NCBI GenBank assembly: GCA_021325675.1
Contig: JAJTCM010000009.1
Span: forward strand, 1-64,000
Direction: 5' to 3'
DNA: 64,000 nt
Origin: Crocinitomicaceae bacterium
GTDB taxonomy: Bacteria; Bacteroidota; Bacteroidia; Flavobacteriales_D; Crocinitomicaceae
Both the position numbers and the translations under genes were made by a program. Positions 1-64,000 of the stretch are shown here, piece by piece. Position 1 is the stretch's first letter. Every line of letters begins with the position of its first letter. The notes under the pieces were generated by a model that did not search any database, was not told the origin of the DNA, and saw only the letters and a program-made list of their open reading frames with translations.

Positions 1-2352
1 CAGTTCCTTCAGGTTAATCTCATTTTGATATGAAGTCAAAGTGTACTTTCCTACTTCGGTTCCGTTCAGATCAAACAGGCTCACTTTCATTTCTTCGTTA
101 GCACTTTTCTTGATTTTCAGTAAGCGTTCAGTTTCTAAAGGGTTTGGGTAAACCAGCAGTTTGTTTTCCGGTTGGGTTTCTTCTGCAACGTTAAGCTCAA
201 AAGTCGTGCACCAGTTTTCACTTGTGTTGGTAACAATCGGCTCGTTGAAATCAAAATAAATATACGCCGTATTGTAAATCTTCTCATCTAATTGCATCGG
301 GTTTTTAGGACGGATCGCATATTCAACATAACCTTTCGAACCTTCCGGGTTGGATAAGCTGTCGGCCAGCATGATATTCGTGAAACGGAATTGCAGCCTG
401 TTCCCGTTCAGTGTAGTGCTCACCGGGTGGCTCGAATGCACCTTTCTGAAAGTAGACAGGTCCAGCAGCTGATCGAGCGTGTCTACCAAAGTTACGTTAA
501 TTGCAGGAGAATTTCCGGTATTCTGGAAGTGGATCGTATAGCGGATCTCATCATCAAAGCCCGGATCGATATAAGCGGGATGCGTCTCTTTCATATTCGG
601 ATCGTAGGAATCAAACACTGGGAAAATTTTCACCTGGCTATTATTAGGCATGTCCAGGTCACCGTTTGGCGGTGTAATCTGCGTTTGAACAAAAATCAGA
701 TCACCTGCATTGGCAGTTGTATCAACAAGGAAGCGTAAGTTGTAGTCAAAGAAATCCGGAATTTCGCTCATTGGGATCGTGAAAGATAATAGTAAAGTAT
801 CTCCAAGGAAAGATTGACTGATATTCAAACTCGAATCGGCTTCCAGGAAACTCACAGGCCCTAATACTTTTGTCTCTACCTGCACAGCACTATCCAGCAA
901 GGCAGAATCCATTACTGCACAATTCAATTGCCCGTTATAGTAACCATTCCCCAATATAGTTAATAAATCAAAATCAAAGGAAGGTACGGCACGACGGCTT
1001 TGTCCCATGTAAAGAACGCTGACATCAAAACCAGCATCCTGTATAATCAAAGTATCACAAGCCAGCTCAAAGTTCTGAACTATATGTCTGTTGGAATCAT
1101 TGACAACAATATCGGAAGCATATAGCTGGCTGGAACAGGATTTCCGCAAAACGCATTCGCTCGTGTCAATCAATACTTTGTAGGCGCCATTCGGAACAGA
1201 AAAAATATAAGCCCCATCCGTATGTGAATACATTTTTTGAACTAGGTTGTCATTCTCATCGTAGAGCGCAACAGGGACCTGGCTCAAAGCCAAATCCGTC
1301 GCTTGGTTAAATTCGCAGTTCGGGTTCAGATCGTGGTACACATTCCCGGTAATCGTTTTAAATTCAACCGGGCAGTTCAACCACATGATCTCATTGTAAT
1401 ACGGATCGCTGCACATGTTCAGCCCCATGCCTACATTCGGAATGTAATTCGGGTGGCAAAAATCTCCAACGGGTTCAATATGCAGATACTCCAGACTTTG
1501 CGGATAAGGTGGCAAACAGTTGAAATTTGTAACAAGTCTCAGACTTCTCAACCGTTCCGGAAAACTGTGTATCGTGAGCGTAATAGTAACAGGAAAACTG
1601 ATATCCAATGATTGTAAGGATTCAGGCAAAGCAGGAATTGTATCCACCTCATACCATTCCAGTTTAATGTGTTTAAGTGATGATGGAAGGTTAGCAATTA
1701 CATCAGGATCATAGCCGAGTTCGTATGATTTAACATAAAAACTATCCATTTTTACAGCATTGTCTCCATCCGGGTAAATGAGTTTCGCAGTATTCATGTC
1801 AATAATTGACAAAAACTCCAGTGAATCGGGAAAGTTCCTGATATGCATCGTATCATTGAAGAACATTTCATTCGTGTGGTCAAACTCAAGTCTTTTGATC
1901 TTATTTGGTAAAATACCCGTATTCAATATCTTACAGCCTTCGAAGCGCAGGTATTCAAGTCCTTCCGGATAAGCAATCATCTGATCAAGCGGACTGAGGA
2001 CATTTATTCCTTCAAAATCCAGGTTGATTACCGTAGGAGGAACGTAGAACGGATTTTCGTCCCCTAAAGCATCCCAGTACACATTCAGGGTTTTCAGGTT
2101 TCTGAAGTATTGCATATCACTGGGAATCAGGTTATGACATGTGGCCACCCCGTCCAGGTCCAGGCTTTCTGCATTGAGTACAGCGGGACATAAAGTATCC
2201 AGGATATAAACATCCGTTTCTGAATCAAAGCTGATACACGCCGGAAACTTAATTTTTAAACGGTTAGCCAGGCAATTGTCTTCAAATTGGTATTGTGCGG
2301 AAAGAAAAGTTGCGAGAATCAGGTTTATACATAGAGTAACTGTTTTTTTCAT
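1..2352 (-). CDS. T9SS leucine-rich surface protein, 3' end outside window
   Basis: Open for 784 codons from the ATG at 2352 to the window edge with no stop, so the C-terminus is missing. Residues 1-20 form a signal peptide ending LSAQ. Residues ~40-300 are irregular leucine-rich segments with recurrent 'LPSSLKHI / LPESLQSL / FPERLRSL' phrases. Residues ~330-400 resemble an SdrD-B/carboxypeptidase-regulatory-like fold (VYHDLNPNCEFNQ). Residues ~575-715 carry the conserved block seen in many T9SS proteins (YDPNMKETHP...IRYTIHFQNTGN...NTSENWC, DUF7619-like, from memory). A type A sorting domain begins near residue 735 (VYPNPLETERLL) and is cut off. The inferred role is an outer-surface binding or adhesion protein. 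It is transcribed divergently from rpsO across a 217-bp gap. Confidence 0.85.
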   Translation of the reverse strand, partial: MKKTVTLCINLILATFLSAQYQFEDNCLANRLKIKFPACISFDSETDVYILDTLCPAVLNAESLDLDGVATCHNLIPSDMQYFRNLKTLNVYWDALGDENPFYVPPTVINLDFEGINVLSPLDQMIAYPEGLEYLRFEGCKILNTGILPNKIKRLEFDHTNEMFFNDTMHIRNFPDSLEFLSIIDMNTAKLIYPDGDNAVKMDSFYVKSYELGYDPDVIANLPSSLKHIKLEWYEVDTIPALPESLQSLDISFPVTITLTIHSFPERLRSLRLVTNFNCLPPYPQSLEYLHIEPVGDFCHPNYIPNVGMGLNMCSDPYYNEIMWLNCPVEFKTITGNVYHDLNPNCEFNQATDLALSQVPVALYDENDNLVQKMYSHTDGAYIFSVPNGAYKVLIDTSECVLRKSCSSQLYASDIVVNDSNRHIVQNFELACDTLIIQDAGFDVSVLYMGQSRRAVPSFDFDLLTILGNGYYNGQLNCAVMDSALLDSAVQVETKVLGPVSFLEADSSLNISQSFLGDTLLLSFTIPMSEIPDFFDYNLRFLVDTTANAGDLIFVQTQITPPNGDLDMPNNSQVKIFPVFDSYDPNMKETHPAYIDPGFDDEIRYTIHFQNTGNSPAINVTLVDTLDQLLDLSTFRKVHSSHPVSTTLNGNRLQFRFTNIMLADSLSNPEGSKGYVEYAIRPKNPMQLDEKIYNTAYIYFDFNEPIVTNTSENWCTTFELNVAEETQPENKLLVYPNPLETERLLKIKKSANEEMKVSLFDLNGTEVGKYTLTSYQNEINLKEL

Positions 2353-2505
2353 GGTCTGAAGTTTAAGTTGGATGCTGTTTAAAGTTTAAGACCATTTTTT
2401 CTTCAAAAACCCCCAAAAAAGGATTTAAATAACTGGCCTTAAAGGCCTTCGTCAAAAAAATAACAGAAATAATAGTTACCCAAACTGTTTTTCTAAAAAA
2501 ATACG

Positions 2506-2513
2506 TATCTTTG
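2506..2513 (+). promoter_or_regulatory. Promoter -7 box for rpsO
   Basis: TATCTTTG matches the Bacteroidota -7 consensus TAnnTTTG and lies 56 bp before the rpsO ATG. No convincing TTTG -33 box is seen at the usual 19-21 bp spacing. The position is inferred from consensus only. Confidence 0.55.
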
Positions 2514-2569
2514 CACCGTCTTTCCAAAAAGTTTGGAGACTACATAATAAACATTTAAGTAATTTTAGC

Positions 2570-2839
2570 ATGTATTTAGCACCTGAAAAAAAACAAGAGA
2601 TTTTCGCAAAATACGCGGGATCTGAAAAAAACACGGGTTCATCAGAAGGACAAATCGCTTTGTTCTCTTACAGAATCTCCCATTTAACTGAGCACTTGAA
2701 GAAAAACCGTCACGATTACGCGACGCAGAGATCTTTGCAGTTATTGGTTGGTAAAAGAAGAAGTCTTTTGGATTATTTGAAAAAGAAAGAAATTTCAAGA
2801 TACCGTGCTATTGTGAAAGAATTAGGCTTACGCCGTTAA
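2570..2839 (+). CDS. rpsO: 30S ribosomal protein S15
   Basis: Protein of 89 residues, the normal length for S15, which binds 16S rRNA early in 30S assembly. The family signature is clear: '[23 protein letters not shown]' region at residues ~25-45, then '[25 protein letters not shown]' and '[12 protein letters not shown]' at the end (each given here as a landmark spanning the middle and C-terminal helices). Followed by pnp on the same strand, the same order as in many bacteria, but with a terminator-like hairpin between the two. Confidence 0.98.
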
Positions 2840-2864
2840 TTCACACAGCAAGTTTTTTGGAGGG

Positions 2865-2894
2865 GGCAATTGGAAATTATTTCGATTGCCTTTT
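2865..2894 (+). terminator. Hairpin between rpsO and pnp
   Basis: GGCAAT (2865-2870) pairs with ATTGCC (2885-2890), extended by GAAA/TTTC with small bulges, and is followed by TTTTC. It looks like an intrinsic terminator or attenuator after rpsO. It could also be a processing site in a joint rpsO-pnp transcript. Confidence 0.6.
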
Positions 2895-2997
2895 CTATTT
2901 AACAGACTAAAAGACTACAGATAAGACCAGGGACGCAGCAAGTCTTAAAATCTTTCATCCCGATGTCTGAAAGTCTCAAAAAAAGTAAATAATAAAT

Positions 2998-5157
2998 ATG
3001 AATATAGGAATCAAAAGGTCCATCACTACCGGAGGAAAAGAAATCTCCATCGAGACAGGCAAGTTGGCGAAACAAGCTGACGGCTCCGTAGTGTTACAAA
3101 TGGGCAACACCGTGTTGCTGGCGACAGTAGTTGCTGCACCGGAAGCAAAAGATGGAGTAGACTTTTTACCGTTAACGGTAGACTACAAAGAGAAATTCGC
3201 AGCTGCGGGACGTATCCCGGGCGGATTCTTCAGAAGGGAAGCACGTCCTTCCGAAATGGAAATCCTGATCATGCGTTTGGTGGACCGCGCTTTGCGTCCA
3301 TTATTCCCGGATGATTACCACGCTGAAGTTCAGTTGATGATCCAGTTACTGGCTTACGACGGTGAACACCAGCCGGATGCACTTTGCGGCCTGGCAGCTT
3401 CGGCAGCAATCGCTGTTTCAAACATCCCGTTCAACGGACCAATGTCTGAAGTACGTGTTGGACGCATCAACGGTGAGTACATCATCAACCCTACCCTTTC
3501 AGAAATGAAGCAGTCGGATATTGATATCATGATTGCAGGAACGATCAAAGACATCGTGATGCTGGAAGGTGAAATGCAGGAAATTTCCGAGATGGAAATG
3601 GTGGAAGTTATCAAGCTTGCCCACAAATCCATCATCGAGCAATGCCAGTTCCAGATGGACCTCGCAAAAGAAATCGCAACCGCTTTCCCAAAAAGAGAAT
3701 ATTCCCACGAAACGCACAACGAAGAAGTTAAGCAGAAAGTATACGACCAGTGTTTGGAAAAATGTAAGGAAGTTGCTCGTATGGGCTTAGCTAACAAAGC
3801 AAAGCGCACGGAATTGTTTGATGCGATCAAAACAGAATTCAAAGCACAATTCAGCGAAGAAGAGCTGTCTGAAATCAGCGGCTTCATCTCCGTTTACTTC
3901 TCTGAAGTGAAGAAAAAAGCGGTACGTTACGTAATGCTCCACGAGGGCAAACGTCTCGACGGCCGTAAATTTGACGAAATCCGTCCGATCTGGGCAGAAA
4001 TCGATTACCTGCCGATGGTTCACGGTTCTGCCGTATTTACACGCGGGGAAACGCAATCCTTGACTACCCTGACTTTGGGCGGTAAAATGGACGAGCAAAT
4101 GATCGACAACGCAACTTTCCACGGAACAGAGAAGTTCATGCTGCATTATAATTTCCCGCCATTCTCAACAGGTGAAGCGAAGCCAATCCGCGGAACTTCC
4201 AGAAGAGAGATCGGTCACGGAAACCTGGCACTGCGCGCCCTCAAGCCTGTTTTGCCGGATGATAACGCATACACGATCCGTTTGGTGTCCGAAATCCTCG
4301 AATCTAACGGTTCTTCTTCCATGGCTACGGTTTGTGCAAGTACACTCGCCCTGATGGACGGTGGTGTTCAGATCAAAGCGCCGGTTTCCGGTATTGCAAT
4401 GGGATTGGTTGCTGACGAAGGTAAATTCGCCGTATTGTCTGACATCCTCGGAGATGAAGATCACCTGGGTGACATGGACTTTAAAGTAACCGGTACTTCC
4501 AAAGGGATCACCGCTTGCCAGATGGATATCAAAGTGGACGGTTTGCCATACGAAGTACTGATCCAGGCATTGGAGCAGGCGAAAGCAGGACGTTTGCATA
4601 TCCTCAACAAAATCATCGAAACAATCGCTGTACCGAACCCGGATTTCAAACCGCAAACTCCGCGTATCGAAGCATTCAACGTACCAAACGATATGATCGG
4701 TGCTATCATCGGGCCTGGAGGAAAAATTATCCAGGGCTTGCAGAAAGACACCAACACGTCGATTACGATCGAAGAGCTTGAAAACGGTGAAGGCCGCGTT
4801 CAGGTAATGTCTAACAACGGTGACGATATGAAAGAAGCCGTTCGCCGCATCCGCCAGATCGCTTTCCCTCCGCAAGTGGAAGAAGGCGCTGAATACGAAG
4901 GCAAAATCAAATCTTTACAGGCTTACGGATGCTTCGTTGAAATCCTGCCTGGAACAGATGGTTTGATCCACATCTCCGAATTCAACTGGGATAAAATCGC
5001 TAAAATGGAAGATGTCTGCAAAGAAGGTGACCTCGTTCGTTTCAAAGTGATCGGTAAAGACCCAAAAACTAAAAAATGGAAATTGTCACGCAAAGTATTG
5101 CTGCCAAGACCGGAAAGAAAAGAAAACGAGCAAACGACAGAACAGTCACAAGCTTAA
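2998..5157 (+). CDS. pnp: Polynucleotide phosphorylase
   Basis: Protein of 719 residues, typical of bacterial PNPase, the phosphorolytic 3'-5' exoribonuclease of the RNA degradosome. In order it has: a first RNase PH domain ([26 protein letters not shown]), a helical linker, a second RNase PH domain ([17 protein letters not shown]...[10 protein letters not shown], then [19 protein letters not shown]), a KH domain ([13 protein letters not shown], ~residues 563-575) and an S1 RNA-binding domain ([19 protein letters not shown]). A Glu-rich, Gln-rich tail closes it. The ATG at 2998 follows an A-rich leader without a clear ribosome binding site. The 158-bp gap after rpsO also holds a CTTTCA/TGAAAG inverted repeat (around 2952-2974) just before the gene. 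PNPase is autoregulated through its leader in E. coli; whether that applies here is unknown. Confidence 0.98.
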
Positions 5158-5177
5158 TTTCAATAGATTAAACAGGA

Positions 5178-5208
5178 AACCATCGTGCGCAAGTGCGGTG
5201 GTTTTTTT
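5178..5208 (+). terminator. Intrinsic terminator of pnp
   Basis: An 11-bp stem with three G-U pairs (AACCATCGTGC / GTGCGGTGGTT), a GCAA tetraloop and a run of seven T. Confidence 0.9.
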
Positions 5209-5365
5209 GTTGATGTTAACCCGCATAGTCGACATAGCTGTTTGTCAATTAACGAGACAATGTTGATGGTAATCTGATAAAGGGCATCAACTATTTTCAG
5301 AACATTTCTTTTGGAAATTGATTGTTGTGAAATTCATAGTATTAGTTGCATCTTACCCACATTCC

Positions 5366-5397
5366 TTTGGAAAACCCGGTTTTTTTTCATACATTGT
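5366..5397 (+). promoter_or_regulatory. Promoter of the first Tudor-knot-like gene
   Basis: TTTG at 5366-5369, a 20-bp spacer, then TACATTGT at 5390-5397. The spacing is exactly that expected of Bacteroidota housekeeping promoters; the -7 box has two mismatches. The start codon follows 31 bp downstream. Confidence 0.6.
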
Positions 5398-5428
5398 ACA
5401 AGTTAAACCCCTTAATTACAATTAAATC

Positions 5429-6061
5429 ATGAAAGCATTCCTTGTTATTATTGCTGCGTTACTGATCTCAGTGCAGATGAGTGCGCAAACCTACGCCGTT
5501 GGCGACCGCCTGGAGGCCCGGGAAAATGATGGGCTTTGGTATGTCGTGCGGGTCCTGAAACACGACCAGGGGCGTTACCTCGTTCACTGGGAAGAATACA
5601 CCGATTCACTCGATCAATGGCTGACCGTCGACCGTCTTCGTCCTATGGCTATTCCGCAATTTTATGTTGGGGACCATCTCGAAGGACTTGAAGTTGATGG
5701 TAAATGGCATCCTGTTACCGTACTGGAAATTTCTCCGGAAGGTAAATACAAAGTACACTGGGAAGGTCATGAAAACAGCTACGATCGCTGGCTCGAGCCT
5801 GCCCACTTACGTCACATTTCACCCTCACGCATGGATACGTGGATGAGCCTGCGGGTCCCGATAGTCTATATCGAAAACCAAAGCAATCAAGCCATCAAGT
5901 ATAACTATTTAGCTGAAGGCGTGGATGGCGGCGGAGTAATTTATCCCGGCCAGCGTGATTACATCCGGTATGCCCCGTTAGGCGGTGTGCTGCTTATCAA
6001 CGGCAAGCAGCACATGGTCTTTACCCGGGAACAAAACGGGCAGATCATCGTGATCCGTTAA
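5429..6061 (+). CDS. Secreted protein with tandem Tudor-knot-like units (paralogue 1)
   Basis: Protein of 210 residues. A signal peptide (1-20, ending SAQ) is followed by two ~50-residue units at ~24-72 and ~79-130. Each has the pattern VGD-L-E....DG-W..V.VL........Y.VHWE......D.WL....LR, with the 'VHWE...YDRWLEPAHLR' core that resembles chromo-barrel/Tudor-knot or agenet folds. A third conserved region (147-210: VYIENQSNQAIKYNY...GGGVIYPGQRDYI) matches the C-terminus of the next gene, so the two are paralogues. Chromo-barrel folds usually bind modified peptides or nucleic acid inside cells; a secreted version has no function I can name. It has its own promoter and terminator, so it is monocistronic. 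No T9SS sorting domain is seen. Confidence 0.85.
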   Translation: MKAFLVIIAALLISVQMSAQTYAVGDRLEARENDGLWYVVRVLKHDQGRYLVHWEEYTDSLDQWLTVDRLRPMAIPQFYVGDHLEGLEVDGKWHPVTVLEISPEGKYKVHWEGHENSYDRWLEPAHLRHISPSRMDTWMSLRVPIVYIENQSNQAIKYNYLAEGVDGGGVIYPGQRDYIRYAPLGGVLLINGKQHMVFTREQNGQIIVIR

Positions 6062-6085
6062 GATTTTTATTGAGTTATTTTTCAG

Positions 6086-6117
6086 AACCAACAGGACTGC
6101 GGTCCCGTTGGTTTTTT
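6086..6117 (+). terminator. Intrinsic terminator
   Basis: Stem AACCAAC-A-GGAC / GTCC-C-GTTGGTT with a TGCG loop and a run of six T. It ends the preceding Tudor-knot-like gene. Confidence 0.92.
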
Positions 6118-6144
6118 ATTTTAGGGCCGCTCATGAAAGTTGTT

Positions 6145-6178
6145 TTGGCACGGTTTTTCTCAAAAACACGCGCCAAAA
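6145..6178 (+). repeat. 34-bp palindromic element, copy A
   Basis: Begins TTGGCACGG and ends CGCCAAAA; the two ends are near inverted repeats around a CAAAAACAC-containing centre. Thirty of 34 positions match the - strand of 26493-26526. It lies 135 bp before the second Tudor-knot-like gene. The TTGGCAC half looks like a sigma-54 -24 box, but the -12 element is wrong. Confidence 0.7.
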
Positions 6179-6293
6179 CCTCAAATAATAACTTACTTCT
6201 CCAACAGATATTTGATTGATCCTGTGGCTTCGCCGTTTACGTACCCTTCGGTCTCAATTTTACGTTTACGTTTTCAATTCTCATTTCTTTTCA

Positions 6294-6301
6294 TATCTTT
6301 G
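6294..6301 (+). promoter_or_regulatory. Promoter -7 box
   Basis: TATCTTTG, an exact TAnnTTTG match, lies 12 bp before the ATG at 6314. It supports that ATG over upstream in-frame ATGs such as 6140. Confidence 0.65.
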
Positions 6302-6313
6302 AATAAAAACACC

Positions 6314-6991
6314 ATGAAAAACAACATCCTGTTATCTACTCTCTTCCTGCTTACAAGCTGGGCTTTCCAGGCGCAGGACTTCAAAGCAGGCGAAACCGTT
6401 ATGGCTTTGGAAAACGACGATTTGCTCTGGTATAAAGCGACCATTCTTGAAACGGGAAGTGAAAAATGTAAAATCCATTGGGAAGGATTTTCTTCCGAAT
6501 ACGATGAATTTATCAACAATGACAGTTTCTGGAAAGAAGGCATGCCTTTCCTGGTTGGCGACAAGCTCCAGGGCCTGGAAACCGACGGAAAATGGTATAA
6601 CGCCAAAGTCCTGGAAATCAATGGCAGCAAATACTTCATTCACTGGGGCGGCTTCAGCTCCGAGTATGACCGCTGGATTTCATACGATTCCCTGCGTTTG
6701 CCAACGAAAGAAAATTACATCGCTGAAGGAAATTTTAACACCAATGCTTCTTCTACGAACGGTAGTTCCTACGGAAGCAGCCGCATCGGGATTATTTACC
6801 TGGAAAATAAAACCGGGCAAACCGTCAAATACACGTATTCCGGGGACGGATCAAGCGGCGGCGGCACGATTTACAACAATCAGAAAGACAATATCAAAAA
6901 TGCCCCGATTGGCGGTGAAATCAAAGTCAATGGCACTTATTTCATCACGATTTCCAAAGGACACGACGGGCAGACTGTTATTATTAAATGA
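6314..6991 (+). CDS. Secreted protein with tandem Tudor-knot-like units (paralogue 2)
   Basis: Protein of 225 residues when started at 6314. The frame is open further upstream to an ATG at 6140, but the signal peptide (MKNNILLSTLFLLTSWAFQAQ) and the promoter box at 6294 fix the start. Two units at ~22-73 and ~76-125 repeat the 'KIHWEGFSSEYDEF' and 'FIHWGGFSSEYDRWI' motifs. A Ser/Asn/Thr-rich linker (~137-155) leads to the conserved C-terminal region (IIYLENKTGQTVKYTY...GGGTIYNNQKDNI). Compared with paralogue 1 it differs mainly in having this linker. Adjacent duplication is the simplest explanation. The likely location is periplasm or cell surface. Confidence 0.85.
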   Translation: MKNNILLSTLFLLTSWAFQAQDFKAGETVMALENDDLLWYKATILETGSEKCKIHWEGFSSEYDEFINNDSFWKEGMPFLVGDKLQGLETDGKWYNAKVLEINGSKYFIHWGGFSSEYDRWISYDSLRLPTKENYIAEGNFNTNASSTNGSSYGSSRIGIIYLENKTGQTVKYTYSGDGSSGGGTIYNNQKDNIKNAPIGGEIKVNGTYFITISKGHDGQTVIIK

Positions 6992-7007
6992 TGAAGGTTG
7001 AATGATG

Positions 7008-7067
7008 AATTATGAATGAGGACAAATTCAACACTCATCGTTTTCCAACGCGACGGAATTCATAATT
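7008..7067. repeat. Short intergenic inverted repeat
   Basis: AATTATGAAT (7008-7017) and ATTCATAATT (7058-7067) are perfect 10-bp inverted copies about 40 bp apart, set in GATGAAT-type words. The right arm ends 4 bp before the TAACTTTG box of the next gene. Confidence 0.6.
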
Positions 7068-7071
7068 TGAT

Positions 7072-7079
7072 TAACTTTG
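7072..7079 (+). promoter_or_regulatory. Promoter -7 box
   Basis: TAACTTTG, an exact TAnnTTTG match, lies 27 bp before the ATG at 7107 and overlaps the in-frame ATG at 7077. That argues for the downstream start. Confidence 0.6.
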
Positions 7080-7106
7080 GCACTTTATTTGTCATACGCT
7101 TTTCCT

Positions 7107-8231
7107 ATGAGAAAAATAATTACCCTGTATTTCGCCTTAGTGGCATCTTCCATTGTTTTAGCACAAACCGTTAAGCTCAAAATCACCTACAAGGATTACC
7201 CTGTAACCGATTCCGACATCACCATCAAAATCGGCGATGCAAGCATTGGCCAGGGACGAACGGACGGCGACGGAAACGTTTCCATCATGTGCAGTAACCT
7301 CGTTACGAGAAATATCGATGTTTACGGAAGCAAGCAAACAGCAAACACGACCAAAAACTGGGACGTGAAAGGTTATGTCACGCTGGATAACAATAATTTT
7401 TACCACCTGAAAATGGAAGTCATGGCGAAAGAAATGGCGGATGCTTCCGGTGGTTTTATGACTGAAAATCAAATAGCTGCCATGTGGGGCCTGACTGCCA
7501 GCGGACGAAACGATGCCCCAAACACGAATTCCGGGGAAAATACCAACACGAATACCGGTGGAAGCAACTCAAATCCTTCAGGCGGAACAAGCAGTAGCCC
7601 GGATGACGAAATCCCGGACCTCACTCAAATGCGGGAAGATAACCTCATCGCCTACAAGCAAAACCTGGAAAACGATATTATCCGCTACGAGCGCAAAATC
7701 AAGCGGGGTGAGCAGGACATCAGCGAAGCGAGGTCGGAAGGCAAATCACAAACCGAAATCCGTCGCCTGGAAATTGACCGCCAGATAGACGTCCTGACAA
7801 AGGAGAAAAAAGAAATCCAGCTGCGGGAAACCAATGCACGTATTGCCAAAAGTGAGTTGCCATTTGAGGAACGCAAGCAAAATGAGCTGCGTAAAGACGA
7901 GATCAGGAACGAAATCAGCAAGCTGAAAGAAGAAGATAAGAAACTGAAAAAAGAAAATGCCGCTGCGGAAGACGTAAAGGCTGTTGAAGAAGAAAAAGCG
8001 AACCACAGCGACGAGGCTATTGCCAAAAAAAGCAAATTTACCCTCAAAACTGAGCTGCTGGAATTAAGGGCAGACCTCAGGCGCAAAAACCTGAATTACA
8101 AAATCCAGTCCGGGTCCGGTGTGCATCCCGAAGACAAACTGGCTGTCATGAGACAGGAAATTGCGGAAATCGAAGCCCTCATTGCCCGCTACGAAAAACG
8201 CCTGGCTGAAATCGAAAAACAGGGAGAATAA
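7107..8231 (+). CDS. Secreted coiled-coil protein
   Basis: Protein of 374 residues from the ATG at 7107, which gives a clean signal peptide (MRKIITLYFALVASSIVLAQ). Residues ~21-120 look like a beta domain with 'GRTDGDGNVSIMC', similar in feel to carboxypeptidase-regulatory or Ig-like plug domains. Residues ~140-168 are a low-complexity Asn/Ser/Thr/Gly linker. Residues ~170-374 are a long, highly charged coiled coil (EISKLKEEDKKLKKENAAAE and similar). I do not recognise a family. It may be a periplasmic or surface spacer or structural protein. It sits between the Tudor-knot-like pair and the SprB-repeat protein, all on the same strand but each with its own promoter-like box. Confidence 0.8.
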   Translation: MRKIITLYFALVASSIVLAQTVKLKITYKDYPVTDSDITIKIGDASIGQGRTDGDGNVSIMCSNLVTRNIDVYGSKQTANTTKNWDVKGYVTLDNNNFYHLKMEVMAKEMADASGGFMTENQIAAMWGLTASGRNDAPNTNSGENTNTNTGGSNSNPSGGTSSSPDDEIPDLTQMREDNLIAYKQNLENDIIRYERKIKRGEQDISEARSEGKSQTEIRRLEIDRQIDVLTKEKKEIQLRETNARIAKSELPFEERKQNELRKDEIRNEISKLKEEDKKLKKENAAAEDVKAVEEEKANHSDEAIAKKSKFTLKTELLELRADLRRKNLNYKIQSGSGVHPEDKLAVMRQEIAEIEALIARYEKRLAEIEKQGE

Positions 8232-8306
8232 AAGCATCTTTATTTTACCCCGGCAGGCAACGATAGTGAGTTCATAATCGTTATATTTACCGTCAATGGT
8301 AAACTA

Positions 8307-11300
8307 ATGGAAAAACTCTCACGCGCCCTCTTTATTACTTTTTTTCTTGTAAACTGTGCCCAGGCGCAGCTCGTGGACCCTTTTTCAATCCGCCACCAGG
8401 TAATTCAGAAAGGGGGACTGGTTTTTCTGGCAAACACCGCCATGGGCTGTGGCTCTTGCGCAGCGCACACAGAGATGCCGCCCGGAGGAACCGGCACGAA
8501 CGACTTTACCAATATGAGCTTTGTGGACATTGACAGCGATGCTTCTACCTTCATGTCCAGCTCCGATCAGCTTGACCTGCCGAATTGCAGCGAAATTGTC
8601 TGGGCGGGCTTATACTGGGAAGGCATGCTCAGTACACCGGCATCCAACACCACGAATTACAACTCAAGGAACCAGGTGAAACTGAGTGTCGGCGGAAGCG
8701 CTTACCAGAACCTGACCGCTGATGAAATCCTGGATAATGCCACCGGGAAAACTTCCTATTACTGTTTCAAAAACATTACTTCCATTGCCCAGGCTAACGC
8801 AATTGATGCGAATTACCGCGTTGCTAATGTTGTAGCCCAAACCGGAAACAATTTCTTTGGCGGATGGACGATTGTGGTGATTTACCGCAACATTTACGAA
8901 TCGATGAAAAACATAACGGTTTTCGATGGTCTCGCGTATGTAGGCTCAGGAAATCCTGTCAACATCAACCTCAACGGTTTTTTAACGCCACCGGCAGGGC
9001 CAGTCAATTTTGAGCTCGGGGTTGTTGCACACGACGGCGACCGGGGTAGTACAGGCGACCAGCTGGAATTTAACGGTACAGGAACATTCGTGAACCTGAG
9101 CGACGCGCTCCATCCCATTGATGATATGTTCAACAGTACGATTTCCAGGAACGGCGTGCTCACTCCGTTGAGGAATCCGGGTTATAACAACAACCTTGGC
9201 CACGATGCGAATATTTTTTCACCCGACAACTCTACTTTTAATTTTATCGGGAACTCTGCCACCAGCGCTGAAATCCGGGTTTCCTCTTCATCAGAAAATA
9301 TCTTAACGAGCGTCATCACTGCGGCAATTGATATTTACCTGCCTGATCTCAGGGCTTCCGTTTCTTACGATGATCTCAATGCCGGAGCCGTTGAGCCCGG
9401 TGATATCCTGGAATATTCCATTACAACCAAAAATATCGGCTCAGATGTGTCCATGAACACTTTTCTTTTGGATACGCTGGATGAACGCTTAAGCTACATT
9501 CCCGGAAGCTTGCAGGTTTCTTTCGGCCCTAACAGCGGTGTGAAAACAGATGCTGCGGACGCTGACCAGGCTGAATTCATTGTAGCCGACAATGTAATTC
9601 GTGCACGAATCGGTACGGGAGCAAACGGCGCAGCAGGTGGAAATGTAGTCAATTCCTCCACAGGGGCAGACAGTACGGTGATTAAATTTCGTGTCCGGCT
9701 GATCGATGAATGTGCGCCCTGGCAATGCGGACCCGTGCTCGAAAACAAAGCTTTTCTCTTTGGAACAGGCCAAATTTCAGGGATCACAAGCGGAAATAAC
9801 GGCGCTTCTGATTTGCTTGACCAGGATGGCTGTCCTTCACCCGAAAGCGGTTTAATTGCCGTCAACAGTAACTGCCCTCCCCTGGTGATTACTTACACCG
9901 ATTCAATATGCGTCGGGGAAACAATCTCCCTGAGCTTTCCTGACTCTCCCGGGTTCACATTTAACTGGACGGGGCCGGGAGGTTTTACTTCTACGGATGA
10001 CAATCCCACGATCACAAATGCCCAAACTACCCACTCCGGGGATTACGTCCTACACCTTAGCTATGATGGTGAAATTTGTATGGACGATACAGTTGCGCCG
10101 GTTTTCGTTTCTCCAAGGCCAACCGTTCAGCTCCTGGACCTGGAAGATGATACCTGCTACCACGCAGGCGGCGGTTCTATCCGTGTCAGCGGCGGCGGGA
10201 ACAGCCCTTTTACCTATTCCTGGTCAAACGGTGATACGGACTCACTTGCGCAAAACCTCCTGGCAGGGTCCTACACCGTAACAGTCACAGATAATTTCGG
10301 TTGCACAGTTTCCCAAGCGTATTCCGTGGACGAGCCACCGCTTTTTGAAGTCAATGCAAGCATTACTTCTGATTACAACGGCAGGGACATCAGTTGTTTC
10401 AATGCAGCTGACGGAAGCGCTCTCGCAACAGCCAACGGCGGAATCAGTCCTTACGATTATGAATGGCTCGTACTGGGGCAAACTACAGCGGCTGTCAGCA
10501 ACCTGGATGCCGGACAATATATCGTTGAAGTAACCGATGACAGTGGCTGCAAAGCCCGCGATACGATAACACTTGTTGAGCCGGACACCGTTTCCGTCAG
10601 CGCAAGCGTGACAAACATCCTATGTTTTGGCGACGCAACCGGTGCAATCAACGTAACGATCGGCGGCGGAACAACACCTTATTCTTCTTTGTGGTCGAAC
10701 GGTGCAGCAACAGAAGACCTGGCCAACCTGACAGCCGGAACTTATACGGACACCGTGACTGACGCCAACGGCTGCGAAAATATCCGTTCTTTTACAGTTA
10801 CCCAACCTTCCGCTTCCATGAGCCTTACGGCCAGTTCCGTAGATATTCTCTGTAACGGTGATGCGACGGGAAGTATTGACCTAAGTGTTTCCGGCGGGGT
10901 TAGCCCGTATGATTACTCCTGGTCAAACAGCGCAAACACACAAGATCTTACCGGCTTAACAGCAGGCACTTACACTGTAACGGTGACAGATGACAACAAC
11001 TGTACGGAGACTTTCTCAGAAACATTGACCGAACCGACCGCGATCAACGGCAGCTTAAATGCTGTCAACCCGGTTTGCCAGGACGGAAGCCAGGGGAATA
11101 TCGACCTGACCGTGAATGGCGGCGTTCCGGGCTATACTTTTTTATGGAACAACGGTGAACAAACAGAAGACATTACAGGTCTGTATGCCGGGATTTATTA
11201 CTGTGAAATTACGGATGCCAACGGTTGCCTGGAAACCGTTCAAACGACACTCACCGACCCGGACGCAGTTCATATTGTGGGAACAACGACAGACGTTCTT

Positions 11301-12698
11301 TGTTACGGCAACGCAACGGGATCTATTGACATTACACCTTCAAACGGAACTATGCCTTATACATTTGACTGGAGCAACGGCACGGCAAATGAGGATCCAA
11401 CGGGTTTAACAGCCGGTCTTTATTCCGTAAATGTAGTGGATAATAACAGCTGCGGCGGATTTATTTCCTTTATCATCGGAGAGCCTGACACCCTCGTTTA
11501 TGTTCAATCCACAGTAATAACCGACGTTTTGTGCTTCGGAAATGCTACCGGCGCGATCAATATAGAAGTCAGCGGGGGAACAGCCCCGTACGATTATCTG
11601 TGGAGCAACAGTGACATGACCCAGGACATCAATGGTTTAACAGCCGGAACTTATTCAGTAGACATTACCGATGACAACGGCTGCCAGCTTTCATACAGCG
11701 CTTCTGTTGATGAACCGGCAGAGCTTACTTTAACCGAAACCCATACCCCTGTTTTATGTTTCGGCGGTTCGACAGGCTCGGTCAATATTACAACAACTGG
11801 CGGAACCGGCACTTATGATTATATGTGGAACAACGGCCAGCAAACGGAAGATGTGAGCGGACTTGCTGTCGGAAGCTATTCGGTTACTGTTACAGATGAA
11901 AATAATTGCACGGACAATCTTTCGGTGACAATCACTCAACCGGTCTCACCGCTCAGCCTTTCAGCCGACTCCACGCCTGTTCTTTGCTTCGGTGGAAACG
12001 ACGGAAGCATTGACCTGACCGTTTCCGGCGGTACATCCGGCTACACGTTCCTGTGGAGCAATGATTCTATCGCTGAAGACCCGGACAGTCTCACAGCAGG
12101 TGATTACTCTGTCACAGTAACAGACGCTAATTCCTGTACGGAAACCTTAACAAGTACCGTAACCCAGCCCGCCAGCCCTGTATCCCTGACAATCAGCGCA
12201 AGTGCGATTTGTATGGGCGCAATGAATGGCGTAGCGGCTGTGACTGCTTCGGGCGGAACACCGTCTTACACTTATTTGTGGAGCAGCAGCCCGAATGACA
12301 CACTGGAAATTGCAGATAGCCTGGGCGTCGGGAATTATACCGTGACCGTCACCGACTCAAACGGCTGCGTGGAAACCATTTCTGCAAGCGTCGAACAGCC
12401 GGATGGCATGGAAGGCTGTGTTTCCCTGGATATGCCGAATATTTTCACACCGAACAACGACCTGGAAAATGATTACTATATCCCGGTTTTGGCTTCCAAC
12501 ATTACGCATTATCACATCGTGATCCTGAACCGTTGGGGACAGGTCGTTTACGAATCCAATGATTACAGTAAAGGCTGGGACGGTACGATTAACGGAAAAA
12601 ATGCCACGGAAGATGTTTACTTCTGGCTCGTTGATTATACAGACAGCTATGGCGATACCGGCAAGCTCCACGGAAACCTGACACTTGTACGCGATTAA
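8307..12698 (+). CDS. Giant T9SS adhesin-like protein with ten SprB repeats
   Basis: Protein of 1463 residues. Signal peptide 1-21 is followed by an N-terminal domain (~35-345) with CSEIVWAGLYWEG, a motif I associate with large DUF11-type surface proteins. A DUF11-like domain (~348-500: DLRASVSYDDLNAGAVEPGDILEYSI region) and an Ig/PKD-like stretch (~535-600: FNWTGPGGF) come next. Ten SprB repeats follow (~614-1368), each about 75 residues with CxG(D/N)ATGSI.....GG..PY.Y.WSNG....D...LTAG.Y.VTVTD.NGC. The protein ends in a type B (gliding-motility-associated) sorting domain: IFTPNNDLENDYY, NRWGQVVYES, GWDGT. SprB is the mobile gliding adhesin of Flavobacterium johnsoniae; this much shorter relative probably acts as a surface adhesin delivered by T9SS with a PorP/SprF partner. 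Confidence 0.93.
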   Translation: MEKLSRALFITFFLVNCAQAQLVDPFSIRHQVIQKGGLVFLANTAMGCGSCAAHTEMPPGGTGTNDFTNMSFVDIDSDASTFMSSSDQLDLPNCSEIVWAGLYWEGMLSTPASNTTNYNSRNQVKLSVGGSAYQNLTADEILDNATGKTSYYCFKNITSIAQANAIDANYRVANVVAQTGNNFFGGWTIVVIYRNIYESMKNITVFDGLAYVGSGNPVNINLNGFLTPPAGPVNFELGVVAHDGDRGSTGDQLEFNGTGTFVNLSDALHPIDDMFNSTISRNGVLTPLRNPGYNNNLGHDANIFSPDNSTFNFIGNSATSAEIRVSSSSENILTSVITAAIDIYLPDLRASVSYDDLNAGAVEPGDILEYSITTKNIGSDVSMNTFLLDTLDERLSYIPGSLQVSFGPNSGVKTDAADADQAEFIVADNVIRARIGTGANGAAGGNVVNSSTGADSTVIKFRVRLIDECAPWQCGPVLENKAFLFGTGQISGITSGNNGASDLLDQDGCPSPESGLIAVNSNCPPLVITYTDSICVGETISLSFPDSPGFTFNWTGPGGFTSTDDNPTITNAQTTHSGDYVLHLSYDGEICMDDTVAPVFVSPRPTVQLLDLEDDTCYHAGGGSIRVSGGGNSPFTYSWSNGDTDSLAQNLLAGSYTVTVTDNFGCTVSQAYSVDEPPLFEVNASITSDYNGRDISCFNAADGSALATANGGISPYDYEWLVLGQTTAAVSNLDAGQYIVEVTDDSGCKARDTITLVEPDTVSVSASVTNILCFGDATGAINVTIGGGTTPYSSLWSNGAATEDLANLTAGTYTDTVTDANGCENIRSFTVTQPSASMSLTASSVDILCNGDATGSIDLSVSGGVSPYDYSWSNSANTQDLTGLTAGTYTVTVTDDNNCTETFSETLTEPTAINGSLNAVNPVCQDGSQGNIDLTVNGGVPGYTFLWNNGEQTEDITGLYAGIYYCEITDANGCLETVQTTLTDPDAVHIVGTTTDVLCYGNATGSIDITPSNGTMPYTFDWSNGTANEDPTGLTAGLYSVNVVDNNSCGGFISFIIGEPDTLVYVQSTVITDVLCFGNATGAINIEVSGGTAPYDYLWSNSDMTQDINGLTAGTYSVDITDDNGCQLSYSASVDEPAELTLTETHTPVLCFGGSTGSVNITTTGGTGTYDYMWNNGQQTEDVSGLAVGSYSVTVTDENNCTDNLSVTITQPVSPLSLSADSTPVLCFGGNDGSIDLTVSGGTSGYTFLWSNDSIAEDPDSLTAGDYSVTVTDANSCTETLTSTVTQPASPVSLTISASAICMGAMNGVAAVTASGGTPSYTYLWSSSPNDTLEIADSLGVGNYTVTVTDSNGCVETISASVEQPDGMEGCVSLDMPNIFTPNNDLENDYYIPVLASNITHYHIVILNRWGQVVYESNDYSKGWDGTINGKNATEDVYFWLVDYTDSYGDTGKLHGNLTLVRD

Positions 12699-12738
12699 CG
12701 ATTATTCGCTAAAATTCATTGCTTTACGGTATTTTTCC

Positions 12739-12746
12739 TAATTTTG
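12739..12746 (+). promoter_or_regulatory. Promoter -7 box
   Basis: TAATTTTG lies 10 bp before the rhodanese ATG, so a very short leader is implied. It probably serves the rhodanese-DedA-aroE run. Confidence 0.6.
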
Positions 12747-12756
12747 CACAAAAATT

Positions 12757-13080
12757 ATGACTTTGAAAAATATATCAGCTACCGAATTGAAGCAAAAGAT
12801 CGATGCCAACGAAGCTTTGTTTTTGCTTGACATCCGAGAAGATTACGAACGCGAAGCAGCGCATATTCCTTCCGTGCATATTCCTATGGGCGAAGTTTCC
12901 GCTAAGGCTGCCGAATTCCCGAAAGACAAAGAAATCGTTGTGATTTGCCGCAGCGGGCGCCGTGCAGTTCCTGTAGCTGATTTACTCCTGAATGACCTGC
13001 TTTTCCCGAACGTAACGATCCTCGAAGGCGGTTTGCTGGCCTGGAAACAGGAAATTGACCCTTCACTTGATATTGAGTAA
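12757..13080 (+). CDS. Rhodanese-like sulfurtransferase domain protein
   Basis: Single rhodanese domain of 107 residues with no signal peptide, hence cytoplasmic. Landmarks: LLDIREDYEREAAHIPSVHIP (CH2A-like), then the active-site loop VICRSGRRA with the catalytic cysteine at ~residue 64, followed by VTILEGGLLAWKQE. Single-domain rhodaneses (GlpE/PspE type) move sulfane sulfur between thiols. DedA starts 5 bp after the stop, suggesting one operon. Confidence 0.92.
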   Translation: MTLKNISATELKQKIDANEALFLLDIREDYEREAAHIPSVHIPMGEVSAKAAEFPKDKEIVVICRSGRRAVPVADLLLNDLLFPNVTILEGGLLAWKQEIDPSLDIE

Positions 13081-13085
13081 TCTCC

Positions 13086-13724
13086 ATGATAGAATTATTT
13101 GAACACATCATCCACCTGGATTTCAAGTGGATTTTTGCCAATTACGGCACCACGGTTTACGTGATCCTTTTCCTGGTGATTTTCATCGAAACCGGCTTGG
13201 TGGCGATGCCTTTTCTCCCGGGAGATTCCTTGTTATTTACTGCAGGCCTGTTTGCCAAATCGGGTGAGCTGAATCTCTCATACCTGCTTATTTTGCTTTA
13301 TATTGCAGCTGTTCTGGGTGATAATTGCAATTACTGGATTGGGAGAAAAATCGGGTTAAGCGTGTTCAATATCAAGATTAAAGGCCGGGCGCTCGTTAAA
13401 AAAGAATACCTCGACAAAACCGAAGCTTTCTTTGAGAAAAACGGCTCCAAGGCAATCATCATGGCGCGTTTTGTTCCTTTCGTACGCACTTTTGCCCCTT
13501 TTGCAGCAGGTGTCGGAAAGATGAACTACCGTAAATTTGTGACCTTCGACCTGCTGGGCGGCTTCCTTTGGATTTTCAGCCTGACGCTTGCCGGGTATAT
13601 GCTGGGCAATGTTACCTGGATCCGCGAGCATATCGACCTTGTTTGCCTGGGAATTATTTTCATTTCCGTGCTGCCGATGCTGATCAGCTTCACCAGATCG
13701 AAATTAGCGAAACGCAATGCCTGA
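13086..13724 (+). CDS. DedA family membrane protein
   Basis: Protein of 212 residues with several hydrophobic helices and the DedA/VTT landmarks: ETGLVAMPFLPGDSLLF near residues 35-52, GDNCNYWIGRKIG at ~78-90, and MARFVPFVRTFAPFAAGVGKM at ~125-145 (the conserved Arg/Pro re-entrant region). DedA proteins are inner-membrane lipid flippases or undecaprenyl-phosphate recyclers and support proton-motive-force homeostasis. The 3' end overlaps aroE by 8 bp, indicating translational coupling. Confidence 0.95.
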   Translation: MIELFEHIIHLDFKWIFANYGTTVYVILFLVIFIETGLVAMPFLPGDSLLFTAGLFAKSGELNLSYLLILLYIAAVLGDNCNYWIGRKIGLSVFNIKIKGRALVKKEYLDKTEAFFEKNGSKAIIMARFVPFVRTFAPFAAGVGKMNYRKFVTFDLLGGFLWIFSLTLAGYMLGNVTWIREHIDLVCLGIIFISVLPMLISFTRSKLAKRNA

Positions 13725-14445
13725 ATACGGGCTGATCGGCAAACGCCTGGATTATTCTTTTTCGAAAGCGTTTTTCACCGCTTATTTTGAGCAAAACGGT
13801 ATCCGGGCTTCTTATCATAACATCGAAATTGCTGCGATCGAAGAAGTCAGGGCGATCCTTTCTTCCGGCAAATACAGCGGGCTGAACGTTACTATTCCCT
13901 ACAAGGAAACCGTAATCCCTTACCTGGACGAATTGAGTCCCGAAGCCAAAGCGATAGGCGCTGTGAACACGATTTCCTTCAAAAACGGCAAAACAATTGG
14001 CCATAATACGGACGCTTTCGGTTTCCGGCAGAGCATCAAGCCTTTTCTGAACAACAAGCACGAACGTGCACTCGTGTTGGGAACCGGCGGTGCTTCCAAA
14101 GCTGTCAGCTATGTGCTGGAAGATATCGGTTTAAATGTACTGCACGTCAGCCGCAACCCCAAAGAAGAAAACACATTCGGTTACGAAGAAATAAACGGCC
14201 ACATGCTGAATGCCTGCAAAATGATCGTCAACTGTACGCCGGTGGGCACTTTTCCAGATGTAGACGATAAGCCTGATCTTCCAACGGAATTCATCGGCCC
14301 GGACCATTTCGTGGTAGACCTGATCTACAATCCTGAAAAAACACGTTTGCTGCGTGAAGCGGAAGCTAAGGGAGCAATTATTCTTAACGGCCACTCCATG
14401 TTGAAAGAACAGGCGCTCAAAGCCTGGGAAACCTGGAATTCCTGA
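13717..14445 (+). CDS. aroE: Shikimate dehydrogenase
   Basis: Protein of 242 residues that reduces 3-dehydroshikimate with NADPH in chorismate synthesis. N-terminal substrate domain: YGLIGKRLDYSFSKAFF, then GLNVTIPYKE with the catalytic lysine, and GAVNTI...GHNTDAFGF with the catalytic Asn/Asp pair. The NADP-binding loop is LVLGTGGASKAV. The C-terminal VDLIYNPEKTRLL and NGHSMLKEQA motifs are normal. It is shorter than E. coli AroE (272) but near the usual Bacteroidota length. It overlaps dedA by 8 bp. Confidence 0.96.
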   Translation: MPEYGLIGKRLDYSFSKAFFTAYFEQNGIRASYHNIEIAAIEEVRAILSSGKYSGLNVTIPYKETVIPYLDELSPEAKAIGAVNTISFKNGKTIGHNTDAFGFRQSIKPFLNNKHERALVLGTGGASKAVSYVLEDIGLNVLHVSRNPKEENTFGYEEINGHMLNACKMIVNCTPVGTFPDVDDKPDLPTEFIGPDHFVVDLIYNPEKTRLLREAEAKGAIILNGHSMLKEQALKAWETWNS

Positions 14446-14465
14446 TCCGGGAACAGATTTTTAAC

Positions 14466-14473
14466 TAAATTTG
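14466..14473 (+). promoter_or_regulatory. Promoter -7 box with near-leaderless spacing
   Basis: TAAATTTG ends 7 bp before the ATG at 14481, so transcription would begin at or within a few bases of the start codon. Confidence 0.55.
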
Positions 14474-14480
14474 CAGCCGT

Positions 14481-15104
14481 ATGCCTCTCAGCTTAAAAGA
14501 ACTCATCCGACAGGGCGAGCATCAAACCCAGGATTTCAAATTCCGGGTGGATGACCAGAAAAAAATCGCCCGTACGCTCAGCGCTTTTGCCAATACCGAT
14601 GGCGGACGGCTGCTGATCGGCGTAAAGGACAACGGTAAAATTGCCGGCATCAACCCCGAAGAAGAATTTCACATGATCGAAGGCGCAGCTTCTTTGTACT
14701 GCAAGCCTCCCGTTCAGTTCACAACCCATATCTGGCAGGAAGATTTTCGCCTGGTGCTGGAAGTCAAAGTAGAAGCAAACCCCGCTCGCAACCATCTTTC
14801 ACCGGACGAAAACAGCAGCTGGAAAATTTATATCCGGCGGGGTGATCACACGCTGATTGCCAACAAAATCCTGCTCAAAATCTGGGCACTGGAAAAGAAA
14901 GGCGTTCCCAAACCCCAGCATTTCGGGGAAGACGAGCTCAACTTTCTCAAGCTCTTCAGCACAGAAAAAGTAACCCTCAGTAAATTATACCGTCTCAGCA
15001 AGCTCCCCAAAAACCAGGTAGACCATTTGGTGGCGCTTTTTACTTACTGGGAACTGATTTCGATGGAAATGACCGAGGAAATAACGAGCTATGCCCTGCG
15101 ATAA
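14481..15104 (+). CDS. AlbA_2 (Schlafen-type) domain protein
   Basis: Protein of 207 residues. Residues ~10-130 match the AlbA_2/AAA_4 domain: GEHQTQDFKF, then ARTLSAFANTDGGRLLIGVKDNGKIAGI (split here around residues 30-58) and YIRRGDHTLIAN. The family is often labelled putative transcriptional regulator or ATP-binding protein; relatives of the fold include Schlafen RNases. The C-terminal ~60 residues (KLFSTEKVTLSKLYRLSKLP...) look like a small winged-helix. Whether it binds DNA, RNA or nucleotide cannot be told from sequence alone. Confidence 0.85.
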   Translation: MPLSLKELIRQGEHQTQDFKFRVDDQKKIARTLSAFANTDGGRLLIGVKDNGKIAGINPEEEFHMIEGAASLYCKPPVQFTTHIWQEDFRLVLEVKVEANPARNHLSPDENSSWKIYIRRGDHTLIANKILLKIWALEKKGVPKPQHFGEDELNFLKLFSTEKVTLSKLYRLSKLPKNQVDHLVALFTYWELISMEMTEEITSYALR

Positions 15105-15294
15105 AGTTAACCACATGCGCCTACGCAAAATATTTAGCTGATCACCTAGTTTTTTTTTAGAAATTACCTACGTTCCGAACTTCAGAAATTTTGAAGCCTG
15201 GAAACCATATTCTTTGGGTGATAAAATAAACCCGGACACATAAAACACGAAGTTTCACTGTGATAAAACTTAAACTTGCCTGTCATTAACGGAC

Positions 15295-15304
15295 AACACG
15301 TGTT
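15295..15304. promoter_or_regulatory. Perfect 10-bp palindrome AACACGTGTT
   Basis: Lies in the 267-bp gap between 15104 and 15371, 43 bp before the TATATTTG box. It could be an operator for a dimeric regulator. It occurs once in this gap and no regulator is encoded nearby, so this is speculative. Confidence 0.3.
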
Positions 15305-15347
15305 AAAAAAATCAAGCAAACTTTAGAACATTGCGTAAATAAAATCG

Positions 15348-15355
15348 TATATTTG
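15348..15355 (+). promoter_or_regulatory. Promoter -7 box
   Basis: TATATTTG, an exact TAnnTTTG match 16 bp before the ATG at 15372. TTTAG at 15322 is a possible weak -33 box. It likely drives the membrane protein and the subtilase 3 bp behind it. Confidence 0.6.
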
Positions 15356-15371
15356 GGAAAAGCGAACGCTT

Positions 15372-16139
15372 ATGCCCCTGACAGAAAAGCAAGCTAAAAG
15401 AACCAATCTCATACTCGACCTGGCGGTTTTCACTGCCCTGGCTTTATTTGCCATGAACACCAGTATGCAAGCCGATCCCGGTGAAATTATCTTTTTATTC
15501 GTGTTTGAAAACCTGGTGATGGCCCTTGCTTTCGCCGTGTTTTTTATCATTTTCAGCCCCTGGCATAATTCCTACCTGAAAAAACACCGGCTGCTGAAAA
15601 ACCCGGCACGCCCGCGCATCAGAATCCCGCTTTTCAAAGCCATATTGTATGCCCTGCTCGGTTTTGGTATCGTTTTTTGCATCAGTATGGTCGTGCTTAT
15701 TTTCCTGAACCAAATGGCCGTAGAGCTGATGATTTCCTTTCTCAAAGACAATGCCTACAACTTTAAATCCATTGAAATCCTTTCCGGGGGTATGTTTTTT
15801 GACGGAAGCATAATCCGTTCACTGCAGCGGCTTTTCGGGCAAAGCTACGTCGTTTTTTTCTGGGTTTTGCTTTTTAAACACCTGCTCTCAAACATTCTTG
15901 TTTTTGTCTCACACCCTGACCTGAAAAGCAATAATTTTCTCACCCTGGCCGGCACAAGGGCTGTGATTTCCCAAACCATTATGAGCCCGGTTGCTGTATT
16001 CCTGGCCTGCCTACTGCTCGTTGCCCTGTCAGCGCTTTATGGTGCTCAAACTTGGATAATTTTAGTAACTTTGGGCGCTTTCAGGCTGATCTTTTTGCTC
16101 TTAAGCATAAGCACATCCCGATTCTTTACAACAGTGTAA
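15372..16139 (+). CDS. Unrecognised six-helix membrane protein
   Basis: Protein of 255 residues with about six hydrophobic segments (~13-32, 39-61, 83-108, 155-177, 193-220, 226-250). The second helix carries the acidic motif FVFENLVMALAF, faintly reminiscent of DUF6498-type proteins, but I cannot assign it. Basic residues after helix 2 (SPWHNSYLKKHR) suggest a cytoplasmic loop. The secreted subtilase begins 3 bp after the stop, so the two are likely co-transcribed. Confidence 0.75.
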   Translation: MPLTEKQAKRTNLILDLAVFTALALFAMNTSMQADPGEIIFLFVFENLVMALAFAVFFIIFSPWHNSYLKKHRLLKNPARPRIRIPLFKAILYALLGFGIVFCISMVVLIFLNQMAVELMISFLKDNAYNFKSIEILSGGMFFDGSIIRSLQRLFGQSYVVFFWVLLFKHLLSNILVFVSHPDLKSNNFLTLAGTRAVISQTIMSPVAVFLACLLLVALSALYGAQTWIILVTLGAFRLIFLLLSISTSRFFTTV

Positions 16140-16142
16140 CGT

Positions 16143-18311
16143 ATGAAATATTTTCTCACTCTAAGCTTGTTCCTCAGTTTGCTGGCGGTTCAGGCCCAAA
16201 ACAATTTTTCCAATATTACAGGCATCGACCTGCAGCTAATCAATCAGGCTTTTGCAAAACGGGAGAAAAACCCGGCAGCGTTTGAAGCTGTTAAATCACG
16301 TTTCCCGGTTTACAGGATCAACGGACAGGATTATTTGTCGCTCCTGGCGCAGGCAAACCCTTCTTTCAACGCGGAAACTTTGCGTTCGCAAGGGATCATT
16401 GTCGGGAAACCAATTAAAAACATAGTGACACTCAAGCTTCCTTTAACGCTTTTGAATACCGTTTCTTCTTTACAGGGAATCGACTACGTAGAAATCCCGA
16501 GCAAAATTTCCCCGGACCTCGACAAAGCGGTGAAGGACGTTCGCGCCGACAGTGTGCAGCAAGGGATCAACCTGCCGGAAGCGTATACCGGACAAGATAT
16601 TTACATCGGGATTACGGATTGGGGCTTTGATTATACCCACCCGAATTTCTATGATACTTCCCTTCAGCAAACGCGCATTGTAGCAGCCTGGGACCAGTTT
16701 AAACAAAACGGGCCGCACCCGGCCGGCTACAGTTACGGAACAGAATATGCAACGGAAAATGACCTGCTTGCTGCTCATTCCGACACGGCGAATATTTACA
16801 GTTACGGTTACCACGGAAGCCACGTAGCGGGAATCTGCGGAGGTTCGGGCGCAGGAACGGTTTACCGCGGGGTAGCTTTCGAAGCGAATTTCCTGATGGC
16901 AACTTTCCTGATCGATGCCGCTTCCGTTATTGATGCTTACGAATGGATGTACGAAAAAGCGCTCGCTGACAGCAAACGTCTCGTCATTAACCAGAGCTGG
17001 GGACTGCATTATATGGGCAACCTCGACGGAACTTCACTGCTGAGCCAGGCCATTGACGCGTATACAGAATTGGGTGTTGTTTTCGTCTCTTCCGGCGGCA
17101 ACAACGGAAATGTGAATTTCCACCTCAACAAAACATTTGCAAACAACGAGCTGAAATCCAAAATTGATTTTTACGATTACAGCGCCAATGAATTCATGTG
17201 GGGACAATCGGTCACGCAGTGGGGAGAACCGGGAAAAGCTTTCCAGACATCCATCCAGGTAACAAACAGCTCCAACACGGTCTTGGTTGAATCGCCGTTT
17301 TACAGCACGGCAACAACTGTCAATTACGTAGATTCGATCCTCGTAACAGGAACCGACACGATTTTCTTTAATGTTAGTTGTGAGAATGCTAATCCGCAGA
17401 ACAACAGGCCGCATATCCGGCTTCGTGTGAAAAACACCCATACTGCGCTTAAAGTCCTCATGCGCACGCAAGCCGCAGACGGAACCGTTCACAGCTGGAA
17501 TGTTACCGAGCTTACGACAGGCGTTGGCAACTGGGGAATGCCTTTCAGTACATCAGGCGGCGGAACAACTGCCGGAAATACGAATTACGGGATCAGCGAA
17601 CCGGCCTGTACGAACGGAACAATTGCCGTTGCCGCTTACGCAGCGCAGTTTCAGCAGGGACAAGGTACAGTTGGCGGTGGAATTGCCGGTTTTTCCAGCT
17701 GGGGCCCCACGCTCGACGATCGCGTTAAACCGGATATCAGTGCACCCGGCGTGAATGTGGGATCTTCTTTTTCATCCTATACAGACGAAAGCTTTTCTTC
17801 AGCTGCAACTGTTAATTTTAACGGGCGCGACTATCCTTTTGCTAAAATTTCAGGAACTTCCATGTCGGCGCCGATGGTGAGCGGTATTGTAGCCCTGATT
17901 TTAGATGCGAACCCCTATTTATCACCGCCGCAAGTGAAAGAAATTATCCGGGAAACAGCACGTACGGACAATTTCACAGGTGTTATTCCTGCCGAAGGAA
18001 GTACGCGCTGGGGTTATGGCAAAATCAATGCTTACGCGGCTGTTCAATTGGCTTTGAATACGGTTGGAACAGTCGAAATGAAACGTAAAGAGTTCAGCCT
18101 ATATCCGAACCCGGCCAGCGAAACCCTCCATTTAAAGCTTGAAGGCGGAATCAAAGACCAGGCGGTGAAGATTTTCGATATGACCGGGAAAACGCTGGAA
18201 CGCATTTCAGATAACGGACAGATCAGCATCAGCGATTTAAGCAAGGGAGCTTACCTTATTCAGCTGGAAGTGAACGGGAAGATTTACCAGGAAAAATTCG
18301 TAAAAGAGTAA
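16143..18311 (+). CDS. Secreted subtilisin-like (S8) protease with T9SS type A tail
   Basis: Protein of 722 residues. Signal peptide 1-18 (LLAVQA) is followed by an N-terminal propeptide-like region to ~residue 130. The catalytic triad is complete: Asp159 in ITDWGFDYTHPNF, His224 in YHGSHVAG and Ser573 in GTSMSAP. A long insertion (~330-480), with beta-rich sequence resembling a jelly-roll inserted domain, separates His and Ser. The last ~80 residues are a type A sorting domain (SLYPNPASETLHLKL...KIYQEKFVKE), so the enzyme should reach the cell surface or medium through T9SS. Inferred role: extracellular protein degradation. It is followed immediately by GNAT and YfhO genes with gaps of 1 and 3 bp. 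Confidence 0.96.
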   Translation: MKYFLTLSLFLSLLAVQAQNNFSNITGIDLQLINQAFAKREKNPAAFEAVKSRFPVYRINGQDYLSLLAQANPSFNAETLRSQGIIVGKPIKNIVTLKLPLTLLNTVSSLQGIDYVEIPSKISPDLDKAVKDVRADSVQQGINLPEAYTGQDIYIGITDWGFDYTHPNFYDTSLQQTRIVAAWDQFKQNGPHPAGYSYGTEYATENDLLAAHSDTANIYSYGYHGSHVAGICGGSGAGTVYRGVAFEANFLMATFLIDAASVIDAYEWMYEKALADSKRLVINQSWGLHYMGNLDGTSLLSQAIDAYTELGVVFVSSGGNNGNVNFHLNKTFANNELKSKIDFYDYSANEFMWGQSVTQWGEPGKAFQTSIQVTNSSNTVLVESPFYSTATTVNYVDSILVTGTDTIFFNVSCENANPQNNRPHIRLRVKNTHTALKVLMRTQAADGTVHSWNVTELTTGVGNWGMPFSTSGGGTTAGNTNYGISEPACTNGTIAVAAYAAQFQQGQGTVGGGIAGFSSWGPTLDDRVKPDISAPGVNVGSSFSSYTDESFSSAATVNFNGRDYPFAKISGTSMSAPMVSGIVALILDANPYLSPPQVKEIIRETARTDNFTGVIPAEGSTRWGYGKINAYAAVQLALNTVGTVEMKRKEFSLYPNPASETLHLKLEGGIKDQAVKIFDMTGKTLERISDNGQISISDLSKGAYLIQLEVNGKIYQEKFVKE

Positions 18312-18312
18312 C

Positions 18313-18807
18313 ATGGCGATTCACAGGATCGGTAACGATGAAATCACAAAAGTCCGGGAAATTGCCATGATCACCTGGCCGGTGGCTTTTGGAGAAATCC
18401 TCAGCAAAGAACAGCTCGCTTACATGATGAACATGATGTATTCCGAAGATGTGCTTGAAAAACAGCTTCATTCCGGGCATGAATTTTACCTCTACACCGA
18501 AGAAGGAAAAGCTTTGGGTTTTATGGGAATTGAACCCGGTTACAAAGGAAAAAGCCAGCTTAAAATCCACAAATTATACATTCTCCCGAACCAGCAAGGC
18601 AAGGGGATCGGGCAGCAATTTATCGCTTTGGCAACAGAACGCGCAAAAGAGCTGAAGCAAAACATCCTGACACTGAATGTGAACCGTTTCAACAAAGCGC
18701 TGCATTTTTACGAAAAACTCGGCTTTGCCAACATGCGCTCCGAAGATATCGACATCGGCAAAGGCTACCTGATGGAAGATTACGTCATGGAAAAAACCAT
18801 TCTTTAA
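18313..18807 (+). CDS. GNAT family N-acetyltransferase
   Basis: Protein of 164 residues, a single GNAT fold. The acetyl-CoA binding motif A is LYILPNQQGKGIGQQFI near residues 90-106, followed by LNVNRFNKALHFYEKLGF, the classic motif B. The substrate is not predictable. It lies one base after the subtilase stop and 3 bp before the YfhO gene, so it is probably read through from upstream. Confidence 0.92.
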   Translation: MAIHRIGNDEITKVREIAMITWPVAFGEILSKEQLAYMMNMMYSEDVLEKQLHSGHEFYLYTEEGKALGFMGIEPGYKGKSQLKIHKLYILPNQQGKGIGQQFIALATERAKELKQNILTLNVNRFNKALHFYEKLGFANMRSEDIDIGKGYLMEDYVMEKTIL

Positions 18808-18810
18808 TTT

Positions 18811-21537
18811 ATGTGGAGCAGCGCCCGGCAGTGGATCAAAAGTCACGTGGAAATTTCAGTTTTCCTGGCTTACCTGCTGCTTACCCTACTGTGCTTTTTC
18901 CCTTTAGTCAACGGTTCTGCAAGCCTGAACTGGGACGCTTCCGATCTTTGGCTGCCCTGGAAACATTTCATTACCGAAGAATTATATAACGGGCAGCTTC
19001 CGCTGTGGAACCCGTATCACGTAAACGGTTTTCCGCAGCAAGGCGACAGCATGACGTGGTATCCGCTCAGCTGGCTGTTTGGCTTTCTGAACGGACAGTA
19101 TAATTTATCGGCGCTAAACCAGGAATATCTTTTTCACATTTTTGTAGCGGGGCTGGCATTCTACAGGTTTTCCGGGAATTTCATCCAAAGCCGGAAAATT
19201 CGTTTTCTACTGGGGCTGAGCTATATGCTTTCCGGTTTTATGATCGGCAATGCCCAGCACGTTTCCTGGATTATCAGCGCCGCGTGGATGCCGCTGGTTT
19301 TTCATTACATCATCCAAATCCTGCGTCACGCCAATAAAAAAGCCATTTTCAAGCTCGCGCTGACAGGTTTTTTCTTTTTCTCGGGCGGTTACCTGGCAAT
19401 CTTTTTCGTGGCTTTGTACATTATCACAATCGGCCTTGCTGTTTATTTTTTCCGCCAAAGAAAAGCGCAAAACCTGAAACCCGCATTCATTTATCCTGGG
19501 ATTAGCTTTCTTCTCATCGTCTTGCTGAGCCTGCCTTTGCTTTTATCTGCCTGGAACATTTTCCCGCTGTTCAACCGCTTCGACCCAAGCGATCCAAATT
19601 TCAATGTCAACACAGGATCAACACCGCTCAACGGGATTTTAGCTGTTGTTTTGCCGCTTGCTTCCGGAATTTACAACATGACGGAAATCGAATTCGGGAG
19701 CTTTTCAGCTTACCTGGGGCTCGTTCCAGTGCTTTTGCTCTGCTTCTTCGGGAAACACATATTACGGCAGCCGAAAATTGGCTTCCTGGTGCTGCTGGCT
19801 GTTTTTTTTCTCCTCTGTTCCATGGGTGACCTCCTGCCCTTACGCGCTTTGCTCTCTAAATTGCCATTGCTGGATCTATTCCGCTACCCGGCTTTGTTCC
19901 GGCTTTTCTTTATTTTTTTCCTGCTGCTCGCCGCCGGAATGGCAACAGAACGTTTGCCCGCTTTCCCCGAGCAAAGAATACACCGCATTGCCGGAGGGTT
20001 AATTATACTGATTTTGCTTTCCACACTGATTTTTTCCTGGTTAAAGGTTGATTTCGGAACAATTACACACTATTTCAGGCATTTTTCGTTCTACAAACCC
20101 CTGGAAAGCCTCAAATTGTATGACCGGATTTTCCTCAACAGCATGATTTTACTCGCCAGCGCTGTAATCCTTTTACTTAGCCCGCGCAAGAAACTGAAAA
20201 CATGGCTTTTTATGGCCTGGGGAGCAGAAATCCTCCTGGTAGCAACAACAAGCGCGCCGCATACGGTTTATCACCGCGTGAATGTTCCCTACGCGAATGA
20301 ATTACTGAGCTACCAGCCACAAAACTACGCACCGGTGCACCGCCGGCATCCTGAAAAAGAACAGCAAAGCTGGGACGGCTACCTGGATTTCAGCTGGCAG
20401 GGAAAAACCATTTTCCTCAAGCAATGGAGCAAACATTGGTACAATCCGTTGAAACTGAAAAAGCCTGCCGGGCCACTGCCTGTCATTTCAGATGCGGAAG
20501 CTGAACAAATGACGCTTTTTTCAGTATTGGGTGTTCAGAATGGAAAACCGGTTTCCGGCAAAGCTGTAAAAGCAAGTATCAACAATACCCACGAGATCCG
20601 GGTGAAATTACCGGCAAAGCTTTCACAAAGCGGCAAAAATTATTTGCTGGTAAAGCAACGGCTTGCACCGGGATGGCTGGCACACGTGGATGGATCAGCA
20701 GTCAGGCCCAGTGAAACATCGCAAGGTTTTATATTGGTCCCGCTCACGAAAAGCAGCACTGAAATCCGCCTGGTTTATGATGCTTCGGCATACAAAATTT
20801 GTTTTTGGATTTTCCTGGTTGCACTGGCCTTGATTTTGGGCTTCCTGGGATGGAATTCGAAACTAAAGTCCTTGTATCTTATCGCATCAGGTGTTCTTTT
20901 GCTTGTTGTTTCATACAGCAGCTGGGAGCGTTTATCCCATGGAAAAAAAATTACAAATTCCGGGAAATCGCTTTTGATTACAGCAAATGAGCTTGACAAC
21001 AACGAGCAATTCCGTTCGCTGGCTTACTGGAAAAAACACCGGGATTTACTGCTGATTCAAAACTACCCGAAAACGGACGGCGACATTTCCTATTTCCGTT
21101 ATTTCTACCCGGAAAAAGAAGAAATTGTTACTTACAAAGGCCGGCGTTATACGCGTTACAGCAGGAACAACGAAGCACACAACACCTTTTATTCCCTGAA
21201 AGACACAGCAATCGGGAATAATTTTGCGCTGGACCTGCTTACTTTGGGCAAGCTGAAAAATAAATTAATTTGCCTTCGTCTCGATTATAAAGCGCCTGGC
21301 ACAACGCCGCTTTCTTTGTGGATTGCCCAGCTGCGTGATGGAAAATGGATTGACGGAAAAACTTTTCCATTGGGGGATCAAAAACCTGTCCGGGCTGAAA
21401 ACGGAAAAATACTGCTGCGTTACCTCGACCTGGCTAAATTCCGTCTCCTTCCGGGTGATGAGCTGCGTATGTACACCTGGTGTGATGATCCGAATGCCCG
21501 GATTGATATTCAAAAACTAGAACTTAGCCTGGAATAA
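18811..21537 (+). CDS. YfhO family membrane protein
   Basis: Protein of 908 residues with about 12 or more transmembrane helices in the first ~480 residues, then a soluble extracytoplasmic part and two late helices near 670-720. Landmarks of the YfhO/GT-C-like family: FPLVNGSASLNWDASDLWLPWKHF near the N-terminus (luminal acidic loop; residues ~30-53), LPLWNPYHVNGFPQQGD, and GLSYMLSGFMIGNAQH. The Gram-positive YfhO protein is implicated in glycosylation of lipoteichoic acid; Bacteroidota homologues are uncharacterised but probably transfer sugars from lipid-linked donors outside the membrane. No second partner glycosyltransferase lies nearby. Confidence 0.88.
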   Translation: MWSSARQWIKSHVEISVFLAYLLLTLLCFFPLVNGSASLNWDASDLWLPWKHFITEELYNGQLPLWNPYHVNGFPQQGDSMTWYPLSWLFGFLNGQYNLSALNQEYLFHIFVAGLAFYRFSGNFIQSRKIRFLLGLSYMLSGFMIGNAQHVSWIISAAWMPLVFHYIIQILRHANKKAIFKLALTGFFFFSGGYLAIFFVALYIITIGLAVYFFRQRKAQNLKPAFIYPGISFLLIVLLSLPLLLSAWNIFPLFNRFDPSDPNFNVNTGSTPLNGILAVVLPLASGIYNMTEIEFGSFSAYLGLVPVLLLCFFGKHILRQPKIGFLVLLAVFFLLCSMGDLLPLRALLSKLPLLDLFRYPALFRLFFIFFLLLAAGMATERLPAFPEQRIHRIAGGLIILILLSTLIFSWLKVDFGTITHYFRHFSFYKPLESLKLYDRIFLNSMILLASAVILLLSPRKKLKTWLFMAWGAEILLVATTSAPHTVYHRVNVPYANELLSYQPQNYAPVHRRHPEKEQQSWDGYLDFSWQGKTIFLKQWSKHWYNPLKLKKPAGPLPVISDAEAEQMTLFSVLGVQNGKPVSGKAVKASINNTHEIRVKLPAKLSQSGKNYLLVKQRLAPGWLAHVDGSAVRPSETSQGFILVPLTKSSTEIRLVYDASAYKICFWIFLVALALILGFLGWNSKLKSLYLIASGVLLLVVSYSSWERLSHGKKITNSGKSLLITANELDNNEQFRSLAYWKKHRDLLLIQNYPKTDGDISYFRYFYPEKEEIVTYKGRRYTRYSRNNEAHNTFYSLKDTAIGNNFALDLLTLGKLKNKLICLRLDYKAPGTTPLSLWIAQLRDGKWIDGKTFPLGDQKPVRAENGKILLRYLDLAKFRLLPGDELRMYTWCDDPNARIDIQKLELSLE

Positions 21538-21622
21538 TTTTACAAAGCAATAATTTTCAGTAAACTGAATTTCATTTAATATTTTATGTATTTTTAAAAT
21601 TTCATTCATGTTATTTTAAACA

Positions 21623-22738
21623 ATGTCACAGCCTGTTTTTCCAAGAAAGGTTCATTCCAAGATCAGCCAATTACTTCATCAGCATTCTATTGTACTGGTT
21701 CACGGAGCTTTAGGAACAGGCAAAACAAGCTTCCTGAAAGAACATTTCGGTCATTACGATTATATTTCCCTGAAAAATAAAAATCACTGCCAGCTATTAA
21801 AGCAGGATCCTTATCGTTTTTTCAATTTGTATGCCGGTAAAACGATGTTTGACGATATTGAAGAGGTGCCCGGTTTTACGGAACAAATTACTTCTTATTC
21901 GCTGAGCATTTATCAAAGCGGGAACTACATTCTCATCAGCAACGTTTTTCAGCAGGCGGAATCTTCTTTTATTCACGCTTGCCCTTTTTATCCGCTGGAC
22001 TTGCAGGAAATGAAAAACGCCAGGACGTTCAAACTTACGCTCGAAGGAAATTGCGTTGCTTCCGCTTTGCCCGGAACGGTTAATTATAAGAAGCACCTCG
22101 AAGCCGTTTTTACCGGGCCTTTTGCAAGCCTTGTACGGATCCGCGATAAAAAATTGCTGTTTGACCTGCTCAGAGCCTGTGCGGAACAGGTGAACCAGCC
22201 GCTCAACCTCAACGCGATCGCCAAAAAGATCGGTGTATCGCAGCCTTCTGTTCAAAGCTGGCTGAACGCTTTTGAAAAATGCGGCCTGGTGCGTTTGCTG
22301 CCGGCGCTTGAAAAATCTTTCCAGAAGCGTGTCATCAAAAGTCCTAAGCTATATTTTATGGACTGCGGCCTGCTGAGCTATTTATTAGGCCTGAAAAGCC
22401 CGGAAGATTTGCTGAAAAGCCCGTATTTCATTCCTGTTTATCACAACCTCGTTTTCACAGAGCTTTTCCGGAAAAATGAAGCCGACAGCCATCCGAAGCC
22501 TTTGCATTACTGGAAAGAATCCAACGGGCACGAAATTCCTTTCCTGGTGGAAAATCCAACTTCCTACGATATTTATGAAGTTGTTTCGGCCCACGAGGTT
22601 TCGAAAAAAGATTTCCGGGAACTGGACTTTTTTGATGAAATCTCTGAAGGCAAGGTCCTTTCGCGAAATATCATCTATGGCGGCTATAAAAATTTCAGCA
22701 AAAACGAAGTTAATATCATTTCCTGGCAGGCTATCTGA
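21623..22738 (+). CDS. AAA_14/DUF4143 ATPase
   Basis: Protein of 371 residues. Walker A is VHGALGTGKTSF (~residues 31-42) and the Walker B-like segment is KTMFDDIEEVPGF, where FDDIEE stands for the usual FDEIQ. The C-terminal half is DUF4143, with a winged-helix part (LNAIAKKIGVSQPSVQSWLNAFEKCG, ~200-225), the 'SPKLYFMDCGLLSYLLGL' motif and 'ELFRKNEADSHPKPLHYWKES' near a nuclease-like core. These ATPases are widespread and often behave as selfish or horizontally moved genes. Their function is unknown. The upstream 85 bp is very AT-rich. Confidence 0.92.
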   Translation: MSQPVFPRKVHSKISQLLHQHSIVLVHGALGTGKTSFLKEHFGHYDYISLKNKNHCQLLKQDPYRFFNLYAGKTMFDDIEEVPGFTEQITSYSLSIYQSGNYILISNVFQQAESSFIHACPFYPLDLQEMKNARTFKLTLEGNCVASALPGTVNYKKHLEAVFTGPFASLVRIRDKKLLFDLLRACAEQVNQPLNLNAIAKKIGVSQPSVQSWLNAFEKCGLVRLLPALEKSFQKRVIKSPKLYFMDCGLLSYLLGLKSPEDLLKSPYFIPVYHNLVFTELFRKNEADSHPKPLHYWKESNGHEIPFLVENPTSYDIYEVVSAHEVSKKDFRELDFFDEISEGKVLSRNIIYGGYKNFSKNEVNIISWQAI

Positions 22739-22855
22739 GCTTTACATTCTTAAAAAGCTATAGATTATTTTCCCAAATTCCTTCGTTTTTCTTCCAGGTA
22801 ACGGACAAAAACGCCCGCTTAGCTTTTCGTCCGGCACCTTTTATTTTATTTTTCT

Positions 22856-22863
22856 TAACTTGA
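22856..22863 (+). promoter_or_regulatory. Possible -7 box
   Basis: TAACTTGA, one or two changes from TAnnTTTG, 20 bp before the ATG at 22884. It favours that ATG over the in-frame TTG at 22860. Confidence 0.4.
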
Positions 22864-22883
22864 AAAGACAAAACAAAGGGGTT

Positions 22884-23906
22884 ATGGAAAGAAAATACTA
22901 CAGCAGAACAAATGGTCTTGCAGGAAGGATTATAGCTCCCCCGGGCTTTACGGACAATGCAGAATCTTTTGACGAGCCATCCAACAACGATATTCTTAAA
23001 AGCTCAGGCAACTGGAATGTAGTTCCGGCAATCCCTGCTTTATATAACGATGAGCCTGTAAACCCAAATTCCCTTGTCCGGAGAGATATCACGGAAGGGA
23101 CACAAACGGGCATTCCCCTGAGCATTATACTTACCTTTATCAACTCTGACAATGACGGCTTACCTGTGGCCGGATTGCGTGTGGATATCTGGCACTGCAA
23201 CAAGCGCGGCTATTATTCGGCCTATGACGGACAACCCGGGATTGACGGGATTGTCAACAACGGTCATGCCACCTGGCTGCGCGGCATCCAATATACAGAC
23301 GTAAACGGACAGGTTAATTTCACAACTATATTTCCGGGCTGGTATGCTCCGCGGGCGACCCATATCCACATCCAGGTGTATGACAGCTCCAACAAACTGC
23401 TGACAACCACCCAGCTTGCCTTCCCGGATGAAATTTGCTCCGTGGTCAACGCCTACTACCGAACGAGCGGACAGAACTCCTATACCAACAGCAACGATCC
23501 CGTATTTAGCAATAATTACCCGGATGACCTGATGGTTGTAGGCGGAAGCACCGGCGGTTATATCGCAACCAGGGAAATCATTATTCAAGGGGGCAAGCTC
23601 GGAATGGAAACCATTGAAGCCGAAACCGGCGGCCAGTTCAGCAGGCTGGGCAATTATCCGAACCCATTCCGGGATGCCACAACCATTTCTTATTTCCTGA
23701 TCCAGCGCTCAGACGTGGAGCTGACCGTCAGCGACCTCACCGGCCGTGTGATTGAACGCATTATTGAATTGAGCCAGGAAGCAGGGAGAAACGAAATTGA
23801 GCTATACCTCGGCGACGAACCCGACAGCGGGGAGTATTTCTACGAGCTGAAGGTCAGCAATTACAGCGGGACTTTTCGCCAGCGAAAGAAAATGGTGAAA
23901 CTTTGA
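22884..23906 (+). CDS. Intradiol dioxygenase-like protein with T9SS type A tail
   Basis: Protein of 340 residues from the ATG at 22884 (an in-frame TTG at 22860 would add 8). Residues ~70-190 match the intradiol ring-cleavage dioxygenase fold: GLRVDIWHCNKRGYYSAYDG, then NGQVNFTTIFPGWYAPRATHIHIQV (quoted around 100-115 and 150-175). The four Fe(III) ligands of the family, two Tyr and the HxH pair, are all present. The last ~85 residues are a type A sorting domain (NYPNPFRDATTISYF...FRQRKKMVKL). No hydrophobic signal peptide is visible, which is odd for a T9SS client. Related proteins may act on aromatic compounds or may have lost activity. Confidence 0.88.
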   Translation: MERKYYSRTNGLAGRIIAPPGFTDNAESFDEPSNNDILKSSGNWNVVPAIPALYNDEPVNPNSLVRRDITEGTQTGIPLSIILTFINSDNDGLPVAGLRVDIWHCNKRGYYSAYDGQPGIDGIVNNGHATWLRGIQYTDVNGQVNFTTIFPGWYAPRATHIHIQVYDSSNKLLTTTQLAFPDEICSVVNAYYRTSGQNSYTNSNDPVFSNNYPDDLMVVGGSTGGYIATREIIIQGGKLGMETIEAETGGQFSRLGNYPNPFRDATTISYFLIQRSDVELTVSDLTGRVIERIIELSQEAGRNEIELYLGDEPDSGEYFYELKVSNYSGTFRQRKKMVKL

Positions 23907-24012
23907 TTCGTGATGAACCCGTCGCTGGGGAGAGTGATGAATGAATCAACCAAACCTTACGTTCTTACCCGAAATTTTCGTCCCTTGCGATTCAAAGCTA
24001 CATGCCTGGCAA

Positions 24013-26325
24013 TTAAGACTTAAATTCCTCCACCGGGACCGAAGTTGCGCCAATGACGATTTTCACTTTCTGGATTTCGTTATTAAGCTTATCGATGAGC
24101 ATTTTAGCTTCTTCTCTTGGGAAATAACGGCCTGCGAGTACATTCAGCTCTTCTTTCAGCTTCATCAGGATCGCGTAGGAACGGTAAGCGCTGAGCACCT
24201 GGTTTTTCGTCAGCTTGTAATCTTCCATCTTTTCCTTGATTTCCTCGTTGTTAATGCTGATCCCGCTGGAAACAGGGTCGGTGTAAGAATTGATCTCAAG
24301 CAAAACACCGCGGTTGAGGTTGATTAAAACTTCCGATTTGCGCAGGCGGGCAAAAGTGGAATCAGCACGTGAAGCCATGCGCTCTTCTGCGGTGTTCCCC
24401 GGATAAGCGTTCATTTCTTTGGCTTCGGGATCGCTTTGCTTCACAACACGAGCACCATCCCAAACGCCCATGCCTTCGCCCCGGACAATGATATCAAACG
24501 GGTTCTTTTTCACTGTTAAAGCTTCGAAAAACTGGCGCACGGCCACGCTGTCATTATCTGTGAGCAAATTGCCTTTCAAATCCCATTTATCGGATTCAAA
24601 AACGTCTTCCAAATGAATCTGAACACGCGCGTCGAAAGTCGGACGGGCATCCACCACGTTGACGTGCATCATTACCTCATCGGCAATATCAGACAGGCCC
24701 GTGCTCGGAATGGAAAGCAATTTCACCTCAAACGCTTCCTTTTCTTTCGAAGGCGGAAACTGGAATTCCTGCGTGTAAATATCAAACGTGGACGAATCCT
24801 GGAACGTATACAAGCCGTCTTTTTCTGTAAATGTTGCCCAATGATAGCCCATCAGCTGGCGGTAATAATCAAGCCTGCGCTGGTATTTTCCGCGGGTGTC
24901 AATGGCTTCCTGACGCATAATTTTGAGCTCCTCGATTTTCTTGCGGTACATTTCGTAATCGTTGTACAGATCGATGATGCTCTGTTGTTTTCCGCCGCGC
25001 TTTTTCTTGCCGGAATTAGTTGTTGGCTGATAATCCACCGGGCCGCCGTTCCCACCGCTTTTGCCTTTTTTGTAATGTTTGCGGCGGGCCTTTTTGACTT
25101 TCCGCGATGCCTTTTTATTAGTTGTGATCGGCGAATAACCCAAATCGGAATAATTTTTTTCGCTCTTCTCGATCTGCATTTCCGTTTCGTCGCGCTTCTT
25201 CGTGTTGTATTCAATCTGGTAATCAAAGCCTTTTTTTCCGTGGATCATTTCATCCAGCTTGGCGATATGTTTGAATTCCAGGTCATTGATCACTGCCTGG
25301 AAAGTTGTTCCCTTGGCAAAAGTAGAGTCAGGCGATAAAAAACGTGTGTCTTCCGACCCGAAAAGATGATAAGTGAGCCCATTTTTCTCAATAACGACCG
25401 TAGTTTGCTTGCTGGCATTGTAGCCCCACACATCGCAGTGTACGTTCGTAATCCTGTTATTCCCGGCGGTTTCAAAATCCAGCGTTGCAAAGCGTAAAGG
25501 CTCAAGGGAAGCTTTGTTTTTCTTATCCCCGGGCTTGATCTCTATTTGATATGGGAATAAACCCACCGCTTTCGGCAAGCCTTTGTTCCACTTCCCTTTT
25601 TCATCTTTTTCCCGCTCCTCCAGCAATCCGGACGTTGAGCTTCCGTCGCCCGCAGCTACGAGTGCGTTTTTATATTCAATGGCTTCGCCTCCCAACAGCT
25701 TATAAAATTCCATGGAACGGATTTCAACATAGCGGTTCACGGCTTCATTCAGCGCTTCGAGCGTGAGCTTCTGGTCCTCGAGGTCCAGGAAATGATAGGT
25801 CGAGATCAGCTCTTTTTTGTCCGTGAAGTTCAAAGATGGGTTCAGGAGCTGGTGGAGCTTCGGGTGCGGGACCTTTTTACCGTTTTCTTCTTTGAAGGCA
25901 TTGGGCGGCAGCAGGGAAATGAGAATATCTTCAAAACGCATGTACTGCACGATGAAATTCTGCAATTCTTTTTCGCCCTGGCGTTTGGCCAGCAAAATTT
26001 TATTCAGCTCCCACAGCGCCACTTTGTTCGTTGCTTCGGAAATAATTCCTTTGGGCGATTTCGCTATTTCAGAGCTGCGGATAAACAGCTGTTCGGGGTT
26101 ATTAATGATGATCGCCTCGATGGAATCGTAATTGAGGTCTTTATTCGCGAAACGGATTACCGGCCCTTTGTATTCAAAATAACGACCAATATTCGTATCC
26201 AAAATCGGGCTTTTCTTAACGATATGGAAAAAATAGGCGCGCTCTTCGGCAGACAAGGAAACCTGGTCCTGCGAAAAACTAAACGTGAATACCAGTAAAT
26301 AAAGGGTGGATAAAAATAGTTTCAT
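24013..26325 (-). CDS. Large secreted protein of unknown family
   Basis: Protein of 770 residues with a clear signal peptide (1-18, TFSFS). I do not recognise a family. Visible parts: an alpha-rich N-terminal half with LDLEDQKLTLEALNEAVNRY; a beta-looking segment ~265-330 (FATLDFETAGNNRITNVHCDVWGYNA region); a strongly basic, Gly-rich patch at ~400-450 (KKASRKVKKARRKHYKKGKS); a coiled-coil at ~455-510; and a final helical region. No sorting domain is present, so it is probably periplasmic or outer-membrane associated. The antisense frames (23941-24327, 24613-25338, 25792-26298) are shadows. It is convergent with the dioxygenase gene. Confidence 0.85.
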   Translation of the reverse strand: MKLFLSTLYLLVFTFSFSQDQVSLSAEERAYFFHIVKKSPILDTNIGRYFEYKGPVIRFANKDLNYDSIEAIIINNPEQLFIRSSEIAKSPKGIISEATNKVALWELNKILLAKRQGEKELQNFIVQYMRFEDILISLLPPNAFKEENGKKVPHPKLHQLLNPSLNFTDKKELISTYHFLDLEDQKLTLEALNEAVNRYVEIRSMEFYKLLGGEAIEYKNALVAAGDGSSTSGLLEEREKDEKGKWNKGLPKAVGLFPYQIEIKPGDKKNKASLEPLRFATLDFETAGNNRITNVHCDVWGYNASKQTTVVIEKNGLTYHLFGSEDTRFLSPDSTFAKGTTFQAVINDLEFKHIAKLDEMIHGKKGFDYQIEYNTKKRDETEMQIEKSEKNYSDLGYSPITTNKKASRKVKKARRKHYKKGKSGGNGGPVDYQPTTNSGKKKRGGKQQSIIDLYNDYEMYRKKIEELKIMRQEAIDTRGKYQRRLDYYRQLMGYHWATFTEKDGLYTFQDSSTFDIYTQEFQFPPSKEKEAFEVKLLSIPSTGLSDIADEVMMHVNVVDARPTFDARVQIHLEDVFESDKWDLKGNLLTDNDSVAVRQFFEALTVKKNPFDIIVRGEGMGVWDGARVVKQSDPEAKEMNAYPGNTAEERMASRADSTFARLRKSEVLINLNRGVLLEINSYTDPVSSGISINNEEIKEKMEDYKLTKNQVLSAYRSYAILMKLKEELNVLAGRYFPREEAKMLIDKLNNEIQKVKIVIGATSVPVEEFKS

Positions 26326-26492
26326 GCGCTAAAATTAGCTTTTTCTCTTCAATAATGCGTGAGCGCTGAAAAGTTACAATCAACAAGGGATTTTTGATAA
26401 ACTAAGATGAAGTTAGCCACGACTGCGAAGGATCACCGCAGGTAATTACAAATAGCTATATGAATTTGAAAATTACATTTAACACGAATTGT

Positions 26493-26526
26493 TTTTGGCG
26501 TGTGTTTTTGATTAAAACCATGCCAA
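26493..26526 (-). repeat. 34-bp palindromic element, copy B
   Basis: On the - strand it begins TTGGCATGG and ends CGCCAAAA, matching 6145-6178 at 30 of 34 positions. It lies 167 bp before the ATG of the 770-residue secreted protein. The arms TTTTTGGCGTG and CATGCCAAAAA can form a hairpin. Confidence 0.7.
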
Positions 26527-26583
26527 AAACACCCTTTCTGTAATTATTGTGTAACCTGTTTTTGTGTCGCAAAACACTTTTAA

Positions 26584-26619
26584 ACAAAAAAACCGCCCCA
26601 GCCAAATGCCAGGACGGTT
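26584..26619 (-). terminator. Intrinsic terminator of the T9SS gene at 26643
   Basis: On the - strand AACCGTCCTGGC pairs with GCTGGGGCGGTT (three G-U pairs) around a 5-base loop, followed by seven T. Confidence 0.9.
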
Positions 26620-26642
26620 TCCCACTTATGAACAGTAAACTC

Positions 26643-27647
26643 TTATTTCTTGATGAATTTTTGCTGCGACTTAACGCCGTCTTTTTCAACCTGGACAACA
26701 TAAACACCTGGCTGCAGGCCGCTGATATCGATGTTTGCAGAAGCAGGGTTTAATACGCTTTTACCGGCAAGGTCGAAAATCGTGAAAGATTCCGATCCGT
26801 TCAAATCGCCTTTAATTTGCAGGTTGTTTCCAGCCGGGTTCGGGAACACGCTGAAAGCTGCTTTCTCCTGTTCATCCGTTCCTGCGAAGAACGGAGGCTC
26901 AACGGAATTAAGCACAAAGTTCATGTTGGAAAGCTCGTTCGATCCGTTTTGGATGATGCGGATATTTACATGAGAAAACAACGGCAGGTTGTTATCCACG
27001 AAATCGAAATAATCATACTGGCTGATGATGAGCTTGATGTTCTGACCGAAAACCGTCGTGTTGATCGTATCCATCAGGTGATGGCGCACAACGTTTGTTT
27101 TCGTAACGCTGGAGCTTAAAATCAAGGTTCCTGTTGCGTCAACTACGGAGCTTGCGTTTCCTGTAGCAGTTGATGGCCCGAGGCTGGAAGTCATAGAACC
27201 TGAAAAAGCGTCCACGATCTGGTCGCCCATACCGAAATCGTAGTCCATTACGTGCAGGTCATCAGTACTGAATTTCACAACTACGGTGCCCGGGATTGCT
27301 TCCCCGGAAGTATACTCCAATCCTACAATGTTTCTTTCTGTCGCAGTTGTTTCATACATGGTCGTCAAAACGCCCTGGATGCTCACCACTTTGTTACAAG
27401 TCGGGTAATCCGTCGTGTTGGTATTAGCCGTCACGCTGTAAGTCCTGTTCGGGTTGTTCACTTTCATGTAAGACGAGTAATCCCAGGTTACGCCTGTACC
27501 GGTCACACCGGCGTAAGATGGCGCCGCTGAGTCGCACATATACATGGTTTGTGATTCGCCGATAGCGAATTCATTAGCTGCTGTAAACGATTGCCCGAAA
27601 GAAAAGCCGGACAGTACACAGAAGGAAAAGAGTAATTTTCTAGTCAT
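26643..27647 (-). CDS. T9SS type A sorting-domain protein, function unknown
   Basis: Protein of 334 residues. The signal peptide (1-18, SGFSFGQ) is followed by a ~230-residue beta-rich domain of unknown type with TADYP/CNKVVSIQG-like segments. It ends in a standard type A sorting domain (~262-334): FSVFPNPAGNNLQIKG, FTIFDLAGKSV, ISGLQPGVYVVQVEKDG, KFIKK. Proteins of this shape are abundant in Flavobacteriia and commonly annotated only by their tail. It is divergent from the MMPL transporter and has its own terminator. Confidence 0.93.
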   Translation of the reverse strand: MTRKLLFSFCVLSGFSFGQSFTAANEFAIGESQTMYMCDSAAPSYAGVTGTGVTWDYSSYMKVNNPNRTYSVTANTNTTDYPTCNKVVSIQGVLTTMYETTATERNIVGLEYTSGEAIPGTVVVKFSTDDLHVMDYDFGMGDQIVDAFSGSMTSSLGPSTATGNASSVVDATGTLILSSSVTKTNVVRHHLMDTINTTVFGQNIKLIISQYDYFDFVDNNLPLFSHVNIRIIQNGSNELSNMNFVLNSVEPPFFAGTDEQEKAAFSVFPNPAGNNLQIKGDLNGSESFTIFDLAGKSVLNPASANIDISGLQPGVYVVQVEKDGVKSQQKFIKK

Positions 27648-27730
27648 GGTTTTTTGTTTTCAAAATTAATAAATAGTTCAAATTAGAAGATTGTTACCGA
27701 ATAATTATTCTTAGATTAACAACTTATAAT

Positions 27731-27738
27731 TACTTTTG
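27731..27738 (+). promoter_or_regulatory. Promoter -7 box of MMPL gene
   Basis: TACTTTTG, an exact consensus match, 28 bp before the ATG at 27767 in the divergent gap. Confidence 0.55.
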
Positions 27739-27766
27739 ATGCTCATTTAAACGAAAAATATACAGA

Positions 27767-30034
27767 ATGGTTGGAGAAAAGAACTATAAAAAGTTTGCCA
27801 AACCCCTATTCATTGTTATTTTACTGATCACGGTCGGATTAGGGTTTTTGATCCCAAACATCCGGTTTGACTACGATTTCGAGAAGTTTTTCCCGGCTGA
27901 CGATGCCGATACTAAATATTATTTTCAGCACCGCGACACTTATCAATCCGACAACGATTTTCTGCTTGTTGCGATCGAACGCGAAGACGGGATCTTCAAT
28001 AAAGAGTTCCTGGACCAGGTTGATAAATTAAGCAGCGAGATCGAAAAGCTCAAATACGTCAACTTTGTACGCTCGATCACGTCAGAAAAAGAATTGTTCC
28101 TGCTTACCGGCGGAATTATCGGCCGCAAGCCGTTTTACAACAGCGATAAAAAACTGCTGAAAGAAGATTCCACGCGGATTTACAAACACAACGAGCTGCT
28201 CAATAACCTGATTGCCAAGGACGGTAAATCGCTTTGTATTTTCATCAAACACGAAGATTTCCTTCCGGGCAAAAAAAGTACGGTGCTCATTGACCAGATC
28301 CAGCAAAAAATAGATCAATTCTCCTTTGAGAAAACCCGGATCGCCGGCCGGACGATCGCCCAGAAATTTTTCATCAAAAAAATGACGAGCGAGCTGCTGA
28401 TGTTCCTCCTCTTCAGCATTATACTCATCATCGCCTTTTTGTGGATCGCTTTCAAAAGCCTGTGGGGACTGATGATCCCGCAAATCGTGCTGGTTTTCGC
28501 CCTCGTCTGGGTTCTGGGATTCATGGTGGTTTTTGACGAGCCGATCAATGTAATCCTTTCGATCCTGCCCTGCATCATGTTCGTTGTGACGATGTCTTAC
28601 GTGATCCACCCGGTGTCACGCTACCTGGACTACCTGCGCCAGGGAATGACGAAATACGAAGCGATTAAAATTTCCTTCCGCGAGGTTGGCGTTTCCACTT
28701 TTTTAACGGCTTTCACGACTTCAATCGGTTTTATTGCGCTGATTTTCATTAATGTGCAGCCCATTCAAAGCTTTGGGATCGTAACCGGGATCGGCGTAAT
28801 GATCGCTTTTATCCTGACAATCGTGCTCTTACCTATTTCTTTCTACATTTTCCCATCGCCGCGCCGGATCACGGAAACAAAAGACGCACCTTACTGGAAC
28901 CGTTTTCTGCGCAAGCTTTTCGTCATTATTCTGCGTAAGCGCAAAGCAATTCTTATTATTTCGGCTGTCATTACCGTTGTTTTTTCGCTTTTCACACTGA
29001 AGCTCGAAAGCAACAATTACATGCTCGACGATCTGCGCGCTGACGAGCCGATCAAACAGGACTTCAATTTCCTCGACAAGCATTATGGCGGCATTCGTCC
29101 GCTGGAGCTGGCCATCAATATCAAAGGCGACCGCGATTGCTGGGACCTGGAGGTTTTGCAGGAAGTCAACAAAATCGAGAATTACCTGATCAACGATTAC
29201 AAGGCGAAAATTAACGTGTCGCTGGTACATTATCTCAAAGTACTGAACCAATCGTCGCACCTTGGAAACCCGGAATATTTCAGGCTCCCGGAAACAAAAC
29301 GCGAAATCCGCAAGCTGCGCCGCCCGATCAAATTTGCTGAAAAAGGCCAGCTGTTCAAAGTTGTCGTTGATTCCACCGAAAAAAACATGCGGATCAGCGC
29401 CAACATCCCGGACTGGGGCAAAAAGCGGGTAAATATCGAAAACGAAAAGTTTGACGCTTTCCTGAAAAAGAACGTCAACCCGGAGATCATCAGCGTGCGC
29501 CACACCGGAACAGCGCTGCTGCTCGATAAAAGCATGGGCTCTGTTTCCTACAGTTTGGTGGAGGGCCTTATCGTTTCCATCGTGATGATTATCATTATCA
29601 TGGTGATCGTTTACCGTTCGCTCAAGCTGGTCATCCTCTCCGTGATCCCGAATATTATCCCGCTGGTTATCCTGAGCGGCACAATGGGGATTATGAATGT
29701 TGACCTGAAGATCTCTACGGCCGTAATTTTCACCATTTCCCTCGGAATTGCCTTTGATGATACGATCCAGTTCCTGGCGAAGTTCAAAATTGAGCTCGAC
29801 AAAGGAAAATCCAAGCTCTACGCACTTAAGACAGCTTATCTCGTCACCGGGAAAGGAATGATCCTCTCTTCGCTGATTGTTTGCAGCGGCTTCCTCACCA
29901 TGCTGTTCTCCAGCTTCACGGGAACTTTCCTGCTCGGCTTTATGATCAGTATGACGCTTTTCGTGGCACTGATTTCAGATATCGTGCTCCTGCCGGTGCT
30001 GATGCTGCTGTTTTACCACCCGAAGAGGAAGTGA
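27767..30034 (+). CDS. MMPL/RND family transporter
   Basis: Protein of 755 residues with the duplicated RND layout: one N-terminal helix, an extracytoplasmic domain (~35-200), helices 2-6 (~205-360), a second domain (~400-590) and helices 8-12 (~600-750). Typical segments are PVSRYLDYLRQGMTKYEAI and, in the second half, SLGIAFDDTIQFLAKFKIEL with the conserved acidic pair in the proton-relay helix. MMPL proteins export lipids or hydrophobic compounds using proton-motive force. At about 750 residues without MFP or OMF partners next door, it resembles hopanoid or lipid exporters (HpnN-like) rather than AcrB pumps. The substrate is unknown. Confidence 0.93.
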   Translation: MVGEKNYKKFAKPLFIVILLITVGLGFLIPNIRFDYDFEKFFPADDADTKYYFQHRDTYQSDNDFLLVAIEREDGIFNKEFLDQVDKLSSEIEKLKYVNFVRSITSEKELFLLTGGIIGRKPFYNSDKKLLKEDSTRIYKHNELLNNLIAKDGKSLCIFIKHEDFLPGKKSTVLIDQIQQKIDQFSFEKTRIAGRTIAQKFFIKKMTSELLMFLLFSIILIIAFLWIAFKSLWGLMIPQIVLVFALVWVLGFMVVFDEPINVILSILPCIMFVVTMSYVIHPVSRYLDYLRQGMTKYEAIKISFREVGVSTFLTAFTTSIGFIALIFINVQPIQSFGIVTGIGVMIAFILTIVLLPISFYIFPSPRRITETKDAPYWNRFLRKLFVIILRKRKAILIISAVITVVFSLFTLKLESNNYMLDDLRADEPIKQDFNFLDKHYGGIRPLELAINIKGDRDCWDLEVLQEVNKIENYLINDYKAKINVSLVHYLKVLNQSSHLGNPEYFRLPETKREIRKLRRPIKFAEKGQLFKVVVDSTEKNMRISANIPDWGKKRVNIENEKFDAFLKKNVNPEIISVRHTGTALLLDKSMGSVSYSLVEGLIVSIVMIIIIMVIVYRSLKLVILSVIPNIIPLVILSGTMGIMNVDLKISTAVIFTISLGIAFDDTIQFLAKFKIELDKGKSKLYALKTAYLVTGKGMILSSLIVCSGFLTMLFSSFTGTFLLGFMISMTLFVALISDIVLLPVLMLLFYHPKRK

Positions 30035-30158
30035 TTTGAAAATTCGGGAATTCAAAATGGGATGGATTAATCTGTGACCCGGCGCAGCGGAAATCTTCAA
30101 ATCTTCGAATTAAAAAAATTAACATCGCTAACAGTTACCTTGGTAAATAAATCTTTCG

Positions 30159-30166
30159 TACTTTTG
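30159..30166 (+). promoter_or_regulatory. Promoter -7 box of MFS gene
   Basis: TACTTTTG, an exact consensus match, 20 bp before the ATG at 30187. Confidence 0.6.
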
Positions 30167-30186
30167 CATTCTATTCCAGAATTGAT

Positions 30187-31431
30187 ATGTCAAAAGTAAA
30201 AGCCCCCCAAATAAAATTCACACCTTACCAAATGGGTGTTGTCTTAATTTTAGCGCTGACCCAGTTTACCGTTGTCCTGGATTTTATGGTCATGAACCCG
30301 ATCGGGGATTTACTGATGAAATCCATGAAAATATCACCTGCCCAGTTTAGCGTCGTGGTTTCCGTTTACGCTTTTAGCGCAGCTATTTCGGGGTTTTTAA
30401 CCGCCGGCTTTGCCGATAAATTCGACCGGAAAAAATTGCTTGTTTTCTTTTATATTGGCTTTATCCTGGGCACTTTGCTTTGCGGCCTTGTCAATTCATA
30501 TGCCCTGCTCGTTGTTGCACGGATCGTTACCGGGATTTTCGGGGGTGTGATCAGCTCAATTTCCATGGCGATTGTTGTTGATTTATTCCAGCTGAACCAA
30601 CGCGGCCGGGTGATGGGCTTTTTACAAATGGGTTTCGGGATCAGCCAGATTCTGGGGATTCCACTGAGCTTGTATATTGCCAATGACTGGGGCTGGCAGT
30701 CGCCGTTTTTCATGATTGTCGGCCTGGCTATGGTCATCGCTTTTATTGGCATTATCTTCCTGAAACCGGTGACAGAACACCTGAGCATGCAAAGCGGGAA
30801 TGCCTTGATCCATTTGTGGAACACGATTAAAAACAAAGATTACCGCATTGCCTTTTTAGCTACAGCTTTTCTCTCCATCGGCGGATTTTTGATGATGCCC
30901 TGGGGAAGTGCGTTTGCAATGAATAACCTGGAAATCACGAAACAGCAATTACCAATTTTGTTTATGATCGCGGGGATCAGCACACTGGCTATCATGCCTG
31001 TAATCGGGATTATCAGCGATAAAATCAATAAGTTTACACTTTTCACAATCGCTTCCCTTTGGATGATGGTCACTGTTTTGGTTTATACACATTTGGTGCC
31101 CCTGCCCTTCTGGATCATCGTTGGTGTCAATATCCTGATGATGATCGGTATCATGTCGCGCATGGTTCCTTCGCAGGCTTTAACATCTTCTGTTCCGGAC
31201 ATGAAGGACCGAGGTGCATTTATGAGCGTCAATTCTTCCCTGCAGCAGATGGCCGGTGGTTTGGCCGCTATTTTAGGCGGAATGATCGTGGTGCAGAAAA
31301 ATGAATTCAGTCCGCTGGAACATTTTGACACACTGGGCTATGTGGTACTCGCAGCCATTCTTATCAACATTTTCCTCACTTACCGCGTAAGCAAAATGGT
31401 TGATAAGAGACAACAAAAAAGCCAACAGTAG
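30187..31431 (+). CDS. MFS transporter
   Basis: Protein of 414 residues with twelve predicted helices. The MFS signature between helices 2 and 3 is present as GFADKFDRKKLL (~residues 78-89), and helix 1 contains the acidic FTVVLDFMVMNPIGD motif of drug:proton antiporters of the 12-TMS group. ARIVTGIFGGVIS marks helix 4. A drug or metabolite exporter is likely; the substrate cannot be inferred. The stop codon lies inside a bidirectional terminator shared with the convergent small secreted gene. Confidence 0.94.
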   Translation: MSKVKAPQIKFTPYQMGVVLILALTQFTVVLDFMVMNPIGDLLMKSMKISPAQFSVVVSVYAFSAAISGFLTAGFADKFDRKKLLVFFYIGFILGTLLCGLVNSYALLVVARIVTGIFGGVISSISMAIVVDLFQLNQRGRVMGFLQMGFGISQILGIPLSLYIANDWGWQSPFFMIVGLAMVIAFIGIIFLKPVTEHLSMQSGNALIHLWNTIKNKDYRIAFLATAFLSIGGFLMMPWGSAFAMNNLEITKQQLPILFMIAGISTLAIMPVIGIISDKINKFTLFTIASLWMMVTVLVYTHLVPLPFWIIVGVNILMMIGIMSRMVPSQALTSSVPDMKDRGAFMSVNSSLQQMAGGLAAILGGMIVVQKNEFSPLEHFDTLGYVVLAAILINIFLTYRVSKMVDKRQQKSQQ

Positions 31432-31445
31432 TTCCGCCGGCTTTT
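31414..31445. terminator. Bidirectional terminator
   Basis: AAAAGCC (31417-31423) pairs with GGCTTTT (31439-31445) across a loop that contains the MFS stop codon. A-runs and T-runs flank both sides, so it can serve the MFS gene (+) and the small secreted gene (-). Confidence 0.65.
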
Positions 31446-31463
31446 CTATAATCCGTTAATTCT

Positions 31464-31799
31464 TTAGTAGCAGCTGCTGGAAATAATTTCGCCGTCACAG
31501 CCGAATTGAACTACAGCGATTACGATCGGCAATGCAGGCGGATGGCCTTCTTCACCGCCAACCGGTCCTTGATTTGCCGGCTGGGCTGTAAACATAACTT
31601 CCTGGATAAAACCGCTCACAAAACAAATACTCAGTGTATTTACGCTTGCGTTCACAATCCAGTCATTGCCGTGAAAAGGCTGCAGGCATTCATGAGCCGC
31701 GCCCCTCGCTTTACCGATCAGGCCATTGTCATTTTGTGCAAAAGCAGACCCGATGCCAGCTGCACACAAGAAAATTAAAGTCAGGATGTTTTTTCTCAT
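31464..31799 (-). CDS. Small secreted cysteine-containing protein
   Basis: Protein of 111 residues from the ATG at 31799; the frame runs 13 codons further up, but the signal peptide (MRKNILTLIFLCAAGIGSAFAQ) begins here and a promoter box lies just upstream. The mature part of about 90 residues has four cysteines (HECLQ, SICFV, QFGCDG, SSSCY), compatible with two disulfides, and a Gly/Pro-rich loop (GPVGGEEGHPPALP). No sorting domain and no family recognised. It is monocistronic. Confidence 0.75.
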   Translation of the reverse strand: MRKNILTLIFLCAAGIGSAFAQNDNGLIGKARGAAHECLQPFHGNDWIVNASVNTLSICFVSGFIQEVMFTAQPANQGPVGGEEGHPPALPIVIAVVQFGCDGEIISSSCY

Positions 31800-31835
31800 T
31801 GCTTTGATTTTTAAAATTTTAAATACTAAAATTAA

Positions 31836-31843
31836 CAAATTTA
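31836..31843 (-). promoter_or_regulatory. Promoter -7 box of small secreted gene
   Basis: TAAATTTG on the - strand, 36 bp before the ATG at 31799. It supports that start codon. Confidence 0.6.
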
Positions 31844-31985
31844 TCCTACATTAATTGCGATTGATCGGAAATATTTTTATATTCGTCTGCTAAACAGTTT
31901 TTGCTGGTTTAAGAAAATTGCTTTAAGAGTTCAAGAATCCCCGATTTATCGGAAATTTTATAATTACCCGGGTAAATATTTAGTA

Positions 31986-31993
31986 TATCTTTG
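31986..31993 (+). promoter_or_regulatory. Promoter -7 box of pirin gene
   Basis: TATCTTTG, an exact consensus match, 20 bp before the ATG at 32014. It supports the longer pirin start rather than the internal ATG at 32170. Confidence 0.6.
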
Positions 31994-32013
31994 TAATATC
32001 AATCACTGGTAAG

Positions 32014-32886
32014 ATGGATGAAAAGCAAAAAACAGGAAAACCGGTCACAGGCCAGAAAGCAGCGGAAACGATCCCGCGGGTTATCAGCGTGCGCCCGAAA
32101 AAATCAGATTACGACGAAATGATGAAACAGGTTGACATCAGCCATTTACCAAATAAAGAACAAAAGAATATGAATTCAGTACTCCACAAAGCAGACACCC
32201 GTGGCAGCGCCAATCACGGCTGGCTGGAAGCAAAGCACACCTTTAGCTTTGGCAGCTATCAGGATCCCAACCGCGTCCATTTTGGTATGCTCCGGGTTTT
32301 AAACGACGACAAAATCGCAGGCGGAATGGGCTTCGGCACGCACCCGCACGACAATATGGAAATCATCACCATTCCGCTGGAGGGCGCATTGTCCCACAAA
32401 GACAGCATGGGCAACGGTACAACGATCAAAGCGGGAGATGTACAGGTAATGAGCGCCGGAAAAGGTATCCTTCACAGTGAATTCAACGCCAGCGAGACGG
32501 AATTTTGCAAGCTGCTCCAGATCTGGGTTTTCCCGAATAACAGGGGTGTTGAGCCGCGTTATGACCAGATTACGCTCAACCAGGAGAAAATGAAAAATAA
32601 TTTCCTGCAGATCATCTCTCCCAACTTAAAAGATGAAGGCGTTTGGATCCATCAAAATGCCTGGTTCCACCTTGGTGAGTTTGATAAAGATCAACGTTTT
32701 TCTTACGAGCTGAAAGACAAAAGCAACGGTGTTTACATTTTCCTCATCAACGGAAAAATAAATGCCAACGGACAGGAACTCGAACAGCGCGACGGCTTCG
32801 GAGTTTGGGAAACAGATAAAATTGATTTCAAAACCCTCGAAAATTCCAAAATCCTCCTGATGGAAATACCGATGGAGGTTAAATAG
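32014..32886 (+). CDS. Pirin family protein with N-terminal extension
   Basis: Protein of 290 residues. From residue 53 (MNSVLHKADTRGSANHGW) it follows the YhaK/pirin bicupin: HFGMLRVLNDDKIAGGMGF, then GTHPHDNMEIITIPLEG and GKGILHSEFN, which supply the His/His/His/Glu metal site. Pirins bind Fe and some have quercetinase activity; the bacterial role is usually redox sensing or unknown. The first 52 residues (PRVISVRPKKSDYDEMMKQV) are charged, have no signal peptide and are not part of the usual fold. A nitroreductase with its own promoter-like box follows 99 bp later. Confidence 0.92.
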   Translation: MDEKQKTGKPVTGQKAAETIPRVISVRPKKSDYDEMMKQVDISHLPNKEQKNMNSVLHKADTRGSANHGWLEAKHTFSFGSYQDPNRVHFGMLRVLNDDKIAGGMGFGTHPHDNMEIITIPLEGALSHKDSMGNGTTIKAGDVQVMSAGKGILHSEFNASETEFCKLLQIWVFPNNRGVEPRYDQITLNQEKMKNNFLQIISPNLKDEGVWIHQNAWFHLGEFDKDQRFSYELKDKSNGVYIFLINGKINANGQELEQRDGFGVWETDKIDFKTLENSKILLMEIPMEVK

Positions 32887-32985
32887 AATTGAAAACGATT
32901 GCGTTTAGAATGGAAAATTATCCTCATAACTCATAACTCCAATTAGCACATTCCCACATTATCTTTATTAGAACATTAACAAAAA

Positions 32986-33618
32986 ATGCATCCCATAATC
33001 ACAGATTTAAACTGGCGTTACGCCGTTAAAAAATACAACCCGGATAAAAAAATCCCTGTTGCCGAGCTGGAAATCCTCAAGGAAAGCATTCGCCTCTCCC
33101 CGTCTTCGATGGGCTTGCAGGCTTATCAAATATTGGATATACAAAGTCCCGAAATGCGCCGGAAGCTTTTTGAGGCTTCCCACAACCAAAGCCAGATCCT
33201 GGACGCTTCCCACGTTTTCGTTTTTTGTAACATGACTGAAATCCCGGAAAGCTACATCGATTCGCAAATCGAAAACATGTCTAAAACCCGCGAAATGAGC
33301 AGCGGATCTTTGAGCGGATACCGTGCAGCTTTAATCAATAGCATTCAAAAACGGGAAGCCGAAAAACGCAGGGCCTGGACAAACAAGCAAACGTATATCG
33401 CACTTGGCTCGCTGATCCACACGGCGGCACGCCTAAGAATTGACGCCACACCGATCGAAGGTTTCGAAAACGATCTCTTCAACGAAATCCTCGGACTGGA
33501 AAAACTGGGACTGAGCTCAACCGTTGTTTGCGCGCTGGGCTATCGCTCCGACGAAGATAAATACCAGCACTTGCGTAAAGTCCGGAAACCGGTGGAGAAT
33601 TTATTTATTGAAATATGA
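32986..33618 (+). CDS. Nitroreductase-family NAD(P)H-dependent oxidoreductase
   Basis: Protein of 210 residues, a single nitroreductase domain using FMN. Landmarks: RYAVKKYNPDKKIP, SIRLSPSSMGLQAYQIL (FMN phosphate-contacting Ser-Pro-Ser), ALGSLIHTAARLRIDATPIEGFE and VCALGYRSDED at the C-terminus. NfsB-like enzymes reduce nitroaromatics and quinones; the physiological substrate is unknown. A TATCTTTA box at 32960 lies 18 bp before the start. It is adjacent to pirin, also a redox-type protein. Confidence 0.94.
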   Translation: MHPIITDLNWRYAVKKYNPDKKIPVAELEILKESIRLSPSSMGLQAYQILDIQSPEMRRKLFEASHNQSQILDASHVFVFCNMTEIPESYIDSQIENMSKTREMSSGSLSGYRAALINSIQKREAEKRRAWTNKQTYIALGSLIHTAARLRIDATPIEGFENDLFNEILGLEKLGLSSTVVCALGYRSDEDKYQHLRKVRKPVENLFIEI

Positions 33619-33764
33619 ACCATGAATTCCGCCGCAGCGAAGGGTAATAATATGAGTTCGTTCTACACGACCATTCATCAGTATCAAAAAAATTCTTAAA
33701 TTTCTGAAACTGTAAGATTAGCCCACGGATTTTATGTATCTTCGGAACAAATTAACGGACACAC

Positions 33765-34685
33765 ATGAACCAGGGAATTGATCGTTTAAAGCTGGCAAAT
33801 TTCGGCAACCTTGAGCTCCTCGCAAAACAGGTGGTGGAAGGTTTTATTACCGGCCTGCACAAAAGTCCCTTTCACGGTTTTTCCGTTGAATTTGCAGAGC
33901 ACAGGCTGTACAACAAGGGCGAATCGACACGTCACATTGACTGGAAGCTTTTTGCCCGTTCGGAAAAGCTTTTCACTAAAAAATACGAAGAAGAAACCAA
34001 CCTGCGCTGCCAGATTGTGATCGACTGCTCCAGCTCAATGCTTTTCCAGACGAGCCAGAACATTTCAAAAATGGAGTTTGCCGTTTACAGCGCAGCTTCC
34101 CTGATCGAAATGCTCAAAAAGCAGCGTGACGCTGTGGGAATTTCACTTTTCGGCGACCGGCTGGATTTACATACCCCTGCCAAATCATCGCTTGCACACC
34201 ACCGTTTTTTATACAGTGAGCTGGAAAAAAGGTTGAAGGCTTACGACGAGAACAACAAAAAAAATACTGACAGCATCCCGATCATTCACGAAATCGCAGA
34301 ATTGTGCCACAAACGCAGTATGGTGCTCATTTTCACCGACCTGCTCGACAATCCTTCGCGTGAACAGGAATTTTTCCAGGCTTTGCAACATTTGAAGCAC
34401 AATAAGCACGAAGTTGTTGTTTTCCACGTAATTGATAAGAAAACCGAATGGGATTTTGAACTGGAAAACCGGCCATACACCTTGGTAGACATGGAAACCG
34501 GTGAACGCCTGAAACTGAATCCAGCGGCATTGAAAGAAAAATACAAAACGGCTGTCAACAGTTATTTTGCCTCCATCCAAAGCAAATGTATCCAAAACCG
34601 GATTGATTACGTGATGGCGGATGTTGCCCAGGGATACGACCAGGTTTTGCTGCAGTACCTATTGAAAAGACAGCAAATGCAATAA
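33765..34685 (+). CDS. DUF58 domain protein
   Basis: Protein of 306 residues with no transmembrane helix. The DUF58 hallmark is STRHIDWKLFARSEKLFTKKYEEE (around residues 52-76), followed by a von Willebrand A-like core: IVIDCSSSMLF (MIDAS-like DxSxS, ~85-95) and LIFTDLLD. DUF58 proteins usually sit next to a MoxR AAA+ ATPase and Bat proteins. None is present here, so this is an isolated copy. It is 15 bp upstream of an SDR gene, probably an operon. Confidence 0.93.
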   Translation: MNQGIDRLKLANFGNLELLAKQVVEGFITGLHKSPFHGFSVEFAEHRLYNKGESTRHIDWKLFARSEKLFTKKYEEETNLRCQIVIDCSSSMLFQTSQNISKMEFAVYSAASLIEMLKKQRDAVGISLFGDRLDLHTPAKSSLAHHRFLYSELEKRLKAYDENNKKNTDSIPIIHEIAELCHKRSMVLIFTDLLDNPSREQEFFQALQHLKHNKHEVVVFHVIDKKTEWDFELENRPYTLVDMETGERLKLNPAALKEKYKTAVNSYFASIQSKCIQNRIDYVMADVAQGYDQVLLQYLLKRQQMQ

Positions 34686-34700
34686 TTTCCGGAGCTCTCC

Positions 34701-35498
34701 ATGAAGAATACATTCAACGATAAAATTTGCTGGGTAACCGGCGCTTCATCCGGGATCGGCCAGGCGATTTGTGAAGCTCTCGCAGCTCACGGCGCAATCC
34801 TGGTTTTATCCGCCCGGAATATTCAGGCACTTGAAACTCTGAAAAACAGGATTCCGAATGCGGAAAAGCACCTGGTACTTTCGCTTGATCTCGAACATTC
34901 TGCCAATTTCCCTGAGCTTGCGCAGCAAGTCGTGGAAAAATGCGGTAAAATCGATTATCTTTTCAATAACGGTGGGCTCAGCCAGCGCGCCGAAGCTTCA
35001 AAAACACCTTTGGAAGTCGACCGCAGGATCATGGAAATCAATTATTTTGGGAACATAGCGCTGAGCAAGGCCGTTTTACCCGTCTTTCAGCAGCAAAAGT
35101 CCGGGCATATCGTTGTGATCTCAAGCATCGCCGGGAAATTTGGCTTTTTCCTGCGCTCTGCCTACAGCGCTTCCAAGCACGCTTTGCATGGTTTTTATGA
35201 AAGCCTGGCCCTGGAAGAAGAGAAAAACAACATTCATGTTACAGTGGCCTGCCCGGGCAAGATCAACACACCGATCTCTACCAACGCCCTCAACGAATCA
35301 GGTGAAAAACACGGTGTGATGGACCACAACCAGGAAACCGGGATGCCTGCGGAAGAATGTGCTTCCCGCCTGCTCAAAGCCGTTAGTGCAAAAAAACGCG
35401 AAATCCTGATCGGCAACAAAGAGATCAAAGCGGTCACCCTGAAACGTTTCCTGCCGGGGATTTTCTGGAAGGTGATCAAAAAACAAAGTGCTACGTAG
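34701..35498 (+). CDS. Short-chain dehydrogenase/reductase
   Basis: Protein of 265 residues, classical SDR. The NAD(P) motif is TGASSGIGQA (~residues 14-23), then NNGGLSQR (NNAG variant), the catalytic Ser in VVISSIAGKFG and YSASKHAL with the catalytic Tyr and Lys. The C-terminal FLPGIFWKVIKKQ resembles DHRS7-like enzymes acting on lipid or steroid-type substrates. It lies 15 bp after the DUF58 gene. Confidence 0.95.
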   Translation: MKNTFNDKICWVTGASSGIGQAICEALAAHGAILVLSARNIQALETLKNRIPNAEKHLVLSLDLEHSANFPELAQQVVEKCGKIDYLFNNGGLSQRAEASKTPLEVDRRIMEINYFGNIALSKAVLPVFQQQKSGHIVVISSIAGKFGFFLRSAYSASKHALHGFYESLALEEEKNNIHVTVACPGKINTPISTNALNESGEKHGVMDHNQETGMPAEECASRLLKAVSAKKREILIGNKEIKAVTLKRFLPGIFWKVIKKQSAT

Positions 35499-35516
35499 TT
35501 CGTTTCCCGCTGATTT

Positions 35517-35660
35517 CCGCAGACGGCGCAGATTTTTCTTTTTTTTTACAAACTATCCTCTGTTTTCTATGCTTACTTAAGTTTTGTGTTCTTTGCTGAA
35601 ATTTTGCGCTTCTTCGCGTTACTAAAAAAGAATCTGCGTTAAAATCCCCGCCATCTGCGG
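35517..35660. repeat. 144-bp intergenic inverted-repeat element (CCGCAGA type)
   Basis: CCGCAGACGGCG (35517-35528) and its inverted copy CGCCATCTGCGG (35649-35660) differ at one of twelve bases. Inside, GCAGATTTTTC and GAATCTGCGT repeat the same word. The middle has TTCTTTGC/TTCTTCGCG-type words. It fills most of the gap between SDR and DUF3817 genes. No ORF is seen. Confidence 0.7.
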
Positions 35661-35669
35661 GCAAACACC

Positions 35670-35677
35670 TATCTTTG
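35670..35677 (+). promoter_or_regulatory. Promoter -7 box, leaderless spacing
   Basis: TATCTTTG ends 4 bp before the ATG at 35682, so transcription would begin at about the start codon. Confidence 0.6.
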
Positions 35678-35681
35678 CAGT

Positions 35682-35978
35682 ATGAATTTGAAAACAACGT
35701 ACGGGCTTTTACGCCTCTCCGCTATTCTCGAAGGTATTTCCTACCTGCTTTTTGCGCTCACAATGCCCTTAAAATACTGGCACGGGATCCTGATGCCCAA
35801 CAAAATTGTGGGGATTATCCATGGTGTTTTATTCATCGCTTATGTGCTTTTAGTTTTTGTTGAAAGCCAGGAGAAAAAATGGAGCGCCAGTGATAAATTC
35901 TGGAGCTATCTCGCTTCTTTACTGCCCTTTGCGACTTTCATCGTGGATAAGAAGATCTTTTTAAAGTATAAACACTGA
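35682..35978 (+). CDS. DUF3817 small membrane protein
   Basis: Protein of 98 residues with three hydrophobic helices. It fits DUF3817 (YdzA/Cj1412-like): LRLSAILEGISYLLFALTMPLKY near residues 10-32 (conserved Glu in helix 1), GIIHGVLFIAYVLLVF (conserved His-Gly in helix 2), and SYLASLLPFATFIVDKK at the end. The function of the family is unknown. It appears to have a leaderless promoter. Confidence 0.9.
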   Translation: MNLKTTYGLLRLSAILEGISYLLFALTMPLKYWHGILMPNKIVGIIHGVLFIAYVLLVFVESQEKKWSASDKFWSYLASLLPFATFIVDKKIFLKYKH

Positions 35979-35981
35979 TTA

Positions 35982-36013
35982 TTTGTACATCCGGATATAT
36001 TTTAGTAACTTTG
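35982..36013 (+). promoter_or_regulatory. Complete promoter of the toxin-antitoxin pair, leaderless spacing
   Basis: TTTG at 35982-35985, a 20-bp spacer and TAACTTTG at 36006-36013, an excellent match to both boxes. The ATG at 36018 follows after only 4 bp. Confidence 0.75.
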
Positions 36014-36017
36014 GTAT

Positions 36018-36245
36018 ATGCAACATTTAGAACGAATCACGATTGACCCGGAAGTATGCAGTGGTAAACCATGTGTAAGAAATATGAGATGGCCTGTAGA
36101 GGTTGTGCTTGATCTTATTGGTTCTGGTATGAGTTTTCCGGAAATCATCGAAGACCATCCTGAGCTCCAACCGGAAGATTTACTTGCCTGCATTAATTAT
36201 GCACGTCTTTCTGTTTCAGGTATTTCTTTGAAAGATGTTGCTTGA
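36018..36245 (+). CDS. DUF433 antitoxin-like protein
   Basis: Protein of 75 residues: ITIDPEVCSGKPCVRNMRWPVEVVLDLI... followed by FPEIIEDHPELQPEDLLACINYA, the typical DUF433 winged-helix-like sequence. DUF433 proteins are regularly paired with DUF5615 PIN-like proteins and act as the DNA-binding antitoxin. The stop overlaps the toxin start (TGATG). The pair is AT-richer than the flanking genes, which fits recent acquisition. Confidence 0.93.
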   Translation: MQHLERITIDPEVCSGKPCVRNMRWPVEVVLDLIGSGMSFPEIIEDHPELQPEDLLACINYARLSVSGISLKDVA

Positions 36246-36613
36246 TGAAGTTTCTATGTGATGTTCATATTTCCTTCAAACTGCTCCAGCTTTTAACAGA
36301 AAAGTATCCGGGATCAGTGCACGTAAATAATATACTTGATTCCTATTTAACTAAAGATGAAAGTATTATAGACTATGCAGATACGCATGATTTTATAATC
36401 GTCACCAAGGATAAAGATTTTAAAAATGCGTTCTTAGTCCGCCATAAACCTAAAAAGCTGATCAAGGTAAACCTTGGAAATCTTTCGAATGCTGAGCTTA
36501 TCCGCATAATTTCTGTAAACCTGCCCAAAATAGAGCATCTCAATTTACTTAAAGAAAGTTTTATGATCGAAATCAATAATCAGGACATTACAATTACAGA
36601 GTTGAATTATTAA
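36245..36613 (+). CDS. DUF5615 PIN-like toxin
   Basis: Protein of 122 residues from the ATG at 36245, which shares one base with the antitoxin stop (a TTG at 36242 is the alternative). Landmarks: MKFLCDVHISFKLLQLL with the first acidic residue Asp6, and DESIIDYADTHDFIIVTKDKDF with the acidic cluster of the PIN/Mut7-C-like fold. By family it is expected to be a ribonuclease toxin neutralised by DUF433. The usual LDENL motif is CDVHI here. It is followed 14 bp later by comB. Confidence 0.92.
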   Translation: MKFLCDVHISFKLLQLLTEKYPGSVHVNNILDSYLTKDESIIDYADTHDFIIVTKDKDFKNAFLVRHKPKKLIKVNLGNLSNAELIRIISVNLPKIEHLNLLKESFMIEINNQDITITELNY

Positions 36614-36615
36614 AT

Positions 36616-36623
36616 TATATTTG
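36616..36623 (+). promoter_or_regulatory. Promoter -7 box, leaderless spacing
   Basis: TATATTTG ends 4 bp before the ATG of the comB-like gene at 36628, directly after the toxin stop codon. Confidence 0.6.
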
Positions 36624-36627
36624 TTAA

Positions 36628-37347
36628 ATGGATACCAGAAAACACGTTGAGGTTTGCTTCACACCGGGAGAGTATGAATATTATAAAGATGAATTTGAAA
36701 TTGTTGTCGTAATCGACGTATTGCGCGCTACATCAGCTATCTGTGCAGCGTTCCACAACGGCATCAAATCCATCATTCCTGTCCCTACCGTGGAAGAAGC
36801 TTTGGAATACCAGAAACTGGGTTACCTGGCCGGCGCTGAGCGCAAAGGAAAAATCGTGGAAGGCTTCGATTTCGGAAATTCCCCGTTCAGCTACATGCGC
36901 GAAGATTTTAAGGACAAAGAAATTGTTCTGACGACTACCAACGGAACCAAGTCGCTGCATGTCGCCAAAGACGCGGAAGTTGTTGTGATCGGCTCTTTCC
37001 TGAACCTCGAATTCCTGAGTGAATGGCTCGCAAAGCAGGATAAGAATGTTTTATGCCTTTGCTCCGGCTGGCAGGATAAATTCAACCTCGAAGACACGAT
37101 TTGTGCCGGTGCTATTTGTGACTTCCTCATCAACACCGGAAATTTTATTTCAGATGAAGATTCGTCGATTGCTGCAAAATATTTGTATCTTTCCGCTAAG
37201 GATAATTACTTTGGCTACCTGAAATCCAGTTCACACCGCAGAAGGTTGAAAAACCTGAACCTGAACGAAGATATCAAGTACTGCCTGACACCCAACCAGA
37301 CAAAAGTTATCCCGATTTTAAAAAATGGCAAATTGGTTCAAATTTAG
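36628..37347 (+). CDS. comB: 2-phosphosulfolactate phosphatase (ComB-like)
   Basis: Protein of 239 residues. Family landmarks: VVVIDVLRATSAI (~residues 25-37, metal-binding Asp), GAERKGKIVEGFDFGNSP, and LTTTNGTKSL. ComB hydrolyses 2-phosphosulfolactate to sulfolactate in coenzyme M synthesis of methanogens; many bacteria carry a homologue without the coenzyme M pathway, where the role may be in sulfolactate or related metabolism. No other sulfolactate gene lies nearby. The last 23 bp overlap the next gene in another frame. Confidence 0.92.
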   Translation: MDTRKHVEVCFTPGEYEYYKDEFEIVVVIDVLRATSAICAAFHNGIKSIIPVPTVEEALEYQKLGYLAGAERKGKIVEGFDFGNSPFSYMREDFKDKEIVLTTTNGTKSLHVAKDAEVVVIGSFLNLEFLSEWLAKQDKNVLCLCSGWQDKFNLEDTICAGAICDFLINTGNFISDEDSSIAAKYLYLSAKDNYFGYLKSSSHRRRLKNLNLNEDIKYCLTPNQTKVIPILKNGKLVQI

Positions 37348-38356
37348 GCTGACGCTTGTTTTGATCACCCTGGTCGCCCTGTCGACGCTGTCTTTTCGGA
37401 AAGAGAAAGAAGTAAACGCTTTTGTATCCAATTCTTCCTGGGGATTTTTTGGCCACAAGCGCATCAACCGCATCGCGACGTTCACCCTTCCCCCGGAAAT
37501 GTTCGGTTTTTACAAGGAACACATCGAATACCTGACCGAGCACGCCGTTGACCCGGACAAGCGCCGGTATGCTGTCAAAGGTGAAGCTGAATGCCATTTC
37601 ATCGATATCGACCATTATGTCATCAACGGGCAAAATCCTTTTGATGTCGTTCCCCGCAACTGGTACAAGGCCGTTGAAAAATTCACCGAAGATACGCTGC
37701 ATGCTTACGGTATTGTCCCGTGGCATATCCAGGTGATGAAAAGCAAGCTACAGAAAGCTTTTGAAAATAAAAACGTCGACCTGATCCTGAAATACTCTGC
37801 GGATATCGGCCATTACATTGCAGATGCACACGTTCCACTCCATACCACGGAAAATTACAACGGACAAATGACGGGTCAGCGCGGAATTCATGGCCTGTGG
37901 GAAAGCCGCCTGGTGGAAATTAACGCCGAAGATTACGATTATTTCATCGGTAAAGGAACTTACATTAAAAATCCGCTCAATTTTACCTGGGAAGCTGTCC
38001 AGCAATCGCATTATGCACTGGATTCCGTTCTCCGCTTCGAAAAAGAGCTGACCGCGCAGTTCCCGTCGGATAAAAAATATTCCTACGAGCAACGCGGCAA
38101 TGTGACCGTTCAAACGTATTCTTACGAGTTTTCTCAAGCTTACCATAAGATGCTCGACGGCATGGTAGAACGTCGCTTACGGGCCGCTATTTTAGCTGTG
38201 GGCTCTTTCTGGTACACTGCCTGGGTAGACGCCGGTCAGCCGGATCTATCCAAATTGCAAAACGTTCCCCCATCCCCTGAGCTGCTCAAGGAACTGGAAG
38301 AGCTGGATGCTTTATACAAAAAAGGCGAGCAGAAAGGCCGCGATTGCGATCATTAA
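37325..38356 (+). CDS. Secreted zinc-dependent phospholipase C/S1-P1 nuclease-like protein
   Basis: Protein of 343 residues. An N-terminal hydrophobic signal (LTLVLITLVALSTLSF) is followed by WGFFGHKRINRIA, then HFIDIDHYV, YSADIGHYIADAHVPLHTTENYNG and GIHGLWESRL. These Trp/His/Asp positions are the trinuclear zinc ligands of the PLC/S1-P1 nuclease superfamily. The target (phospholipid or nucleic acid) is undecided. The start lies 23 bp inside comB, suggesting translational coupling. No sorting domain, so likely periplasmic. Confidence 0.88.
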   Translation: MANWFKFRLTLVLITLVALSTLSFRKEKEVNAFVSNSSWGFFGHKRINRIATFTLPPEMFGFYKEHIEYLTEHAVDPDKRRYAVKGEAECHFIDIDHYVINGQNPFDVVPRNWYKAVEKFTEDTLHAYGIVPWHIQVMKSKLQKAFENKNVDLILKYSADIGHYIADAHVPLHTTENYNGQMTGQRGIHGLWESRLVEINAEDYDYFIGKGTYIKNPLNFTWEAVQQSHYALDSVLRFEKELTAQFPSDKKYSYEQRGNVTVQTYSYEFSQAYHKMLDGMVERRLRAAILAVGSFWYTAWVDAGQPDLSKLQNVPPSPELLKELEELDALYKKGEQKGRDCDH

Positions 38357-38428
38357 ACGTGATAGTCGCATCAGTACCTGCAGACCATTTACCCGTATCC
38401 TGCGAAAATCCCTTTCGAAAAAAATAAG

Positions 38429-38436
38429 TAAATTTG
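38429..38436 (+). promoter_or_regulatory. Promoter -7 box, leaderless spacing
   Basis: TAAATTTG ends 4 bp before the bshC ATG at 38441. Confidence 0.6.
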
Positions 38437-38440
38437 CTCC

Positions 38441-40021
38441 ATGCAAAAGACAACTTTCAGCAGGATCGACAGCAAGGCTTTTTCCAAATTCAGCAACGAT
38501 TTTATTTACCAGCCGGACATTTTCCGGGATTTAATCCACCGGGTTTCCAAACTGGAAGCTTTTGAGCAGCAAATCACTGATAAATCAAGCTTTCCTACTG
38601 AAAAAAGGGCCGCGCTCCACCAACATTTAACGGAACAATACAAAGCCGTGGATGCAACTGAAAACGTCGAAAAAAATATTGCTTTACTGAGAGATTCACA
38701 GACTTTTACGGTAACAACCGGCCACCAGCTGAATTTATTGACCGGGCCCATATTTTTCATCTATAAGATTTTACATACAATCCGCCTGGCCGAAAATTTG
38801 AAGCAGCGCTTTTCGGACTACAATTTTGTGCCGGTTTACTGGATGGCCTCCGAAGACCACGATTTTGAGGAGATTAACCACACACACCTGTTTAACCGGA
38901 AAATCACCTGGGAAACGCAGCAAAGCGGCCCCGTTGGAGAATTTGAGACGGAGAACCTGGAAAGTGTATTGGAAGAAGTGAAAGCTTTTTTCGCCAATCA
39001 GCCGGATGCACCCCTGTTAAATGTTTTGGAAAAGTACACCGGAAAAAATTTGTCGGAGGCAACTTTCAGACTGGTACACGAACTTTTCAAAGATTACGGC
39101 CTGGTGATCCTGGACGCCAATTCTGCTTCGCTCAAACGGGAATTCGTCCCTGTCATGCTCCGGGAAACAGAAACGCAATTCGCCGGGCAGGAAGTTCTTA
39201 AAGCGAATGAAAAACTGGAAAATCTCGGTTACAAACCACAAATATTCGCCCGTCCGGTCAACTTGTTTTATATCGGGAAAGGCTTTCGCGAGCGGATTGT
39301 TTTTGAAAACGGGATTTTCTCCACCGAACATTTGGGCCCGCTGACTTTGGCGGAAATTAAAGCCAAAATCGAAGCTTCGCCGGAACAATTTTCACCCAAT
39401 GTCGTTCTGCGGCCGCTTTACCAGGAAACGATTTTACCGAATCTTGCCTACATCGGCGGTGGCGCTGAAATTGCGTACTGGACACAATTGAAAGGTGTTT
39501 TTGATGCAGCAGAAATTGTTTTCCCGATCCTGCAAGTGCGGAATTCGCTTCACCTGGTTGACAAAAACAGCCAGAAAAAACTGAGCAAGCTCGGACTCCG
39601 GATCACGGATCTTTTCCACGACTTAAACGAGCTGAAAAACCGTTATGTGCAGGAAAACGGTGAAACGCTGGATTTCAGTGCGATCGAAAACAAATCCGCT
39701 GAATTGCAATCTTCCCTGAACACTTTGATCACAGCATTTGATGCGAACCTGAAATCCTTTGCTGAAGCTGAAAACACGAAAATCTCCAAACAGGTCGAGT
39801 ACATCAAAGCCAAAATCCAGAAGCAGCAAAAAAGCCAGTTTGACGGGGAGTTAAAAATCCTGGAAGACCTGAAAAACAAATTATTCCCGCAAAACGCGCT
39901 CCAGGAACGCCACGATAATTTTATCTCTTTCTGCCCGGACGGAAATTACGAAAGCCTGATCCGCGGCCTGTATGAAAATGTTGATCCGTGGGAGAAAGAT
40001 TTGATTATTTTAGAATTATAG
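38441..40021 (+). CDS. bshC: Bacillithiol synthesis cysteine-adding enzyme
   Basis: Protein of 526 residues, typical of BshC. Landmarks: TVTTGHQLNLLTGPIFFIYKI (~residues 90-110), YWMASEDHDFEEINH (HIGH-like and acidic region), RPLYQETILPNLAYIGGGAEIAYW and a C-terminal coiled coil (EYIKAKIQKQQKSQF). BshC adds cysteine to GlcN-malate in the last step of bacillithiol synthesis, so the organism probably uses bacillithiol as its low-molecular-weight thiol. bshA and bshB are not in the window. The gene is convergent with a GNAT gene. Confidence 0.96.
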   Translation: MQKTTFSRIDSKAFSKFSNDFIYQPDIFRDLIHRVSKLEAFEQQITDKSSFPTEKRAALHQHLTEQYKAVDATENVEKNIALLRDSQTFTVTTGHQLNLLTGPIFFIYKILHTIRLAENLKQRFSDYNFVPVYWMASEDHDFEEINHTHLFNRKITWETQQSGPVGEFETENLESVLEEVKAFFANQPDAPLLNVLEKYTGKNLSEATFRLVHELFKDYGLVILDANSASLKREFVPVMLRETETQFAGQEVLKANEKLENLGYKPQIFARPVNLFYIGKGFRERIVFENGIFSTEHLGPLTLAEIKAKIEASPEQFSPNVVLRPLYQETILPNLAYIGGGAEIAYWTQLKGVFDAAEIVFPILQVRNSLHLVDKNSQKKLSKLGLRITDLFHDLNELKNRYVQENGETLDFSAIENKSAELQSSLNTLITAFDANLKSFAEAENTKISKQVEYIKAKIQKQQKSQFDGELKILEDLKNKLFPQNALQERHDNFISFCPDGNYESLIRGLYENVDPWEKDLIILEL

Positions 40022-40084
40022 TGATGAATAATGAATGCCAATTCAACATTGACTTCGCCGCTGCTGCGCGGTTATCATTCATCA
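40022..40084. repeat. Inverted repeat between convergent genes
   Basis: TGATGAAT (40022-40029) and ATTCATCA (40077-40084) are perfect inverted copies, with a GC-rich centre (CGCCGCTGCTGCGCGG) and a T-run after the right arm. It may act as a bidirectional terminator for bshC and the GNAT gene. Confidence 0.55.
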
Positions 40085-40621
40085 TTTTTTAAATTCCGCT
40101 TTCGTGAGCTCAAACCAGAAAACCGGCTCAACATCGTCGTAATCAAAGGTTTCAACATAGCGAAAACCCAGTTTTTTCAATACTTTCTGTGAATCCAGGT
40201 TGTTGACGTCCGTAATCGCGTAGATGCTTTCCACACCGAGGTTTTTAAAGCCATAATCAAGGATTGCGCGGGAAGCCTCTGTGGCGTAGCCTTTTCCCCA
40301 ATGTTTTTGCTTAAAACGGTATCCGTGCTCATAAAAATGTGTGTGCCCGTTCATTCCTTCGTCCCCGAAATACTTCAAACCGGCCCAACCCAGGCATTCC
40401 TGCGTGTTTTTGTCAATCACCGCCCAGCGTGCAATTCCATTTTGTTCGTATTGCCTGTTAAGCATAGCAATTACCTGCCGGATTTCCTCCATGGATTTTA
40501 CGGGCTTGTTTTCCAGGAAACGGTGCACTTCCGGATCGGAATCCATTTCAAACAGGTCGTTTTCGTCTTGCGGAAGGATGTTCCTAAAATACAGGCGTTC
40601 ACTTTCTGTGTGGATGTTCAT
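40082..40621 (-). CDS. RimJ/RimL-type GNAT acetyltransferase
   Basis: Protein of 179 residues from the ATG at 40621 (MNIHTESERLYFRN); the frame is open 24 codons further up, but that part is not family-like. Landmarks: LYFRNILPQDENDLFEM, WAVIDKNTQECLGWAGLKYF, QKHWGKGYATEASRAILDYGF (acetyl-CoA motif A) and NLDSQKVLKKLGFRYVETF. This is the Acetyltransf_3 type, which modifies ribosomal proteins or small molecules. Confidence 0.93.
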   Translation of the reverse strand: MNIHTESERLYFRNILPQDENDLFEMDSDPEVHRFLENKPVKSMEEIRQVIAMLNRQYEQNGIARWAVIDKNTQECLGWAGLKYFGDEGMNGHTHFYEHGYRFKQKHWGKGYATEASRAILDYGFKNLGVESIYAITDVNNLDSQKVLKKLGFRYVETFDYDDVEPVFWFELTKAEFKK

Positions 40622-40746
40622 GACAAAAGAGGATAATTTAACCACAACTTGTCCCGATTCTTCGGGAGGACATAAAGTTAACATAGGGCACATAGAATTT
40701 TTTCTTTGTGTATCCCCGTGTCTTAGGACCTTGGTGGCAAAGTAAG

Positions 40747-41937
40747 CTACGAAATAACCTTCAGTTCCTTACCAACCTTGATGAAAGCTGCAATTGCTTT
40801 ATCGAGATCAGCGATGGAATGTGCTGCGGAAATCTGCGTACGGATCCGTGCCTGGCCTTTAGCTACTACCGGGTAGAAGAAACCGATCGCGTATACGCCT
40901 TCTTTCAGCAATAAATCGGCAAATTTCTGGGAAAGCGCTGCATCGTAAAGCATAATCGGAACAATTGGTGAATCGCCCGGCTTAATGTCGAAACCAGCAG
41001 CAAGAATGCGCTCCTTGAAATATTTCGTATTAGACTCCAGCTTATCGCGCAGCTCAGTCGTTGAGCTCAGGATATCGAAAACTTTGTTGGACGCACCCAC
41101 AATTGCCGGTGACAGGGAATTGGAGAACAAATACGGACGTGAACGCTGGCGCAGGATATCAATGATCTCTTTTTTCCCGGTTGTGTAACCGCCCATTGCA
41201 CCGCCCAAAGCTTTTCCTAACGTTCCGGTAACGATGTCTACACGGTCCATGACATTGTAATATTCCGGCACACCGCGGCCTGTTTTCCCGATAAAGCCAG
41301 CAGAGTGGCATTCATCCGTCATGACAAGTGCATCATATTTATCCGCCAGGTCACAAATTTCATTCATTTTGGCAATATCACCATCCATGGAGAAAACGCC
41401 GTCCGTCACGATAATGCGAAAACGCTGTGCCTGGGATTTTTTCAGTTGTTCTTCGAGGTCAGCCATGTCGCTATGCTTGTAGCGGTAGCGCTGCGCCTTG
41501 CACAAACGTACGCCGTCGATAATTGAAGCGTGGTTAAGCTCATCGGAAATGATCGCATCTTCCTCGCCAAAAAGGGGTTCAAACACCCCTCCGTTAGCGT
41601 CGAAAGCAGCTGCGTAGAGAATTGTATCTTCCGTTCCGTAAAATTTCGCGATTTTCTGCTCCAGCTCTTTGTGAATATCTTGTGTACCGCAGATAAAACG
41701 CACCGACGACATTCCGTACCCGCGTGAATCAAGCGCATCTTTGGCTGCCTGAACAACTTCCGGATGGGAAGACAGGCCGAGGTAATTGTTTGCGCACATG
41801 ATCACAACCTCATCACCGGATTGCACCGTTACTTTGGCTCCCTGCGGTGAAGTGATGATGCGTTCGCGCTTGTAAATCCCGGCTTCATCGATTGCCTTTA
41901 ATTCGTCAGTTAAAAAGTTTTTAATTTTTCCGTACAT
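40747..41937 (-). CDS. kbl: 2-amino-3-ketobutyrate CoA ligase (glycine C-acetyltransferase)
   Basis: Protein of 396 residues, PLP-dependent alpha-oxoamine synthase. Landmarks: [68 protein letters not shown] and the PLP lysine in [14 protein letters not shown] (Lys242, against Lys244 in E. coli Kbl). It cleaves 2-amino-3-ketobutyrate to glycine and acetyl-CoA in threonine catabolism. The strong end-to-end match in length and motifs favours Kbl over BioF or serine palmitoyltransferase. Threonine dehydrogenase is not adjacent. Confidence 0.95.
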
Positions 41938-41956
41938 AATTCAAGAATTCTTTTGG

Positions 41957-41964
41957 CAAAAGTA
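41957..41964 (-). promoter_or_regulatory. Promoter -7 box of kbl
   Basis: TACTTTTG on the - strand, 19 bp before the kbl ATG. Confidence 0.6.
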
Positions 41965-42103
41965 ATTTAAAAAACGGAGACCGCGAAGCAGCACCGAAGG
42001 TAATTGAGAATTATTTCCCGCGGAGTGGCGCGGATTTGTTGCGCAGATTCAGATAGATATTCTTTGCCCCTTGTGCCTTGATGTCTTAGTGGCAAAAATA
42101 ATT

Positions 42104-42139
42104 CAAAAAAAAAGCGGCTCACCACTTGGCAAACCGCTT
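42104..42139 (-). terminator. Intrinsic terminator of rplU-rpmA
   Basis: On the - strand AAGCGG (42139-42134) pairs with CCGCTT (42117-42112) around a partly paired loop, followed by a run of eight or more T. It lies 20 bp after the rpmA stop. Confidence 0.85.
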
Positions 42140-42159
42140 CTTGAAAAAGTATGTTTTTC

Positions 42160-42429
42160 TTATGCTTCTGTTGTCTCGAATGGAGCTACAGATACAAATG
42201 AACGATTATCTTTTTTCTTACGGAATTCTACAACTCCGTCAGTTAATGCAAACAAGGTATGGTCTTTACCAATTCCTACGTTTGTACCCGGGTGATGCTG
42301 TGTTCCACGCTGGCGAACGATGATGTTACCTGCAATTGCAGCCTGACCACCGAAAATCTTAACACCTAAGCGCTTGCTTGCTGATTCACGACCGTTTTTC
42401 GAACTACCGACTCCTTTTTTGTGTGCCAT
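42160..42429 (-). CDS. rpmA: 50S ribosomal protein L27
   Basis: Protein of 89 residues, near normal length. It begins [20 protein letters not shown], followed by [20 protein letters not shown] and [20 protein letters not shown]. The N-terminal tail reaches the peptidyl-transferase centre. There is no Staphylococcus-type N-terminal cleavage extension. It lies 51 bp downstream of rplU in one operon. Confidence 0.98.
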
Positions 42430-42480
42430 TGTCTTTTATTTTTACATCCTTCCTGCCGGGGCGAAGAAGGAAAAGTTTAT

Positions 42481-42792
42481 TTACGCTTTAATACCAGAAA
42501 TCTGGATAGCTGTGAAAGACTGACGGTGACCGTTTTTCTTTCTGTATCCTTTTCTTCTTTTCTTACGGAAGATGATCACTTTGTCACCTTTAACGTGCTC
42601 AGTTACAGTTGCTGTAACTAAAGCTCCTTCTATAGCCGGGGCGCCTAAGGTGATTTTCCCACCGTTGTCTACTAAAAGCACTTTGTCAAATTCTACTTTG
42701 GCTCCTGCTTCAGCATCCAATCTGTGAACAAAAATCTTTTGGTCTTTTTGCACTTTAAACTGCTGCCCTGCTATCTCTACAATTGCGTACAT
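42481..42792 (-). CDS. rplU: 50S ribosomal protein L21
   Basis: Protein of 103 residues, full length. It begins [18 protein letters not shown] and ends with the basic [20 protein letters not shown] motif of L21, which binds 23S rRNA domain VI. First gene of the rplU-rpmA operon. Confidence 0.98.
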
Positions 42793-42831
42793 ATAGCTTT
42801 TTATTTTAAATTATTTCAATAAATCGAGGGG

Positions 42832-42839
42832 CAAAGATA
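42832..42839 (-). promoter_or_regulatory. Promoter -7 box of rplU-rpmA
   Basis: TATCTTTG on the - strand, 39 bp before the rplU ATG, with CTTG about 18 bp further upstream as a possible -33 box. Confidence 0.65.
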
Positions 42840-42933
42840 CTAAAAAATTCTTTTAAACAAGGCTTTTTTCATAAAATTTCATTGGATCAGGGCTTTTTAG
42901 ATCGTAAGAAGGCCACAAGCAGAAGCGTAGCAC

Positions 42934-43344
42934 TCATTTTTCTATGAGACTTAGCCAGGTACGAATGACTGCGTGCAGTTGCTTTTCTTTGTTTTTCACA
43001 TCTTCTAAATCCCGGAAAACCGCTAGCCGGCGGCCATCTGTGTAATCACCAGTCAGCAAGCCGGAAGCATCGTTTACCTTATCTCCGGTAGGGAAAACCA
43101 GCATGATCCGCCCTTTGACCAGGTTGAAAACGATCATATCCCGCTTGTATTCTTTCGGATCAAAGCCGGCCATTTCGCCGGTATAATAAAAGCTCGGGCT
43201 ATTCCATTTGATCCGCTCGCCGATTTCAGGGTCAACACTTAAAATTGACTTGCGCAGGTATTCAACTATTGGCTGCAAGGCCGCGTCAAGCTTCGCAATG
43301 TGGGCGGTGACTTGTTCTTCGTCTGTTAATATCGTTTTTGCCAT
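42934..43344 (-). CDS. DUF1801 domain protein
   Basis: Protein of 136 residues, cytoplasmic. Landmarks: YLRKSILSVDPEIGERIKWNSPSFYYTGEM (around residues 28-57), MIVFNLVKGRIMLVFPTG and YTDGRRLAVFRDLED. The fold is that of YdhG/YdeI-like proteins related to the SCP-like helix-grip superfamily; relatives have been linked to iron or stress responses, but the function is unknown. Confidence 0.9.
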   Translation of the reverse strand: MAKTILTDEEQVTAHIAKLDAALQPIVEYLRKSILSVDPEIGERIKWNSPSFYYTGEMAGFDPKEYKRDMIVFNLVKGRIMLVFPTGDKVNDASGLLTGDYTDGRRLAVFRDLEDVKNKEKQLHAVIRTWLSLIEK

Positions 43345-43345
43345 G

Positions 43346-43402
43346 TTTAATGTGATAATGAGTTAATGTGATTAATATGCTAATATAGATAATGTGCTAA
43401 TT
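43346..43402. repeat. Tandem TAATGTG/TAAT word repeat
   Basis: The words TAATGTGATAAT, TTAATGTGATTAATATGCTAAT and TAATGTGCTAAT follow each other in the gap between DUF1801 and the HhH gene. The 12-mer TAATGTGCTAAT at 43390-43401 also occurs at 51602-51613. Confidence 0.65.
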
Positions 43403-43682
43403 ATTGCCGGAATGATAAGTTTTGAGCTGCGAGAGCCTCCTGTAATTTTGGAAGTGCGGCCTTACCGAAACCATGTAATTTCAACAATTCTTTTTCCGTC
43501 CAGCGCGACAAATCTTCCAGGGTTTTAATTCCCGCTGCTTCCAAAGCACGTCTTGCCGGCGCTGAAACTTCAGACAGAAAGCCGTTTCCTGGTTTCGTTT
43601 CTGCTTCACACTGCGGACATACCGGGCAATCGCTTGATTTATAAAACCGGTGGCCTTTTGGACAAGTTTTGAGTTGTTTCAT
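43401..43682 (-). CDS. Zinc-ribbon plus helix-hairpin-helix (RNAP alpha-CTD-like) protein
   Basis: Protein of 93 residues. The N-terminus has a small zinc-ribbon, TCPKGHRFYKSSDCPVCPQCE, with up to four Cys ligands. Residues ~40-90 form a helix-hairpin-helix of the RNA polymerase alpha C-terminal type: APARRALEAAGIKTLEDLS...ELLKLHGFGKAALPKLQEAL. Such proteins are common in Bacteroidota. DNA binding is likely from the fold; no regulatory role is established. Confidence 0.9.
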   Translation of the reverse strand: MKQLKTCPKGHRFYKSSDCPVCPQCEAETKPGNGFLSEVSAPARRALEAAGIKTLEDLSRWTEKELLKLHGFGKAALPKLQEALAAQNLSFRQ

Positions 43683-43734
43683 ATTTAATTGGAAACTATG
43701 GAATTATAAAAAGTAATGGGAAAACTATTCATCT

Positions 43735-44499
43735 TTAAATTTCAAACTCCTGCCCATCATACGCCGGCCAAACGTTCTCCGGTAATTTTTGCTCAATTTC
43801 GCTGTGTTTGCCGAAATAATGGGAAATATGGGTCAGGTAAGCCTTTTTAGGCTGGATATCTTCGATAAAGGCGAGGGCTTCTTCGAGGTTAAAGTGGGAA
43901 ATATGCGGGAACTCGTGCAGGCAATTTATAACCAGGATGTCGCAGCCCCGGATTTTTTTGCGTTCGTCTTCGGAAACGGTTTTCGCATCGGTGATGTACA
44001 CAAAATCCCTGATCCGGAAGCCGAGCACCGGCATTTTATAATGTAAAACGCGAATTGGGGTCACTGCTGTACCGTCAGGTAATTTAAACGGGGTTCCGTC
44101 CAGCAAATTGACGTTCAGCTTGGGAATCCCGGGATACGTTTCATTAAAAAAGACGTAATGGAATTCACGCTTAAGGGCAATGTCAACCTCTATGGTGCAG
44201 TAGATTTCCATCGGGCGCTTTTCCTTGTGGTTGAAGGCCCGTACATCATCCAGCCCGGCCAGGTGGTCTTTGTGTTCATGGGTAAACAAAACGCCGTTCA
44301 AGCTTTTGACATTTGCGCGGAGCATTTGCTGCCTGAAATCCGGTCCGGCGTCGATCACGTAATTCTCCGTTCCTGTTTCGATCAGTACGGAGCAGCGCAA
44401 GCGGTTATCGCGGGGATCAGCAGATGTACATACCTCGCAATCGCAGGCAATGACAGGCACCCCCTGTGAAGTTCCGGTACCTAAAAGCGTAATTTTCAC
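43735..44499 (-). CDS. MBL-fold hydrolase, PhnP-like
   Basis: Protein of 254 residues. The metallo-beta-lactamase motif HxHxDH is FTHEHKDHLAGLDD (~residues 72-85). The N-terminus LLGTGTSQGVPVIACDCEVC carries the Cys-containing loop seen in PhnP-type phosphodiesterases (5-phosphoribosyl 1,2-cyclic phosphate). Later ligands: YITDAKT and LTHISHYFGKH. No phosphonate genes are nearby, so a general cyclic phosphodiesterase role is possible. Confidence 0.9.
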   Translation of the reverse strand: MKITLLGTGTSQGVPVIACDCEVCTSADPRDNRLRCSVLIETGTENYVIDAGPDFRQQMLRANVKSLNGVLFTHEHKDHLAGLDDVRAFNHKEKRPMEIYCTIEVDIALKREFHYVFFNETYPGIPKLNVNLLDGTPFKLPDGTAVTPIRVLHYKMPVLGFRIRDFVYITDAKTVSEDERKKIRGCDILVINCLHEFPHISHFNLEEALAFIEDIQPKKAYLTHISHYFGKHSEIEQKLPENVWPAYDGQEFEI

Positions 44500-44518
44500 G
44501 GCTGTTGGTTTTGATCTT

Positions 44519-44526
44519 CAAAAGTA
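44519..44526 (-). promoter_or_regulatory. Promoter -7 box of MBL gene
   Basis: TACTTTTG on the - strand, 19 bp before the ATG at 44499. Confidence 0.6.
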
Positions 44527-44542
44527 AGCAGAAATCCCGGAA

Positions 44543-44941
44543 TCAGATCTTCTGACGGATTAACTTGACGATAAGGAGGGCCCAGGAAATGATAAGCAGT
44601 AAACCTCCCAAAGGTGTAACTGGCCCCAGGATTTTGGAAATATCTATTCCCATCAGCGTGTTTGTTGCCAAAAGGTAAATTGATCCCGAAAACAGGATCA
44701 CACCAAGGAGCATCAGGCGAAAAACCCAGGTAAGCGAAAAGCTCAGGTAAGGAAAAAGCAAGCCGAGGAATAAAAAGCCAAAACCATGGTAAACCTGGTA
44801 ACGAACCCCTACCTCAAAGGTCATAATTTTTTCCTGTGTGATTTTCCCTTCAAGCCCGTGAGCCCCGAAAGCTCCAAGCACGATCCCTGTTAAAAGTAAA
44901 ACTGCACCTAAAATAAAGGCATTTTTCTGAAATTTGCTCAT
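44543..44941 (-). CDS. DUF423 membrane protein
   Basis: Protein of 132 residues starting at 44941 (MSKFQKNAFILGAVLL); the frame is open upstream into the transglycosylase gene but that part is shadow. Four hydrophobic helices with the DUF423 (YgdD-like) motif GAFGAHGLEGKI and LGPVTPLGGLLLIISWALL. Function unknown. The ATG lies one base after the transglycosylase stop, so the two form an operon. Confidence 0.92.
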   Translation of the reverse strand: MSKFQKNAFILGAVLLLTGIVLGAFGAHGLEGKITQEKIMTFEVGVRYQVYHGFGFLFLGLLFPYLSFSLTWVFRLMLLGVILFSGSIYLLATNTLMGIDISKILGPVTPLGGLLLIISWALLIVKLIRQKI

Positions 44942-44942
44942 A

Positions 44943-46376
44943 TTAACGATAAACTGATTTGTAAGACTGGTAGCGTTCGTAGACCGTATTGACATAATTT
45001 GCCGTATGTGCGCCCCGCATGGCGCCGTTTTGAACCACATCATCGCGGTAAAATTCGCTTTTCGAAAGGTTGCGCACCATCGTTTCTACATTATCGTCCC
45101 ACAACTTGGGATTCAGCCCGTGTTTCAGGGCCAGGCGCTGAGCATCTTTGATGTGGCTCAAACCTGCATTGTAAGACGCAAGCGCAAACTTATACCGCTG
45201 GCGCTTGTCTGCCACTTCCGGCCAGTTTTGATAATCGCGATGGAGCTTTTTCATTCCCCCGGCAATCTGAACGTCCGGCGGTGAATTGGGATATACGCCA
45301 AACTTCGGCCCTACTTCAGGCATGAACTGCATCATTCCGTAAGCGCCGCCAAAGCCTGTAACCGTTGGGTTAAACTTGGATTCCTGGTAAGCCACGGAAG
45401 CGATTAATTGCCAGTCCCAGCCGTATTTTGCCGCTTCAGCTTTAAAGTAAAAATCATATTTGCTCAACTGTCCGCCCTTTAGGCTGGAAAATTCGCTTTG
45501 GGACTTGCTTGTCAGCTCGGCCAACTCAAAATATTTATGCTTCATGTAATTGAAAGAAGCATTCGACATGTATTTGCCAAGCCATTGGTTCAGGCGCGCT
45601 TTCAGCAAAGGCGAGGTTTTCCGGATAGCAAAGCCGATCCGTTGGCGTACACTGATTTCCAGGTCGATATCAATGTTGTCAAAAAAGCGGCGGTTCACCT
45701 GGGCAATGTTCTTTTCCACCACCGTATAATCGATTTTACCTTCGGAAACCTGTTCGATCAGGTCTTCGCCGGAAACTTCACCGGTTTCACCCTGGATCAG
45801 GATCGTATCACCGATTTCTTCCTGTAAATGCAGCAATCGCTGGTAATAACTGGATTCATTCCAGACATAGATTTTCTTGCGGGCAAGCTGGATCGGGTCA
45901 ACGAGGATTTTTTTGCGGATTTCTTCCTTGCTCATGGATTCCCAGCCATCGGGCTTGCGCTGGATCAGTACCTGGCTTGTGCGGATAAATGGTATGGAAA
46001 AATCGATTTCTTCCTTGCGCTCTTTGGTAATCGTATAATTACAGGCAACGATATCTCCCTCGCCTTCATTCAGCAAGCGGTTGATTTCATCGAGGTTGTC
46101 TACGGTTTTCACTTCCAGGTCGACGCCGATTTCTTCCGCGAACTCACGTAAAATCTCATATTCGAAGCCCATTTTTTTCCCCCGGTAAATGAAATACGAA
46201 GTCGAGCTGTTTTCAGCCAGTACAACGATTTTTCCCCGCTTCAGGATTTGTGGTAAATCCAGGCCTTCTACTGCGATGGTTTTTTCTTTGATCCCCCGCC
46301 CGGACGAGCAGGAATTTCCGACACACAGTAGTAGAAATAAAGCGATGATTAGACGATATTTAAAAAATATTCTCAA
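44943..46376 (-). CDS. mltF: Membrane-bound lytic murein transglycosylase F-like lipoprotein
   Basis: Protein of 477 residues if started at the TTG at 46376; another TTG at 46403 adds nine codons and no ATG is available. The start choice rests on a compact signal (FFKYRLIIALFLLLCVGNSC, lipobox-like NSC) and a TACTTTTC box at 46390-46397. Residues ~35-270 are an SBP_bac_3 solute-binding domain (GKIVVLAENSSTSYFIYRG...EGDIVACNYTITKERKEE). Residues ~300-440 are an SLT domain with the catalytic Glu in AYQESKFNPTVTG, then YGMMQFMPEVG and ASYNAGLSHIKDA. MltF cleaves peptidoglycan to anhydromuropeptides at the outer-membrane inner face. Confidence 0.9.
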   Translation of the reverse strand: MRIFFKYRLIIALFLLLCVGNSCSSGRGIKEKTIAVEGLDLPQILKRGKIVVLAENSSTSYFIYRGKKMGFEYEILREFAEEIGVDLEVKTVDNLDEINRLLNEGEGDIVACNYTITKERKEEIDFSIPFIRTSQVLIQRKPDGWESMSKEEIRKKILVDPIQLARKKIYVWNESSYYQRLLHLQEEIGDTILIQGETGEVSGEDLIEQVSEGKIDYTVVEKNIAQVNRRFFDNIDIDLEISVRQRIGFAIRKTSPLLKARLNQWLGKYMSNASFNYMKHKYFELAELTSKSQSEFSSLKGGQLSKYDFYFKAEAAKYGWDWQLIASVAYQESKFNPTVTGFGGAYGMMQFMPEVGPKFGVYPNSPPDVQIAGGMKKLHRDYQNWPEVADKRQRYKFALASYNAGLSHIKDAQRLALKHGLNPKLWDDNVETMVRNLSKSEFYRDDVVQNGAMRGAHTANYVNTVYERYQSYKSVYR

Positions 46377-46412
46377 TACTTTTAACCTTGAAAAGTAAAG
46401 CAAGATACTACT

Positions 46413-46994
46413 TTATTTTGAAAGATCAACATTAAATTTTTGGATCGCCGCCTCCATATACTGTTCAAAAGCCTGGCTTACAGCGGATTCATGTTTCAGA
46501 AAGACCTCCTTCCCGTTCCTCAGGCTGTTTTCGAAGGAAATACGTGAGGAAACCCCGCGGCACATCTTATCCAGGCCGTCCAACAGATGATAATGACCGA
46601 TCCAGTTCATCTCAATCATCCGGGAAACCATGTATTTGAATTCCTCTGTATACAAAGGCTGATCGAGCCGGATACCGGAATAAAAACGGTCCAGGAAAAC
46701 CGAAAGCTTTTCATGATGATAGCGTTCCCAGTTTTTAGCCAGCAAATGATCAAAAAACAAATCTATGGCAATCGAGGAAACCTTGGGCATATCTCCGCGC
46801 ATTAGCTGCTGCAGCTCCCCGACTTTCGGAAAGCGGTCGATAAAATCATCTATGCGCCGGTGCAGGTAAATCCCCTGACGGATCTCTTCCGGGAAATGCG
46901 ATAAATCCTTTCCTTTGACAAAATCCCCGAACAGGTTATTCAACATGAGGGTTGTGTCGTTGTTCGAGAAATACAAATGTCCGAGGTAATTCAT
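46413..46994 (-). CDS. Acyl carrier protein phosphodiesterase-like (AcpH, DUF479)
   Basis: Protein of 193 residues from the ATG at 46994 (MNYLGHLYFSNND); the open frame upstream is AT-rich repeat sequence. Landmarks: NYLGHLYFS, LMLNNLFGDFVKG, IRQGIYLHRRIDDFIDRFP and DLFFDHLLAKNWERY, with the conserved His/Asp residues of the HD-like AcpH family. AcpH removes phosphopantetheine from holo-ACP in E. coli; the exact substrate here is inferred only from family. Confidence 0.9.
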   Translation of the reverse strand: MNYLGHLYFSNNDTTLMLNNLFGDFVKGKDLSHFPEEIRQGIYLHRRIDDFIDRFPKVGELQQLMRGDMPKVSSIAIDLFFDHLLAKNWERYHHEKLSVFLDRFYSGIRLDQPLYTEEFKYMVSRMIEMNWIGHYHLLDGLDKMCRGVSSRISFENSLRNGKEVFLKHESAVSQAFEQYMEAAIQKFNVDLSK

Positions 46995-46998
46995 TTTA

Positions 46999-47006
46999 CA
47001 ATAATA
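46999..47006 (-). promoter_or_regulatory. Possible -7 box, leaderless spacing
   Basis: TATTATTG on the - strand (one change from TAnnTTTG) ends 4 bp before the ATG at 46994. Confidence 0.45.
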
Positions 47007-47096
47007 CGAAAATTGGGTGGAAAATTGAGAATTGAAATTGGAGAATGAAATCCTGATAATTTCCATTCCTCACTTTCCATTTTCCATTCAAAATGC

Positions 47097-47104
47097 TAAT
47101 TTTG
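47097..47104 (+). promoter_or_regulatory. Promoter -7 box, leaderless spacing
   Basis: TAATTTTG ends 5 bp before the cyclophilin ATG at 47110; TTTC 19 bp upstream may serve as -33. This fixes the cyclophilin start downstream of in-frame codons from 47032. Confidence 0.6.
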
Positions 47105-47109
47105 CACTT

Positions 47110-47562
47110 ATGGAAGCAATTATCAAAACAAATAAAGGAGAAATGCGTGTTACTTTCTACGAGAAAGATGCACCGAACACTGTCGCTAATTTTGTGAAAC
47201 TGGCGAAATCAGGATATTACAACGGCTTGAAATGGCACCGCGTGCTGCCGGATTTCGTAATCCAGGGTGGTTGTCCGAATACACGCGAAGGCGAAAAAGG
47301 CATGCCGGGCACAGGCGGACCTGGTTACAAAATCGATTGTGAGCTGACGGGAGATAACCAATACCACGACCGCGGGGTTTTATCCATGGCGCATGCCGGA
47401 AGAAACACCGGTGGATCGCAGTTTTTTGTTTGTCATTCAAGAAACAACACTTCCCACCTGGACCGCAATCATACGTGCTTTGGTAAAGTTACTGAAGGCC
47501 TGGATGTGATTGATGATATCCGCGAAGGGGATTCTATCGATTCTATTGAAGTGATCGATTAA
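47110..47562 (+). CDS. Cyclophilin-type peptidyl-prolyl isomerase
   Basis: Protein of 150 residues, cytoplasmic, no signal peptide. The start at 47110 gives [18 protein letters not shown], the usual beginning of bacterial PpiB-type enzymes. Landmarks: [53 protein letters not shown] and [15 protein letters not shown]. The active-site His, Arg and Gln are present in 'WHRV' and 'GSQFFV'. A strong terminator follows. Confidence 0.96.
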
Positions 47563-47586
47563 TACTTAAACGATTTTATTTAAGTA

Positions 47587-47614
47587 AAAGCTTCGGGATT
47601 CCGGGGCTTTTTTT
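47587..47614 (+). terminator. Intrinsic terminator of the cyclophilin gene
   Basis: A 10-bp stem AAAGCTTCGG / CCGGGGCTTT (two G-U pairs) with a GATT loop and a run of seven T. Confidence 0.93.
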
Positions 47615-47672
47615 ATAACTATAAGGATCGGACAATTCGTAGATTAGAAAATAGAGCCCCCCAATCAGGCAG

Positions 47673-47814
47673 GCCACGAATGCACGAATTTCAATTCAAG
47701 GAGTCATTAAGCAATCGGATTATGTATTACACGAAAACAATTACCCAGCAATTATTTGTGAAATGCCCGGTAAGTAAAGAATATAAATCCAATATATAAT
47801 TCGTGCATTCGGGC
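47673..47814. repeat. 142-bp intergenic inverted-repeat element (CGAATGCACGAATT type)
   Basis: GCCACGAATGCACGAATT (47673-47690) is inverted as AATTCGTGCATTCGGGC (47798-47814), identical except for one extra base and forming a 14-bp perfect core. The ~107-bp interior is AT-rich and has no ORF. It occupies the gap between the convergent cyclophilin and GDPD genes. Confidence 0.75.
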
Positions 47815-47828
47815 TAACGTTTTTTCAG

Positions 47829-48644
47829 CTATTTTAAAGCTTTAGAAAGATATGCGACTTTGTCCGTTTCAATGATATCGACATTTTTCAGGATCGCTTC
47901 CCGGTTTTCTTTTTTACTGTGGGTATTCCAGGTAACGATCAGTAAACCGTTTTGATGCGCCAGGCCTACTTGTTCTTTGGTTACGCTTCGTGTAGAAATT
48001 GTAATGCCTGAATACTGGTGTTTTACGCAGGATTCAAGGCCGGATTCAAAAGACGCCGGGTAATAAAACAGGCGGTAATCCGGTTTTTCGGCCTTTATCA
48101 TATTCAAAAAAACGGTATCCTGGGACTCGATCATAATTTTAGCCGGATCGGTATGACTTTCTATTAAGCTAATCAACGCGTTTTTATAGCTATCAAAATA
48201 CGCCGTATAATCGCCGTGGGAATATAGTTTCACATCGAAGGAGAAAATATATTTCTTAGCATCCAGTGAAGCAAAAAGCTCGTCCAGGCGAATAATGTCG
48301 TATTGCACATGCGGTGTGACGATGTATTTTGCAGCGTGGATTTCAGCCCAGGTAACATCATTTACAAAGCCCGACAGGTTGGTTTTAGAATCCAGCTTTT
48401 CATCGTGAAACGCAACCAGAACACCGTCTTTCGTCATCTGCACATCCATTTCTGTGCCATCCATGTCGTAGCTCAGGCATTTTTTGATGCTCTCCGCCGT
48501 GTTCATCGGGTAGGTATCGCCTACACCCATTCCGCCATGCCCTAATTTGTCAATCGTTCCGCCGTTCAGGTTTTCTATCTCGTATTCCTGCTTCATACAG
48601 GAAAGCAAAACAGCAAACAGGCCAAAAAACACGCTCTTTTTCAT
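47829..48644 (-). CDS. Glycerophosphodiester phosphodiesterase, lipoprotein
   Basis: Protein of 271 residues. The N-terminus MKKSVFFGLFAVLLSC ends in a lipobox-like LLSC, so it should be lipid-anchored. GDPD landmarks: LGHGGMGVGDTYPMNT, GTEMDVQMTKDGVLVAFHDEKL with the Glu/Asp metal ligands and catalytic His. The usual HRG motif is HGG here. It hydrolyses glycerophosphodiesters to glycerol-3-phosphate and an alcohol by family. It overlaps the upstream OMP gene by 4 bp. Confidence 0.93.
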   Translation of the reverse strand: MKKSVFFGLFAVLLSCMKQEYEIENLNGGTIDKLGHGGMGVGDTYPMNTAESIKKCLSYDMDGTEMDVQMTKDGVLVAFHDEKLDSKTNLSGFVNDVTWAEIHAAKYIVTPHVQYDIIRLDELFASLDAKKYIFSFDVKLYSHGDYTAYFDSYKNALISLIESHTDPAKIMIESQDTVFLNMIKAEKPDYRLFYYPASFESGLESCVKHQYSGITISTRSVTKEQVGLAHQNGLLIVTWNTHSKKENREAILKNVDIIETDKVAYLSKALK

Positions 48645-49123
48645 AATCTTTTCCCGATTGCAAGCCCAAACCAGGGCCTGAAGCTTTTGTTTGTTTCATA
48701 CATCGGCGTAAAAGCCAGGCGGTAAAAAAAATGTTTGGCGGTCGTGTACCGATAACCCAGCATGAAATTCGCCGAAAGCAAAAAAGCGCGCTGCTTTTCC
48801 ATTTGCTTCAAAACCGGAAAGGACGAAAACGAAGGCCCAACCCCTAATTCTGCCTGGTGTTTTTTGCCGTAACGCAGTGAAAAAGTAAGCGGCACGATCA
48901 ATTCGGGGTTAAAGCGCCTTTCGAAATCCATCAGCTTATACATGGAAAGTCCGAGACGGCCGCTCATCGTCCATTTTTCGTATGAAAGAAAATCAAGCTC
49001 GCCATTCAGTGAACCGTAACCTCCTGCCCCGCCGGCTTCTATAAAGAGCGAAACACGGCTGCTGTCCTGGGCTTCCAGCTTGCACACACAAGCGCATAGT
49101 ATGAACAGTAACACATATTTCAT
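48641..49123 (-). CDS. Small outer-membrane beta-barrel-like protein
   Basis: Protein of 160 residues with a signal peptide (1-18, CKLEAQ). The rest alternates hydrophobic and polar residues in strand-like runs (FSLRYGKKHQAELGVGPSF, FMLGYRYTTAKHFFYRLAF) and ends with an aromatic/basic strand (WFGLAIGKRL), which suggests an outer-membrane barrel of about eight strands. No family named. It is translationally coupled on both sides: 1-bp overlap with dinB and 4-bp overlap with GDPD. Confidence 0.75.
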   Translation of the reverse strand: MKYVLLFILCACVCKLEAQDSSRVSLFIEAGGAGGYGSLNGELDFLSYEKWTMSGRLGLSMYKLMDFERRFNPELIVPLTFSLRYGKKHQAELGVGPSFSSFPVLKQMEKQRAFLLSANFMLGYRYTTAKHFFYRLAFTPMYETNKSFRPWFGLAIGKRL

Positions 49124-50196
49124 TAAAAGTCAAGCTTGGTTTGGTGAAAAACAGCTTTGTTTTCTTCCGTTTCAAAGCCTGACAACTGGAAACCGATCAG
49201 CCGGATAGGTTTTTTCAGCGGAAGGACGGAATCCATGAGGATATCGGCGGCGGGTTTGAGCTGTTCCTCCTGCGTAAAAGGAATATCAAAGGTATGGGAC
49301 TTTGTTTGGATCGTAAAATCAAAATACTTGAGCTTGAGCGTCAAAGTCCGGGCTTTTTTACCGCTTTTATCGTAGCGCTTCCACATGGACTGCATAATTT
49401 TTGCAGCTTCTTTCCTGAAAGTAGCCTGATCGCTGATGTCGTTAAAAAACGTGTTTTCTACAGCCAGGCTTTTGCGTTCCCGGAAAGATTCCACGGGACG
49501 GTTGTCGATTCCGCGGGCGATATAGTAAAAATATTTACCTGACTTTCCGAAATGGTATTCCAGGAATTCTTTGCTTTTCTGATAAAGCTGTTTACCGGTT
49601 GGGATACCGAGCTCCATCATTTTATCAGCGGTGACTTTCCCGACACCAAAAAAACGATGGATCGGAAGCGAAAAAATGAAGGCTTGTGCATCCTCAGGCT
49701 TAATCACATACAAACCGTTTGGCTTGTCCTGGTCGGAAGCCATTTTTGCAAGGAATTTATTGTAGGAAACCCCGGCCGAAGCCACGAGGTTCAGTTCATT
49801 TTTGATGTCATTTTTAATCGCCTGGGCAATGAGCGTGGCTGAAGGAAGGCCAACTTTATTCTCAGTAACATCGAGAAAAGCTTCGTCCATGGACAAAGGC
49901 TCAATCAGGTCTGTGTAGCGCAAAAAAATATTCCGGATCTCATAGGAAAGCTCCTTGTAGCGCTCAAAACGCGGGCGGGCAAAAATCAAACCGGGACAGA
50001 GCTTGGCGGCCAGCTTGGAGCTCATGGCCGATTTCACCCCAAATTTCCGGGCTTCGTAACTGGCGGCGGCTACTACTCCCCTGTCACTGCTGCCCCCAAC
50101 GGCCAATGGTTTGTTCCGGTACTCGGGAAAATCCAGCTGCTCCACAGAGGCAAAAAAGGCGTCCATGTCAATGTGTATGATTTTTCGGTTTTCCAC
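49123..50196 (-). CDS. dinB: DNA polymerase IV (Y family)
   Basis: Protein of 357 residues starting with GTG at 50196. Landmarks: IIHIDMDAFFASVEQ (metal Asp pair), VVAAASYEARKFGVKSAM, LSMDEAFLDVTE (catalytic Asp-Glu), VASAGVSYNKFLAKMASDQDKPNG and IHRFFGVGKV. A little-finger domain follows. There is no clear C-terminal beta-clamp motif beyond the final QTKLDF (QxxLxF-like), which may serve as the clamp-binding peptide. It is the first gene of a dinB-OMP-GDPD operon. A TAAATTCG box lies 3 bp before the GTG. Confidence 0.96.
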   Translation of the reverse strand: MENRKIIHIDMDAFFASVEQLDFPEYRNKPLAVGGSSDRGVVAAASYEARKFGVKSAMSSKLAAKLCPGLIFARPRFERYKELSYEIRNIFLRYTDLIEPLSMDEAFLDVTENKVGLPSATLIAQAIKNDIKNELNLVASAGVSYNKFLAKMASDQDKPNGLYVIKPEDAQAFIFSLPIHRFFGVGKVTADKMMELGIPTGKQLYQKSKEFLEYHFGKSGKYFYYIARGIDNRPVESFRERKSLAVENTFFNDISDQATFRKEAAKIMQSMWKRYDKSGKKARTLTLKLKYFDFTIQTKSHTFDIPFTQEEQLKPAADILMDSVLPLKKPIRLIGFQLSGFETEENKAVFHQTKLDF

Positions 50197-50282
50197 ATCC
50201 GAATTTACATATTTTTCGTAATTTTACGCTTTTAATGTAATTTTTTCGAATTTAAACGTTATTTCCTGAAGAGAGTCAACTG

Positions 50283-50678
50283 ATGCTGAAATCCGTCGTT
50301 TTTATAGTGTTTTTTTTGTGCCTCCGGCTTCCCGTTCAATCCGGCGGACTGGATAATTTCCCTGTACAGGAAAACGCATTTAAACTTAAGCCGCTGATTT
50401 TTGCCGACTTTTTCAGCCCGAACGGCGATGGACACAACGATACTTTCGTGATCCAGAACATTGAAGAATACCCGATTAACAAGCTTTTTGTATTCAACCG
50501 CTGGGGAGAAATCGTTTACACTTCCGAGCCCTACCAGAATGATTGGGACGGAACGATGAACATTAAAGCTGATCTTTTCGGCGATATCTTACCGGAAGGC
50601 ATGTATTTTTACCGCTTCGAATTTCTTGTTGGCGACTATTTAACCTATGCAAACGGCAAAATCATTTTGAAGCGATGA
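50283..50678 (+). CDS. Minimal T9SS type B sorting-domain protein
   Basis: Protein of 131 residues: a signal peptide (1-20), about 15 spacer residues, then a complete type B (gliding-motility-associated) C-terminal domain, FFSPNGDGHNDTFVI, INKLFVFNRWGEIVYTS, NDWDGT and GMYFYRFEF...GKIILKR. It has no passenger domain. Its stop overlaps the PorP/SprF start by 4 bp (ATGA), so both are made together. It may be a small surface subunit or anchor delivered by the adjacent PorP/SprF protein. Confidence 0.92.
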   Translation: MLKSVVFIVFFLCLRLPVQSGGLDNFPVQENAFKLKPLIFADFFSPNGDGHNDTFVIQNIEEYPINKLFVFNRWGEIVYTSEPYQNDWDGTMNIKADLFGDILPEGMYFYRFEFLVGDYLTYANGKIILKR

Positions 50679-51598
50679 GATTGTTGATTGCTTTGCTTTT
50701 CCTTTTGCCGGCCTTCGTCAGCTTTGGCCAGCTGAAATATAAATTCAAGCAGTATATGCTGCACCAAACAATTTATAATCCTGGCTACGTTGACCCTGAC
50801 ACCAAGTTTTCATTTAACACCCTTTACCGCCGCCAGTGGCTTCGCCAGCAGAATTACCCGGAGGCTTTTTTCGCCTATGCCCATTACAATTTTGACGGCG
50901 GAACGCATGCTGTAGCAGGTATTTTGTCGAACGACCTCATCAACAAATACAACCAGTTTGAAATTTCAGCCAGCTATGTCTACAATATCCCCGTGGGTGA
51001 TTACAACCTGGGACTTGGCGCTAAGCTCGGCTTCATGGAACAAAACCTGCTGAATACCAATCTCACTTATTTCGACCCGGTTGAGCCTGTGCTGGCGGAA
51101 GGCGATTATACGACAAAATTCCTGAACCTTGGAACGGGTATTTCATTCACTTCACGTGACCTGAGCCTGCATTTCGGGATTCCCCAGCTTTTTGGCAACC
51201 GGTTCATCAACGACGATGCGATTTACGATACCAAAAATGCGCACCTGTTTTTCAATGCCGGCTACAAATTTCACAGAACGGATTGGTTTATCCTCTATCC
51301 GAATATCATGACTTACATTGTGCGCGGAAGTAAATTTCACGGCTCGTTTCACATGAATTTCCTGGCAAGCCAATTGGTTTGGGGTGGCGTGGGAATTGAC
51401 ACCGACCTGACTTTGAACGCTTCTGCCGGCTTGTTTACGCAAAGTGGTTTCCGCGTAGTTTATTCGATCGACAACCGCTTTTTTCCAAAAAACCAGACAA
51501 CTGGTGTTTCACACGAAATTTCTGTCAGCTACGCCAAAACCATTAAGGACAATCCTTTTTCACGCAGGAAATACAAAGGGGGACGACGGAGACGGTGA
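50675..51598 (+). CDS. PorP/SprF family T9SS outer-membrane protein
   Basis: Protein of 307 residues with signal peptide (1-19, FVSFGQ). Landmarks: QYMLHQTIYNPGYVDPDTKFSF, LYRRQWL, YAHYNFDGGTHAVAGIL and a barrel of repeated beta strands (GLGAKLGFMEQ, NLGTGISF, HLFFNAGYKF). PorP/SprF proteins attach type B clients to the surface and lie next to their client gene, as here. The C-terminal ~20 residues are very basic (SRRKYKGGRRRR). It is convergent with terC. Confidence 0.95.
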   Translation: MRLLIALLFLLPAFVSFGQLKYKFKQYMLHQTIYNPGYVDPDTKFSFNTLYRRQWLRQQNYPEAFFAYAHYNFDGGTHAVAGILSNDLINKYNQFEISASYVYNIPVGDYNLGLGAKLGFMEQNLLNTNLTYFDPVEPVLAEGDYTTKFLNLGTGISFTSRDLSLHFGIPQLFGNRFINDDAIYDTKNAHLFFNAGYKFHRTDWFILYPNIMTYIVRGSKFHGSFHMNFLASQLVWGGVGIDTDLTLNASAGLFTQSGFRVVYSIDNRFFPKNQTTGVSHEISVSYAKTIKDNPFSRRKYKGGRRRR

Positions 51599-51601
51599 TT
51601 T

Positions 51602-51664
51602 TAATGTGCTAATATGCTAATGATTAATGTGCCGATTGACGCAATTAATTTCATTAGCACATTA
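51602..51664. repeat. Perfect 12-bp inverted repeat between convergent genes
   Basis: TAATGTGCTAAT (51602-51613) and ATTAGCACATTA (51653-51664) are perfect inverted copies with further TAATG words between them. The right arm includes the terC stop codon. It likely ends both porP/sprF and terC transcripts. Confidence 0.75.
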
Positions 51665-52603
51665 TTGTTCTTTTTTCGTTCTTATCAGCGAGTAGACAAT
51701 CCCGATTGTCAGGCAGCCCAGGATCACAGAAAGTGAAATCATCGGGGAAATTTCGACCCATTTTACGACGATCATTTTCACGCCGACGAACAACAGGATG
51801 GCAACCAGTGAAAATTTGATGTACTGGAATTTATCCATCATGCCCGACAGGAAGAAAAACAGGTTCCGGAGGCCGAGAATGGCGAAAATATTCGAAGTAA
51901 ACACAATAAACGGATCTTTGGTCACGGAGAAAATCGCCGGAATGGAATCCACCGCGAACAGGATATCAGAGAATTCCACCACGATCAGCGAAGCAAACAA
52001 GCCTGTTGCAACCCGTTTCCCGTTCTTTTTGATAAAGTATTTACCGCCGTGGTTTCCCCAGTCGATCGGGTAGATTTTGGATAAAAGCTTCACCCCGAAA
52101 CTGTCTTTAAAATCCTTTTCACCATCATCAGATTTCAGCATCTTTAGCGCTGAGAACACGAGAATCCCTCCGAAAACGTAGGTTGCCCATTCGAATTGCT
52201 CCACAAAAGCAGTACCGAGCACAATCATCACCAACCGGAAAAATACGGCGCCGATAATTCCCCAAAACAGTATTTTATGCTGGTAACGGCTTTCAATCTT
52301 GAAATAGGAAAAGATGAGGGCGATCACAAAAATATTATCCAGGCTGAGTGATTCTTCAATGAAATAACCGGTATAAAACTCAAACATGGCTTTAGTAGGC
52401 GATACATTAGCCGGGTTCAGGCCAAAAAGCTGCTGATCGTACAAGTAATAAATTACACCTCCGAAACTAAGCGCCAGCACCACCCAAACAATTGTCCAGG
52501 CAACTGATTCCTTAATACTTACCTTCTCGGCCTTTTTATGAAAAATTCCGAGATCCAGCGCCAAAAGGCCAAAAATAAGGGCAATAAAAAAGATCCAAAC
52601 CAT
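51662..52603 (-). CDS. TerC family membrane protein
   Basis: Protein of 313 residues when started at 52603 (MVWIFFIALIFGLL); a TACTTTTG box 15 bp upstream supports this start over an in-frame ATG at 52621. About nine helices. TerC/Alx landmarks: EESLSLDNIFVIALIFSYF and VVEFSDILFAVDSIPAIFSV, with the acidic metal-site residues, plus RFWGI-like KILFWGIIGAVFFR. Alx/TerC proteins export Mn2+ and help metalate secreted proteins; tellurite resistance is a side effect. Confidence 0.95.
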   Translation of the reverse strand: MVWIFFIALIFGLLALDLGIFHKKAEKVSIKESVAWTIVWVVLALSFGGVIYYLYDQQLFGLNPANVSPTKAMFEFYTGYFIEESLSLDNIFVIALIFSYFKIESRYQHKILFWGIIGAVFFRLVMIVLGTAFVEQFEWATYVFGGILVFSALKMLKSDDGEKDFKDSFGVKLLSKIYPIDWGNHGGKYFIKKNGKRVATGLFASLIVVEFSDILFAVDSIPAIFSVTKDPFIVFTSNIFAILGLRNLFFFLSGMMDKFQYIKFSLVAILLFVGVKMIVVKWVEISPMISLSVILGCLTIGIVYSLIRTKKEQ

Positions 52604-52618
52604 GTGTGAAATAAAACA

Positions 52619-52626
52619 CAAAAGTA
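52619..52626 (-). promoter_or_regulatory. Promoter -7 box of terC
   Basis: TACTTTTG on the - strand, 15 bp before the ATG at 52603. Confidence 0.6.
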
Positions 52627-52714
52627 ATGAAAAATGAAGAACCGAAAATAGAAAATCCGGAAGATTACCCGAATCATTCTCAATTCTTCATTCTCAATTC
52701 TCAATTCAATTCCG

Positions 52715-52722
52715 TAATTTTG
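52715..52722 (+). promoter_or_regulatory. Promoter -7 box of uvrB, leaderless spacing
   Basis: TAATTTTG ends 5 bp before the uvrB ATG at 52728. Upstream lies a stretch of TTCTCAATTC-type words (52680-52712). Confidence 0.6.
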
Positions 52723-52727
52723 TAGAA

Positions 52728-54746
52728 ATGGACTTTCAACTTATTTCTGATTTTAAACCGACCGGCGATCAGCCGGAAGCGATCCGTCAGCTTACCCAGG
52801 GGCTCAACTCCGGGATCCAGCACCAGACTTTGCTTGGGGTAACGGGAAGCGGTAAAACGTTTACGGTTGCCAACGTGATCCAGGAAATCAAGCGCCCGAC
52901 GCTGATCCTTTCTCACAACAAAACCCTGGCTGCCCAGCTTTACGGTGAATTCAAACAGTTTTTCCCGCAAAACTCCGTTGAGTATTTTGTTTCTTATTAC
53001 GATTATTATCAGCCGGAAGCGTATTTACCGGTCAGCGATACGTTTATTGAAAAAGACCTGCAAATCAATGACGAATTGGAAAAGCTGCGCCTTTCGGCCA
53101 CTTCCGCCCTGCTTTCCGGCAGGAAAGACGTTATTGTCGTTTCATCTGTTTCCTGCATCTACGGTATCGGGAACCCAAACGAATTTGCGAACAGTATTAT
53201 TGAAATCAAAAAAGGCCTCACGATTTCGCGCAACAAATTCCTCCACCGGCTGGTTGAAAACCTGTATTCACGGGCGATAGACGATTTCAAGCGTGGAACT
53301 TTCCGGGTGAAAGGCGACACGATCGATATTTTCCTCGCTTACGCGGATTATGCCTTGCGCGTCGAATTCTGGGGCGATGACATTGAAGGGATTTTCACCA
53401 TCGATCCCGTTTCGAACAACAAGCTTGAAAACCTGGACCTGATTAACATTTACCCGGCAAACATCTTCGTTTCCAGTCCTGCTACCCAACAGCGGGCGCT
53501 CAACCAGATTGGCGAAGACATGGTTTTGCAGGTAGAAGCATTCAAGCGCGAAGGAAAGCTGCTGGAGAGCAAGCGCCTGGAAGAACGGGTTTCCTACGAC
53601 ATGGAAATGATCCGCGAGCTGGGCTACTGCTCCGGGATTGAAAATTATTCCCGCTATTTCGACCAGCGCGCACCGGGGACACGGCCTTTCTGCCTGCTGG
53701 ATTATTTCCCGGACGATTTCCTGCTGGTTGTGGACGAAAGCCACGTAACCATTCCGCAGATCCGGGCGATGTACGGCGGTGACCGGGCACGAAAAATCAA
53801 CCTCGTGGATTATGGTTTCCGTTTACAGGCCGCCATGGATAACCGCCCGCTGAAATTTGAAGAGTTCGAAAGCATGCTGCACCAGGCGATTTATGTTTCC
53901 GCTACGCCGGCCGTTTACGAACTGGAGAAATCCGAAGGCGTTGTCGTGGAGCAGCTGATCCGCCCGACAGGCTTGCTTGACCCGGTTATTGAAGTGCGCC
54001 CGAGCATCAACCAGATCGACGACCTGATCGAAGAAATCCAGGTCCGCCGCGACAAAGATGAACGCGTTTTGGTAACCACGCTCACCAAGCGCATGGCGGA
54101 AGAATTACAAAAATACCTGGATAAGCTCGGCATTCCCTGCCGGTACATTCACAGCGACATTGATACGATTGAGCGTGTTGAGATCCTGCGCCAGCTTCGC
54201 CTGGGCGATTTTGATGTGCTGATCGGCGTCAACCTGCTCCGGGAAGGATTGGATTTACCGGAAGTTTCACTCGTGGCGATCCTCGATGCAGATAAGGAAG
54301 GCTTCTTGCGGGATGAGCGCTCGCTTGTTCAAACTGTGGGTCGGGCCGCACGGAATGTGAACGGAATGGTGATCATGTATGCCGATAAAATCACGATGTC
54401 GATGGATAAAACCATTTCGGAAACGAACCGCCGCCGGCAGATGCAGATAGCGTACAACGAAGCGAATGGTATCGTTCCGACTGCCCTCACGAAGTCCAGG
54501 GAAAAAATCATGGAATCGACGAAAGTAGCGGATAGCGACGCTGCGAGCCGCGCTTACCAGGAAGAATACGGGAATAAGCCAAGTATCGCAGCCGATCCGG
54601 TGGTACAATACATGAACCAGGACCAGCTGAAAAAACTGATCGCCAGTACGAAAAAACAAATGGAAAAAGCTGCCAAGGACCTCGACTTTATCGAAGCCGC
54701 CCGTCTGCGCGACGAGATGCGCGAGCTCGAAAAAATGTTGAAATAA
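52728..54746 (+). CDS. uvrB: Excinuclease ABC subunit B
   Basis: Protein of 672 residues, standard length. Landmarks: GVTGSGKTFTVANVI (Walker A), SYYDYYQPEAYLPVSDTFIEKD (beta-hairpin region, ~85-106), VVDESHVTIPQ (Walker B-like), GVNLLREGLDLPEVSLVAILDADKEG, QTVGRAARN and a C-terminal UVR domain (KKLIASTKKQMEKAAKDLDF). UvrB verifies damage and loads UvrC in nucleotide excision repair. An EamA transporter follows 7 bp after the stop. Confidence 0.98.
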   Translation: MDFQLISDFKPTGDQPEAIRQLTQGLNSGIQHQTLLGVTGSGKTFTVANVIQEIKRPTLILSHNKTLAAQLYGEFKQFFPQNSVEYFVSYYDYYQPEAYLPVSDTFIEKDLQINDELEKLRLSATSALLSGRKDVIVVSSVSCIYGIGNPNEFANSIIEIKKGLTISRNKFLHRLVENLYSRAIDDFKRGTFRVKGDTIDIFLAYADYALRVEFWGDDIEGIFTIDPVSNNKLENLDLINIYPANIFVSSPATQQRALNQIGEDMVLQVEAFKREGKLLESKRLEERVSYDMEMIRELGYCSGIENYSRYFDQRAPGTRPFCLLDYFPDDFLLVVDESHVTIPQIRAMYGGDRARKINLVDYGFRLQAAMDNRPLKFEEFESMLHQAIYVSATPAVYELEKSEGVVVEQLIRPTGLLDPVIEVRPSINQIDDLIEEIQVRRDKDERVLVTTLTKRMAEELQKYLDKLGIPCRYIHSDIDTIERVEILRQLRLGDFDVLIGVNLLREGLDLPEVSLVAILDADKEGFLRDERSLVQTVGRAARNVNGMVIMYADKITMSMDKTISETNRRRQMQIAYNEANGIVPTALTKSREKIMESTKVADSDAASRAYQEEYGNKPSIAADPVVQYMNQDQLKKLIASTKKQMEKAAKDLDFIEAARLRDEMRELEKMLK

Positions 54747-54753
54747 GCCAGGC

Positions 54754-55653
54754 ATGACAAACAAAACTGTTCCTTTACTTTTATTGATCCTCCTCGCCTG
54801 TATCTGGGGAAGCTCGTTCATTCTCATGAAACGCGGCATGGAAACTCCGGGCGGCGCCGCTATTTTCAGTGACAGCCAGGTCGGCGCGCTGCGAATGCTG
54901 ATCGCTTCCCTCGTTTTACTCCCGATCACGTTTTTTTCCCTCAAAAAGCTGAAGTCATACAAAGATTTTATCAGTCTGACCATTGTCGGCACCTGCGGAA
55001 ATTTTGTACCGGCTTTTTTGTTTACGTATGCAGAAACGGAGCTTTCCAGCGGATATGCGGGAATGATGAATACGTTCACATCGGTTTTTGCGCTGGTAAT
55101 CGGCGTTCTTATTTTCAGGCAGAAATTGCTGCTCAACCAGGTAATCGGTATTTTGATCGCCTTTTCGGGCATGGTTTTCCTGATGTACGCCGGACAGCAA
55201 TTGGACAGCGCCGGAACCTGGAAACATCTCGCCGCCATTATTTTCGCCACATTGCTGTACGGTATTTCACTCAACACGATCAAACACAGGCTGAGCCATC
55301 TGAAAGCCATGGAAATCACTTCGCTCGCCTTTGGAATTTTGCTTGTCCCGGGAATTATCGCGAGTATTTTTTCCGGGAGCTTTGAAGTCATGAAAAGTAA
55401 TCCCCATGTCTGGGAAGGCCTGGGATACATTGCCATCCTGAGTATCGTCGGCACGGCATTGGCGCTCCTGATCTTTAACCGGGTAATCGCTCTGAAATCC
55501 ACGCTTTTTGCCAGCAGCGTAACGTACCTCATCCCGATTGTTGCCGTATTTATTGGAATGCTGAACGGCGAAACGATCAATATGCTGCAAATCGGTGCAA
55601 TGGTTGTTGTTTTGTGCGGGGTTTTCCTGGCGAATTCGAAATTCCAGAAGTAA
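54754..55653 (+). CDS. EamA/DMT family transporter
   Basis: Protein of 299 residues with ten hydrophobic helices, two EamA repeats (~10-140 and ~155-297). Landmarks: LLACIWGSSFILMKRGME near the start, ATAPVFALV-like MMNTFTSVFALVIGVLIFRQKL, and in the second half SSVTYLIPIVAVFIGMLNGE. It is a metabolite or drug exporter of unknown substrate. The 7-bp gap makes it a likely second gene of a uvrB transcript. Confidence 0.94.
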   Translation: MTNKTVPLLLLILLACIWGSSFILMKRGMETPGGAAIFSDSQVGALRMLIASLVLLPITFFSLKKLKSYKDFISLTIVGTCGNFVPAFLFTYAETELSSGYAGMMNTFTSVFALVIGVLIFRQKLLLNQVIGILIAFSGMVFLMYAGQQLDSAGTWKHLAAIIFATLLYGISLNTIKHRLSHLKAMEITSLAFGILLVPGIIASIFSGSFEVMKSNPHVWEGLGYIAILSIVGTALALLIFNRVIALKSTLFASSVTYLIPIVAVFIGMLNGETINMLQIGAMVVVLCGVFLANSKFQK

Positions 55654-55660
55654 TCTTTTC

Positions 55661-55857
55661 GGATCGCGAAGCACGCGAAGTTAACGCAAAAGAATACAAA
55701 GTAAGTTGAGCAAAGAGCGCTAAAAATATCCTTTAACTACAATAGTGGATTTGTGTCGTCCATGTCCTTCGGAGCAGTTCCAAGGTAATTTAGACGCCAA
55801 ACTTTTGCGATCTTTCTAAACCTTTAACTTCGCGCCCTTAATAATTCTTTGCGATCC
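55661..55857. repeat. 197-bp intergenic inverted-repeat element (GGATCGC/GCGAAGTTAA type)
   Basis: The left arm (GGATCGCGAAGCACGCGAAG, continuing TTAACGC, from 55661) is inverted on the right as TTTAACTTCGCGCCC and TTTGCGATCC (55822-55857). The outer GGATCGC and inner GCGAAGTTAA blocks pair; the spacer between them differs in length. Further TTTTGCGATCTTT words occur inside. It fills most of the 272-bp gap before the ABC transporter genes, with no ORF. Confidence 0.7.
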
Positions 55858-55901
55858 AAAAAAACATATCCTGATTGTGAAATATTATCGTTGAAAAAGA
55901 T

Positions 55902-55909
55902 TAATTTCG
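55902..55909 (+). promoter_or_regulatory. Possible -7 box of the ABC exporter
   Basis: TAATTTCG, one change from TAnnTTTG, 16 bp before the ATG at 55926. Confidence 0.45.
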
Positions 55910-55925
55910 CAGGAAACTTCAAGAA

Positions 55926-56690
55926 ATGATCCGGGTAGAAAATTTGCGGAAAGAATTCGTCCTCACCAAGAAATTGCAGAAAGAATATGCTACCAAAGAC
56001 AAAGTAGCCTTAGCTGTAGACAATATCAGCTTTGAGTGCAAGCCAGGCCGGATTTTCTCTTTGCTGGGACCGAACGGCGCCGGTAAAACGACAACGATGC
56101 GCATGCTTTCCACGCTATTCACGCCGACTTCCGGCACTATTGAAATTGCGGGGATTGATGCGATTGCCAACCCAAACGAAGCCCGGAAAAAAATTGGTTT
56201 CCTGACAGGATCTACCGGCTTGTACCAGCGTTTGACAGCAAACGAAATTGTCAAATATTTTGCCGATTTATATGGCGTAAAAAAAGAAGATTACGAGCGC
56301 CGGAAGGAATATCTCTTTGACCTGTTGAATATGAACGATTTCCAGCACAAGCGCATTGGCAAGCTGAGCACAGGGATGAAGCAAAAAGTTTCAATTTGCC
56401 GGACGATGATCCACGACCCGGAAGTGGTAGTTTTCGATGAGCCAACCAGCGGACTGGACGTAATTACCTCCGAAAATATCATCAAGCTGATCCGCGATTG
56501 CAAAAACCAGGGGAAAACGGTTATTTTTTCGAGCCACATCATGTCGGAAGTGGACCTGCTCTGCGACGACCTGGCAATTATACACAAGGGAAAAATTATT
56601 TTCAACGATACGTTCGCCAACTTCAAAGCGGGCATGCAAACTGAAAACCTGACTTCCGAATTCATTCATTTAATTCACCAAAATTCCTGA
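55926..56690 (+). CDS. natA: ABC transporter ATP-binding protein (NatA-like)
   Basis: Protein of 254 residues. Walker A LLGPNGAGKTTTMRML (~residues 43-58), Q-loop region VGFLTGSTGLYQRLTANE as 'IGFLTGSTGLYQRLT', signature LSTGMKQKVSICRTMIHD, Walker B VVFDEPTSGLD and H-loop VIFSSHIM. Paired with an ABC-2/NatB-type permease 2 bp downstream. NatAB of Bacillus extrudes Na+; close relatives export other solutes, so the symbol is tentative. Confidence 0.9.
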   Translation: MIRVENLRKEFVLTKKLQKEYATKDKVALAVDNISFECKPGRIFSLLGPNGAGKTTTMRMLSTLFTPTSGTIEIAGIDAIANPNEARKKIGFLTGSTGLYQRLTANEIVKYFADLYGVKKEDYERRKEYLFDLLNMNDFQHKRIGKLSTGMKQKVSICRTMIHDPEVVVFDEPTSGLDVITSENIIKLIRDCKNQGKTVIFSSHIMSEVDLLCDDLAIIHKGKIIFNDTFANFKAGMQTENLTSEFIHLIHQNS

Positions 56691-56692
56691 AC

Positions 56693-57886
56693 ATGATTTT
56701 TTCGATCTTCAAAAAAGAATTAAAAGATACCCTCCGGGACCGCCGCACCGTTATTATGATGATTGTGATCCCGATCCTCGTGTTCCCGGTAATCATGACC
56801 GTTTTCGTAAAAATTTCAACGAGCTTTACGGAGGAAGCCATGACCAAATCCGTGAATATCGGGATTGTAAACAACGATAAAAGCAATGAATTTGTTGACC
56901 GGTTTAACGAAATCCCCGAGGCCATCGGCAAGCGCAACCTCATTTTTTTCAAGGATTCCAGCGAGCTGATCAAACAGATCAATGCAGACAGCATTCAATT
57001 CGGGATTGCCGTTCCGGCCGATTACGCCCAGGTAAGTGATTCCACCAAAAGCGTTGAGCTCAAAGTGTTTCATAATGCTACAAATGTCGGCATGGATGAA
57101 CGGGCGGAAATGTACCTGAATTTCATTGAGCAGCAAGTTAAAAGCAAGCGTTACCGGCAGCTGAACGTTAACGAGCAGCAGCTGAAGCCCATGGCTGTGG
57201 ATTATCAAAATGTGGCCTCCGACAAGGAAACTTTCGGTAAGCTGGCCGGCGGGTTTTTGCCTTACCTGTTTATCGCTTTCGGTTTCATGGGCTGCATGTA
57301 TCCGGCCATCGACCTGTTCACGGGCGAAAAAGAACGCGGAACACTGGAAACTTTGCTCACAACCCCGGTTTCACGCTGGCATATTTTGATCGGAAAAATG
57401 GGCGTGGTTGTTCTTTCAGGCTTGCTGGCGGCATCTTTCACCATGCTTGGGATTTTCCTTACGATTGAAGTATTCGATATTATCAAGGAACCGCGCCTGC
57501 TGGAAATTATTCATCAAATACTGACCGCGAAATTCATTTTTATGTTTTACCTGATCCTCATCCCGCTGATCGTGTTTTTTGCCGGTGTGATGATCCCGAT
57601 CGCCGTTTATGCCAAAACATTCAAGGAAGCACAAAGCATTATCGCACCGATGAACGCGATTATCGTCCTTCCAGCTATGGTAGGCTTTTTCCCGGGAATT
57701 GAGCTGAATATCACGACCGCTTGCATCCCGATTATCAATGTCGTGCTCGCCACTAAAGAGCTCATCGCCGGCACGCTGGAGTTTCCGATGCTCGCCCTCA
57801 GTTTCGGGATCATGTTCGCCCTCGCTTTTATTTCGATCCTGTTTTCGTATAAGCGCTTCGGGAAGGAAACGAACTTAGTAAGTTAG
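56693..57886 (+). CDS. natB: ABC-2 permease (NatB-like)
   Basis: Protein of 397 residues. A first helix (TVIMMIVIPILVFPVIMTVF, ~20-39) is followed by a ~140-residue extracytoplasmic domain and five to six C-terminal helices (~180-390). The NatB-like motif GEKERGTLETLLTTPVSRWHIL precedes the helical core. The N-terminal FKKELKDTLRDRRT is typical of the family. It forms an exporter with the ATPase just upstream. Confidence 0.92.
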   Translation: MIFSIFKKELKDTLRDRRTVIMMIVIPILVFPVIMTVFVKISTSFTEEAMTKSVNIGIVNNDKSNEFVDRFNEIPEAIGKRNLIFFKDSSELIKQINADSIQFGIAVPADYAQVSDSTKSVELKVFHNATNVGMDERAEMYLNFIEQQVKSKRYRQLNVNEQQLKPMAVDYQNVASDKETFGKLAGGFLPYLFIAFGFMGCMYPAIDLFTGEKERGTLETLLTTPVSRWHILIGKMGVVVLSGLLAASFTMLGIFLTIEVFDIIKEPRLLEIIHQILTAKFIFMFYLILIPLIVFFAGVMIPIAVYAKTFKEAQSIIAPMNAIIVLPAMVGFFPGIELNITTACIPIINVVLATKELIAGTLEFPMLALSFGIMFALAFISILFSYKRFGKETNLVS

Positions 57887-57936
57887 CCAGTTAGTTAGCT
57901 TGACAACTCAACTAATCACTAAAAACCAGTGACTAA

Positions 57937-60006
<2,070 letters not shown>

Positions 60007-60069
60007 ACTGATGAGCTTTTAAGCTGCCGCAAATTCTTCGCATAGAAATGACTTTAAAAACATAATAGC

Positions 60070-60630
60070 ATGAAAAAATTGATTTTAATCCCCGTTCTTC
60101 TTCTCCAGTTTCAATTGTTTGCCCAGAATACGGTCAAAATTGAGAATGTGGAGTTTTTCAAAAACATCACTGTCGGTGATGAAAAGCTGGTAATCAACGG
60201 TGGTGGCCTGCGCGAAAAATACTGGTTCGACCTTTATGTAGCGGCGCTATACCTGAAAACCAAATCTACTGACGCTTCGAAGATCATCAACAAGCACGAA
60301 GAAATGGCCATTTACCTGAAGCTGGTTTCCGACAAAGTAACCCGCGATAAGTTCATCGAAACGGTAAAGGAAGGATTTGCCAATGCAACTGCCGGAAAAG
60401 CTACGAAAGAAGAAATCAAAAAATTCACAGGCTTTTTTACCGGTGAATTCAAAAACGGGGACAAAATTTACCTCGAATATATTCCTTCCAAAGGGCTCCA
60501 GGTTGAGAAGAACGGCAAGCATATCGGAACGATCGAAGGCCTTGAATTTAAAAAAGCATTGTTCTCCATCTGGCTGGGAAGCAAAACCGTAGACGAAACA
60601 CTGCGGGACGGTATGCTCGGAAAAGAGTAA
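60070..60630 (+). CDS. Chalcone isomerase-like secreted protein
   Basis: Protein of 186 residues with a signal peptide (1-18, QLFAQN). Landmarks of the chalcone isomerase-like family (Chalcone_3): GDEKLVINGGGLREKYWFDLYVAALYL near residues 36-62, FTGFFTGEFKNGDKIYLEYIPSKG and FKKALFSIWLGSKTVDETLRDGMLG. Bacterial members are not flavonoid enzymes; a lipid-binding or unknown periplasmic role is usual. It is 63 bp after ligA. Confidence 0.92.
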   Translation: MKKLILIPVLLLQFQLFAQNTVKIENVEFFKNITVGDEKLVINGGGLREKYWFDLYVAALYLKTKSTDASKIINKHEEMAIYLKLVSDKVTRDKFIETVKEGFANATAGKATKEEIKKFTGFFTGEFKNGDKIYLEYIPSKGLQVEKNGKHIGTIEGLEFKKALFSIWLGSKTVDETLRDGMLGKE

Positions 60631-60946
60631 GGAGATTCTAAATTCGTAGCGCTTCGCGCATTTGTAAATTCCGGGCGTAATCAATCTACCAATTCCGAAT
60701 CTACAAATCGTCGAATCTTATAAAGCAAAAAGCCACCCGGTTGAGCATAGCACTATGTTACCGGGTAGCTTCGTCTATAGCTTGAACTATAGAAAAGGTT
60801 TTGTTGTAAAAGGAATGAGCGGTTGGGGGCCAGGTCTTTCAGTTTAAGTGCCGGCAGGCTCCTGGTTCAGTTGTGTTTCAGGTTTGGTCGTCGGTTCAGT
60901 ATTAAGGCAGATTCTGTTTCAGCTGTTGTTCAGGTAAGTTGTTTTT
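60631..60946. other. 316-bp gap: terminator and motif-rich 3' UTR, no gene
   Basis: Lies between the convergent chalcone-isomerase-like gene and the beta-barrel gene. It holds the intrinsic terminator at 60724-60770 (- strand), a CTATAG/CTATAG small inverted repeat near 60776-60792 and, on the - strand, six CTGAA words between 60837 and 60933. No coding ORF is seen. Confidence 0.6.
60724..60770 (-). terminator. Intrinsic terminator of the beta-barrel gene
   Basis: On the - strand AGCTACCCGGT pairs with ACCGGGTGGCT (with one mismatch), enclosing a smaller ACATAG/CTATGC stem, and is followed by TTTTTGC. It lies about 180 bp after the gene, so the transcript has an unusually long 3' UTR. Confidence 0.85.
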
Positions 60947-61555
60947 TTAGTCTTTTTTACCACCGCCACCGAATTTCAAGCCGGCGCCGAAAATCAGCTT
61001 ATGCGGTTCGCGGAACCCTGTACGGCTGGAGTTCCCAATATCATACGTCATTCCTTCGTAGGCGGCATTCACCATGAGTGGACCGATGTCGAAAACCAAA
61101 CCTGCGCGGTACCCCAGACCATTTTGTCCCACATTCCAGTCGCGGGTATTGTCAAAATTCTGTGTAACGTCAACCAGGTAGTTGTAAACAGGGCCCGCTT
61201 CAATGGAAACCGGTCCGAGGATATTTACGCCAAACATAACCGGAACCCCGACTTTGTTGGCGCGGTAGGCCACGCTTTGATCATTGAAAGTGACATGGCC
61301 GCTCTGGTGGGTATACAAAGCCATTGGTTTTACATAAACCGGTCCTGCTTTCAAACGGACAAAAGCCCCGGCTTCGAAACCCATAATGTTTTTCCCGGTA
61401 ACAACATCATTGAAACCTTCGTCTATATGCTGCATGCGTACTTCTCCTGTACTAACCCCACCAACGATACCGCCGGTGAACATTTGTGCTTGTGTCATGA
61501 ACGGGCAGAGAATGAAAAGAAAGGCTCCCGCTGCTATTTGATTGATTGTTTTCAT
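60947..61555 (-). CDS. Outer-membrane beta-barrel (porin family) protein
   Basis: Protein of 202 residues with signal peptide (1-23, PFMTQAQ). Alternating strand-like segments (FEAGAFVRLKAGPVYVKPMALYT, KVGVPVMFGVNILGPVSIEAGPVYNYL) match the Bacteroidota small beta-barrel (OMP_b-brl_2/porin family). It is rich in Gly at the end (KFGGGGKKD) and lacks the usual terminal aromatic, which is odd for a barrel. Function unknown. A TGGCATGG-containing stretch lies about 50 bp upstream. Confidence 0.88.
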   Translation of the reverse strand: MKTINQIAAGAFLFILCPFMTQAQMFTGGIVGGVSTGEVRMQHIDEGFNDVVTGKNIMGFEAGAFVRLKAGPVYVKPMALYTHQSGHVTFNDQSVAYRANKVGVPVMFGVNILGPVSIEAGPVYNYLVDVTQNFDNTRDWNVGQNGLGYRAGLVFDIGPLMVNAAYEGMTYDIGNSSRTGFREPHKLIFGAGLKFGGGGKKD

Positions 61556-61770
61556 AACATTTGATTTAGAGGTTAAACAAATCGCTTCTGCATTAAAGCT
61601 TTGTCAAAACCATGCCATTTCGTGCCAGAATTTCAAAAAATCCAGTAAATACGCTACATCCCGGAATTCTGCCAAAACACTGTCAGGCGCATTTTTTGCC
61701 ATTCTGAAAATTTTAACTTCAAATTGGTAAAAAAAGCTGTTTTTTCACGCCGTTTTTTTGCAAACTTTTT

Positions 61771-61778
61771 TACTTTTG
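61771..61778 (+). promoter_or_regulatory. Promoter -7 box of dapA
   Basis: TACTTTTG, an exact consensus match, 17 bp before the ATG at 61796. Confidence 0.6.
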
Positions 61779-61795
61779 TACAAATAAATAAGCTG

Positions 61796-62674
61796 ATGTA
61801 CACACAATTTACCGGCACAGGCACAGCGCTTGTAACTCCTTTCAACGACGACCTTTCCATTGATTTTGAAGGTTTAAAGAAACTCGTCAGGCTGCAAATC
61901 GACGGCGGCGTGGATTTTCTTGTCGTTCAGGGCACAACAGGTGAATCGCCAACACTTTCCCAAAATGAAAAGGAAGCCGTTTTGAATTGTGTGATGGAAG
62001 AAAACAACGGCAAGCTCCCGGTGGTTTACGGCGTTGGCGGCAACGATACCAAAAAAGTAGCCGAAGCCCTGCGCGCTGTTCCGAAAGGCGTTGACGGGAT
62101 CCTTTCCGTTTCACCTTATTATAATAAGCCGGTGCAGGAAGGGATTTTTCAGCATTACAAGTATTTGGCGGAATCCACGGATTTACCGATTATACTATAT
62201 AATGTACCGGGACGCACCGGTTCCAATGTAACAGCGGAAACTACCCTGCGCCTGGCGGAAATCAAAAACATTGTTGCCATGAAGGAAGCTTCCGGCAATT
62301 TTGACCAGATCATGGAAATCATTCGCTGCAAGCCTGAAAATTTTAATGTTTTGTCAGGTGACGATGCTATCACGCTCCCGTTGATTGCTGTCGGTTCTGC
62401 GGGTGTAATTTCGGTGGTCTCCAATGCGCTGCCGGAACTGTTTTCGAAGATGGTAAAGTCCTCGCTATCGAACGACTTTTCAACAGCAAGAGGGCTGCAT
62501 TATGAATTATTGTTAATAACTCGTTTGTTCTTCGAAGAGGGTAATCCCGGAGGTGTAAAGATCGGGTTATCAGCCAGAAACATAGTAAAAAACAAGATGC
62601 GTTTACCGCTTTTCCCGGTTTCAAAATCGCTCGAGGAAAGAATTCTTAATGAAATGTTTCGTTTGTTAAAATAA
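61796..62674 (+). CDS. dapA: 4-hydroxy-tetrahydrodipicolinate synthase
   Basis: Protein of 292 residues from the ATG at 61796 (MYTQFTGTGTALVTPF); an in-frame ATG at 61724 would add a non-family stretch. Landmarks: VVQGTTGESPTLSQ, SVSPYYNKPVQEG, LYNVPGRTG with the Tyr135 proton relay, and the Schiff-base Lys163 in VAMKEASGNF. It condenses pyruvate with aspartate semialdehyde in lysine and diaminopimelate synthesis. Confidence 0.97.
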   Translation: MYTQFTGTGTALVTPFNDDLSIDFEGLKKLVRLQIDGGVDFLVVQGTTGESPTLSQNEKEAVLNCVMEENNGKLPVVYGVGGNDTKKVAEALRAVPKGVDGILSVSPYYNKPVQEGIFQHYKYLAESTDLPIILYNVPGRTGSNVTAETTLRLAEIKNIVAMKEASGNFDQIMEIIRCKPENFNVLSGDDAITLPLIAVGSAGVISVVSNALPELFSKMVKSSLSNDFSTARGLHYELLLITRLFFEEGNPGGVKIGLSARNIVKNKMRLPLFPVSKSLEERILNEMFRLLK

Positions 62675-62680
62675 AGTTTT

Positions 62681-62688
62681 TATTTTCG
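62681..62688 (+). promoter_or_regulatory. Possible -7 box
   Basis: TATTTTCG, one change from TAnnTTTG, 23 bp before the lipoprotein ATG; TTTG at 62662 is 15 bp upstream, shorter than the normal spacing. Confidence 0.45.
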
Positions 62689-62711
62689 TGCAAAATTCTA
62701 TTTTATAATAA

Positions 62712-63575
62712 ATGATGAATAAATTAACTTACGTACTTTTAGTTTCATTGCCACTCTGGTACGCTTGTTCCGGGGAAGAAAACGAAGATGTAAACCAGGT
62801 TGAAGTAGAGACGGAAGACAAGGAAACGAATTCCATCAGCTTCAATATTCCTTCGCCATCCGAGCAATTTGAGATTATTTCCAACCTGGACGGCGTTAAA
62901 AACCTGACCCTTGTAAACGACTACAACAAAGCGAACTCGTACGAGGGATCGGCTTCCAAAGCTTTAAACTTTGGGGTTTACATTGCTGATGTTGCTTACC
63001 TGACCAGCTTTAAGGAAACTTCCAAATACCTTTCTTATTTCTCCAAAATTGAAAAACTGGGCAATGACCTCGGTGTTTCCCAGGTATTTACGAAAGAATT
63101 AGGTGACGGTGCGAAAAAATGGGAAGGCAATGCCGACTCTTTGTTCAAGCTGTCTGACCAGACATATACAAAAACTTTCCAGAAATTAGTCGACATCGAA
63201 AAAGGGAACGAATTGTCCCTGATGCTGGCCGGTGGCTGGATCGAATCCATGCACCTGATTTTGGGTACATCCAAAGGCTTCTCCAAGAGCCCGCAGATTG
63301 ACCGTATTTTGGTTGACCAAAAACTTGTTGCTGAAAATCTTATCGACTTCATGCTTGATTATCAAGACAATGCAGATGTAAAAACTTACATTGATAAAAT
63401 TGGAATGATTTTGGATATCTACCAAGGGTTAGATTGTACTTCAGGTGAAACTAAAATTTCCAAGTCAGGAAATAAGGTGTCACTGTCCGGAGGTGACGAG
63501 TGTAAGCTGAACGAAAAAACATTCGCCAAACTCAAAGAGGAAGTTACAAAATTAAGAAGTGAAATTGTTAAATAA
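62712..63575 (+). CDS. Lipoprotein of unknown function
   Basis: Protein of 287 residues; ATG codons at 62712 and 62715 are adjacent and both usable. The N-terminus KLTYVLLVSLPLWYACSGEENED ends in a lipobox-like YAC and a run of acidic residues, so it is probably lipid-anchored. The mature part is mostly helical: FGVYIADVAYLTSFKETSKYLSYF, LMLAGGWIESMHLIL and MLDIYQGLDCTSGE. No family recognised. The secreted gene at 63584 begins 8 bp after its stop, suggesting an operon. Confidence 0.85.
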   Translation: MMNKLTYVLLVSLPLWYACSGEENEDVNQVEVETEDKETNSISFNIPSPSEQFEIISNLDGVKNLTLVNDYNKANSYEGSASKALNFGVYIADVAYLTSFKETSKYLSYFSKIEKLGNDLGVSQVFTKELGDGAKKWEGNADSLFKLSDQTYTKTFQKLVDIEKGNELSLMLAGGWIESMHLILGTSKGFSKSPQIDRILVDQKLVAENLIDFMLDYQDNADVKTYIDKIGMILDIYQGLDCTSGETKISKSGNKVSLSGGDECKLNEKTFAKLKEEVTKLRSEIVK

Positions 63576-63583
63576 GTAAAACT

Positions 63584-64000
63584 ATGATGTTGAAGGGTAC
63601 TAAAGTTATCGGTTTAATTGTTGCATTAACAATTAGCAATGTATGGGCACAGTGTCCAGCTCCTGAAAAAATGGTTAAAGCTAGCTCCAAGTCAAAAGAG
63701 ACCTGGGGTGTGAACTCCCAGTCAAAAGCGGGAGCTTTAATCACCGGCCAGTCGTATGAAATGTCTTTCATTGCGCAGCCCGACTATGACTACCGTATTA
63801 CTACCGGAACGGCTAACGCTGATAAAGGTGAGGTGTCTTTTGAGGTCTACGAAATGATCAGCGAAAAAGACGACAAAGGTCAATACAAGAAGGTGAAGAA
63901 AGTATTGATTTCTTCTGCCGACGCGGAATCCAAAACAGTTGAATTTACAACTGACAAAGGAAGAAAATTAATGATCTCCGTTACCTTTGAAGGAAGCGAC
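63584..64000 (+). CDS. Secreted protein of unknown function, cut by window end
   Basis: 139 codons from the ATG at 63584 with no stop before the window edge. Signal peptide (1-23, ISNVWAQ), then a mature segment with CPAPEKMVKASSKSKETWGV and a beta-like domain (SYEMSFIAQPDYDYRITTGTA, GEVSFEVYEMISEKDDKGQYK). It lies 8 bp after the lipoprotein gene. Likely periplasmic or surface; no family recognised from the visible part. Confidence 0.8.
   Translation, partial: MMLKGTKVIGLIVALTISNVWAQCPAPEKMVKASSKSKETWGVNSQSKAGALITGQSYEMSFIAQPDYDYRITTGTANADKGEVSFEVYEMISEKDDKGQYKKVKKVLISSADAESKTVEFTTDKGRKLMISVTFEGSD

Follow-up and report, generated by a model that had tools for sequence, protein, structure and literature searches.

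The closest described relatives of the genes considered here are the chromo-like domains of bacteria, those of Bacteroidetes included, which are consistently secreted. They come in two to six tandem copies, frequently as fusions with caspase-like domains, and have retained some of the aromatic cage (Kaur et al. 2018, PMC5906684). In the sections of that source drawn on here, secreted bacterial SH3 and chromo-like domains are treated as parallel and as sharing their partner domains; it is posited that the latter bind methylated-lysine-like groups on the peptides of murein or of the matrix, and the eukaryotic chromatin readers are proposed to be descendants of the secreted bacterial barrels. No ligand for any bacterial chromo-like barrel was found in the parts of the literature examined, where such binding is posited. 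The methyl-lysine pocket of the eukaryotic protein MRG701 is formed by H37, Y42, Y62, W65 and W69 (PMC5084153) and that of Eaf3 by Y23, Y81, W84 and W88; every alanine mutant of the latter was without binding, W84Y still bound, and the wild-type affinities were in the millimolar range (PMC7033311).

The window analysed in this study is the whole stretch of 64,000 nucleotides at positions 1 to 64,000 of contig JAJTCM010000009.1 of a Crocinitomicaceae bacterium (GCA_021325675.1). Two adjacent genes lie on its plus strand, between pnp (2998-5157) and a gene for an exported protein (7107-8231). Gene 1 (5429-6061, plus strand) encodes P0001, a predicted exported tandem chromo-like barrel protein of 210 residues, called from the open reading frame, its translation and Pfam matches; gene 2 (6314-6991, plus strand) encodes P0002, of 225 residues and predicted to be of the same kind from translation, Pfam and an AlphaFold model. 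The mechanical reading frame of gene 2 starts at a TTG at 6140, but the alternative ATG at 6314 is the plausible start and the TTG less so, because the signal-like stretch directly follows the ATG. Both proteins have a hydrophobic start, two barrels of about 50 residues and a tail of about 67 residues, and they are 38.0% identical over 208 aligned positions. The two barrel units and matching C-terminal region which had been read from the sequence at the outset are indeed present in both frames. The YDRW core given for these units is exact in the second barrels; the first barrels have LDQW and YDEF in its place.

The assignment of the units to the Tudor/chromo-barrel fold had been made by motif only in the original prediction and proved right. 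P0001 was above the curated Pfam cut-offs for Agenet (3.7e-6), Chromo (1.1e-5), Tudor-knot (9.5e-5) and MBT (1.6e-4), and P0002 for Tudor-knot (2.2e-8) and MSL3_chromo-like (6.1e-7). With the Tudor-knot model PF11717, for which the cut-off is 20.8 bits, the two proteins scored 22.7 and 34.3 bits, respectively. The PDB sequence matches of P0002 included L3MBTL3 (1.5e-7), EAF3 (2.3e-6) and PHF20L1 (4.2e-6), and MRG2 and the MBT repeats of L3MBTL1 were also brought up by the PDB sequence searches. When a profile of 11 bacterial barrels was used, L3MBTL3 was the best PDB match (E 2.6e-17), followed, at E below 1e-3, by MRG2, MRG701, MRG15, EAF3, PHF20L1 and MSL3. The AlphaFold model of P0002, built from four sequences, has a mean pLDDT of 79.8 and a pTM of 0.53; strands at residues 28-68 and 84-123 form the two barrels, followed by a disordered linker, with values under 50 at residues 142-155, and a tail made up of beta strands only (157-224). 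Foldseek placed MBT and FXR Tudor structures on top for this model (E 7.5e-6 at best), with 65 matches reaching E <= 0.001. Superposition with VIA on the MRG15 chromodomain gave Z 10.2 and rmsd 2.0 over 59 aligned residues; for barrel 1 on the MRG2 chromodomain the values were Z 9.7 and rmsd 1.1 over 53, and for barrel 2 on TbTudor Z 8.9. Thus, computation supports the presence of chromo-like/Tudor SH3-fold barrels in both proteins.

With MRG15, MRG2, MRG701 and Eaf3 the pair shares the chromo-barrel fold and the +0/+3/+7 cage motif described below. However, those are single-barrel proteins of eukaryotic chromatin, whereas the pair has two barrels and a signal-like start in each protein, and a Pfam scan at E up to 1 found no MRG domain in either. 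The MBT repeats of L3MBTL1 and L3MBTL3 share the tandem arrangement and provided the best sequence match in the PDB, but the Pfam MBT model was over its cut-off on gene 1 only. MBT repeats are also longer and interlocked.

Both proteins are inferred to be exported. In each, a hydrophobic run and a small residue are followed by glutamine, and the signal-peptide-like stretch would cover 5429-5485 in gene 1 (residues 1-19, ending in SA before QT) and 6314-6373 in gene 2 (residues 1-20, ending in QA before QD), the cleavage sites being our reading. By eye and by simple hydropathy both proteins have signal-like starts, in keeping with the signal peptides claimed for them. A hydrophobic stretch near a possible start was found by the same crude test in all 22 other barrel proteins examined, although pnp, one of four cytosolic controls, likewise scored 2.42, at an internal methionine. 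By eye the starts of the 22 proteins look signal-peptide-like, four of them lipoprotein-like (L020, L036, L037 and L066). The outcome named in advance as speaking against the original prediction, a common fold lacking Tudor/chromo similarity or no support for a signal peptide, did not occur. The Tudor-knot family takes its name from RNA binding in eukaryotes, and the two proteins could accordingly be imagined as cytoplasmic binders of nucleic acid or of the nucleoid, their N-termini being no signals at all; given the hydrophobic run and the small residues before glutamine in both proteins and in their relatives, this is very improbable. Carriage by the type IX secretion system (T9SS) was considered and rejected: an NCBIfam search at E up to 10 found no type A or type B sorting domain on P0001 or P0002, and the same search detected the positive control, the window protein at 8307-12698 (TIGR04131, 4.4e-16). 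That control, of 1463 residues, has Gly/Ser/Thr-rich repeats and, at its C-terminus, a T9SS type B sorting domain; it suggests that the DNA is from a gliding/T9SS-bearing Bacteroidota.

The pair belongs to the secreted bacterial chromo-like group and is a good but ordinary example of it. Signal peptides, which are predicted here for the pair, tandem barrels, the aromatic cage and the occurrence in Bacteroidetes are all features that Kaur et al. (2018, PMC5906684) describe, so the secreted tandem form cannot be called unusual: the published pattern, as far as the sections used here go, is the same, and the form recurs in the genomes searched, as seen in the 22 hydrophobic starts. The C-terminal tail of the pair is a difference, since those sections make no mention of it; it may be included in Supplementary Material S3 of that paper.

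Exact degenerate patterns were scanned for in 84,980 species genomes. This method, which can miss relatives, gave two of them, L013 and L014, both from metagenome genomes of Bacteroidota. With P0002 as query, 7 of 299 genomes of the order had a match at E <= 0.001, the own genome being one of them; elsewhere the matches fell in the barrels, and only that of L007 extended past them (query residues 81-167). The Tudor-knot model found 11 genomes among 395 of the class and one among 14 named control genomes (Deinobacterium chartae), and a four-protein profile found 4 among 395 of the phylum; the samples are partly overlapping. The 22 barrel proteins were taken from these matches and from the L013 and L014 genomes, with duplicates and the broken L003 and L063 left out, and they include short exported proteins of about 140 residues, the three-barrel L007 and five fusions to caspase-like domains (L008, L010, L020, L036 and L037). 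The fusions come from genomes of the same phylum and, like the pair, have tandem barrels, in predicted exported proteins or lipoproteins; they differ in the caspase-like domain, none being found in P0001 or P0002 by the Pfam scan. Pfam C14 matched L008 at 2.7e-7, and the caspase-like call for the other four was made by eye. In all five the chromo-like barrels are C-terminal, as in the architecture that Kaur et al. (2018, PMC5906684) name. Long exported proteins with near-identical N-terminal barrels followed by unnamed regions are also present in the genomes of L013 and L014 (L067 and L068). In L013, an NCBIfam match to MyrrNad was set aside (12.9 bits against a cut-off of 40). The barrels are thus spread over many genomes as short exported proteins or caspase-like fusions, with nothing host-related about them, and in an unsystematic look no nuclear-targeting or injection-linked gene was seen adjoining the pair. 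These observations make it most implausible, the least credible of the readings weighed here, that the proteins are readers exported to act on a eukaryotic host or grazer by binding its methylated proteins, for which the arguments come down to the likeness between the barrels and methyl-lysine readers of eukaryotes, and to the signal-like starts.

The barrels were compared for the cage residues among P0001, P0002 and the proteins of L013 and L014. A motif with aromatic residues at positions +0, +3 and +7 is W, F or Y throughout in six of the eight barrels, and in seven when histidine is counted; the regular expression also matched two non-barrel places in P0002, both of which were left out. 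In gene 2, barrel 1 (6380-6535, plus strand, residues 23-74) has W56, F59 and Y63 and barrel 2 (6548-6703, plus strand, residues 79-130) W111, F114 and Y118. In gene 1, barrel 2 (5660-5818, plus strand, residues 78-130) has W111, H114 and Y118, and barrel 1 (5492-5647, plus strand, residues 22-73) is the exception, keeping W54 and Y57 with L61 in place of the third aromatic. A tyrosine or histidine in strand 2, with an aspartate four residues before it, is found in all eight. The spacing of the motif is that of Y62/W65/W69 in MRG701 (PMC5084153) and of Y81/W84/W88 in Eaf3 (PMC7033311); this correspondence is one of spacing and aligned ranges, because the residue-level alignments cover L3MBTL1 and L3MBTL3 only. 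As matched by motif spacing, the barrels keep at least a subset of the cage aromatics.

Based on these results, the reading that we prefer, with a probability of roughly 0.45, is that the barrels bind groups of the cell envelope which are methylated-lysine-like or otherwise cationic. A Sec-type signal would be removed before the glutamine, and the mature protein would consist of two chromo-like SH3-fold barrels, a flexible linker and a compact beta-sandwich tail. In three of the four barrels of the pair the aromatic cage and the nearby aspartate could bind a methylated-lysine-like or other cationic amino group on peptides of the envelope or matrix, with avidity gained from two barrels in a row. 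Binding was probably lost in gene 1 barrel 1, where leucine stands at one of the cage aromatics, and the tail may serve to attach the protein to a partner or a second copy of itself. Several points speak against methyl-lysine binding, namely the millimolar affinities of Eaf3, the neighbouring genes, which give no functional hint, and the missing third aromatic in gene 1 barrel 1. The main rival is that the barrels act as bacterial SH3 domains, binding peptidoglycan stem peptides or another envelope polymer with no methyl specificity, and that the cage aromatics serve for general packing or for stacking on sugars or peptides. This would fit the parallel drawn between secreted SH3 and chromo-like domains in the cited sections of PMC5906684, and the signal-like starts agree with a periplasmic or surface place, but the best matches are MBT, MRG and Tudor structures rather than SH3b models and most barrels have retained the cage motif, so that we regard it as less likely, if still the most serious competitor.

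The relationship between the two genes bears on a further explanation. The protein of L013 (223 residues) is 56.4% identical to P0002, tail included, and that of L014 is 47.2% identical, with a tail that aligns poorly; P0001 is 38.0, 34.3 and 30.8% identical to P0002 and the proteins of L013 and L014, respectively. P0002 is therefore closer to L013 than to its own neighbour, and either the split of the pair predates that of the lineages or gene 1 has evolved faster. This makes the suggestion that the pair was duplicated in place doubtful, at least as a recent event. In a tree of 11 barrels no inner branch was well supported, and gene 1 barrel 1 had a long branch. When the whole own genome was searched with protein 1, the pair and one sub-threshold match (E 0.034, with stops) were found. 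Among the five genomes of the genus sample the pair occurs in the own genome only; a double barrel without tail is present in G019, no match was found in G100 or G1015, and the match in G1014 (E 0.00999, six stops) was taken as chance. The barrels could be mainly structural, as spacers or modules for oligomerisation in a small envelope protein, and gene 1 could be a copy that diverges fast and is possibly decaying, as the low identity of gene 1 to its three relatives (31-38%), the long branch of its first barrel, the lost cage aromatic and the absence of the pair from the other four genus genomes searched might suggest. However, gene 1 is intact, the aspartate and the strand-2 aromatic or histidine are kept in both of its barrels and the second barrel keeps the motif, and we consider this explanation unlikely, more so than SH3-like binding.

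Within the preferred reading, that of binding to cationic groups in the envelope, a narrower and bolder version would have the proteins read methyl-lysine or trimethyl-amines outside the cytoplasm, as two exported double readers of methylated side chains of the cell's own envelope that the tail anchors or pairs. We hold this to be a long shot, if less remote than a cytoplasmic or host-directed role. If true, it would show directly that chromo-like barrels were reading methyl-lysine before chromatin arose, as proposed in the sections of PMC5906684 used here. P0002, a small, soluble protein that has two barrels and most cage residues and stands beside a paralogue that has lost one, is a convenient subject for testing the proposed descent of the eukaryotic chromatin readers from secreted bacterial barrels.

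The tail covers 5858-6058 in gene 1 (residues 144-210), where it was delimited by alignment with gene 2 and L013 and had no Pfam match, and 6788-6988 in gene 2 (residues 159-225), both on the plus strand. By computation the tails of the pair and of L013 are related. None of these three had a Pfam match at E up to 10, and the full proteins had no NCBIfam match over the cut-off. In the best isolated model of the gene 2 tail (pLDDT 95.5; the other four models 93.3, 83.9, 61.3 and 35.2) seven strands were formed. Foldseek against the PDB gave VHL as the best match (E 0.055), followed by thaumatin-like and other proteins, with no known fold at E <= 0.001, and VIA gave none at Z >= 8, its best value of 6.8 being in the range that the tool rates a common arrangement. 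The best match among viral structures had an E of 0.011, and a chain of the Flavobacterium johnsoniae BAM complex (9n2d_E) reached Z 6.1, tied with unrelated rows. The tail thus models as a small beta-sandwich, its structural matches being those of a common beta-sandwich.

A search with the tail matched 8 of 395 genomes at E <= 0.01, the own genome included, the other seven (E 1.2e-4 to 0.008) being near chance level over that many genomes. The match in L029 covered nearly the whole tail in a short protein with a signal-like start and scored 20.7 bits, which none of 2000 shuffles reached, but it was picked out of 395 genomes, and L029 is tentatively the sole plausible bearer of the tail beyond the pair and L013. 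The L029 protein (about 1495-1839, minus strand) consists almost only of the tail-like domain, with an N-Cys start and a cysteine near the end. L028, which scores above L029, was rejected by eye, its match being to the terminal part of a glycine/threonine-rich protein. The tails of L014 and L007, which look alike by eye (N then Cys, and Cys at the end), were not accepted either; 121 and 332 of 2000 shuffles, respectively, reached their scores. A tail search with five rows matched 2 of 247 genomes, the own genome and that of L029, the latter by construction. The description of the tail as lineage-specific is partly supported, in that the tail looks restricted: it is covered by none of the Pfam or NCBIfam models, and beyond the pair only L013 had a clear copy, with a tentative stand-alone copy in L029. 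This unnamed tail is the main new detail of the pair and is possibly a new small exported domain.

In the surroundings of the pair, neither an operon nor conserved neighbours were found; when nine window genes were compared with L013 and L014, matches came from the pair alone, and no neighbour is taken as conserved. Separate transcription of the two genes is possible, as judged from the intergenic sequence. A terminator-like hairpin with a T run lies 3' of gene 1 (6086-6118, plus strand), seen in the sequence and not listed by the terminator scan, and a match to TAnnTTTG, TATCTTTG, lies 5' of gene 2 (6294-6301, plus strand), with the ATG 13 bases downstream. We take TAnnTTTG to be the -7 motif of Bacteroidota promoters; it occurs 63 times in the window against 52.8 expected, which is near chance frequency. 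The G+C content is 0.507 in gene 1, 0.448 in gene 2 and 0.477 in pnp, and 0.545, 0.549 and 0.521, respectively, at third positions. With base composition being ordinary, a mobile or foreign origin was not supported, and no repeat pair framing the two genes as the trace of a mobile element was judged convincing.

The stretch after pnp was examined at 10 of 19 loci, the own included, one of which (L045) stops at the contig end; at the eight others no barrel gene was found within about 1.5 kb each. At L046, in genome G1015 of the same genus (86% complete), pnp is directly followed by the counterpart of the gene at 7107-8231, and the spacing between the aligned blocks of pnp and that gene is 118 bases there against 1949 in the window. 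The protein encoded at 7107-8231 has 374 residues and a signal-like start, with no Pfam or NCBIfam family over the cut-off. The phage records gave no match to the pair, and the one match in a viral contig (L070, viral_contigs), which falls in a protein of tail-fibre appearance, was taken as chance. Two Deinococcus plasmid records match the pair, in the barrels only.
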